The position numbers were made by a program, and so were the translations under genes. A stretch of DNA of 34,308 nucleotides from an uncultured Ralstonia sp. (GTDB lineage: Bacteria; Pseudomonadota; Gammaproteobacteria; Burkholderiales; Burkholderiaceae): contig CAJXMR010000035.1 in assembly GCA_913056305.1 (NCBI GenBank), forward strand, positions 1 through 34,308, in the 5' to 3' direction. Under the pieces are notes generated by a model that was not told where the DNA came from, searched no databases, and was given only the letters and a program-made list of their open reading frames with translations. Positions 1 to 34,308 of the stretch are shown in pieces. Every line of letters starts with the position of its first letter. The stretch's first letter is position 1.

Positions 1-719
1 CGCCGCTCAAGGTCACGCTCGAGCGGCTGTGCGATTTCGACCGGATCAACGCCAAGGAGATGCGCGTGTCGGTTGGCGCCGTCAATGCGCGCACGGGCAA
101 CTTCTCTTACTTCGACAACACGAAGATCACGCTGCGGCCCGAGCACTTCATGGCTTCCGGCGCGCTGCCGCCGGGCTTTGCGGCGGTCGAGATCGACGGC
201 GAGCACTACTGGGACGGCGGCCTGATGTCGAACACGCCGCTGTACGAGATCCTCCAGGCCAACCCGCGCAAGGACACGCTGGCCTTCCAGGTCGACCTCT
301 GGAGCGCTTCCGGCCGCGTGCCCGACAGCCTTCACGACGTGATGGGCCGGGTCAAGGACATCCAGTATTCGAGCCGTACCCGCCTCGTCACGGAGCTTCT
401 GCAACGCACCCAGCGCTCGCGGCACATGATGCGCGAGCTGCTCGACAAGCTGCCCAAGGACAGCGAAGGCGAGCCGTGGTACCGCGCGGCGCAGGAGATG
501 GCGTGCGACAAGCGCTACAACATCGTCCACCTGATCTATCACGACAAGGTGTACGACGGGCACTACAAGGATTACCAGTTTGGCGTGACGACGATGCGCG
601 AGCATTGGCAGACGGGGCTGCAGGACATCCAGCGCACGCTGCAGCACCGCGATTGGCTGGAGCTGCCGACCAATGACCTCGGGTTCGTGACGCACGACAT
701 CCATCGCGGCCATCGATAA
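1..719 (+). CDS. Patatin-like phospholipase family protein with DUF3734 C-terminus (3' part)
   Basis: This is the C-terminal 238 codons of a gene that begins before the window; the open frame starts at base 3. The residues YWDGGLMSNTPL (bases 210-245) carry the Asp-Gly-Gly motif that holds the catalytic Asp of the patatin Ser-Asp dyad. The GxSxG serine motif would lie upstream, outside the window. The following segment, from LWSASGRVPDSLHDVMGRVK onward, resembles the DUF3734 region found after patatin domains in many betaproteobacterial proteins. Patatin proteins are lipid acyl hydrolases; the natural substrate here is unknown. The stop codon is followed at once by a shared hairpin terminator. 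Family assignment is firm, substrate is not. Confidence 0.85.
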   Translation, partial: PLKVTLERLCDFDRINAKEMRVSVGAVNARTGNFSYFDNTKITLRPEHFMASGALPPGFAAVEIDGEHYWDGGLMSNTPLYEILQANPRKDTLAFQVDLWSASGRVPDSLHDVMGRVKDIQYSSRTRLVTELLQRTQRSRHMMRELLDKLPKDSEGEPWYRAAQEMACDKRYNIVHLIYHDKVYDGHYKDYQFGVTTMREHWQTGLQDIQRTLQHRDWLELPTNDLGFVTHDIHRGHR

Positions 720-725
720 ACAAAA

Positions 726-750
726 GGGGCGTGCCGTGGTGGCACGCCCC
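726..750. terminator. Bidirectional terminator between patatin gene and cysteine-synthase gene
   Basis: A perfect 10-bp stem (GGGGCGTGCC at 726-735, GGCACGCCCC at 741-750) closes a 5-base loop. On the minus strand it is followed by TTTTG, which makes it a good intrinsic terminator for the leftward cysteine-synthase gene. The plus-strand side lacks a T tract, so termination of the patatin transcript is probably weaker. Confidence 0.8.
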
Positions 751-814
751 TGCATTGCATCTGCGGGCAGGGCGTCAGGCCCCGCTGTCCTATCGTGTCA
801 CGCCGGCGAGCTGT

Positions 815-1789
815 TTAGCGCGTGACCAGTCCTTTTTCCGCCAGCCAAGCCGCATTGAACAACCGCCCGAAGTACAGGTTGCCGCGGTCGCACAGCAGCG
901 TGACGATGGTGTGGCCCGGCCCCATCTCGCGTGCGAGCTGCACGGCGGCACCGACGTTGATGCCGGTCGAGCCGCCCACGAACAGGCCTTCCTCGCGCAG
1001 CAGTCGATACACCATCGTCACGCAGGTCTGGTCGTCGATGCGGATGGCGTCGTCGATGGGCGTGCCCTCCAGGTTGGACGTCACGCGCGTGGAGCCGATG
1101 CCCTCGGTGATGGAGTTGCCTTCGGCCTGGATGGTGCCGGTCTTCACGAAGCTGTAGAGGCCGCTGCCGTGCGGATCGGCCAGGACGGTGCGCACAGCTG
1201 GGTTCTGTTCCTTGAGGTAGCGCGCCACGCCTGCCAGCGTGCCGCCGGTGCCGGTGGAGCAGACGAAGGCATCGACCCTGCCGCCGGTGTCGCGCCAGAT
1301 CTCTGGTCCGGTGGTTTCATAGTGGGCCTGCCGGTTGACGAGGTTGTCGAACTGGTTGGCCCAGATGGCGTTGTCGAGTTCCTGCGCCAGCCGCCCGGCG
1401 ATCTTCTGATAGTTGTTGGGGTCTTTGTATGGCACCGCCGGCACGGGCCGCACCTCGGCGCCGAGCACCCGCAGCAGGTCCATCTTCTCCTGCGACTGCG
1501 TCTCGGGAATGACGATCACGCAGCGGTAGCCGCGCGCCGCGCAGATGTGCGCCAGGCCGATGCCGGTGTTGCCGGCGGTGCCCTCGACCACGGTGCCGCC
1601 GGGCTTGAGCGTGCCGCGTCGCTCAGCGTCCTGGATGATGTAGAGCGCAGCGCGGTCCTTGACCGAGCCGCCCGGGTTCAGGAACTCGGCCTTGCCAAGA
1701 ATCTCGCAGCCGGTTTCCGCGCTCAGTTTCTCCAGCCGGACAAGCGGCGTGTTGCCGACGCTGCCGATAAACCCGTTCCGTATGGCCAT
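815..1789 (-). CDS. Cysteine synthase family PLP enzyme (O-acetylserine sulfhydrylase type)
   Basis: A 324-residue fold-type II PLP enzyme. PLP-binding Lys44 lies in NPGGSVKDRA, the substrate loop is GTAGNTGIGLA (residues 70-80), and the phosphate cradle is GTGGT (180-184). Members make L-cysteine from O-acetylserine and sulfide, or use related activated serines. The substrate loop has Ala where classical CysK has Ser (TSGNTG), so this may be one of the CysK-like paralogues with another donor or a cystathionine-beta-synthase-like specificity. The start codon is preceded by AGGAGG at ideal spacing (CGCAGGAGGCGCC then ATG), which fixes the start. It appears to be a single-gene unit ending at the hairpin at 726-750. 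Confidence 0.85.
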   Translation of the reverse strand: MAIRNGFIGSVGNTPLVRLEKLSAETGCEILGKAEFLNPGGSVKDRAALYIIQDAERRGTLKPGGTVVEGTAGNTGIGLAHICAARGYRCVIVIPETQSQEKMDLLRVLGAEVRPVPAVPYKDPNNYQKIAGRLAQELDNAIWANQFDNLVNRQAHYETTGPEIWRDTGGRVDAFVCSTGTGGTLAGVARYLKEQNPAVRTVLADPHGSGLYSFVKTGTIQAEGNSITEGIGSTRVTSNLEGTPIDDAIRIDDQTCVTMVYRLLREEGLFVGGSTGINVGAAVQLAREMGPGHTIVTLLCDRGNLYFGRLFNAAWLAEKGLVTR

Positions 1790-1843
1790 GGCGCCTCCTG
1801 CGGTGCGATCGATGCATCTACAGGATAGGCCGGCAAACGGCGC

Positions 1844-2188
1844 TCAGCTGGCGCCATCCTCCCAGATGCTGATGACGTGGCGTGCCTCGAAAGCCACGGC
1901 CAGACCCGCTTTGATGGCGTCGGTGCAATAGGGGTCGTTGTCCAGCGTGCCCGTGTAGAGGGCGCCGTCGCGCCCGCCGATAATGACCCACATCCGCTCG
2001 ACGTGGATCGCTTCCTCGCGGTGCGCGTCCACCGTCCGGATGCGGAACATCAGCTTGACGATCTGCCCGGGCTGCAGCATTTCGCGCTGGTCGCGCGGCG
2101 GCATCCAGAAGGTATCGGGATGGGCCGCCGCGATGGCTTCACCATCGTCGAGCTCCCAGCCATCCTCGTCGAGTCGTGACAACGGCAT
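1844..2188 (-). CDS. Small DUF2314-like protein
   Basis: A 114-residue soluble protein with no signal peptide or membrane segment. The C-terminal half (VKLMFRIRTVDAHREEAIHV, then ERMWVIIGGRDGALYTGTLD and a conserved-looking NDPYCTDAIKAGLAVAF) resembles the DUF2314/DUF2185 fold, some members of which act as immunity or toxin-associated proteins; no toxin gene is seen beside it. The start ATG at 2188 is chosen because the frame upstream runs into the next gene and loses family character. The ribosome site is weak (GGGGCG). The function is unknown; the family assignment is from sequence pattern only. Confidence 0.6.
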   Translation of the reverse strand: MPLSRLDEDGWELDDGEAIAAAHPDTFWMPPRDQREMLQPGQIVKLMFRIRTVDAHREEAIHVERMWVIIGGRDGALYTGTLDNDPYCTDAIKAGLAVAFEARHVISIWEDGAS

Positions 2189-2301
2189 GTGCGCCCCGGT
2201 TTGTCGATTGCGGGATCGCACGTTCGCACAATCCGGAGCGGTTCCGCAAGGCGCCCGGCGACGGATCGGCGGGCACCTCGCGGTGACGGGAGTCTCTGCG
2301 G

Positions 2302-3252
2302 CTAGTCCTCCAACGAACGGCCCAGCGCGTCGAGCAGAAACTGCGTGCCACGTTCGCGCGAGCCGGCATCGTCGTAGCCGTCGAGGAACGCACCTTGCTC
2401 GGTCATGACCAGGCGCGTGCCGGTGCCGGCGGGCTTGAGTTCGAGCGTGGCCAGCGACACGGAGATCTTCCGCTCGTCCAGATGCATCGTGTAGGCATAG
2501 ACGATGCGCTCGTTGGGCACGACGTCGTGATAGAGCGCGTCGAAGGTCGACACGACGCCACTCTCCCAGCGGCCCTGGACGTGCTCGCGGCCGCCGGGGC
2601 GGGCGTCCATTTCGCGCGCAAGCAGGGTGTAGCCGGCGCCGCCGCCAAACCACTTGGCCTTGGCGGCCGGATCGGTCAGCGCCTTGAATACGCGTGCGCG
2701 CGGGGCGTCGTACACGCGCTCAACGGTGAAGGTGGCATGCACCACCGAGCGCGCAGTCTGTTCCGTCGTGGCTTCGTGGGCGGCGTTGCGTGAGAGCCGG
2801 TCGAGCGTCTGCTTCCAGCCTTCCTCGGCGCCTCGCACCATCTGTTCGGCAGCGGGGTCGAGCACGGTGTAAGTCTGCGTGACTTCCATGCATGTGCCGC
2901 AGGTTGCGTCGGCGAAGGTCACGACAGTGTGGGCGTGGAACAGCGGCTGGTTGTCGTTGCCCACCACGCTCATCTCGATGACGAGACGGGTGTTGGGCAC
3001 GATCTCCACGTAGTGCCCGCGCGACCAGTGGTCCTGGCCTTGCGGCGAGCGCATGCAGATGTTGAACACGCCGCCCGGCCGGAATTCGACTTCCGCCTCG
3101 GGCACGCTGAACCCGGCCGGGCAGAACCAGCGCTTGAGGTGCTCGGCTGAACTCCAGGCGCGGAACACCCATTCGCGCGAGACCGGAAACGTGCGGGATA
3201 CCACCAAGGGGCGCGGTTCAACGCGCGTCGGATTGTCAGTCGTCATCGTCAT
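2302..3252 (-). CDS. Tandem SRPBCC/AHSA1-domain protein
   Basis: A 316-residue cytosolic protein with two consecutive activator-of-Hsp90-ATPase-like START folds: domain 1 at about residues 15-155 (VSRTFPVSREWVFRAWSSAE ... EEGWKQTLDRL) and domain 2 at about 170-315 (VERVYDAPRARVFKALTDPA ... GTQFLLDALGRSLED). These domains form a hydrophobic pocket for small ligands. Single-domain versions are commonly coupled to an ArsR regulator; here two are fused in one chain. The start at 3252 follows AAGGAG with 6-base spacing and lies inside the end of the ArsR gene (17-bp overlap), so the two are translationally coupled. Ligand and physiological role cannot be read from the sequence. Confidence 0.85.
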   Translation of the reverse strand: MTMTTDNPTRVEPRPLVVSRTFPVSREWVFRAWSSAEHLKRWFCPAGFSVPEAEVEFRPGGVFNICMRSPQGQDHWSRGHYVEIVPNTRLVIEMSVVGNDNQPLFHAHTVVTFADATCGTCMEVTQTYTVLDPAAEQMVRGAEEGWKQTLDRLSRNAAHEATTEQTARSVVHATFTVERVYDAPRARVFKALTDPAAKAKWFGGGAGYTLLAREMDARPGGREHVQGRWESGVVSTFDALYHDVVPNERIVYAYTMHLDERKISVSLATLELKPAGTGTRLVMTEQGAFLDGYDDAGSRERGTQFLLDALGRSLED

Positions 3253-3592
3253 GAGGGGCTCCTTCTTTGGGGAGGGTGGCGAGGTAGGCGCCGAGCCGGT
3301 CGAGATGGCCTTCCCACTCCATCCGCCGCTGGTTGATCCAGTGCTCGGCAAGGCTGAGTGCCTGGGGTTCGATCCGGCAGGTGCGCACGCGGCCGATTTT
3401 TTCCGAGCGCACGAGGCCCGAGTGTTCCAGCACGGCCAGGTGCTGCAGCACCGCCGGCAGCGACATGTCCAGCGGACGCGCCAGTTCGCTGACGGAGGCG
3501 GGGCCGGCGGTCAATTGCGCGAGCATGGCCCGCCGGGTGGAATCGGCCAGCGCCTGGAAGGCCAGATCGAGGGAAGTGTCTTGGTTAAGCAT
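3236..3592 (-). CDS. ArsR-family transcriptional regulator
   Basis: A 118-residue winged-helix protein. The N-terminal LAFQALADSTRRAMLAQL and the recognition-helix region MSLPAVLQHLAVLEHSGLVR (about residues 43-62) are typical of ArsR/SmtB members of the SdpR-like branch that pairs with SRPBCC proteins. No Cys pair of the arsenic or metal-sensing kind is seen, so a metal sensor is unlikely. It is the first gene of a two-gene operon with the tandem SRPBCC protein. The promoter -10 element lies only about 8 bases before the ATG and there is no clear ribosome site, suggesting a leaderless or nearly leaderless transcript. It is probably autoregulated through the dyads at 3584-3623. Confidence 0.88.
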   Translation of the reverse strand: MLNQDTSLDLAFQALADSTRRAMLAQLTAGPASVSELARPLDMSLPAVLQHLAVLEHSGLVRSEKIGRVRTCRIEPQALSLAEHWINQRRMEWEGHLDRLGAYLATLPKEGAPHDDDD

Positions 3593-3627
3593 GTTCTTAA
3601 CTATAGCGGTTCCGGATAGTTAAGCAA
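3584..3627 (-). promoter_or_regulatory. arsR promoter with overlapping dyad operator
   Basis: On the minus strand TTGCTT (3627-3622) and TATAGT (3605-3600) are spaced 16 bp. A perfect 8-bp inverted repeat (TTAACTAT at 3597-3604, ATAGTTAA at 3616-3623, spacer 11) covers the core promoter, and a second dyad GTTAAG/CTTAAC (3584-3589, 3596-3601) covers the start codon. This is the expected position for ArsR autorepression. Confidence 0.65.
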
Positions 3628-3671
3628 GTCCTTTATTGTTGTGGCGTCGGTAGAGCGGTGGCTCGGTTCCG

Positions 3672-3722
3672 TTGACATTGTCATTTAGTTCGCATACAAA
3701 GTAATTTATTTCGTACGCGAAC
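3672..3722 (+). promoter_or_regulatory. marR promoter with imperfect palindromic operator
   Basis: TTGACA (3672-3677), a 17-bp spacer and TACAAA (3695-3700) make a sigma-70-type promoter. An inverted repeat, GTTCGCATACAAA (3688-3700) against TTTCGTACGCGAAC (3709-3722), matches at 11 of 13 positions and covers the -10 element. This is the layout expected for MarR autorepression. Confidence 0.65.
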
Positions 3723-3743
3723 CAAATTGCTGCAGCCCGCACC

Positions 3744-4181
3744 ATGACCGCACCAGACCGCCGCCTCATCTATCTGCTCAGCGTCGGGCAGCGCCGCCTG
3801 CAACGCTGGATCCAAGCTCGCGCCGCCACCGATGGCGTGACGGCGGCGCAGTCGGGGCTGCTTTTCTTTCTCGGCCAGAACGACGGCGCCTTGATGCGCG
3901 ACGCGGGTGCCGCGCTCGATCTGGGGGCCTCGGCCATGAGCGGTCTGGTCGACCGCATGACCGACGCCGGCCTGGTCGAGCGCCGCCCCGACGCGCAAGA
4001 CGGCCGCGCATGGCAGCTCTGGCTCACGCCGGCCGGCCGCCACGCACTCACCCGCGCGCGCACCGGCCTCACTGAACTGAACAGCCGCCTGACCGAGGGC
4101 TTCTCCGATGCGGAGATCGACATCGTGGCGCGGTGGCTGCACAGCCTGCAAAGCAAATTCCCCACAGGAGACGAGCAATGA
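3744..4181 (+). CDS. MarR-family transcriptional regulator
   Basis: A 145-residue winged-helix regulator. The DNA-binding core spans about residues 35-105: VTAAQSGLLFFLGQNDG, then the recognition helix GASAMSGLVDRMTDAGLVER and the wing RRPDAQDGRAWQLWLTPAG, whose DxRxxxLxLT-like pattern is the MarR wing signature. Members usually repress a neighbouring gene and are released by a small ligand, often aromatic. The stop codon overlaps the start of the crotonase gene (ATGA), so it is translationally coupled to that enzyme and probably senses its acyl-CoA substrate or precursor; this is inference. A promoter and operator lie just upstream. Confidence 0.88.
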   Translation: MTAPDRRLIYLLSVGQRRLQRWIQARAATDGVTAAQSGLLFFLGQNDGALMRDAGAALDLGASAMSGLVDRMTDAGLVERRPDAQDGRAWQLWLTPAGRHALTRARTGLTELNSRLTEGFSDAEIDIVARWLHSLQSKFPTGDEQ

Positions 4182-4951
4182 CCGAACACATCCAGGTGAC
4201 CAACGCGGCGGGCGTCCTGACGCTCACGCTGGCCCGCGCCGACAAGAAGAACGCCCTGACCGACGCCATGTACGGCGCGCTGGCCGATGCGCTGGAAGCC
4301 GCCGAGCACGATGCCTCCGTGCGCGTGGTGCTGCTGCGCGGCGAGGGCGACATGTTCTCGGCCGGCAACGACATCGGCGAGTTCGCGGCGGTGGCCATGT
4401 CCGGCACCGGCGGCGCGCGCAACGTGGTGCGCTTCCTGCACGCGCTGGCGCGCGCCACCCGCCCGCTGGTGGCGGCGGTGCAGGGGCGCGCGGTCGGCAT
4501 CGGCACCACCATGCTGCTGCATTGCGACTTTGTGGTGCTGGCCGAGAACGCGCAGCTCTCGACGCCGTTCGTCAATCTGGCGCTGGTGCCGGAAGCGGCC
4601 TCCAGCCTGCTGATGCCCGCCCGCCTGGGCCACGTGCGCGCCTTCGAGATGTTTGCCCTGGGCGATGCCGTCGACGCGCAAGCCGCGTTGACCTGGGGGC
4701 TGGCCAATCGCGTGGTGCCGCTGGATCAGCTCGCGGCGCAAGCCCAGGCCGTGGCTGAGCGCCTGGCACGCCAGCCGCTCGGCGCCGTGAGCGCCACCAA
4801 GCGCCTGATGCGCAATGCCGAGTTGCTGACCACCCAGATGGACGCCGAGAGCGCCTGCTTCGCCGAGCGCCTGCGCACGGCAGAAGCGCACGAGGCCTTC
4901 CGCGCGTTCGTCGATCGCCGGCCACCGAACTTCAGCGCCGTGGCGTCGTAG
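4178..4951 (+). CDS. Enoyl-CoA hydratase/isomerase (crotonase) family protein
   Basis: A 257-residue crotonase-fold enzyme. The oxyanion-hole segments are FSAGND (residues 60-65) and GRAVGIGTT (103-111). A single acidic residue, Glu139 in LVPEAASS, sits where delta3-delta2-enoyl-CoA isomerases of the PECI type carry their lone catalytic Glu, so isomerase rather than hydratase chemistry is plausible. The start at 4178 overlaps the marR stop codon and has GGAG upstream; an earlier in-frame ATG would lie deep inside marR and is rejected. It forms a two-gene operon with marR, ending at a strong terminator. The pathway is unknown. Confidence 0.85.
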   Translation: MTEHIQVTNAAGVLTLTLARADKKNALTDAMYGALADALEAAEHDASVRVVLLRGEGDMFSAGNDIGEFAAVAMSGTGGARNVVRFLHALARATRPLVAAVQGRAVGIGTTMLLHCDFVVLAENAQLSTPFVNLALVPEAASSLLMPARLGHVRAFEMFALGDAVDAQAALTWGLANRVVPLDQLAAQAQAVAERLARQPLGAVSATKRLMRNAELLTTQMDAESACFAERLRTAEAHEAFRAFVDRRPPNFSAVAS

Positions 4952-4969
4952 GCGGCGCTGTCTCCGTTG

Positions 4970-5000
4970 GGCGGGCAGGGTTGCCCGCCGTTTTTTTTTT
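4970..5000 (+). terminator. Strong intrinsic terminator of the marR-crotonase operon
   Basis: A perfect 8-bp GC stem (GGCGGGCA 4970-4977, TGCCCGCC 4982-4989) with a GGGT loop is followed by G and ten T residues (4991-5000). It also argues against starting the next gene as early as 4967. Confidence 0.93.
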
Positions 5001-5098
5001 CGGGGCGGTCGGGGGCGTGGGGTCGGGCGCCTCGGCGCTTGCACTTCTGCGACCGGTTCGCGGCTACCATGCCGACGTGTCCGCCAACACCCCGATCC

Positions 5099-5473
5099 AT
5101 GTCGCCCCTACGCTCCTATCTCAGCCAAGCCTTTCGCTGGCAGCGCGGTCGCCAGGGCACCGGCTACGACAAGATGCTGCTGGCCACCGCGTCGTGGCCC
5201 ATTCCGTTCGATAGCTACCTCATCCGCTATCCGGATGGTTCGGAGATTCCGCCGCATACCGACCCGGTTTCAACCGGGCGGCACTACCGTCTGAACATCG
5301 TGCTCAAGTCGCCCAAGTCGGGCGGCGAGTTTGTGTGCGCGAATCCGATTTTCGCAACGCGTCGCATCAAGCTGTTCCGGCCCGATGCGTGCGAACACAG
5401 CGTGTCGCGGGTGCAGGGCGGCAGCCGTTATGTGTTTTCCGTGGGCTGGGTGCTTGGCAGGCACACGCAATGA
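5099..5473 (+). CDS. Small 2-oxoglutarate/Fe(II)-dependent oxygenase-like protein
   Basis: A 124-residue protein with the double-stranded beta-helix iron site of the 2OG-Fe(II) superfamily: His53 and Asp55 in PPHTDPV, distal His100 in DACEHSVSRV, and Arg110 in SRYVFSVGW, which would bind the 2-oxoglutarate carboxylate. It is short for the family and near the minimal catalytic core. The start is uncertain: ATG 5099 is the first in-frame ATG close to the conserved part, and ATG 5069 is an alternative; neither has a good ribosome site. The gene stands alone between a strong terminator and the diguanylate cyclase gene. The substrate is unknown; protein or small-molecule hydroxylation are both possible. 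Confidence 0.7.
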   Translation: MSPLRSYLSQAFRWQRGRQGTGYDKMLLATASWPIPFDSYLIRYPDGSEIPPHTDPVSTGRHYRLNIVLKSPKSGGEFVCANPIFATRRIKLFRPDACEHSVSRVQGGSRYVFSVGWVLGRHTQ

Positions 5474-5490
5474 AGCAGAACACCGGCCAT

Positions 5491-5516
5491 CGCCAGGCTG
5501 GCGCTTCGATTTTTTT
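5491..5516 (+). terminator. Possible weak terminator after the 2OG oxygenase gene
   Basis: The 13-base palindrome CGCCAGGCTGGCG (5491-5503) can form only a short stem (CGCC/GGCG) and is separated by six bases from a run of seven T (5510-5516). It is suggestive of a rho-independent end but is weak. Confidence 0.35.
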
Positions 5517-5690
5517 GCGATTCCAGCCAAGCTGCCGGCCGGCCCCGTTACCATCTCCACCTGGATGGTCCGGGTTGCCCGCAAGGCGCGTTTTCCACAT
5601 GGAGCAAGGCTCGCGGTATCAGGGAATCCTTCGATACCCGCGGGCGTGTGCCATGTGACACGATCGCCGCACGGCGCATGAGAACGACGA

Positions 5691-7151
5691 GTGACACAGT
5701 CACCGCTGCAGGTGGAGCAAATCTTGGTATTGGAACGTATTGAAGCGCCGTTGGGCTTTCTGTCGACCCAGGTCCCGGGGCGCCGGACGTATCGGATGGC
5801 GCAGGCTGTTGCGCTGTTGTCGCTGCTGGTCTTCGTGGTGGCGGTGCCGTTTGCCAAGGTGCCGCTCGCGCAAGTGCCGGCATTTGTGCCGATCTACGAA
5901 TCGGCGCTCATCGTCAATGACCTGATCACGGCGGTCCTGCTGTTTGGCCAGTTCGCCATCACGCGTTCGCGCGCGTTGCTGGTGCTGGCGGGCGGCTACC
6001 TGTTCACAGCCACCGCGGCGAGCGGGCACATGCTGTCGTTCCCCGGGCTCTTCGCGCCGGGCGGCCTGCTCGGCGCCGGGCCGCAGAGCACCGCCTGGAT
6101 CTACATGTTCTGGCACGCGGGCTTCCCGCTCTTTGTGGTGGCGTATGCGCTGCTCAAGCGCCGGGCGCAGGACGCTGGACAGGCGTGCCCTCTTACGGTG
6201 CGCTCGATGGTCTGGATGGCCTCGGGCGTCCTGGGTGCGGCCGCCGCATGCATTGCCCTGGCCACGGCTGGCGCGGGCTGGTTGCCAGCCATCATGTCGG
6301 CCAATCACTACACGCCGGTCACGTCGGTGGTCACCGGGGTGACCTGGGGGACGAGCCTGGTGGCGCTGGTCATCCTCTGGCGCAGCCGGCCCCATTCGAC
6401 CATCGACATCTGGCTGATGGTCGTGCTGTGCGTGTGGGCGTGCGACGTCGCGCTCAGCACCGTGTTCAACGCCGGCCGCTACGACCTCGGCTTCTATGCC
6501 GGGCGCATCTATGGCCTGTTGGCGGCGAGCTTCGTTTTGCTGCTGCTGCTGATCGAGAACAGCGTGCTGCATTCGCGCCTGGCCGCTGCGCTAGCCGAAC
6601 TCAAGCGCCTGGCCAGCACCGATCCGCTCACCAGTGTGGCCAACCGGCGCGCCTTCGAGACCAGCCTGCACGATGAATGGCGGCGCTGCGCCCGTGCCGG
6701 CACGCCGTTGTCGCTGCTGATGATCGACGTGGATTTCTTCAAGGACTACAACGACCAGTACGGCCATCTGCAGGGTGATCAGTGCCTGACCTCGGTGGCG
6801 ACCTGCCTGACGGTCAACGTGCTGCGGGGTGGCGATCTGGTGGCGCGCTACGGCGGGGAGGAGTTCTCGGTGCTGCTGCCGGACACCGATGTCGCGGCGG
6901 CGGCGCAGATCGGGCAGCGCCTGTGCGATGCGGTGGCCGCCCTCGTGATTCCACATGCGGCGTCGTCTGTGGCGCCGTGCGTGACGGTCAGTGTTGGGGT
7001 TGCCAGCGGCTGGGCATCGGATGGCGGGTCAGCGAGAGCCCTCACCGAGGCCGCGGACGGCGCCCTCTACGCGGCCAAGGTTGCCGGACGCAACCGGATG
7101 GCGGCGAGGCCTCTTGCGACCCCGGCGCAGCCGGCCGTGGTCGCGGCGTAG
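5691..7151 (+). CDS. Membrane-anchored diguanylate cyclase (MASE4-like sensor plus GGDEF)
   Basis: A 486-residue protein. About seven or eight hydrophobic segments between residues 38 and 290 form a MASE4-like membrane sensor; a GGDEF domain follows (about 305-470). The A-site is GGEEF at 388-392, with metal-binding Asp346 in MIDVDFF. The inhibitory I-site RGGD (379-382) sits five residues before GGEEF, so product inhibition should be intact. It makes cyclic di-GMP from two GTP at the inner membrane; the signal is unknown. The start is a GTG at 5691 without a clear ribosome site. A TTG at 5724 preceded by AGGTGGAG at good spacing is an equally good alternative and would remove 11 residues. 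Confidence 0.9.
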   Translation: MTQSPLQVEQILVLERIEAPLGFLSTQVPGRRTYRMAQAVALLSLLVFVVAVPFAKVPLAQVPAFVPIYESALIVNDLITAVLLFGQFAITRSRALLVLAGGYLFTATAASGHMLSFPGLFAPGGLLGAGPQSTAWIYMFWHAGFPLFVVAYALLKRRAQDAGQACPLTVRSMVWMASGVLGAAAACIALATAGAGWLPAIMSANHYTPVTSVVTGVTWGTSLVALVILWRSRPHSTIDIWLMVVLCVWACDVALSTVFNAGRYDLGFYAGRIYGLLAASFVLLLLLIENSVLHSRLAAALAELKRLASTDPLTSVANRRAFETSLHDEWRRCARAGTPLSLLMIDVDFFKDYNDQYGHLQGDQCLTSVATCLTVNVLRGGDLVARYGGEEFSVLLPDTDVAAAAQIGQRLCDAVAALVIPHAASSVAPCVTVSVGVASGWASDGGSARALTEAADGALYAAKVAGRNRMAARPLATPAQPAVVAA

Positions 7152-7158
7152 CCTGTCG

Positions 7159-8085
7159 CTAGCGGGCCCCGCTTGCCGGAGCCAACGGCAGCGGTGCCGC
7201 GGGTGCGCCAGCCGCGCTGGCTGCCCCCACCGCGCCGCTGCAGCTGGTCTCGGCAAACACGTCGTTGAGGTAGCCGGCCAGGTGCACCCCGGCCAGGGCG
7301 AGCTGCTGGTCGAGGACCGGCAGGACCGCGTTGTAGTAGCCATCGCCCAGCGTGCCATCGGCCGGCACGAGCTGGGCGTTCCACACCCGCGCCGCCATGG
7401 CGTGCGACTGCACCGCCCAGTCTGCCGGCGTGCCCGCGGCGCCTTGCTTGGCGGCGTCGGTGTTGAGCCAACCGTTTTCCAGGCGGTCGACATAGGCGCC
7501 CCAGTCCCACACGGTCCGGTGGATCAGGCCCGAATCCCACAGCGCATGCAGGTTGGCCGAGTCGGTTTCGATCGGGCACGAACCCGTGCACGTCTGCCCA
7601 TGGATGGCGCCGTGGATGGGCACCGCGTTGCCGCCCTTCTTGTCGCCGATGGCATGCAGCGGCTGGTGGACGTCACCGACAAAATGCACCGCGAACTTGA
7701 GGGCTTCGCGCCGGATGGTGTCGGTGGCGCCGCAGCGCAGTTCCGTGCGCAGGCGCATCAGCTCGTTGACGATGCAGTCGCCGGCGCTGGTGGGCTGGCA
7801 GTCGCGGGCGGGCACGTAGTCGGTCTGGCTGCCGGGGATGTCGACGAAATGCCAGTTGTACGTCCCGGGCCGGGCGCCGCGCACGTCGTCGGCCCAGCTG
7901 GAGATGGAGGCGAGCGACACGTTCGGGCCGAGCAGCTGCGTGACCGCCTGGGTGGCGGCCGGGTTCAGTCGGTGCTGGGCGATCTCGGCGACGATGGAGT
8001 GGCCTTCCTGGCCCCAGCTGTAGGCGTTTTCCATCGGCAGCACGGCGGCTGCGCACACGGCAACAAGACTCGCGAGGGTGCGCAC
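7159..8085 (-). CDS. Secreted S1/P1-type nuclease
   Basis: A 308-residue exported zinc enzyme. The first 23 residues form a signal peptide ending AYS before Trp24, so the mature protein starts with Trp, whose free amino group is a zinc ligand in S1/P1 nucleases. Further ligands are visible: His29 (WGQEGH), the SWADD Asp, HFVD, the HFVGDVHQPLHA cluster and NLHALWD. Family members degrade single-stranded DNA and RNA and cleave 3'-nucleotides; related plant-pathogen proteins are secreted. The start is the GTG at 8085, preceded by GGGAG; longer starts place about 30 non-signal residues before the signal peptide. Its stop lies 7 bp from the convergent diguanylate cyclase stop. Confidence 0.9.
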   Translation of the reverse strand: MRTLASLVAVCAAAVLPMENAYSWGQEGHSIVAEIAQHRLNPAATQAVTQLLGPNVSLASISSWADDVRGARPGTYNWHFVDIPGSQTDYVPARDCQPTSAGDCIVNELMRLRTELRCGATDTIRREALKFAVHFVGDVHQPLHAIGDKKGGNAVPIHGAIHGQTCTGSCPIETDSANLHALWDSGLIHRTVWDWGAYVDRLENGWLNTDAAKQGAAGTPADWAVQSHAMAARVWNAQLVPADGTLGDGYYNAVLPVLDQQLALAGVHLAGYLNDVFAETSCSGAVGAASAAGAPAAPLPLAPASGAR

Positions 8086-8236
8086 GGCGTTCTCCCGGTG
8101 GATGCGCGGATCGTGTCCGCCGGGCATCGGGGTGCTGGTGCCGGCGGGGTGCTTGCTTCGGGGCAAGCATAGCGAACGCATCGCGGTATTTCCGTGACCG
8201 GCCGTTGCGCTGCGTTGGGTTTGGGCGGCGACAGCC

Positions 8237-8725
8237 TTAGCGTGCGTGTGCGCTTGAAAGCGGCAGGACGCGATCGTCCTTGACTGCTTTCAATGAGAAG
8301 CTGGAATAAAGCTCCTTCACGCCGGGAACCGCCTGGAGCACATTCCGGGCGAACTCCCCGAATGACTTCAGGTCGATCGCGACCACCTCAAGCAGATAGT
8401 CATAGCGACCGGACACGTGGTGGCACGAGACCACCTCTGGGATTTCCGCCATGCGCTTCTCAAATTGCCAGAGCACATCCTGCGCGTGGTCGCCCATCAT
8501 CACATTCACAAAGGCCGTCACCCCGTAGCCCAGTTTCTCCGCCGACAGGATCGCCCGATAGCCCTGCACCAGGCCGAGCTCCTCCAGCCGCTTGATCCGG
8601 CGCCAGCACGGCGACGATGTGAGGGACACGCGCTCACCCAACTCCGCCACGGTCAGGCGGGCGTTTTCTTGCAGGGCGTCCAGCAGCGCACAATCCACGC
8701 GGTCCAACACGACGGAATCGTTCAT
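8237..8725 (-). CDS. mdeR: Lrp/AsnC-family regulator of methionine catabolism (MdeR-like)
   Basis: A 162-residue Lrp-type protein. The N-terminal helix-turn-helix (about residues 8-60; LDALQENARLTVAELGERVS, then SSPCWRRIKRLEELGLVQGY) is followed by a RAM ligand-binding domain (about 70-150; VSGRYDYLLEVVAIDLKSF). It diverges from methionine gamma-lyase, the same order as mdeR-mdeA-mdeB in Pseudomonas putida, where the Lrp-type MdeR activates the operon. By position it should respond to methionine. An AT-rich dyad sits over its own start codon, suggesting autoregulation. The name rests on context plus family, not on a measured match. Confidence 0.85.
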   Translation of the reverse strand: MNDSVVLDRVDCALLDALQENARLTVAELGERVSLTSSPCWRRIKRLEELGLVQGYRAILSAEKLGYGVTAFVNVMMGDHAQDVLWQFEKRMAEIPEVVSCHHVSGRYDYLLEVVAIDLKSFGEFARNVLQAVPGVKELYSSFSLKAVKDDRVLPLSSAHAR

Positions 8726-8741
8726 GGGTAAAAATTTCCAT
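8724..8741. promoter_or_regulatory. Lrp-type AT-rich dyad at the mdeR start
   Basis: ATGG (8724-8727) and CCAT (8738-8741) flank a 10-bp AT-rich core (GTAAAAATTT), the general form of Lrp boxes. It covers the mdeR start codon and lies in the mdeR-mdeA divergent region. Confidence 0.4.
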
Positions 8742-8770
8742 AGATGATCGTTTGTGTAGGTGAATCGTGC

Positions 8771-8819
8771 CGATGCCGGCTTGCTGCGTCAAGAACTTGC
8801 AAGCAATTTCCCGGCATCG
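8771..8819. promoter_or_regulatory. Nested inverted repeat upstream of mdeA
   Basis: Perfect 9-bp arms CGATGCCGG (8771-8779) and CCGGCATCG (8811-8819) enclose second arms TTGCT (8781-8785) and AGCAA (8802-8806). The element ends 39 bp before the mdeA start. It may be an activator site, a cruciform or a leader hairpin; which one cannot be decided here. Confidence 0.5.
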
Positions 8820-8858
8820 AGGCATAGACTGGCTTGCATAAATCAAGGAGACGACATC

Positions 8859-10058
8859 ATGTCCGACACGCGTGCCAACGCTGGCTTCAGCACCCGAGCC
8901 ATTCACTACGGTTACGACCCAATCGAAAACCAAGGCGCGCTTGTCCCGCCGATCTACCTGTCGGCGACCTTCGCCTTCCCCTCGGTTGAATACGGCGGCC
9001 GCTGTTTCGCCGGCGAGGAGCAAGGCTACTTCTACACCCGCATCTCGAATCCCACGCTGTCGATTCTCGAAGCGCGCATGGCGACCCTCGAGGGCGGCGA
9101 AGCCGCGGTGGCCTTCTCGTCCGGCATGGGGGCCATCACGTCGACCCTGTGGACGCTGCTGCGCCCGGGCGATGAGATCCTGGCCGACCGCACCCTGTAC
9201 GGCTGCACCTTCTCGTTCCTGAACCACGGCATGGCGCAGTTTGGTGTGAGCGTCCGGCATGTCGATACGTCCGACCTAGATGCAGTCGCCGCGGCCATCA
9301 CGCCCCAGACGAAGGTGATCTATTTCGAGTCGCCGGCCAACCCCAACATGCGGCTCGCGGACATCGCCGCAATTGCGGAGATCAGCCATCGCCACGGCAT
9401 CAAGGTGGTGGTGGACAACACGTACTGCACGCCCTACCTGCAGCGCCCGCTCGAGCTGGGCGCGGACGTGGTCGTGCATTCGGCAACCAAGTACCTGAGC
9501 GGGCATGGGGACGTCACCGCCGGCATTGCCATCGCCAGCAAGGAGATCATCGACCAGGTTCGCCTGTTCGGCCTGAAGGACATGACCGGTGCCGTCATGT
9601 CGCCGCAGGACGCCTTCCTGCTGCTGCGTGGCCTGAAGACGTTGGCCATCCGCATGGAGCGCCATTGCGACACGGCCGAGGCGCTGGCGTCGGTGCTGGC
9701 CAGCCACCCCGCCGTGGCCGACGTGCATTTCCCGGGGCTCGCCTCGTTCCCGCAGCACGCGCTGGCCTCGCGCCAGATGCGCCGATACGGCGGCATGATC
9801 GCCTTCGAACTCAAGGGCGGCGAGCCTGCCGGCAAGCGCTTCATGAATGCGCTGAAGGTGTTCATCCGCGCGGTGAGCCTGGGCGACTGCGAATCCCTCG
9901 CCCAGCATCCGGCCAGCATGACGCACTCGACCTACACACCCGAGCAGCGCGCGGCGCACGGCATTTCGGAAGGCCTGGTGCGCCTGTCGGTCGGGCTGGA
10001 GGACGAGGCCGACCTGATTCGCGACGTGTTGCAGGCGCTGGACGCCTGCGCCGGCTGA
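8859..10058 (+). CDS. mdeA: L-methionine gamma-lyase
   Basis: A 399-residue cystathionine-gamma-synthase-family PLP enzyme. It splits L-methionine into methanethiol, ammonia and 2-oxobutyrate. Key residues fall at the numbers familiar from the P. putida enzyme: Tyr59 and Arg61 (phosphate binding from the neighbouring subunit), Tyr114 and Cys116 (LYGCTF), PLP-Lys211 (HSATKYLSGHG), and Lys240-Asp241. Cys116 with Lys240-Asp241 separates gamma-lyase from the biosynthetic relatives MetB, MetZ and MetC. The start ATG 8859 follows AAGGAG at good spacing; an earlier in-frame start lacks one. It is the first gene of the mdeAB pair and is divergent from the Lrp regulator. Confidence 0.95.
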   Translation: MSDTRANAGFSTRAIHYGYDPIENQGALVPPIYLSATFAFPSVEYGGRCFAGEEQGYFYTRISNPTLSILEARMATLEGGEAAVAFSSGMGAITSTLWTLLRPGDEILADRTLYGCTFSFLNHGMAQFGVSVRHVDTSDLDAVAAAITPQTKVIYFESPANPNMRLADIAAIAEISHRHGIKVVVDNTYCTPYLQRPLELGADVVVHSATKYLSGHGDVTAGIAIASKEIIDQVRLFGLKDMTGAVMSPQDAFLLLRGLKTLAIRMERHCDTAEALASVLASHPAVADVHFPGLASFPQHALASRQMRRYGGMIAFELKGGEPAGKRFMNALKVFIRAVSLGDCESLAQHPASMTHSTYTPEQRAAHGISEGLVRLSVGLEDEADLIRDVLQALDACAG

Positions 10059-10132
10059 GTTTGGCGCACGCCTGACGACACCGTTCCGGGCCTGCCGGGC
10101 GGATCAAAAAGAGAACGTTGGAGGAGACGAAC

Positions 10133-12811
10133 ATGCGACAGCCCATCCATGCTGGCATCGGCCTGGACCCCGCCTGCGGACACGCCATTGACGAAGACGC
10201 GCAGGAAACCCGCGAGTGGCTGGATGCCCTGGAGGGCGTACTGCGTTCGGGCGGTGCCGATCGCGCCAAGTTCCTCCTCGAGACGCTTGAGCAGCATGCG
10301 AAGCATCTGAATATCCGCACCACGCCGCACCCGTACTCGGCCTATCAGAACACTATCCCGGTCGAAGAACAGCCGCGCTACCCCGGCGACTTGGCCGTGG
10401 AGCAGCGGCTGACCTCGATCATCCGGTGGAACGCGCTCGCAATGGTGGTGCGCGCGAACAAGTCCTATGGCGAACTCGGCGGACACATCGCCAGCTATGC
10501 ATCGGCAGCCGAACTCTTTGAAGTGGGCTTCAACCACTTCTTCCGCGCGGACTCGGCGCAGGGGAAGGGCGACCTGGTCTACTTCCAACCGCACTCCGCG
10601 CCGGGCGTGTACGCACGCGCTTTTCTGGAGGGCCGGCTCTCCGAGGCCGAGCTGTCGAACTACCGGCAGGAGGTGGGCAAGAACGGGCTGTGCTCGTACC
10701 CCCACCCGTGGCTGATGCCGGATTTCTGGCAGTTCCCGACGGGGTCGATGGGCATCGGCCCGATCAGCGCCATCTACCAGGCGCGCTTCCTGCGCTACCT
10801 GGAGCATCGCGGTCTCGCCTCGACATCTTCACGGCGCGTGTGGGGCGTCTTCGGCGACGGCGAGATGGACGAGCCCGAGTCGATCGCGGCGCTGTCGCTG
10901 GCGGCGCGCGAACAGCTCGATAACCTGACCTTCGTCGTCAACTGCAACCTGCAGCGCCTGGATGGCCCGGTGCGTGGCAATGGGCAGGTCATCAACGAGC
11001 TCGAAGCGCTGTTCGCGGGCGCCGGGTGGAACGTCATCAAGGTGGTGTGGGGATCGGAGTGGGACGCGCTGTTCGCACGTGACAAGAACCACGCGCTGCT
11101 GCGCCGGTTCTCGTCGATGGTGGACGGTGAATACCAGACGCTCGGCGCGAAGGATGGCGAATACAACCTCGCGCATTTCTTCGACACGGACCCTGAACTC
11201 AAGGCCCTGGTGAGCGGGCTGACCACGGCCGAGATCGATGGGCTGCGCCGGGGCGGTCACGACTTCAAGAAGCTGCATGCGGCGTTCCAGGCGGCGCTGA
11301 ACCACCGTGGCGCGCCCACCGTGATCCTGGCCAAGACCAAGAAGGGTTTCGGCATGGGCGCGGCCGGCGAGTCGAGGATGACTGCTCACCAGCAGAAGAA
11401 GCTGGACGTGGAGGCGCTGCGCGCGTTTCGCGATCGCTTTGCCCTGCCGCTGAGCGATGCCGCCGTCGAGCAGATGGCGTTCTACAAGCCGGACGCCAAT
11501 TCTCCGGAGATGCAGTATCTGCACGCGCGGCGCGCCGCCCTGGGCGGCTTCCTGCCCCGACGCACTGGCCAGGCGGCGAGCGTGCCGGTTCCGCCGCTGG
11601 AAGACTTCGCGCAATTCGCGCTGCAGGGCGACGACCGCGAGGCGTCCACCACGACCGGCCTCGTGCGCCTCTTCACCAACCTGATCAAGGACAAGGCCGT
11701 CGGGCCGCGCGTCGTGCCGATCGTCGCGGATGAAGCACGCACCTTCGGCATGGCAAACCTCTTCCGGCAGATCGGCATCTACTCGCCCGTCGGGCAGCTG
11801 TACGAGCCGGAAGATGCCGGCTCCATGCTCTTCTACAAGGAGGCCGTCGACGGCCAGTTGCTGGAAGAGGGCATCACCGAGGCCGGCGCGCTGGCCTCCT
11901 GGACGGCCGCCGCCACGTCCTACAGCGTGAACGGCATCGCCATGCTGCCGTTCTACATCTACTACTCGATGTTCGGCTTCCAGCGCGTGGGCGACCTGAT
12001 CTGGGCCGCTGCCGACCAGCGTGCGCGCGGGTTCCTGATCGGCGCCACCGCCGGGCGCACCACCCTCGCAGGCGAGGGCCTGCAGCACCAGGACGGCACC
12101 AGCCACCTGATCGCATCCACCGTGCCGAACTGCCGCGCGTACGACCCGGCCTTCGTCAGCGAAGCCGCGGTGATCGTGCATCACGGCGCCAAGCGCATGC
12201 TCGAGGCGCAGCACGACGAGTTCTACTACCTGACGGTCGGCAACGAGAACTACCGCCAAGCGGCGCTCCCGGCGGACCAGCACGAGGCGGTGATCAAGGG
12301 GATGTACCTGTTCGACGAGAAGACGGCCGAGCACAGCGCCCTGCGCGTGCGACTGCTGGGCTCTGGCGCCATTCTTCGCGAGGTCATTGCGGCGGCTGAG
12401 CTGCTGGCGAACGAGTGGGGCATCAGCGCGGAGATCTGGAGCGTGACCAGCTTCTCGGAGCTGGCCAGGGATGCACGCGAGTGCGAGCGCCGCCGCCTGT
12501 TTGGCGGTGACGCGACGGCCGAAAGCCATCTTGAAACGTGCTTGCCCGGATCGACGCCGATCGTCGCCGCCACCGACTACGTGCGGGCCTATCCGCAGCT
12601 GGTGGCCTCGTATCTCAAGGCCCCCTTTGTTGCCCTGGGTACGGACGGTTTCGGACGCAGCGACACGCGCGTCCAGCTGCGCCGCTTCTTTGAGATGGAC
12701 CGCCACCACATCGTTGCCGCCGCGGTGCACGCGGTGGCGCCGGAGCAGCATGCGGAGGCGTTGCGCCGATACGGTGTTGCAGGCGATACCGACGCCCCCT
12801 GGGTTTGCTAG
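10133..12811 (+). CDS. mdeB: Homodimeric 2-oxoacid dehydrogenase E1 for 2-oxobutyrate (MdeB-like)
   Basis: An 892-residue AceE-type E1 subunit, close to the length of E. coli AceE. The thiamine-diphosphate motif is GDGEMDEPES starting at residue 241 and ending around NCNLQRLDGP. Other conserved AceE segments are FFRADSAQGKGDLVYFQPHS and TSYSVNGIAMLPFYIYYSMF. By context it is the MdeB type, which decarboxylates the 2-oxobutyrate released by methionine gamma-lyase and hands the propionyl group to an E2 lipoyl subunit. No E2 or E3 gene is in the window, so these must come from elsewhere, probably the housekeeping complex. The start at 10133 has GGAGGAG upstream; a TTG at 10118 is disfavoured. 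Its stop is 10 bp from the convergent transporter stop. Confidence 0.9.
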   Translation: MRQPIHAGIGLDPACGHAIDEDAQETREWLDALEGVLRSGGADRAKFLLETLEQHAKHLNIRTTPHPYSAYQNTIPVEEQPRYPGDLAVEQRLTSIIRWNALAMVVRANKSYGELGGHIASYASAAELFEVGFNHFFRADSAQGKGDLVYFQPHSAPGVYARAFLEGRLSEAELSNYRQEVGKNGLCSYPHPWLMPDFWQFPTGSMGIGPISAIYQARFLRYLEHRGLASTSSRRVWGVFGDGEMDEPESIAALSLAAREQLDNLTFVVNCNLQRLDGPVRGNGQVINELEALFAGAGWNVIKVVWGSEWDALFARDKNHALLRRFSSMVDGEYQTLGAKDGEYNLAHFFDTDPELKALVSGLTTAEIDGLRRGGHDFKKLHAAFQAALNHRGAPTVILAKTKKGFGMGAAGESRMTAHQQKKLDVEALRAFRDRFALPLSDAAVEQMAFYKPDANSPEMQYLHARRAALGGFLPRRTGQAASVPVPPLEDFAQFALQGDDREASTTTGLVRLFTNLIKDKAVGPRVVPIVADEARTFGMANLFRQIGIYSPVGQLYEPEDAGSMLFYKEAVDGQLLEEGITEAGALASWTAAATSYSVNGIAMLPFYIYYSMFGFQRVGDLIWAAADQRARGFLIGATAGRTTLAGEGLQHQDGTSHLIASTVPNCRAYDPAFVSEAAVIVHHGAKRMLEAQHDEFYYLTVGNENYRQAALPADQHEAVIKGMYLFDEKTAEHSALRVRLLGSGAILREVIAAAELLANEWGISAEIWSVTSFSELARDARECERRRLFGGDATAESHLETCLPGSTPIVAATDYVRAYPQLVASYLKAPFVALGTDGFGRSDTRVQLRRFFEMDRHHIVAAAVHAVAPEQHAEALRRYGVAGDTDAPWVC

Positions 12812-12821
12812 ACGTGCGCAG

Positions 12822-14795
12822 CTACCCCACGTTCATCGGCAGCAGCACCATCTGCTTGCCTTGCTGGTGCAGGCGTGTCTGGATTTCCAGCGGGCTCTGG
12901 TTGTGCAGCCACGCGGTGAGGAAATTGACCTGCCGGAAGATCAGCTTGCTGGCAAAGCACACGCTGTTCGGGAACTCGTCCATGGTGGTCTCCGCCAGCT
13001 TGGTGAACTGCGCCACCGGGCTGGTGCCGAAGGCGATGCGGTAGTCGGCCGCGTCACCATGCCGGCGGCATTGCGCGACGTAGAAGTCGAGCGAGGCGGT
13101 GATGGTCTGGCGTACGCGCTCCAGGTGTTCGGCGCCGTCGTAGCTCTGGGCATCGACTTCGCCCACGGCCAGGAAGATGAAGTTCTTGAAGTGTCCGGGG
13201 AAGAGCCGGTTCACCCACAGCAGCGCGTGCATGCTGGCGCCGCGGTGCTTGCCGACCAGCAGGATGGCGGTCGGCTGCGCCGGGTCAGGCTTGGCCGGGG
13301 CGGTGGCCTCGCTCACCGGAGGGGCCTCGCCGGGGAACAGCGCGTCTTCCTTGGCGATCTGCGCGCGGGTCTCGTCGTAGTGGCGCTTGATCAGGAAGCA
13401 CAGCGCAATCACCGCGCTGGTGACCAGCACCGTTAGCCAGCCGCCCTCCGTGAATTTCTCGATCAGGGTGATGACCAGCACCGTGCTCGTGACCGACAGG
13501 CCCCAGGCGGAGAGCGCAAAGTGCGTCCACCAGCGTTCACCGCTCTTGCGCCGGCGCCACCAATACGTGCACAGCCCCAGCAGCGATAGGCTGAAGGTCA
13601 GGAACACGTTGATGCTGTACAGCACCACCAGCACCGACACATCGCCGCGCGTCCAGAACAGGATCACCAGGCTGGCCACGCCCATCACGATGATGCCGTT
13701 CTGCCGCACCAGCCGGGCCGACAGATCGCGGAAGTGGCGCGGCACCCAGGAGTCGTGCGCCATGTTGGCCAGCACCGCAGGGCCGTCGAGGAAGCCGGTC
13801 TGCGCACCGACCATCAGCAGGCCCGCCTCGAAGGCCAGCACCGCCGCCAGCAACGCATCGCGCGCAAACGACGAGCCCAGCCCCATGTGGTCGATCACGC
13901 TGCCGAACACCACCGCGTTGAGTGTCTGGCCTTCCACCGGCTTGGCGTGCCACAGCATGTAGAGCAGGATGATGCCGCCCGCCGTGAAGGCCAGCGAGGT
14001 CGACATGTAGAGCATGGTTCGCTTGCCATGCGGCGTGCGCGGTTCGGCCAGCATGTTGACGTTGTTCGACACCGCCTCCAGGCCGGTGTAGGTCCCGCCG
14101 CCCAGCGAGAACGCGCGCATCAGGAGCCCCAGCATCACCAGCGGTCCGAGCGTCTGCGACATGGTGTGCGCCTCGCCCACGGCATCCGGCACCACGGCGG
14201 CGAGCCCGCTGCCATGGACCGCCACGCCATAGACGATCAGCACGAAGTGCAGCACCACAAAGCCAAGGAAGATCGGCAGCAGCACCAAGATCGATTCGCG
14301 CATGCCCCGGAAGTTGAGCCCGGTCATCAACACGATCAGCACCATCTCGGTGGCGAGCTTGAACGCCTGGGCACTGACCGGCAGCAGGCTGAAGAAGGCA
14401 TCGACCCCGCTGGCCAGCGAGGTGGCCACGGTCAGCACATAGTCGACCAGCAGTGCCGCGCCAGACACCAATCCGGGCCGTGGCCCCAGCAGCGCCGTGG
14501 CCACGCGGTAGCCTCCGCCGCCGGTCGGGAAGAGCTCGATGACCTGGTTGTAGCCGATCGCGATGATGAAGACCGTTGCCGCCGTCGCCAGCGCCAGGAA
14601 CAGCGCAAGCGGATGGTGCGCGCCGAGCGCCTTGAAGGCTTCCTCCGGGCCATAGCATGACGACGACAAACCGTCAGCCCCCAGCCCCACCCATGCCAGC
14701 AGCGGCGTGACCGCAATGGCGTGCCGCGTGCGCGGGTCCATCGGATCGAGCGGCTTGCCGACGATCACTTCCCACATCCTGCCCAGTGTGGCCAT
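12822..14795 (-). CDS. APC-superfamily transporter, probable KimA-type potassium importer
   Basis: A 657-residue protein: about 12 membrane segments (residues 30-495) and a cytosolic C-terminal domain of about 150 residues. Genes like this are usually labelled amino-acid permease. The N-terminus (VIVGKPLDP, GADGLSSSCYGPEEA, GGGGYRVA, LLVDYVLTVATSLASGVDA, NFRGMRES, TYTGLEAVSN) follows Bacillus subtilis KimA closely. As I recall them, the KimA potassium-site residues Asp36, Tyr43, Tyr118, Thr121, Ser125, Thr230 and Glu233 correspond here to Asp41, Tyr48, Tyr119, Thr122, Ser126, Thr237 and Glu240, all kept. A proton-coupled potassium importer is therefore the better call. The start follows AAGGAG. 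A few longer in-frame starts exist but fall in non-coding-like sequence. Confidence 0.75.
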   Translation of the reverse strand: MATLGRMWEVIVGKPLDPMDPRTRHAIAVTPLLAWVGLGADGLSSSCYGPEEAFKALGAHHPLALFLALATAATVFIIAIGYNQVIELFPTGGGGYRVATALLGPRPGLVSGAALLVDYVLTVATSLASGVDAFFSLLPVSAQAFKLATEMVLIVLMTGLNFRGMRESILVLLPIFLGFVVLHFVLIVYGVAVHGSGLAAVVPDAVGEAHTMSQTLGPLVMLGLLMRAFSLGGGTYTGLEAVSNNVNMLAEPRTPHGKRTMLYMSTSLAFTAGGIILLYMLWHAKPVEGQTLNAVVFGSVIDHMGLGSSFARDALLAAVLAFEAGLLMVGAQTGFLDGPAVLANMAHDSWVPRHFRDLSARLVRQNGIIVMGVASLVILFWTRGDVSVLVVLYSINVFLTFSLSLLGLCTYWWRRRKSGERWWTHFALSAWGLSVTSTVLVITLIEKFTEGGWLTVLVTSAVIALCFLIKRHYDETRAQIAKEDALFPGEAPPVSEATAPAKPDPAQPTAILLVGKHRGASMHALLWVNRLFPGHFKNFIFLAVGEVDAQSYDGAEHLERVRQTITASLDFYVAQCRRHGDAADYRIAFGTSPVAQFTKLAETTMDEFPNSVCFASKLIFRQVNFLTAWLHNQSPLEIQTRLHQQGKQMVLLPMNVG

Positions 14796-15228
14796 GGGTG
14801 TCTCCTTGTTCTCTGCCGCGTCAAGATCGCACTTGGTGAGCGGGCACGCCGGCAGCGTGTTCCATGATCTGAGTGGAATGTAGTGCAGATTGAAGTGACG
14901 TAACAGTCGGCGATACCCACAGGTAGCCATTTGGTTGAGAAACACAATGCGCAGCCGTGGCTCCGGGGTATTTGGCGCGAGCTGGTCCTGCTACGCACGC
15001 CGTCGTTTCCTTTGTGAAGCGGTACAGGCAAACCATACTCAAAGACAACCTGTGGTTCCTGAGCAAGACCCGGCGGATGGTTGAGCCGAAGAGGCAGATC
15101 AAGCGTTAATTAGTGATTTGTAGTGCTCTTTTATGTAGATCCAAAAAAACCTGTGTGGCGAGTGTCAGTTTCGGCGATGACGCTCGACTAACCGGTTCCA
15201 CCCACCTTTTTCACCAAGGAGTCTGACC
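14796..15228. other. 433-bp intergenic region, lower GC, contents unexplained
   Basis: This region separates the KimA-like gene and the Met-rich peptide gene, which diverge. It is less GC-rich than its surroundings from about 14870 to 15180. The plus strand has a stop-free run of about 47 codons ending at TAA 15107-15109, with a basic coding-like tail (FVKRYRQTILKDNLWFLSK), but no start with a ribosome site; it could be a gene remnant or chance. The final 60 bases must hold the promoter of the redox operon, but no clear sigma-70 or ECF signature was identified. Confidence 0.5.
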
Positions 15229-15480
15229 ATGAAGAAAGCACTGATTGCCACCTGTGTTGCCGGCCTCGCCTTCGTTAGCGCCGGTGCGGCGTTCGCACAG
15301 ACCGACACCACGCCCAAGAAGGAAGAAGCGCCCATGGCCAAAGATGCGATGGGGCACGACAAGATGGCAAAGGAAGGCATGAAGAACGACAAGATGAAGC
15401 ACGATGGGATGAAGAAGGACGCGATGAAGCACGATGAGATGAAGAAGGACGGGATGAAGAAGGACGAGATGAAGCAGTAA
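15229..15480 (+). CDS. Periplasmic methionine-rich MXKDX pentapeptide-repeat protein (MrpX-like)
   Basis: An 83-residue exported peptide. Residues 1-23 are a signal peptide (MKKALIATCVAGLAFVSAGA then AFA). The mature 60 residues carry ten Met, exactly one every five residues, in units such as MAKDA, MGHDK, MKNDK, MKHDG and MKKDE; the rest is Lys, Asp, Glu, His and Gly. This is the pentapeptide MXKDX repeat family. It starts the cluster with a b561 cytochrome and an MsrP-like molybdoenzyme, the same set as MrpX-YedZ1-YedY1 of Azospira suillum, where MrpX is a sacrificial hypochlorite scavenger whose Met sulfoxides are reduced by YedY1. A strong ribosome site (AAGGAG) precedes the ATG. The function is inferred from composition plus context. 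Confidence 0.85.
   Translation: MKKALIATCVAGLAFVSAGAAFAQTDTTPKKEEAPMAKDAMGHDKMAKEGMKNDKMKHDGMKKDAMKHDEMKKDGMKKDEMKQ
15334..15477 (+). repeat. 15-bp-period tandem repeat inside the Met-rich peptide gene
   Basis: ATG codons recur every 15 bases (15334, 15349, ... 15469), giving about 9.6 imperfect copies of a unit like ATGAAGAAGGACGNG. The last five units are most alike, so slippage could change the Met count between strains. Confidence 0.85.
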
Positions 15481-15491
15481 CAGTGAAGGGG

Positions 15492-15520
15492 CCGCGCCAC
15501 TCGACCATCGAATGGCGCGG
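15492..15520 (+). terminator. Intercistronic hairpin between Met-rich peptide gene and cytochrome gene
   Basis: Arms CCGCGCCA (15492-15499) and TGGCGCGG (15513-15520) enclose inner arms TCGA (15501-15504) and TCGA (15508-15511) with a CCA loop. No T tract follows, so it is more likely a partial terminator or a 3'-stabilising hairpin that favours the short first gene. Confidence 0.5.
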
Positions 15521-15630
15521 TGCCCCACCGCGAATCGACACCGCGATCCGGGCATGGCCGTAGGCGAGACCGGGCAGCGCGCAGCTGGCCGGCAAGCCAG
15601 CCTGTCATCTCTCTTTCTGGAGATTGCATC

Positions 15631-16260
15631 ATGAGTGCGGTTTCTGCTGACCCCCGCGCGCAGGCTTCGCCGGTGCGGCCGATTCATCCGCTGTGGGTGC
15701 GCGTGAGCCATTGGCTGAACGCACTTGCGGCGATCACGATGGTGTTGTCCGGCTGGCGCATCTACAACGCCTCGCCGATCTACGCGTCGTTCGAGTTTCC
15801 ACCCGGCCTCACGCTAGGCGGCTGGCTAGGCGGCGCCTTGCTGTGGCACTTTGCGGCGATGTGGCTGCTGTTCATCAACGGCATCGCCTACTTGACGCTC
15901 GCCGGCATCACCGGGCGGATCGCCCGCAAATTCTTTCCGGTCACGCCCGGCGCAGTCTTGCGCGATGCCTGGGCAGCGCTGCACGGCAAGTTGAGTCACA
16001 GCGATCTGAGTGTCTACAACGCGGTCCAGCGAGCAGCCTACCTGGCAGCGATCATTGACCTTGTTCTGCTTGTGCTGTCGGGCCTTGCGATCTGGAAATC
16101 GGTCCAGTTCCCGCTGCTTCGCACACTGCTGGGCGGCTATGACACGGCCCGTATCGTGCATTTCTGGGCGATGGCGTTCCTCGTCCTGTTCTTTGTGGTC
16201 CACGTCGCGATGGCGGCGCTTGTGCCTCGGTCGCTGCTGGCCATGATCCGCGGGCATTGA
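15631..16260 (+). CDS. Cytochrome b561-type membrane subunit (YedZ1-like)
   Basis: A 209-residue membrane protein with four to five transmembrane helices. Four His in helices fit a two-haem b561 core: His27 (VSHWLNA), His73 (LLWHFAAMW), His177 (IVHFWAM) and His191 (VVHVAMA). It would pass quinol electrons across the inner membrane to the periplasmic molybdoenzyme encoded 13 bp downstream. It resembles the b561-type partner of YedY1-like reductases rather than classical MsrQ. The start at 15631 has GGAG upstream; longer in-frame starts run into the intercistronic hairpin. It is co-directional with the Met-rich peptide gene and probably in one operon with it. Confidence 0.88.
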   Translation: MSAVSADPRAQASPVRPIHPLWVRVSHWLNALAAITMVLSGWRIYNASPIYASFEFPPGLTLGGWLGGALLWHFAAMWLLFINGIAYLTLAGITGRIARKFFPVTPGAVLRDAWAALHGKLSHSDLSVYNAVQRAAYLAAIIDLVLLVLSGLAIWKSVQFPLLRTLLGGYDTARIVHFWAMAFLVLFFVVHVAMAALVPRSLLAMIRGH

Positions 16261-16273
16261 AAGGAGAATCCCC

Positions 16274-17074
16274 ATGCCATTGAAGCCCAGCACTTCGAAG
16301 CCCGACAGCGATGTCACCCGTTACCGGCTGGACCGGCGCTCGCTCGAGATCGACGTGCGCCGCGAACTCGAGATGCCTTCGCGGCGCCTGTTCAACCGGC
16401 GCATTCTCACGCTTGGGGGGTTGACGATGCTCACCGGCTGCACGCTCGTCGATGATGCTTCGGTCAATGATTTCCTGGTGAAGGTCTCGCGCATGAATGA
16501 CCGCGTGCAGGCCTGGCTGTTCGACCCCAAGCGCCTTGCACCCACCTACACTGAAGCTGACCTGACGCGGCCATTCCCCTTCAACGCGTTCTACTCGATG
16601 GCGGAGGTGCCGCATGTTGATGCGTCGACATACCGGTTGGCTATGTCGGGCCTGGTCACCGGCAAGCGGAGCTGGACGCTCGACGAACTGTATCTGCTGC
16701 CGCACGCCGAACAGATCACGCGCCACATCTGCGTTGAAGGATGGAGCGCGATCGGCCGCTGGGGCGGAACGCCGTTTGCCGAATTTCTGCGCCGGGTGGG
16801 GGCCGATACGAGCGCCAAGTACGTCGGCTTCAAGTGTGCGGACGATTACTACGAGAGCATCGACATGCCGACCGCCCTGCATCCGCAGACGCTGCTGACG
16901 TTCGAATACGACGGCGCGCGGCTGCCGCCTGAATTCGGTTTCCCGATGAAGCTGCGCATGCCGACCAAGCTGGGCTACAAGAACCCGAAGCACATCATGG
17001 AGATCTTCGTCACCAACACGTTTCCGGGTGGCTATTGGGTTGACCAGGGTTACAACTGGTTCGGTGGGTCGTGA
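16274..17074 (+). CDS. MsrP/YedY-like molybdopterin-dependent oxidoreductase, Tat lipoprotein
   Basis: A 266-residue sulfite-oxidase-fold enzyme. Cys153 in RHICVEGWSAIGRWGG is the predicted molybdenum ligand. The export signal has a twin-arginine motif (SRRLFN, residues 36-41) and a lipobox (LTGC, Cys56), so it is likely a Tat-exported lipoprotein facing the periplasm. Its close match in layout is YedY1, which reduces protein Met sulfoxides in the MrpX system. A strong ribosome site (AAGGAG) supports ATG 16274, giving an unusual 33-residue stretch before the Tat motif; ATG 16373 is an alternative. The oxidised Met-rich peptide encoded upstream is the probable substrate, by inference. Confidence 0.88.
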   Translation: MPLKPSTSKPDSDVTRYRLDRRSLEIDVRRELEMPSRRLFNRRILTLGGLTMLTGCTLVDDASVNDFLVKVSRMNDRVQAWLFDPKRLAPTYTEADLTRPFPFNAFYSMAEVPHVDASTYRLAMSGLVTGKRSWTLDELYLLPHAEQITRHICVEGWSAIGRWGGTPFAEFLRRVGADTSAKYVGFKCADDYYESIDMPTALHPQTLLTFEYDGARLPPEFGFPMKLRMPTKLGYKNPKHIMEIFVTNTFPGGYWVDQGYNWFGGS

Positions 17075-17168
17075 CGGCTTGCCGAACGTCCAGTCCAGGA
17101 GCGCGTGCCGATCGGGGCAGCCAAGAGATCGATCGGACGTCCCGCTGAAACCTCATGCACGGGCCCGG

Positions 17169-17372
17169 ATGATGCAACGCCTGCTCGTACTCCTCGGTTG
17201 TTTGCTGATCGCTGTGGGCGCTGCCTGGCCTTGGCTGTCGAGCATTCCCTTTGGGCACTTGCCAGGCGACATCCATATCGTCAGGGACGGCTACTCGTTC
17301 CATTTCCCGATGACGACTTGCATCCTGGCCTCGCTGCTGCTGTCGTTCCTGATCTGGATCCTCCGACGCTGA
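17169..17372 (+). CDS. DUF2905 small membrane protein
   Basis: A 67-residue protein with two hydrophobic helices (MQRLLVLLGCLLIAVGAAW and TTCILASLLLSFLIWIL) joined by the family hallmark HLPGDIHI and ending in RR. Length and pattern fit DUF2905, whose function is not known. The start is ATG 17169, with an adjacent ATG at 17172; the ribosome site is weak. It lies 94 bp after the molybdoenzyme on the same strand, so it may be the last gene of that operon, but the gap and weak start leave this open. Confidence 0.8.
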   Translation: MMQRLLVLLGCLLIAVGAAWPWLSSIPFGHLPGDIHIVRDGYSFHFPMTTCILASLLLSFLIWILRR

Positions 17373-17767
17373 TCCGCAGCCTGCGTGCAAGCGTGCCAAA
17401 CCTCGAGCGCGCTGCTTCCTCCATCCCCGATGCACGGTTGACGGCAAGGCATGCGAAGCCTGCGCGCGATTATCGGTGTACTTATCTCAGTGTTCAGGGC
17501 TACCCGCATTCGAGCGTGCGCACTAGGCGCCGGCAGTATGTCAGGCGTGAAATCCGATCCGGATTTTGTATAGTGACCTGAAGACCGGCAGCGCCTTTCC
17601 CGCCATGCCATTGCAATGATTCGCCTGCCAGAGCGGCGGGTTGAATGGTTGCGCATCGCATGGCATCTCCTCGTCCTGTATTTGGATGCACAGGGTGGCA
17701 ATGCGGCGGGCCGGATTTTCGCGCGCATGTTGGCCGGTGCGCGAAAGCATTGGGAGACAACGCTCGC
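17373..17767. other. 395-bp non-coding region upstream of the luxR-type gene
   Basis: No convincing gene was found. It holds the probable luxR promoter and palindrome (17547-17574) and about 190 bp of leader. Short overlapping frames in the leader (for example from ATG 17616) have no ribosome site or family resemblance. No terminator was seen for the DUF2905 gene. Confidence 0.55.
17547..17574 (+). promoter_or_regulatory. Candidate promoter with central palindrome for the luxR-type gene
   Basis: GTGAAA (17547-17552) and TATAGT (17569-17574) are 16 bp apart. Between them lies a perfect dyad AAATCCG-ATC-CGGATTT (17550-17566). It does not match the CT-N12-AG lux-box form. Confidence 0.45.
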
Positions 17768-18520
17768 ATGGTGGTTCGCACATGTTCCGCAGACAACCAG
17801 ACGCCGTCATGGCGTGCCGCCTTGCTGCGCGAATTGCATGCCGCCGCCGATGCAGACGCAGCCTTCCGCACGCTACACGCCGCCGTGACCCTGCTGGGTT
17901 TCGACCATTACGCCTACGTGCTGCGCGTGGCGATCCCGATCACGCGCGGCAGCCTCGTCGCGTGGAACAACTTCCCCGACGCCTGGCGCGAGACCTATGC
18001 GGCGCGCGGCTACGCCGGCAACGATCCGATCCTGCAGTTCGGACAGCGCTGCGTGAGGCCGATGCTGTGGCCGGACGCCGGCGACATCGACGCACCATTC
18101 TGGGCGGACGCGCGCCGCTGCGGGTTGCACCACGGGTGGTCGCAAACGTTGCGCGACCACCGCGGCCTGCTCGGCACCTTCAGCCTCGCACGCGGCGCCG
18201 AGCCCATCACGCAGGACGAACTGGATGCGACCGAGCCGGAGATGATCTGGCTGGGCCAGCTCGCGCACACCACCATCAGTGACCTGACGGTGGGCCGGAT
18301 GCTGCCCGATGGTCTTGCGCGCATCCGCCTGCCGGAGCAGCAGGTCCTGCACTGGACGGCCGAGGGCAAGACGGTGGCCGAGGTGGCCGCCATCCTGGAG
18401 ATGACCGAGCGCAACGTCAGCTTCCACATCCAGAACGCCATCACCAAGCTGGACGCCGCCAACAAGACGCACGCGGTGGTCAAGGCGGCACTGCTGGGCG
18501 TGATTCCGGCCGCCAGCTAG
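17768..18520 (+). CDS. LuxR-family quorum-sensing regulator without adjacent synthase
   Basis: A 250-residue protein with an N-terminal AHL-binding domain (about 20-170) and a C-terminal LuxR helix-turn-helix (about 185-245). All hallmark positions are present: Trp73 and Tyr77, Asp86-Pro87, Trp101, the GLLGTFS Gly, and in the HTH Glu190, Leu194 and Gly200 (QQVLHWTAEGKT). It should therefore bind an acyl-homoserine lactone. It resembles SolR in overall style, but no luxI-type gene lies within the window, so here it stands as a solo. The start at 17768 is chosen for the upstream GGGAG and good domain fit; ATG 17645 is an in-frame alternative. The stop codon overlaps the convergent EAL gene stop. 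Confidence 0.85.
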   Translation: MVVRTCSADNQTPSWRAALLRELHAAADADAAFRTLHAAVTLLGFDHYAYVLRVAIPITRGSLVAWNNFPDAWRETYAARGYAGNDPILQFGQRCVRPMLWPDAGDIDAPFWADARRCGLHHGWSQTLRDHRGLLGTFSLARGAEPITQDELDATEPEMIWLGQLAHTTISDLTVGRMLPDGLARIRLPEQQVLHWTAEGKTVAEVAAILEMTERNVSFHIQNAITKLDAANKTHAVVKAALLGVIPAAS

Positions 18521-20334
18521 GCGGCTTCAAACTGGCGGGTCTTGCCGGGCAGCATCGGCTCCAGATAGAACCCGCTCTCGCTCTGCTTGGCGCGCCGTTT
18601 GGCCAGCGCGGCAGCGGTGCCGATGTCGTCGCTGTTGCGCGCGGCGCCGGGGAGCACGTGCAGCGCGCCCACCGCCATCGTCACGAAGCGGAAGAAGGCG
18701 GGCAGTCCTTTGCGATCCTCCGCATGGATGCCGCCGGCGGCGCGGTCGGCCGGGGTGTACATGCCGAGCGCGTTGTCATTGAACGTTGCCATGGCCTGCT
18801 TGATGCGGGCCTCCCAATCGTCGCTCTGGAACAGGATCAGGAAGTCGTCGCCGCCCACGTGGCCGAGAAAATCGCGCGTCGGCTCGCAGGCGGACGCCAG
18901 CACGGCGGCGCCCATCTTGAGCATCTCGTCGCCCTGCCAGTAGCCGTACTGGTCGTTGAAGGGCTTGAAGTGGTTCAGGTCGACATAGCAGGCGAAGAAT
19001 TCGGCCCGCGCCTCCAGCAGCCGCTCGATGTGCAGGTTGAGCGGGATGTTGCCGGGCAGGAAGGTGAGCGGGTTGGCGTAGCGCGCGGCCTCGATGCGGA
19101 TCTCCGTGACGGTGCGCACCAGCTCCTCGCCGGTGCCCAGGCCCAGGTAGCGGCCGTTCTCGGTGATGATGAAGCCGTCAGTCAGGTAGCGCTGGTCATC
19201 GCTCATCAGCAGCGCCGACATGTCTTCGAGCGAGGCGGACTTTTCCACCAGCACCGGCTGGCGGTTGGCAAACGCCAGTGCCGCCTTCTTGCCGTACAGC
19301 TCGCGGTGATACGGCATCGCATAGCGGTCGATGAAGGCGCGGCGCGCGATCAGGGCGAGCGGGCGCTGCGCCTCGTCAAGCAGGGCGACGGCGTGCAGGT
19401 CCGGCTGCCGGTTGAACAGGTGCAGCACATCGTCGTTGCTGCTGCGGATCGATAACGTTGGCGCGACGCGCAGCAGCTTGCTGGCGGTGATGGCGCGCCA
19501 GCCCACCCGCACCGCCTGTGGAAACACGGCAATCTGCGTGGATTGCAGCACGTGCGCCGCCTGCGCCGAGATCTCGGTGGCAGGCTCGTCCTGCGGGCGG
19601 CCCAGGAAGAACCCCTGGCCGAAGCGGATGCCGAGGTCGCGCACCACGCCCAGCTCATCGTCGGTCTCCAGCCCTTCGGCAATGATGCTGGTGGCCGCGC
19701 CCTTGAGGATCTGCTGCAGCGAGCGCGCCACGTCCAGCTTGGCCGGATGCTTGGCAATGTCGCGCACGAAATACTTGTCCAGCTTGATGAAATCCGGCGT
19801 GAGTTCGATCAGCAGGTTCAGGTTGGCATTGCCGGTGCCGAAATCGTCCAGCGCGCATTGCAGGCCAAAGTCGCGTGCCACCGACAGCTCGTGCGCGAAG
19901 GTGGCGAGGTCGCTGATCGGCGTCTGCTCGGTCAGCTCGATGACGATGCGCGACGGGTGCAGGTCGTGGTCGGCAATCGTATGCAGCATGCTGGCGTGGT
20001 CTTCGAGCAGGCGGCGTACACCGGCCGCGCTGAAGTTCAGGAACAGCTTGCCCGGCAGCCGCATGGCGGAAAAGGCATGGATGGCAATCTGCGCCGCGGT
20101 CAGTTCCAGTGCAATGGCGCTGGCCGCATCCTGAGCAGTGGCAAACAGGGCCGCGGGCGACTCCATGGCCGTGCCCACCGGGCCGCGCAGCAGCGCTTCG
20201 TATCCCAGCACCTCGCTCGTGGCCAGGCGGAAGATCGGTTGGAACACCGCGCGCAGCATCTCGGGCGCGATGCCCGGTGGCAACGGTTGGGGAGGTCTGG
20301 GTGTGTTCATGGGCATGGACGTAAGCGCGGACAT
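18517..20334 (-). CDS. EAL-CBS-GGDEF cyclic di-GMP phosphodiesterase
   Basis: A 605-residue soluble protein. The EAL domain (about 25-255) has its catalytic set: Glu46 (GYEALLRG), Asn100, Glu133 (IELTE), Asp163-Asp164 (DDFGTG), Lys184 (IKLDKYF), Glu220 and Gln240 (FGQGFF). A CBS-pair region (about 280-410) follows, then a GGDEF domain (about 415-590) whose signature is GGDDF (494-498), with no RxxD inhibitory site upstream. It most likely degrades c-di-GMP, while the GGDEF half binds nucleotide for control or is weakly active. The start is uncertain: ATG 20334 or internal ATGs at residues 7 and 9; none has a good ribosome site. Confidence 0.92.
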   Translation of the reverse strand: MSALTSMPMNTPRPPQPLPPGIAPEMLRAVFQPIFRLATSEVLGYEALLRGPVGTAMESPAALFATAQDAASAIALELTAAQIAIHAFSAMRLPGKLFLNFSAAGVRRLLEDHASMLHTIADHDLHPSRIVIELTEQTPISDLATFAHELSVARDFGLQCALDDFGTGNANLNLLIELTPDFIKLDKYFVRDIAKHPAKLDVARSLQQILKGAATSIIAEGLETDDELGVVRDLGIRFGQGFFLGRPQDEPATEISAQAAHVLQSTQIAVFPQAVRVGWRAITASKLLRVAPTLSIRSSNDDVLHLFNRQPDLHAVALLDEAQRPLALIARRAFIDRYAMPYHRELYGKKAALAFANRQPVLVEKSASLEDMSALLMSDDQRYLTDGFIITENGRYLGLGTGEELVRTVTEIRIEAARYANPLTFLPGNIPLNLHIERLLEARAEFFACYVDLNHFKPFNDQYGYWQGDEMLKMGAAVLASACEPTRDFLGHVGGDDFLILFQSDDWEARIKQAMATFNDNALGMYTPADRAAGGIHAEDRKGLPAFFRFVTMAVGALHVLPGAARNSDDIGTAAALAKRRAKQSESGFYLEPMLPGKTRQFEAA

Positions 20335-20501
20335 TCAGCATTACGGAACCATGAACACAGAGTTAAATGAATTTTTTGTGACGCTAGGCGCAGCGCGGGT
20401 TGGCGGGGGGCGCTCCCCACCACGGTGGGGCGTGGGTCAGAATGCTGCGTGCGCGTCACAAGCATGAGGCGGGCGCACGACGCCATCCATTCGCTGCGGG
20501 C

Positions 20502-20532
20502 TTGACCCTCACAGTGTGTGAGGTCCTAACCT
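20502..20532 (+). promoter_or_regulatory. MerR-type promoter with 19-bp spacer and palindromic operator
   Basis: TTGACC (20502-20507) and TAACCT (20527-20532) are 19 bp apart, the overlong spacing used by MerR activators. The spacer holds a perfect dyad CCTCACA-GTG-TGTGAGG (20507-20523). It precedes the merR gene by 29 bp, so the regulator should activate its own gene. Confidence 0.85.
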
Positions 20533-20561
20533 GCCCACAGGCCTGAAGACCGGAGCATCCC

Positions 20562-21587
20562 ATGTTGTTGAAAGTTGGCGATCTTGCCAAGCGTTGCGGA
20601 CTGAGCGTCCGCATGCTGCACCACTACGACGCCATCGGCCTGCTCGCGCCTTCGGCCCGCTCCGACAGCGGCTATCGGCTCTACGACAAGACCGACATCG
20701 CCCGGCTGCACCAGATCCAGGCGCTGCGGCGCTTCGGGATGTCGCTGGCCGAGGTCGGAGCGTTCCTGGCAAGCCCGGAAGCCTCCATTGCGCGCGTGGT
20801 GGAGCGGCAGCTCCAGATGCTCGCGCAGCAGATCGAGCAGGCCAACGTGCTGCGCGACCGGCTGTTGCGGCTGCAGGGCCAGCTCGCGCGCGGGGAGGAG
20901 CCGGAACTTGCCGAATGGCTAACCACTTTGGAATGGATGACCATGTACGACAAATACCTCTCGCAGGACGAACAGGAACGCGTCGAACGCCTCGACGCCG
21001 ATGCGCAGCGCACCGCCAAATGGACCGCGCTAGTGCAGAAGGTGCGCAGCGCGATGGACCACAAGGTGCCCGCGCGCAGCGCCGAAGCGCAGGCGCTGGC
21101 TGCGCGCTGGATGGCGCTGCTTGCCGAAGACACCGAGGTCGATCAGGTGCTGTCGGCCAAGCTGCACCGCATGCATGTGAGCGAACCCGCCATGCAGGAG
21201 CGCACCGGCATCAGCCTGGAGATGGTCGCCTACGTCATGGCCGCGGCCAACGAGCGCAAGCTGGCGATCTATGCGAAGTACCTGTCGCCGGAAGAGCTGG
21301 ATTACCTGCGCGCGAACTTCGGCAAGCGCGCCAACGAGTGGCCGGGCCTGATCGGCGAGGTTCGCGCGCAGATGGAGCAGGGCACACCGCCCGATGCGCC
21401 GGCCATGCGGCAGCTCGCCCTGCGCTGGATCGACCTGTTCCAGTCCTACGCCGGCACCAATCCGCAGACGCACGCAAAGATGCGGCAGGCCATGGAGCGC
21501 GAACCGGCATTGCTATCGGGCCCCTGGGGCGGGCCCGACATGATCGCCTACATGCGCGAGGCCATGGCGCTACTGCAGGCGGCATAA
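20562..21587 (+). CDS. MerR-family regulator with two TipAS-like domains
   Basis: A 341-residue protein. The N-terminal MerR winged helix (residues 1-70; VGDLAKRCGLSVRMLHHYDA, then IGLLAPSARSDSGYRLYDKTD) is followed by a dimerisation coiled coil (about 75-115). After it come two successive TipAS-like antibiotic-binding domains, at about 120-225 and 226-340; the paired segments YDKYLSQDEQERVERL and YAKYLSPEELDYLRANF mark the repeat. TipA-type proteins bind thiopeptides or other large drugs and then activate transcription. Most carry one such domain; two is longer than usual. No efflux or target gene is co-directional downstream, since a terminator follows directly, so it may control itself and distant genes. 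Confidence 0.88.
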   Translation: MLLKVGDLAKRCGLSVRMLHHYDAIGLLAPSARSDSGYRLYDKTDIARLHQIQALRRFGMSLAEVGAFLASPEASIARVVERQLQMLAQQIEQANVLRDRLLRLQGQLARGEEPELAEWLTTLEWMTMYDKYLSQDEQERVERLDADAQRTAKWTALVQKVRSAMDHKVPARSAEAQALAARWMALLAEDTEVDQVLSAKLHRMHVSEPAMQERTGISLEMVAYVMAAANERKLAIYAKYLSPEELDYLRANFGKRANEWPGLIGEVRAQMEQGTPPDAPAMRQLALRWIDLFQSYAGTNPQTHAKMRQAMEREPALLSGPWGGPDMIAYMREAMALLQAA

Positions 21588-21588
21588 A

Positions 21589-21626
21589 GAAAAAGCGCCC
21601 GGCCGTTTCAGGCGGGCGCTTTTTTC
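21589..21626. terminator. Bidirectional terminator between merR and DUF4349 lipoprotein gene
   Basis: The stem AAAAGCGCCCG / CGGGCGCTTTT (21591-21601, 21613-21623) encloses an 11-base loop, with T6 on the plus side and A5 on the other, so it can end both convergent genes. Confidence 0.9.
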
Positions 21627-21640
21627 TTGCTCAGCGCAAC

Positions 21641-22477
21641 TTACTCCGACCGGCTCTTGCGCTGCCGCCACTTGCGCCGCAGCTTCGCCACCCCCCAACC
21701 CAGCACCGACAGCACGAGCGCCCACGGCAGCAGATACGCCAGCGCCACGATCACCCCCGCAACAGCGTGCGCCAGCGATGGGAAGAACTCACGCAAGGCC
21801 GAGCCGATCGGTGCCCACAGGCTGCTCGCCGCGGTGCGGCGGGTCTCGAGATCGATCGTCAGCGCCTCTCGGTTGACGCGATCCATCAGGTGCGCGTTCT
21901 GGCCCTTGGCGGCTTCCAGTTCAGCCTGGGTCTCGGCCAGCTTCTCGGCAATGACCGTCAGGTCTTCCACCTTGGTGGCCTTTTGCTGCAGCTCCAGCAG
22001 CTTCGCGCGGTAGTCCTGCAGCATCGCCAGGCGCTTGTCGACTTCGGCAATCGGCTGGCCCAGGTCGTCGACGTGCGTGCCCTGGCTGACGATGCCGCCG
22101 CTCTGCGCCAGGCGCGTGCGCATGGCGCGCACGCCCTCGGTGCTGGCGCGCAGGTTCAGGTGGGCGGAGCCGCCGCGCTGGTCGCGGTCGAGCCGGATGC
22201 TGGCGTCCAGGACCGTGCAGTGCCAGGTGGCCTCCTTCAGACAGGCGTCCTGCAGCTCGCGGTACAGGCGTTCGAGCTGGTCGACCTCCACCTCCGCCTC
22301 CACACGATGCTCGTAGGCGAGAAAACGACGCTCGGGGTTGCCCGCGGCTTTGGCGCTGGCTTCCGGCGAGGGGGCGGCGGCCATGTTGGGCTGACCGCCG
22401 GCGGTGACGGCTTCTTCTTTCTTGCTGCAGGCGCTGATGGTAAGCGCGAGCACGAGGAGGAGGGCAATCCGTTTCAT
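21641..22477 (-). CDS. DUF4349 domain lipoprotein
   Basis: A 278-residue envelope protein. Residues 1-17 form a lipoprotein signal ending in the lipobox ISAC. A Lys- and Pro-rich linker is followed by the DUF4349 core (about 50-215), with a coiled-coil segment (about 145-205; VDKRLAMLQDYRAKLLELQ, KLAETQAELEAAKGQ). A transmembrane helix (about 232-265) and a basic tail, RRKWRQRKSRSE, end the protein. Members are cell-envelope proteins of unknown role. It is a single-gene unit convergent with merR and ends at their shared terminator. The family call is confident; function is open. Confidence 0.85.
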   Translation of the reverse strand: MKRIALLLVLALTISACSKKEEAVTAGGQPNMAAAPSPEASAKAAGNPERRFLAYEHRVEAEVEVDQLERLYRELQDACLKEATWHCTVLDASIRLDRDQRGGSAHLNLRASTEGVRAMRTRLAQSGGIVSQGTHVDDLGQPIAEVDKRLAMLQDYRAKLLELQQKATKVEDLTVIAEKLAETQAELEAAKGQNAHLMDRVNREALTIDLETRRTAASSLWAPIGSALREFFPSLAHAVAGVIVALAYLLPWALVLSVLGWGVAKLRRKWRQRKSRSE

Positions 22478-22587
22478 GGCAGTCGACCGCGCGCGTTGAT
22501 TTTGTGGGAGGTGTCGGTCGCGTCGGAGACGCGTTGCGAGCGCAGTCTAGCGTATTGAAGCCCGCAGATGGATCAGGGTTGGCTAAG

Positions 22588-22657
22588 GTCGTGGATGGCA
22601 TACCGGCCATCCTTCCCGCCCCGGGTAAATACCAAGACAAGACCGCCAATCCACGAC
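22588..22657. promoter_or_regulatory. Dyads upstream of the NTF2-SDR-cupin operon
   Basis: A perfect 7-bp inverted repeat GGATGGC-ATACCG-GCCATCC spans 22593-22612. In addition, GTCGTGGAT (22588-22596) is repeated inverted as ATCCACGAC (22649-22657). They lie about 90-160 bp before the first gene of the operon and may be regulator sites. The rest of the 22478-22750 gap shows nothing else clear. Confidence 0.4.
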
Positions 22658-22750
22658 AGTCTGCGCGCGGGCCGTTCTCAATAATCACTCCAGCCCGCGG
22701 CCCATTGCGGTCATGGGCTTCTGAAAATGCCTACAGGACTGGAGACGATG

Positions 22751-23257
22751 ATGGACACCGTATCGATCAGCGCGGAGCTTCGAGCCCACCGCGAACGCCT
22801 CGTGCTGGATCACTTTGCCGACGAGATCAAGCAGGACTTTGACGCCGTGCTGGCAACGTTCCCGCATCCACACTACGAGATCATTCCCAATGGGGATGTC
22901 TACGACGGCAACGATGGCGTGCGCGCGTACTACACGCAGAGCCGCAAGGCCTTTCCCGACCAGCGCAGCGAGATCATCAAGCTGCGCCACACGGAAGATG
23001 CCGTCATCGTCGAGTTCTGGCTGCTGGGCACGCACCGGGGCGTGCTCAGGGGGCTGCCGCCCACCGGCAGCAGCTTCCGCTGCCGCATGATCGCGCTGTT
23101 CCTCTTTGATGGCGAGACGCTGATCTGCGAGCGGATCTACTTCGACAGCATGACGATGATGCGCCAGCTGCTCGCCGGGCTGCCGGCGCCAGCCCAGCTG
23201 CAGGCGCTGTCCGGCATGCTTGGTAAGGCGGAGGCGCAGTCCGCCGCCACGGCCTGA
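22751..23257 (+). CDS. NTF2/SnoaL-like protein
   Basis: A 168-residue protein with the cone-shaped NTF2-like fold pattern: an N-terminal helix, then FPHPHYEIIPNGDVYDGNDG and YYTQSRKAFPDQRSEIIKLR, and late beta strands (VIVEFWLLGTHRG, CRMIALFLFDGETLICERIYF). SnoaL-type members act on polyketide-like or small cyclic substrates, and others only bind ligands. ATG 22751 is preferred over the adjacent ATG 22748 because the GGAG at 22741 is then six bases away. It is the first gene of a likely three-gene operon with an SDR and a dioxygenase-like cupin. Its reaction is unknown; isomerase or hydrolase action on an aromatic ketone pathway is conceivable. Confidence 0.75.
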   Translation: MDTVSISAELRAHRERLVLDHFADEIKQDFDAVLATFPHPHYEIIPNGDVYDGNDGVRAYYTQSRKAFPDQRSEIIKLRHTEDAVIVEFWLLGTHRGVLRGLPPTGSSFRCRMIALFLFDGETLICERIYFDSMTMMRQLLAGLPAPAQLQALSGMLGKAEAQSAATA

Positions 23258-23276
23258 TGCGGACGGACCAACAGCG

Positions 23277-24107
23277 ATGGAATCCAACGCATGCGTTCGG
23301 GCGCCCAGTGCGGCTTCGTTGGGCGAATCGCCCGGCAGGGGGCGGCTGGCGGGGCGCCGCATCCTGGTGGTCGGCGGCGGGCAGCGCGTGTTCGACGCCG
23401 CCACCGATCCGATCGGCAATGGCAGGGCGGTGTCGATCCTCGCCGCGCGCGAAGGCGCGCATGTTGCAGTGGCGGACTATGACTTCGCCAGCGCGCGCGA
23501 GACGGTTCGGCGGATCACGGAGGATGGCAATCGCGCCTTCGCCATCCAGGCCGACATCACCAACGAGGGCGACGTGCGCCGGATGATCGGCGAGGCGGTG
23601 TCCGGTCTGGGTGGCCTCGACGGCATGGTGCTCAATGTCGGCATCACGTGCCAGACGGGGCTGCACAGCTTCGCGCTCGACGAATGGGACCGCGTGCTCA
23701 ACACCAACCTGCGCGGCCCGATGCTGTGCTGCCGCCACGGTCTTGACCGCATGGAGGACGGTGCCTCGATCCTCTTCGTCTCATCCATTGCCGCCAAGCG
23801 GGCGGGCTCGCAGCTCGTTCCGTACGACGCCTCCAAGGCCGGGCTGGCGGGGCTTGCCCGGCATGTGGCAATGGAGGGCACGCGGCGCGGCATCCGCGTG
23901 AACACGGTGATGCCCGGCTTGATCGACACCCCGCTGGGGCGGCTGACCACCGCCGGCCGCCCGGAGCGCGGCGCCGTTGCGGGGCCCTTCGGCCGGCACG
24001 CCACTGCATGGGAAGTCGCCTACGCGATCCTCTTCTTTCTATCCGACGAGAGCGTCTACATCACCGCCCAGACGCTGGCGGTGGATGCCGGCATCACTGG
24101 CCTATAA
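23277..24107 (+). CDS. Short-chain dehydrogenase/reductase
   Basis: A 276-residue SDR with NAD(P) fold. The glycine motif is split: GGG (residues 33-35) and IGNG (46-49) are separated by ten residues, where classical SDRs have TGxxxGxG. The catalytic set is present: Asn119 region (LNVG), Ser168-Ser169, Tyr182 and Lys186 (PYDASK). The acidic residue after strand beta-2 (VADYD) suggests preference for NAD. The start ATG 23277 lies 19 bp after the NTF2-like stop; an earlier in-frame start overlaps that gene. It probably oxidises an alcohol or reduces a ketone made or used by its neighbours. Confidence 0.85.
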   Translation: MESNACVRAPSAASLGESPGRGRLAGRRILVVGGGQRVFDAATDPIGNGRAVSILAAREGAHVAVADYDFASARETVRRITEDGNRAFAIQADITNEGDVRRMIGEAVSGLGGLDGMVLNVGITCQTGLHSFALDEWDRVLNTNLRGPMLCCRHGLDRMEDGASILFVSSIAAKRAGSQLVPYDASKAGLAGLARHVAMEGTRRGIRVNTVMPGLIDTPLGRLTTAGRPERGAVAGPFGRHATAWEVAYAILFFLSDESVYITAQTLAVDAGITGL

Positions 24108-24123
24108 ACCAAGGGAGATTGGA

Positions 24124-24630
24124 ATGGCTCTACCTGAAGTCACGACCCACCAGGACCGCCTGCTCACGGTCAACGTCAACGAGGTGGGCTGCCTGCCGAC
24201 CGAAATGCCCGGCGTGACCATCACGCCGCTGTTTCTCGATCGCGAGAACGGCGTGTGGGTGCTGTACGGCAAGTTTGAGCCCGGCACCGTCCTGCCGACG
24301 CATTTCCATACCGGCACCGTCCATTTCTACACCACCAAGGGGGCGTGGAACTACCTAGAGTATCCGCAGGATCCGCAGACCGCAGGCAGTTATCTCTACG
24401 AGCCGGGCGGGTCCATCCACACCTTCTCGGTGCCGGCCGATGCCAAGGAAGCGGCCGAGGGCGTCATGGTGGTGTATGGCGCCAACATCAACTTCGTGAA
24501 CGGCGAGTATCACAGCATCATGGATGCCGGCGCCATCGAAGCGGCCGTGCTTGGCGCGGTGAAGGCGGGCGCCATCCCCATGCCCAAGTACATTCGCCCC
24601 AAGGGCGGGGCAGAGTTTTCCACGCTGTAA
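24124..24630 (+). CDS. Cupin of the 2,4'-dihydroxyacetophenone dioxygenase family
   Basis: A 168-residue single-domain cupin. Cupin motif 1 reads PGTVLPTHFHTGTVHFYTTKG (24289 onward) with His60 and His62, and a third His99 in GGSIHTFSV. The usual cupin Glu is absent, so the metal site is three-His, as in 2,4'-dihydroxyacetophenone dioxygenase (DAD), which cleaves that ketone to 4-hydroxybenzoate and formate. The overall sequence resembles DAD-family proteins; the true substrate may differ. GGGAG precedes ATG 24124, 16 bp after the SDR stop, so it is the third gene of the operon. Confidence 0.8.
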   Translation: MALPEVTTHQDRLLTVNVNEVGCLPTEMPGVTITPLFLDRENGVWVLYGKFEPGTVLPTHFHTGTVHFYTTKGAWNYLEYPQDPQTAGSYLYEPGGSIHTFSVPADAKEAAEGVMVVYGANINFVNGEYHSIMDAGAIEAAVLGAVKAGAIPMPKYIRPKGGAEFSTL

Positions 24631-24688
24631 GCCGCAACGTCAGATGCAGGACCAGGCCATCGCGCGATGGCCTTTCCCGCGCTGTCCT

Positions 24689-25399
24689 TCAACTGGCCAG
24701 CAGGCGCAGCGCCTCCTTGTCGAGCAGCGTTACGCGCCCATAGTCGAGGCGAAGGATGCCCTTGGCCTCCCATTCCTTGAGCTGGCGGTTCACGCTCTGC
24801 CGCGATACACCGAGCATCTGGCTCAGCTCTTCCTGCGACAGGCGCAGCCCCGCGCTCTCGTCATCGGGCACCGACCGCGCGTGAAGCTGCTGCGCGTCGA
24901 GCAGACGTCGCGCCAGCCGCATCGGAAACGGCAGCAGAATCGTCGCGTCGATCCACTCTAGCGCCCAGCGATAACGGTGGCCGATCAAGCGGACGAATTC
25001 CCGCAGGAACTTCGGCTGCTCATCGACGAGGGCGTGGAACGCGGTGGCCGGGACGACCAGCAGTTCGCTATCGATGACGGCGCGGGTGTCGTACACACGC
25101 GGCGCGTTCATCAGCAGCGATACCTCGCCAAACCACTGCCCCGGTTCGATCATGCCCAGCATGGCTTCGCGGCCGCTTGCCGCCGTTGTGCTGACGCGGA
25201 TCCTGCCGCGCTCCAGGTAGAACAGCGCGTCCGGCGCCGAGCCGTAGGTAAAGAGCACGTCGCCCTTGGCCAGGCGCCGGCGTCCTGCATGGGCGCGCAG
25301 CAAGGACGCCAGCTCCTCCGATAGGGCGGGGACTGCGGGCTCAGGTGAACCGATGGGGGCTTCTCGCATGGGGTTGGTGTGTGCTGTCGGGGCCAGCAC
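24689..25399 (-). CDS. Crp/Fnr-family transcriptional regulator
   Basis: A 236-residue regulator: a cyclic-nucleotide-binding-like beta barrel (about 35-145; GDVLFTYGSAPDALFYLERG, EPGQWFGEVSLLMNAPRVYD) and a Crp-type helix-turn-helix (about 165-235; LSQEELSQMLGVSRQSVNRQ). The phosphate-binding segment GEVSLL...PR keeps the Glu and Arg of cAMP-binding proteins, so a nucleotide ligand is possible. No Fnr-type Cys cluster is present. The start is uncertain: GTG 25399 has AGGA upstream, ATG 25369 has none. It is divergent from the MFS transporter and convergent with the cupin operon, and may control either. Confidence 0.85.
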   Translation of the reverse strand: MLAPTAHTNPMREAPIGSPEPAVPALSEELASLLRAHAGRRRLAKGDVLFTYGSAPDALFYLERGRIRVSTTAASGREAMLGMIEPGQWFGEVSLLMNAPRVYDTRAVIDSELLVVPATAFHALVDEQPKFLREFVRLIGHRYRWALEWIDATILLPFPMRLARRLLDAQQLHARSVPDDESAGLRLSQEELSQMLGVSRQSVNRQLKEWEAKGILRLDYGRVTLLDKEALRLLAS

Positions 25400-25492
25400 A
25401 AGAATAGGTTCCTGCCCGGTATTTCACAGGGTTTTGCGTGGCCGCTCCAAGCAGGGTTAGCCCTCATGGGAGAGTGCCAATCGGCGACAGTC

Positions 25493-25522
25493 TTGCCGGC
25501 GCGGCAACGTCAATATTTGACG
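25493..25522. promoter_or_regulatory. Two abutting perfect 15-bp palindromes upstream of the MFS gene
   Basis: TTGCCG-GCG-CGGCAA (25493-25507) is directly followed by CGTCAA-TAT-TTGACG (25508-25522), both with perfect 6-bp arms and 3-bp centres. They lie 38 bp before the MFS start in the divergent region with the Crp-type gene. They look like operator sites; the binding protein is not known. Confidence 0.6.
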
Positions 25523-25560
25523 GCCCCTATCGACTCCAGGCGCATCAGCGAGGCCCCACG

Positions 25561-26907
25561 ATGACCGCAACCCGAGACGTTCCGCCCACCCGCAACCGCA
25601 CTGCCACGGCGGATGATGCCCTGTTCCGCAAGATCGGCTGGCGCCTGCTGCCGCTGCTGTGCGTCTGCTACCTCTTCAACTACCTGGACCGGACCAACGT
25701 TGGGTTTGCGCAGTTGCAATTGCGCGAGCAGCTTGGCTTTGGCGACACCGTATTCGGGCTCGGGGCGAGCATCTTCTTTCTCGGGTACGCCGTCTTTGAA
25801 GTGCCGAGCAACATGCTGCTCGCTCGCATTGGCGTTCGTGCGACCTTGCTCCGCATCATGAGTCTGTGGGGGCTGGCGTCCGCTGCCATGGTGTTCGTGA
25901 CCACGCCGACGCAGTTCTATGGGCTGCGTTTCCTGATCGGCGTGTTCGAGGCCGGTTTTGCGCCCGGCGTGCTGTACTACCTGACGCTGTGGTTCCCGAA
26001 GCAGCGCCTCGCACAGGCGACCGCCCTGTTCTTCATGGCCTATGGCATGGCTCCGATCGTGGCTGGCCCGGCGGCGGGGGCGATCATGACCTACCTGAAT
26101 GGCGTTGGGCAACTGCAGGGGTGGCAATGGCTGTTCCTGCTCGAAGGGATTCCCTGCGTGTTGCTGGGTATCGTCGCCTTCCACGTGCTCCCCAACCGGC
26201 CCGCCGATGCGCCGTGGTTGAGCGCTAACGAGCGCGATCGCCTGCAGGCGCTTCTGCTGGATGGCAACGCCGGCCGGCCGGGCAGCCACGTGGGCGGGCT
26301 GGTCGATGCTTTGAGCGACCTGCGCGTGTGGGTGCTCGGCTTCGTCTCGTTCCTCGTGATCCTGGGTGTCTATGCGCTCGCGTTTTGGAGCCCCACCATG
26401 TTGAAAGGCATGGGGCTCACCGTCATGCAGGTCGGCCTGTATTCGGCGCTGCCTGCAGTCTGCGGCGTGGCGGGCGCCATCCTTGTTGGCAGGCATTCGG
26501 ACCGCACGGGCGAGCGCCGCTGGCACTTCGGGCTTGCCGCGCTGGCGGGGGCGGCGGGATTGGTGCTCGCCAGTGCATTTCCGACCAACGCCGGCATGGC
26601 CGTTCTTTGCCTGGCGCTGGCTTCCGCCGGCATCTCCAGCGCGTTCACGGTGCTCTGGGCGATGCCGGGAAGCCTCCTTGGGGGCCAGAGCGCCGCGGCC
26701 GGCATCGCCATCATCAGTACGATTGGTGGCAGCGCGGGCATGGTCGCGCCGGTGGCGGTGGGCGCCATCAAGGCGGCAACCGGCGGGTTCACGCTGAGCC
26801 TGTATCTGCTGAGCTTCGCCTTGGTGATAGCGGCGGTGATTCTCATGGCGTTCTTCCGGCCGGGGCGCGCGTTTTCCGGTGCGCGGAATCTCTCTGAGGC
26901 GCGGTAG
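25561..26907 (+). CDS. MFS transporter of the anion:cation symporter type
   Basis: A 448-residue major facilitator with 12 predicted helices. The N-terminal YLFNYLDRTNVGFAQLQL is the signature of the ACS family (tartrate, glucarate, phthalate and hydroxybenzoate-type organic acid importers), and the loop 8-9 motif GRHSDRTGERRWH is also typical. It should import an organic anion by proton symport. The start at 25561 sits just before the family-conserved part; earlier in-frame starts run through the palindromes. The nearby DAD-like operon makes an aromatic acid or its precursor a reasonable substrate guess. The gene ends at a bidirectional terminator. Confidence 0.88.
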   Translation: MTATRDVPPTRNRTATADDALFRKIGWRLLPLLCVCYLFNYLDRTNVGFAQLQLREQLGFGDTVFGLGASIFFLGYAVFEVPSNMLLARIGVRATLLRIMSLWGLASAAMVFVTTPTQFYGLRFLIGVFEAGFAPGVLYYLTLWFPKQRLAQATALFFMAYGMAPIVAGPAAGAIMTYLNGVGQLQGWQWLFLLEGIPCVLLGIVAFHVLPNRPADAPWLSANERDRLQALLLDGNAGRPGSHVGGLVDALSDLRVWVLGFVSFLVILGVYALAFWSPTMLKGMGLTVMQVGLYSALPAVCGVAGAILVGRHSDRTGERRWHFGLAALAGAAGLVLASAFPTNAGMAVLCLALASAGISSAFTVLWAMPGSLLGGQSAAAGIAIISTIGGSAGMVAPVAVGAIKAATGGFTLSLYLLSFALVIAAVILMAFFRPGRAFSGARNLSEAR

Positions 26908-26953
26908 GCAGGGGCGGTATCGGCGTGCCAGCGCGGGGTGGACCCGCACAATA

Positions 26954-26978
26954 AAACGCCCGGCAGAACCGGGCGTTT
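26954..26978. terminator. Bidirectional terminator between MFS and APC permease genes
   Basis: A perfect 10-bp stem AAACGCCCGG / CCGGGCGTTT with a CAGAA loop; A and T tracts on both sides let it serve both convergent genes. Confidence 0.88.
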
Positions 26979-27005
26979 GTACCATCAATCACGTCAGCGC
27001 AGTGC

Positions 27006-28640
27006 TCAGACACCTTGCGGCATACCACCCGCCGCCTGCTTGCCAGCGCGTGCCGGCGCGTCGTCATGCACGTGCTCGACCTCGTCCAGGTAGCGCGTAT
27101 GCCAGCCGCTGGCCACGCCCCACTTGTAGAAGACCAGCGACACCGCGGCCACGATCACCATGTCCCAGCCGTACGGGAGCAGCCCCAGGCCGCCAAACTC
27201 CTTGCTGCCGATGTACGACAGCACGGCGATGGACGGCAGGTAGCCGATCATCCACCAGGCGCCCCCCAGCTCGCGCTTGAAGTCGGGCCAGCCGGCCTTG
27301 GCCTGGTAGTAGAAGTACACCGGCAGGGCCACCAGCATCAGCAGGATGATCTCGCCGGTCAGCGGCCACTTGGCCCAGTACAGGATGAGCGAGGCGCAGA
27401 CGAAGGCGAACGGCGCGATGAGCGACAGGCCAGCCAGGCGCAGCGGGCGATGCAGGCCGGGCGAGCTCTTGCGCAGCGACATCACGCTGATCGGGCCCGT
27501 CAGGTATGAGATGACAGTGGCCACGCCAATGACGGCCGCCAGCGCACCCCAGCCGCGGAAGAAGAACAGGAAGACGAACGACACCGCCAGGTTGAACCAC
27601 ATGGCCGGACGCGACACGCCATAGAGCGGGTGCACGCGGCCGAAGATGGCCGGCAGGGTGTTGTTGCGCTCCATCGCGTAGATCATGCGCGTGGTGGTGG
27701 CCATGTAGGTGGCGCCGGTGCCCGACGGGCTCACGAACGCATCCAGGTACAGCACGATGGCCAGCCAGTTCAGGTTGAGCGCAATCGCCAGTTGGGCGAA
27801 CGGCGAATGGAAGTCGATGCCGTGCCAGCCGTGGGCGGCCAGTGCCTCGGGCGGCACCGCGCCCAGGAAGGCCACCTGCAGGCCCACGTAGATCACGGCG
27901 GCGATCAGGATCGAGCCGATCACCGCCAGCGGCACGTTGCGGCCCGGGTTGCGCGCTTCACCGGCCAGATTGATCGGGCTCTGGAAGCCGTTGAAGCTGA
28001 ACACGATGCCGCAGGTGGCGATGGCGGTCAGCACCGACGACCAGCCGTACGGCGCAAAGGCGGCCGATTCCGTGCCGCCAAAGTTGGACGGGTGGAAGCC
28101 GGCGGCGATCAGCGCCACGGCGGTCAGCCCCGGAATCACGAATTTGAACATCGTGATGGCCGTGTTGGCCTTGGCAAACGCCTTCACGCCCCAGTAGTTG
28201 ATCAGGAAGTACACGATGACCAGCACGGCGGAGAGCACCAGCCCCAGCTGCGTCAGCTCGCCATGCTGGAACAGCGACTGCGCCCACGGCCAGGGCCACG
28301 TGCTCATGTACTGGATCGATGCCTCGGCCTCGACCGGGATCACGGTCACGATGGCGATCCAGTTGGCCCAGGCGGCCACGAAGCCCACCAGCGAGCCGTG
28401 CGAGTAGCGCGCATAGCGCACCATGCCGCCCGACTCGGGGAACATCGCGCCCAGCTCCGCATACGTTAGCGCGATCGCCAGGATGACGACCGCGCCGATG
28501 ATCCATGTGAAGATGGCCGCGGGGCCCGCCACGTGGGCGGCGCGTCCGGCACCGAACAGCCAGCCCGAACCGATGATCGAGCCCAGGCCGGTCAGCATCA
28601 GGGGCCAGGCGCCCAGGTTGCGTTGTACGTGTTTTTCCAA
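27006..28640 (-). CDS. APC-family amino-acid permease
   Basis: A 544-residue inner-membrane protein with about 12-14 helices. The helix-1 motif GLGSIIGSGWLFGAGRAA is the broken substrate-binding helix of APC amino-acid transporters; ESGGMVRYARYSHGSLVGF and the conserved GEARNPGRNVPLA loop support the family. The closest style is the proton-coupled aspartate/glutamate permease branch; the substrate cannot be fixed. The start is the TTG at 28640, with GGTGGAG seven bases upstream. A hydrophilic, acidic-basic tail (HVHDDAPARAGKQ) ends the protein. It is a single-gene unit convergent with the MFS gene. Confidence 0.85.
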   Translation of the reverse strand: MEKHVQRNLGAWPLMLTGLGSIIGSGWLFGAGRAAHVAGPAAIFTWIIGAVVILAIALTYAELGAMFPESGGMVRYARYSHGSLVGFVAAWANWIAIVTVIPVEAEASIQYMSTWPWPWAQSLFQHGELTQLGLVLSAVLVIVYFLINYWGVKAFAKANTAITMFKFVIPGLTAVALIAAGFHPSNFGGTESAAFAPYGWSSVLTAIATCGIVFSFNGFQSPINLAGEARNPGRNVPLAVIGSILIAAVIYVGLQVAFLGAVPPEALAAHGWHGIDFHSPFAQLAIALNLNWLAIVLYLDAFVSPSGTGATYMATTTRMIYAMERNNTLPAIFGRVHPLYGVSRPAMWFNLAVSFVFLFFFRGWGALAAVIGVATVISYLTGPISVMSLRKSSPGLHRPLRLAGLSLIAPFAFVCASLILYWAKWPLTGEIILLMLVALPVYFYYQAKAGWPDFKRELGGAWWMIGYLPSIAVLSYIGSKEFGGLGLLPYGWDMVIVAAVSLVFYKWGVASGWHTRYLDEVEHVHDDAPARAGKQAAGGMPQGV

Positions 28641-29001
28641 GGGGAGTCTCCACCCCGGCGAGTTGGAGGCTCGTCAGGGCATGGCGGCTTGCTTACCAGT
28701 CCGCTTAGTTCTACCGAGGCAGTGCCGGTTTGGCCCTGCCCACCGCTTTGCCGGCGGATGTCGCCCGCAAAACATGCGCGTGCTTGGCCGACGTGGAGCG
28801 TCGGTTGCACCCGGCCCGGTCGCGCTGAAGACGGGGCAGGTGCCACCGTTTTCCAGGGGGATTCGCGATAGAGTGTGCAACGCAGTGCAGGGTTGAGCAC
28901 AGCGCTGCACCATTTCCGTGCGCGCGCAATGGGGCGCAATGATAGCGAAATCGTTACGGGTTGCACCGCCTTTTCCGAACTTTCTTCACAATTTGTTCAC
29001 A
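28641..29001. other. 361-bp divergent intergenic region between APC permease and MATE genes
   Basis: No gene was recognised. Several GC-rich inverted repeats are present, the clearest being CCGACG-TGGAG-CGTCGG (28788-28804), so the permease mRNA may have a long structured leader. No known riboswitch consensus could be matched. Just before the MATE start the octamer TTCACAAT occurs twice with an 11-bp period (28985-28992, 28996-29003). Confidence 0.45.
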
Positions 29002-30357
29002 ATGCAGCACACGGATGTCACATTGGTAGCACCTGAGTCACCGGCGCGGTGGCACCGGCGTGTCCTGCTGCTCGCTTTTCCCATCGTCCTGGCCAATTTG
29101 ACGCAGCCGATCCTCTCCGCGGTGGATACGGCGGTGGCGGGGCATTTGCCCGGGCCGGAATACCTGGGCGGCGTGGCGCTCGGGGGCGTGTTCTTCAACT
29201 TCGTGTTCTGGGGCTTCGGCTTCTTGCGCATGGGCACCACGGGGCTGGTGTCGCAGGCGCACGGTGCAGGCGATGAGCGGGCGCTGCGGGCCAGCGTGGT
29301 GCGGGCGCTGGTCCTGGCGTTATGGATCGGCGCGGTGCTGCTGGTGCTGCAGGGGCCGGCCATCCGCATGACGCTGGCGCTGCTGGGGGCAAGCGAGGCG
29401 GTCACGCACATGGCCGATGCCTACTGCCACGCCCGCATCTGGTCGGCGCCGTTCGCGCTGGCCAACTACGTGGTGCTGGGCACGCTGCTGGGCCGTCAGC
29501 AGGTGCGGCGCGCGCTGCTGCTGCAGGTGCTGATCAACCTGGTCAACATGGGGGCGGTGCTGGGGCTTGTGCTGGGCGCCGGCCTGGGCGTGGGCGGCAT
29601 CGGCGCGGCCACGGCCATTGCGGACATGGCAGGCTTCGCGCTGGGCATGACGCTGCTGTGGCTGCAACGGCCGCTGGGTTTGCCGCCGATGACGCGTGCG
29701 GAGCTGCTGGCGCGCGACGCATGGCGCCGCCTGATGGGCCTGAACACCGACATCTTCCTGCGCACGCTGTGCCTGCTGACCGCGTTCGGCTGGTTTGCCC
29801 ACGCGGGCGCGCAGCAGGGCGATGTGATCCTGGCGGCCAATGCGCTGCTGCTCAACTTCCTGACCTTCATGGCCTATGGGCTCGATGGTTTTGCACACGC
29901 GGCGGAGGCGCTGGTGGGCGCGGCGCTGGGCGCGCGCGACCGCGAAGCGCTGCGCTCGGCCATTCGCGTGTCGACGCTGTGGTCGGTGATCGGGGCGGGG
30001 CTGTTCTCGCTGGCGTATGCCATGGGGGGCGCCGCCATCATTGGCGGGCTGACCGACCAGCCGGCGGTGCGGGAGGCTGCCCGCCACTACCTGGTGTGGG
30101 CGGCGTTGCTGCCGGTGGTGTCGGTGTGGGGCTTCCAGTTCGACGGCGTGTTCATCGGCGCCACGCGCACGCGTGAGCTGCTGCTGACGATGGCGGGTTC
30201 GGCGGTGGTGTTCTGGCTGCTGGCGGTCACGCTGCAGCCGCGCTGGGGCAACCACGGGCTGTGGTTTGCCATGCTGGCGTTCATGGCGTTGCGTGGGGTG
30301 TCGCTGGGGGCGCTGCTGCCGCGGGTGTGGCGGGCGCCACAGGTGCGGGCAACCTAG
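29002..30357 (+). CDS. MATE-family efflux transporter (DinF-like)
   Basis: A 451-residue exporter with 12 predicted helices. The N-terminal helix AFPIVLANLTQPILSAVDTA with VAGHL, and GFLRMGTTGLVSQAHGAGDE in helix 2-3, fit the DinF branch of MATE transporters, which expel cationic drugs or oxidised metabolites by proton or sodium antiport. The start ATG 29002 is chosen because it precedes the first conserved segment by only about 25 residues; no ribosome site is visible before it, so an earlier start (28918) cannot be ruled out. The stop codon lies within the terminator hairpin. Confidence 0.88.
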   Translation: MQHTDVTLVAPESPARWHRRVLLLAFPIVLANLTQPILSAVDTAVAGHLPGPEYLGGVALGGVFFNFVFWGFGFLRMGTTGLVSQAHGAGDERALRASVVRALVLALWIGAVLLVLQGPAIRMTLALLGASEAVTHMADAYCHARIWSAPFALANYVVLGTLLGRQQVRRALLLQVLINLVNMGAVLGLVLGAGLGVGGIGAATAIADMAGFALGMTLLWLQRPLGLPPMTRAELLARDAWRRLMGLNTDIFLRTLCLLTAFGWFAHAGAQQGDVILAANALLLNFLTFMAYGLDGFAHAAEALVGAALGARDREALRSAIRVSTLWSVIGAGLFSLAYAMGGAAIIGGLTDQPAVREAARHYLVWAALLPVVSVWGFQFDGVFIGATRTRELLLTMAGSAVVFWLLAVTLQPRWGNHGLWFAMLAFMALRGVSLGALLPRVWRAPQVRAT

Positions 30358-30390
30358 GGTCTGCTCGTATATGAAGCAGACCCTAGGCTT
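30353..30390 (+). terminator. Terminator hairpin overlapping the MATE stop codon
   Basis: A perfect 13-bp stem CCTAGGGTCTGCT (30353-30365) / AGCAGACCCTAGG (30375-30387) with a 9-base loop, followed by CTTT. The stop TAG (30355-30357) is inside the left arm, so terminating ribosomes should affect its folding. Confidence 0.75.
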
Positions 30391-30515
30391 TCCGCTATTC
30401 CGGCAACAGCGCTTTTTACTGTGGAACCTTGTTCAGCAAGGCTTTGCGGATTGTTCAGGGCCGACCGGGTAGGGCGTGCCCTCCCCTGGCTTGGCGGGGT
30501 CGAGAGCAGCGGGTG

Positions 30516-31424
30516 TCAGGTCGGGGGGGGGGCAAGGACAGTGGGATCCGGCATTTCCGTAGCCCGTCGCATCAGCCACGCGCAGAACCTGTCCACCTTG
30601 CTGCTGCGCTGCAAACGCTGCTTAGCGACATAGCGATTGCCGCTATCGCCAAAACCCAGTGGCGCCACCAGCCGGCCGCTTTGCAGATCGTCGATCACCA
30701 AGTGCCAAGGCGCCACGCAAACGCCCAATCCACCTACGGCGGCCTGCAGCGTGAAATAGTAATGCTCGAATTCCTGCCCACTGGCTTTGGGGGGCTGACT
30801 TCCCATCCGCTGCGCCCAGAGCGGCCAGGCATCCTGCCTCGTGCGGGTGCGCAGCAGCAGCTTGCCGGGCAGGTCGGCGGGCGTGTCCAGGCGGAGCTTG
30901 GCGGCCAACCCGGGGGATAGCACCGGGCCAAGCCATTCAGGAAATAGCGTATGGGTCAAAACCCGCTCCGAGGGCTGGCCATCGTCCATGGTGATGACCA
31001 CGTCATAACGCTCGCGCTCGACATCCACCGCGCGCTCGGCCGCACTCAGCCGCACATCGATGTCCGGATAGGCCGCGTTGAATTCATAAAGTCGCGGAAT
31101 CAACCAGCGCATCGTAAAGGTGCTGAAGCACGACACATCGAGCGTGCTTCCTGGTTCGTCGGCCACCGCCCGTACCGCTGTCTCGATCTGGTCCAGCGCG
31201 ACGGATATGGCCGGCAATAGCAGTCGGCCCGCGTCGGTGAGCGCGGGACTGTGTTTGGTCCCCTCGAACAACGCTACGCCGAGCGCGTCTTCGAGTTGCC
31301 GCACCTGCCGGCTGATGGCTCCTGGCGTCACCGCAAGTTCGTCGGCGGCGGCCGTCATGCGGCCGAGCCGGCCGGCGGCTTCGAAGGCGCGCAGAGCATT
31401 CAGAGGGGGTAGGCGACGTTTCAC
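30516..31424 (-). CDS. LysR-family transcriptional regulator (GcvA-like)
   Basis: A 302-residue LysR protein: N-terminal winged helix (residues 5-65; PPLNALRAFEAAGRLGRMTA, VTPGAISRQVRQLEDALGV) and a periplasmic-binding-protein-like effector domain (about 90-290). PPLNALRAFEAAGR is typical of the GcvA-type subgroup. It is divergent from the tautomerase gene with an operator-like dyad between, so it probably controls that enzyme. The last codons include a run of ten G on the plus strand (30523-30532), which encodes a Pro-rich end (APPPT); length change there would alter only the extreme C-terminus. Confidence 0.88.
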   Translation of the reverse strand: MKRRLPPLNALRAFEAAGRLGRMTAAADELAVTPGAISRQVRQLEDALGVALFEGTKHSPALTDAGRLLLPAISVALDQIETAVRAVADEPGSTLDVSCFSTFTMRWLIPRLYEFNAAYPDIDVRLSAAERAVDVERERYDVVITMDDGQPSERVLTHTLFPEWLGPVLSPGLAAKLRLDTPADLPGKLLLRTRTRQDAWPLWAQRMGSQPPKASGQEFEHYYFTLQAAVGGLGVCVAPWHLVIDDLQSGRLVAPLGFGDSGNRYVAKQRLQRSSKVDRFCAWLMRRATEMPDPTVLAPPPT

Positions 31425-31430
31425 TATTTG

Positions 31431-31461
31431 ATTTTATTGCACATAGATGCGGCAATTAAAT
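31431..31461. promoter_or_regulatory. LysR-type operator dyad between lysR and tautomerase genes
   Basis: ATTTTATTGC (31431-31440) and GCAATTAAAT (31452-31461) are inverted copies matching at 9 of 10 positions with an 11-bp spacer. Downstream, TATAAA at 31488-31493 is a likely -10 of the tautomerase gene with a poor -35, as expected for a LysR-activated promoter. Confidence 0.65.
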
Positions 31462-31598
31462 CGCTTTTTGGCGCGAAGGGTGATCAGTATAAATGTTGCT
31501 TGATTGCTCGGCCTGATGGCTTTTGATTGAGGGGCGCAAGGATGGTCTGCGCCCGGGTGGCCGAGCATGTCCTTTGCCTATTTTTGAGGAAAAATCAA

Positions 31599-32003
31599 AT
31601 GCCGTTTATCCATACCGTCGTCCCTCAGGGCACCGCCGCCGAACAGCGCGAGGCCATCGTCATGGGCGTTCACCGCGCCCTGGTCGATGCCATCGGCATG
31701 CCGGCGGATGAACTGTTCAACCTCGTGTCGGACTATGCCCCCGGACAATTCTTCTGCAGCCGCACTTTCAACGGTATCGCCCGCTCCGAGTGCGTCGTGG
31801 TGATCGAGGTCACCATGCGGCGGGGCCGCAGCGACGCAATGAAGAAGAATCTCTATGCCGCCATCACGAGCAATCTGGAGGGGGCCGGCGTATCGCCCAA
31901 AGACGTGTTCATCTTCACGCACGAGAACGACTACTCCGACTGGTCGGTCGGGAATGGCGTTTTTGCGATGGCGCTACAACAGCAACGCGGTACGGATTGC
32001 TGA
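31599..32003 (+). CDS. Tautomerase-superfamily enzyme, malonate-semialdehyde-decarboxylase-like
   Basis: A 134-residue protein starting Met-Pro, so Pro1 becomes the N-terminal catalytic residue after Met removal. The pattern, MPFIHTVVPQG, IGMPADELFNLVSDYAPGQF, EVTMRRGRSDAMKK and FTHENDYSDWSVGNGVF, follows malonate semialdehyde decarboxylase (MSAD), including an Asp after the PA pair and Arg residues in the RRGRS segment that match the MSAD catalytic Asp and Arg pair. It may decarboxylate or tautomerise a 3-oxo acid. GAGGAA precedes the ATG with seven-base spacing. It is controlled, by position, by the divergent LysR gene. Confidence 0.8.
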   Translation: MPFIHTVVPQGTAAEQREAIVMGVHRALVDAIGMPADELFNLVSDYAPGQFFCSRTFNGIARSECVVVIEVTMRRGRSDAMKKNLYAAITSNLEGAGVSPKDVFIFTHENDYSDWSVGNGVFAMALQQQRGTDC

Positions 32004-32033
32004 ATGAAGCCCGCATGCGTGGGCTTCATTCTT
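32003..32033 (+). terminator. Terminator of the tautomerase gene
   Basis: A perfect 10-bp stem AATGAAGCCC (32003-32012) / GGGCTTCATT (32021-32030) with an 8-base loop, followed by CTTT. It begins at the last base of the stop codon. The following 32034-32205 holds no recognisable gene. Confidence 0.8.
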
Positions 32034-32205
32034 TGGAGTTGACCGCCCATCAAGCAATCAAAAGTGCCCGGCTCCGGGTCGGCGTCGACGCGCTTCGAGA
32101 CCACGGCGGGCACCTCGTTGTCATCGTCTTCGGTATGTAGCGGTTGAATCTCTGCCGCTTGACTCCAATGCAACGGTGGCGGTTTAGGCCGCCGTATCAC
32201 TGTGG

Positions 32206-32802
32206 CTACTGCGCGTACTCGACCACCAGCAACGCCGTCGCCACGCTCTTGCCGGGGTTCGAGATGGCGTGCTGCACATCCACCGGATAGCGCGCCGATT
32301 CCCCGTGCCGCACCTTCTTTTCGCTGTCCCCCGACTGCACGTTCACCGCGCCGCTGAGCACCGACAGGTGTTCCTTGGCGCCCATCTCGTGCGGCTCGGA
32401 GGCGAGCATGCCGCCCGGCTGGATCGACAGCTCATACCACTCGAAGCGCGCCGCCAGATCGACCGGCCCCAGGATCTTCAGCTCGCACTTGCCATCTGGG
32501 CTTTTGATGACTGGAATGGAATGCGCGGGGATGACGTTCACTGCAGGCGCTGCCGCCGCCGCACCCTCGGGCGACAGGAAATCGGCCAGGCCCACCCCCA
32601 GCGCCGTCGCCAGCCGCCACAGGACGGCGACGGTCGGGTTGGCGAGGTTGCGTTCGACCTGCGAGAGCATCGACTTGGACACGCCCGCGAGCTTCGACAA
32701 CTCGTCGAGCGAGAGCTTCCGCGCTTGGCGCAGCGCCTGTAGCTTCGCGCCAACGGCCGGCGGACCCTCGGCGAGCACGTCCGTGGTGGGGGCTTGTGCC
32801 AT
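32206..32802 (-). CDS. XRE-family regulator with C-terminal cupin domain
   Basis: A 198-residue protein with a Cro/CI-type helix-turn-helix (about residues 18-75; LRQARKLSLDELSKLAGVSK, SMLSQVERNLANPTVAVLWR) and a cupin_2 ligand-binding domain (about 115-195; GGMLASEPHEMGAKEHLSVL, HGESARYPVDVQHAISNPGK). Such proteins often govern amino-acid or polyamine catabolism. It is divergent from kbl-tdh with a cluster of palindromes between, so it should control threonine breakdown and sense threonine or a product. The start ATG 32802 is the only one near the domain; the ribosome site is weak. Confidence 0.87.
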   Translation of the reverse strand: MAQAPTTDVLAEGPPAVGAKLQALRQARKLSLDELSKLAGVSKSMLSQVERNLANPTVAVLWRLATALGVGLADFLSPEGAAAAAPAVNVIPAHSIPVIKSPDGKCELKILGPVDLAARFEWYELSIQPGGMLASEPHEMGAKEHLSVLSGAVNVQSGDSEKKVRHGESARYPVDVQHAISNPGKSVATALLVVEYAQ

Positions 32803-32831
32803 TGGATGGTATCTAGTAAATTGAACGAATC

Positions 32832-32864
32832 ATTCGATATATCGAATTTGTTCGATTTATCGAT
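32832..32864. promoter_or_regulatory. Palindrome cluster between the XRE-cupin gene and kbl
   Basis: A perfect 16-bp palindrome ATTCGATATATCGAAT (32832-32847) is followed 18 bp centre-to-centre by a near copy TTCGATTTATCGAT (32851-32864; 12 of 14). A further small dyad CGAAT-C-ATTCG lies at 32826-32836. They probably bind the XRE-cupin regulator. Confidence 0.7.
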
Positions 32865-32891
32865 CAACGATCAGTCTACAGGAGGAGCACC

Positions 32892-34094
32892 ATGCGGACA
32901 ACGGACGCCTTCTACGCAGCCATCCGTCAGGAGTTGGAAGCCATTGAGCAAGCCGGGCTGTACAAGACCGAGCGCGTGATCACCTCGCCGCAGGGCAGCG
33001 TGATCCGCACGGCGGACGGCAAGGAGGTCATCAACCTCTGCGCGAACAACTACCTGGGCCTGTCGTCGCACCCCGAGGTGCTGAAGGCCGCGCATGAGGC
33101 GCTCGACACGCATGGCTTTGGCCTGTCCTCGGTCCGCTTCATCTGCGGCACGCAGGATCTGCACAAGACGCTGGAGGCACGCCTGGCGAGCTTCCTCGGC
33201 ACGGAAGACACGATCCTCTACGGCTCGGCGTTCGACGCCAACGGCGGCCTGTTCGAGACGCTGCTCGGGCCCGAAGACGCCATCGTCAGCGATGAGCTGA
33301 ACCACGCCTCCATCATCGACGGCATCCGCCTCTCCAAGGCCAAGCGTTTCCGCTACAAGCACAACGACCTCGACGACCTGCGCGCGCAACTGCAGGCCGC
33401 CAATGCCGAGGGCGCGCGCAACGTGCTGGTCTTCACCGACGGCGTGTTCTCGATGGATGGCACCATCGCGCGCCTGGACGAGATCCGCGCCATCTGCGAC
33501 GAGTTCGGTGCGCTGCTGGGCATCGACGAGTGCCACGCCAGCGGCTTCCTGGGCAAGCGCGGGCGCGGCTCGCATGAATACCGCGGCGTGTTCGGCAAGA
33601 TCGACATCATCACCGGCACGCTCGGCAAGGGCCTGGGCGGCGCGTCGGGCGGCTTCACCAGCGCGCGCAAGGAAGTGGTGGCCCTGCTGCGCCAGCGCTC
33701 GCGCCCGTATCTGTTCTCGAACACGGTGGCGCCGTCCATCGTCGGGGCCAGCATCAAGGTGCTCGATTTGCTCGAAGCTGATACCTCGCTGCGCGACAAG
33801 CTCGAGGACAGCGCGCTGTATTTCCGCCGCAAGATCGTCGAGCTTGGCTTTGACATCAAGCCGGGCGAGCACCCCATCATCCCGATCATGGTGTACGACG
33901 CACCCAAGGCGCAGGCGCTGTCCAAGCGTTTGCTTGAGCTGGGCGTGTACGTGATCGGCTTCTTCTATCCGGTGGTGCCCAAGGGGCAGGCACGCATCCG
34001 CGTGCAGATCAGCGCGGTGCACGAGCGTGCGCAGCTTGACGCGGCGCTCAAGGCGTTCGAGACCGCCGGCAAGGAGTTGGGGATCATCCAATGA
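32892..34094 (+). CDS. kbl: Glycine C-acetyltransferase (2-amino-3-ketobutyrate CoA ligase)
   Basis: A 400-residue fold-type I PLP enzyme of the alpha-oxoamine synthase family. It converts 2-amino-3-oxobutyrate and CoA to glycine and acetyl-CoA. The PLP-binding Lys lies in [14 protein letters not shown], with the His of [13 protein letters not shown] stacking on [20 protein letters not shown] and [12 protein letters not shown] match E. coli Kbl closely. Where Kbl has DDSHAVGF this protein has DECHASGF, a mild change. A strong site (AGGAGG) precedes ATG 32892. The stop overlaps the next start (ATGA), coupling it to the threonine dehydrogenase gene that makes its substrate. Confidence 0.94.
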
Positions 34095-34308
34095 GCACAG
34101 CGCCCAGAGTCCTCATCATCGGCGCCAACGGGCAGTTGGGCACGGAGCTGGCCGTGGCGCTGGCCGAGCGCTACGGCATGGGCAACGTTGTCACCAGCGA
34201 CATGGTGCCGAGGGGCCGCCATGCGCAGATTCGTCATGAAACGCTCGACGTGACCGATCGCGGCCAGCTGCGCGAGATCATCGAGCGCCACGGCATCACG
34301 CAGATCTA
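34091..34308 (+). CDS. NAD-dependent epimerase-type L-threonine 3-dehydrogenase (5' part)
   Basis: The first 72 codons of a gene cut by the window end. The N-terminal [20 protein letters not shown] is the GxxGxxG NAD-binding motif of extended SDRs, and the acidic residue in VVTSDMV suggests NAD. Coupling to kbl by a 4-base overlap makes it the short-chain (epimerase-like) L-threonine 3-dehydrogenase, which oxidises threonine to 2-amino-3-oxobutyrate, rather than the zinc-dependent Tdh. Only the N-terminus is seen, so function rests partly on context. Confidence 0.8.

Follow-up and report, generated by a model that had tools for sequence, protein, structure and literature searches.

Does a run of three genes in the genome of an uncultured Ralstonia sp. 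encode a system that scavenges hypochlorite (HOCl), and what would switch such a system on? The genes lie in the window, by which we mean the whole stretch of DNA that was analysed (34,308 nucleotides). The preliminary description had matched them to the MrpX-YedZ1-YedY1 set of Azospira suillum, while noting that their regulation may differ. We consider it probable, at about 0.7, that the locus is an HOCl-scavenging MrpX-YedZ1-YedY1 set with a peptide recycled by YedY1, and that an ECF promoter of the sigma-E/RpoE2 type takes the place of SigF/NrsF. The kit itself is already known. What appears to be new is its placement behind this type of promoter, which suggests a conserved kit with an exchangeable switch; no earlier description of this arrangement was found in the open literature searched.

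The three genes and their surroundings

The features of the locus, with the evidence for each, are as follows.

12822 to 14789, minus strand: amino-acid-permease-like gene (flank)
15163 to 15192, plus strand: promoter-like element of the ECF type, TGTCA-N17-CGACTAA, separated from the mrpX start codon by 36 bases
15229 to 15480, plus strand: mrpX-like gene, signal peptide and 60-residue MxKDx peptide (TIGR02953, Met spacing)
15631 to 16260, plus strand: yedZ1-like gene, b561-type membrane cytochrome of 209 aa (PF01292 E 4.7e-20, conserved His)
16274 to 17074, plus strand: yedY1-like gene, predicted Tat-exported, lipid-anchored molybdopterin oxidoreductase of 266 aa (PF00174 E 1.4e-28, tree)
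17169 to 17372: DUF2905 gene (flank)

All three genes of the set are on the plus strand, with gaps of 150 bases between mrpX and the b561 gene and of 13 bases between the b561 gene and yedY1. Further flanks include a LuxR-type regulator and a GGDEF-EAL protein. The G+C content is 0.55 for mrpX, 0.63 for the b561 gene and 0.62 for yedY1, against 0.657 for the window, and these low values fit acquisition.

The mrpX-like open reading frame encodes 83 aa, with a signal peptide that, judged by eye, ends between AFA and Q. The mature peptide has 60 residues and exactly ten Met, at 36, 41 and so on up to 81, each five residues apart; the longest five-spaced run among 100,000 shuffles of the mature peptide was six. 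The protein matches the 'pentapeptide MXKDX repeat' family TIGR02953 with 64.4 bits (cut-off 41), and it is the only TIGR02953 match in the window's own assembly (G000; 411 contigs, 88.46% complete). The locus has in it the MxKDx-family Met-rich peptide with predicted export that belongs to a MrpX-YedZ1-YedY1 set.

The cytochrome gene likely starts at ATG 15631, the mechanical open reading frame beginning at GTG 15520. Its residues H27, H73, H177 and H191 are conserved in 128, 129, 130 and 130 of 130 aligned rows, respectively, and a fifth His, H123, is present in 130 of 130. At all 137 loci examined, a number that includes two duplicates, a same-strand b561 homologue accompanies the enzyme, and the window set likewise has the b-type cytochrome adjoining the enzyme that is expected of its second member.

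In the molybdoenzyme, Cys153 aligns (positions counted by hand) with Cys102 of E. coli YedY/MsrP (PDB 1xdq), which we take to be the Mo ligand. The Tat arginines R37 and R38, the lipobox Cys56 and the catalytic C153 are found in 100% of the clade rows (129 of 129). The start codon, ATG 16274, is preceded by AAAGGAG, and related enzymes have pre-Tat stretches of similar length; for these two reasons we take the long predicted pre-Tat stretch of the window enzyme to be real.

These results agree with most of what had been read from the letters of this locus: three consecutive co-directional genes between 15229 and 17074, ten Met at intervals of five in 60 mature residues (translation, shuffles and TIGR02953), a four-His b561 protein (PF01292 and the conserved His) and a Tat-lipoprotein molybdoenzyme with Cys153 (PF00174 and the aligned R37/R38, Cys56 and C153). 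One remark did not hold up. The lipoprotein anchor and the pre-Tat stretch had been put forward as a further difference to examine, but neither is peculiar to this locus: the anchor is common to all 129 clade rows and the stretch recurs in relatives.

The enzyme groups with YedY1 of a (per)chlorate-reduction island

To place the enzyme, we surveyed 399 genomes of the order for homologues at E <= 1e-40. They fall into clade A, with 58-100% identity (42 places in 39 genomes), and clade B, with 38-44% (7 places). YedY1 of a (per)chlorate-reduction island in genome G378 (locus L158) served as the clade reference, as a stand-in for YedY1 of A. suillum; the window enzyme is 70% identical to it. In the tree, 64 of the 65 clade A rows, including the window enzyme and L158, share one branch with support 97/94, from which all 8 clade B rows (100/100) and the 4 MsrP rows (100/100; E. 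coli, Azospirillum and two from the window's genus) are excluded. The one remaining clade A row lies off the main branch without support (32/7), and in 67% of 200 bootstrap trees a single branch separates all of clade A from the other rows. The MsrP rows L097, L106 and L108 of the genus (probably in a wrong frame) and one very long SoxC-like row were dropped before the final tree, and the duplicates L151 and L152, the truncated L179 and most of the 80 named loci were left out of the trees.

Placement outside the YedY1 clade had been named in advance as the result that would speak against the match with Azospira; measured against the G378 stand-in, the enzyme is inside the clade. It is thus a YedY1-clade molybdoenzyme rather than a canonical MsrP. 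The NCBIfam MsrP model gives it 78 bits, far below the cut-off of 207, and its partner is a PF01292 cytochrome with no MsrQ family match, so the pair lacks both the equivalog score and the partner of an MsrPQ system.

The reference contig of G378 carries Cld (PF06778 E 1.1e-31), MsrA, an ECF sigma factor, MxKDx, NrsF (PF06532), b561 and YedY1. It also encodes alpha and beta subunits of the type II DMSO-reductase family above cut-off (TIGR03479, TIGR03478), of which PcrAB and ClrAB are presumably members. Its NrsF scores 160 against an NCBIfam cut-off of 300, yet lies above the Pfam cut-off, its NapC-like gene is marginally below cut-off, and NCBIfam labels its Cld weakly as HemQ. Because these individual calls fall short or are weak, the contig is named from its gene content, which corresponds to a (per)chlorate-reduction island like those in the available part of PMC4623255.

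The peptide is linked to the enzyme

Genes above the TIGR02953 cut-off occur at 32 places in the 399 genomes, and 25 of these are within 5 kb of a clade A enzyme. Counted from the enzyme, TIGR02953 lies within 5 kb at 26 of the 42 clade A places (25 above cut-off and one weak match) and at none of the 7 clade B places. MxKDx is present in 28 of 39 clade A genomes vs 4 of 360 others (Fisher 6e-30). At 9 of the 42 clade A places NrsF is within 5 kb. Genomes without above-cut-off NrsF hold 16 of the 26 peptide-bearing sets. These counts omit a second piece of one frame in each of G022, G148 and G153, a partial above-cut-off NrsF match (G169 C63) and eight sub-cut-off NrsF matches.

Since the enzyme groups with the island YedY1 and most MxKDx genes adjoin such an enzyme, the window locus is, on sequence grounds, a MrpX-YedZ1-YedY1 set. 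The proposed match to Azospira is in this way supported by the clade, through its stand-in, and by the linkage.

The main alternative is that the pair carries out general envelope Met-sulfoxide repair, as MsrPQ does, with the MxKDx peptide as one substrate or as an oxidation sensor and not as the main sink. No MxKDx gene was found within 5 kb at 16 of the 42 clade A places, therefore the enzyme-b561 pair also exists without the peptide, and in 6 of the 65 tree rows another protein fills the peptide's place, at some loci of the P0003 type, which has no Pfam match above cut-off. The tree label 'no partner' overcounts, as the genomes of L150, L170, L171 and L174 have an MxKDx match beside the enzyme. 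In E. coli, MsrP repairs SurA and Pal, according to the part of PMC8315932 available to us. However, the frequency with which MxKDx genes adjoin the enzyme is a closer tie than general repair needs, and a further MsrP-like match, 37-38% identical, is present in each of the 16 genomes of the window's genus. We thus regard general repair as unlikely for this set.

The MrpX-YedZ1-YedY1 set looks horizontally mobile, because only some genomes of the genus carry the YedY1-like enzyme (6 of 16, at 64-100% identity) and because in G012, where the enzyme is 95% identical, the set sits among different neighbours than in the window. The position of the peptide gene varies by lineage, before b561 in some and after yedY1 in others. 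Among the best 80 of 588 confirmed relatives, the nearest named ones are from Burkholderia, Paraburkholderia, Caballeronia, Cupriavidus, Ralstonia and Trinickia, all in the Burkholderiaceae.

SigF/NrsF control is probably replaced by a sigma-E-type element

A SigF/NrsF pair elsewhere in the genome had been proposed as something to look for. NrsF was not found in the window's own assembly (G000, 88% complete), and the five further genus genomes that carry YedY1 gave no match either; it occurs in 1 of the 16 genus genomes, and that genome is without a YedY1-like enzyme. For the SigF-type (ECF16) motif we used a loose pattern (GTAACC, spacer 13-19, CGAA or CGTA) and a strict form (GTAACC-N16-CGAA). 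The BcrS sites listed in the accessible part of PMC8315932 resemble the GTAACC-spacer-CGAA motif. The loose pattern is present at 42 of 44 SigF-linked loci, the G378 island among them, at 5 of 81 loci that have neither SigF nor a response regulator, and at 1 of 12 response-regulator loci (L160, where a SigF-like gene is also present). A scan with this loose pattern gave no match in the window. The palindrome TTAC-N4-8-GTAA, which we assume to be HprR-like, was found at none of 11 two-component loci, at none of 15 others and nowhere in the window. SigF/NrsF control, which characterises the Azospira set and not the three parts as such, is accordingly not what we see here.

Alignment of upstream regions revealed instead a shared element, TGTCA-N17-CG(A/T)C. 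Among 126 clade A loci, it is upstream in 39 of the 72 sets that have neither SigF nor a response regulator adjacent (and missing from the other 33), and in none of the 43 SigF-linked or 11 response-regulator-linked sets, counts which are descriptive because the pattern was set after inspecting upstream sites. The strict SigF element shows the reverse distribution, with 3 of 72, 40 of 43 and 0 of 11, and no locus among the 126 has both. For this count two duplicates, one truncated locus and clade B were dropped, and L160 was put under SigF-linked. In the inspection of upstream sites that came before the sigma-E-type pattern was set, strict matches at L016, L020, L025, L070 and L151 were rejected as spurious, being inside yedY1. 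The background of the sigma-E-type pattern is 1 match in 1.5 Mb, or about 0.001 expected per locus.

The element resembles the neisserial sigma-E promoter, for which the consulted part of PMC2893595 gives GTMAGBWTT, spacer 12-13, CGTCTAAH. Positions 15164-15192 of the window fit GTMAGBWTT-N12-CGTCTAAH at 15 of 17 positions. This site is the single best of the window on both strands, the runner-up scoring 13, and 400 random 300-base windows of other loci never scored above 14. By this promoter fit the locus would belong with the neisserial sigma-E (ECF13-like) regulon. On the same scale, G012 scores 15, the G011 site 14 and four Burkholderia sites 12-14; the Paraburkholderia sites, at 10-11, are no better than random 300-base windows. 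The promoter-like element upstream of mrpX is well supported by these sequence comparisons. The expectation that regulation may differ from Azospira is borne out, and goes further than foreseen: the window has a sigma-E-type site and no ECF16 motif.

ECF motifs are short, the sigma factor for this element is a candidate only, and our sigma-70-like scan spans one promoter type only, so one might suppose that a housekeeping promoter expresses the set and that the element is a chance match. We find this quite unlikely, since the ECF-like site is the best of the window, recurs at 39 of 72 loci against a background of 1 match per 1.5 Mb, and the only two sigma-70-like matches between 14780 and 17700 are at 17469-17574, downstream of the set.

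A candidate sigma factor and a predicted regulon

Paraburkholderia monticola has six sigma-E-type sites genome-wide. One each precedes an ECF gene (with a zf-HC2 gene after it), a DUF1223-b561-YedY1 unit and an exported MsrA; the remaining three have nothing recognisable behind them. No such site was found before the relatives of this ECF gene in G300 and G414. The best sigma candidate in the window's genome is an ECF factor at C237 of G000, which is 45% identical to the P. monticola factor and pairs with an HxxxCxxC partner. Both belong to TIGR02943, but they pass different equivalog cut-offs (PRK12520 and PRK12545). There is no sigma-E-type promoter before the C237 gene, and C237-like factors are present in each of the 16 genus genomes, including the 10 that are without the set.

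Related controls are on record. As far as the available texts go, msrAB is driven in Haemophilus by RpoE2 and in Neisseria by sigma-E, each an ECF factor paired with a small anti-sigma (PMC7907618, PMC2893595, PMC3240639). RpoE2 is linked to HOCl, and its influence extends to mtsZ, a Mo-containing Met-sulfoxide reductase (PMC7907618). We tentatively suggest, at somewhat short of even odds, that the Burkholderiaceae have a second, SigF-independent HOCl regulon, in which a sigma-E/RpoE2-type ECF factor with a small zinc anti-sigma drives the set together with an exported MsrA. On this view the kit passes from lineage to lineage and can be wired to three or more types of sensor (ECF16, sigma-E-type ECF and two-component). 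If so, two routes of Met-sulfoxide repair would be joined under one switch.

Proposed function

The best reading of these data is HOCl scavenging with respiratory regeneration. The sink-and-recycling mechanism is carried over from work on Azospira and Brucella (available parts of PMC4623255, PMC5748585 and PMC8315932), and we infer from it the oxidant, the electron route and the peptide as substrate. The exported MxKDx peptide would spend its ten Met on HOCl or related oxidants, giving Met-sulfoxide. The b561 cytochrome would draw electrons from the quinol pool and pass them to YedY1, which, lipid-tethered at the periplasmic face of the membrane, would reduce the Met-sulfoxides of the peptide; the peptide would therefore cycle. 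The switch would be an ECF promoter of the neisserial sigma-E or Haemophilus RpoE2 type, not SigF/NrsF (ECF16) as in Azospira and Brucella, and the acting ECF factor is probably encoded elsewhere in the genome and restrained by a small zinc anti-sigma.

Copper or silver buffering, with the peptide binding periplasmic Cu(I)/Ag(I) and the oxidoreductase pair keeping its Met ligands reduced, is very improbable: two-component genes by a Sinorhizobium pair are annotated 'heavy metal' (no MxKDx gene is listed there) and a B. contaminans plasmid copy is near SCO, cytochrome c and CDF genes, but the Met spacing of five differs from the usual Met copper motif, MxM/MxxM, and the (per)chlorate island and the Brucella data, as far as available, link the kit to reactive chlorine.

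HOCl scavenging by this set would offer a joint function for genes annotated merely as 'MXKDX repeat protein', 'cytochrome b/b6' and 'molybdopterin-dependent oxidoreductase'. Cld was found in 3 of the 50 genomes searched, which suggests that defence by a sacrificial peptide is common outside perchlorate respiration as well. Over the 65 clade A rows of the tree, on contigs that are partly incomplete, the label changes at least 14 times; this suggests that control was swapped repeatedly, and the upstream elements may provide a short promoter rule for predicting the switch of each set.

Comparison with known systems

The MrpX-YedZ1-YedY1 set of Azospira suillum PS and of perchlorate islands shares with the window a Met-rich peptide with predicted export, a b-type cytochrome and a YedY-like molybdoenzyme; the YedY1 of the G378 island further shares the tree branch and the Tat-lipobox. 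The two differ in that the window's assembly has no NrsF or Cld (PF06778) matches and the window no ECF16-type motif, and in that the peptide gene is first in the window set and last in the G378 island.

The Brucella melitensis BcrXQP system, controlled by BcrS/AbcS, has in common an MXKDX peptide with a Met-sulfoxide reductase pair that is MsrPQ-like, and the part of PMC8315932 at hand describes bcrXQP as HOCl-induced and as aiding HOCl resistance in vitro. It differs in its ECF16 control, and it is likened here by description, not sequence. MsrP-MsrQ of E. coli and of the window's genus share the Oxidored_molyb domain (PF00174), the aligned Cys and envelope Met-sulfoxide repair, whereas the window cytochrome is of PF01292 without an MsrQ family match and the MsrP score of the enzyme is 78 vs 207.

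The regulons of Neisseria sigma-E/MseR and Haemophilus RpoE2/HrsE are named in the available texts with msrAB, mtsZ, a DMT transporter, a DoxX cluster and the sigma operon, and with no Met-rich peptide set. What they share is the 15 of 17 promoter fit in the window, and the ECF factor with small zinc anti-sigma and MsrA of the predicted P. monticola regulon.

Plasmid-borne cassettes in Enterobacteria

Plasmids of enterobacteria carry a cassette of the b561 cytochrome, YedY1 and MxKDx peptide genes, as in locus L086 (positions 8244-9902) and in similar plasmid records. The YedY1 of L086 is 62.8% identical to that of the window across 78% of the window protein, and an IS26 transposase gene lies upstream of the cassette. 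Among the 72,556 records of PLSDB, 72 match the cassette (58 from Escherichia, 11 from Klebsiella, and 3 from Shigella), and 69 of these are conjugative. The cassette was also matched in 73 of 5426 complete genomes of E. coli, at 76 places, every one of which is plasmid-borne.

Variation in gene content around the set

Of the named loci, which are the best 80 of 588 confirmed relatives, 14 have close to the set a gene resembling CLC-type chloride channels, as identified by eye (L039, L057-L059, L066-L069, L071, L073, L076, and L079-L081). In L018, L021, L170, L171, L190, and many loci of Paraburkholderia, the b561 gene is preceded by a DUF1223 (PF06764) gene, whose product has a CxxC motif and an apparent signal sequence and is likely an accessory of the repair system.

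In nine loci (L087, L090, L148, L168, L172, L188, L189, L195, and L197), a protein of about 200-250 residues adjoins b561-YedY1 where the MxKDx peptide is expected. This protein, exemplified by P0003, which has an apparent signal sequence, gave no Pfam match over the cut-off and is possibly an alternative substrate.

ECF sigma factor in the window's own genome

Contig C237 of the window's own assembly encodes an ECF sigma factor (L234, L246; TIGR02943 over the cut-off) with an HxxxCxxC partner. Relatives of this factor were found in 16 of 16 genomes of the genus. It adjoins argB-like and two-component-like genes, as judged by eye.

The pre-Tat stretch of YedY1

Residues 19-35 of the window YedY1, ahead of the Tat motif, are partially conserved across the 129 aligned rows of clade A, the YedY1 group of this enzyme (D20 in 84%, D27 in 77%, L32 in 87%, and P35 in 89%). 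While clade A has this partially conserved stretch before the Tat motif, the more distant enzymes of clade B (8 rows) have the motif already at residues 6-14.
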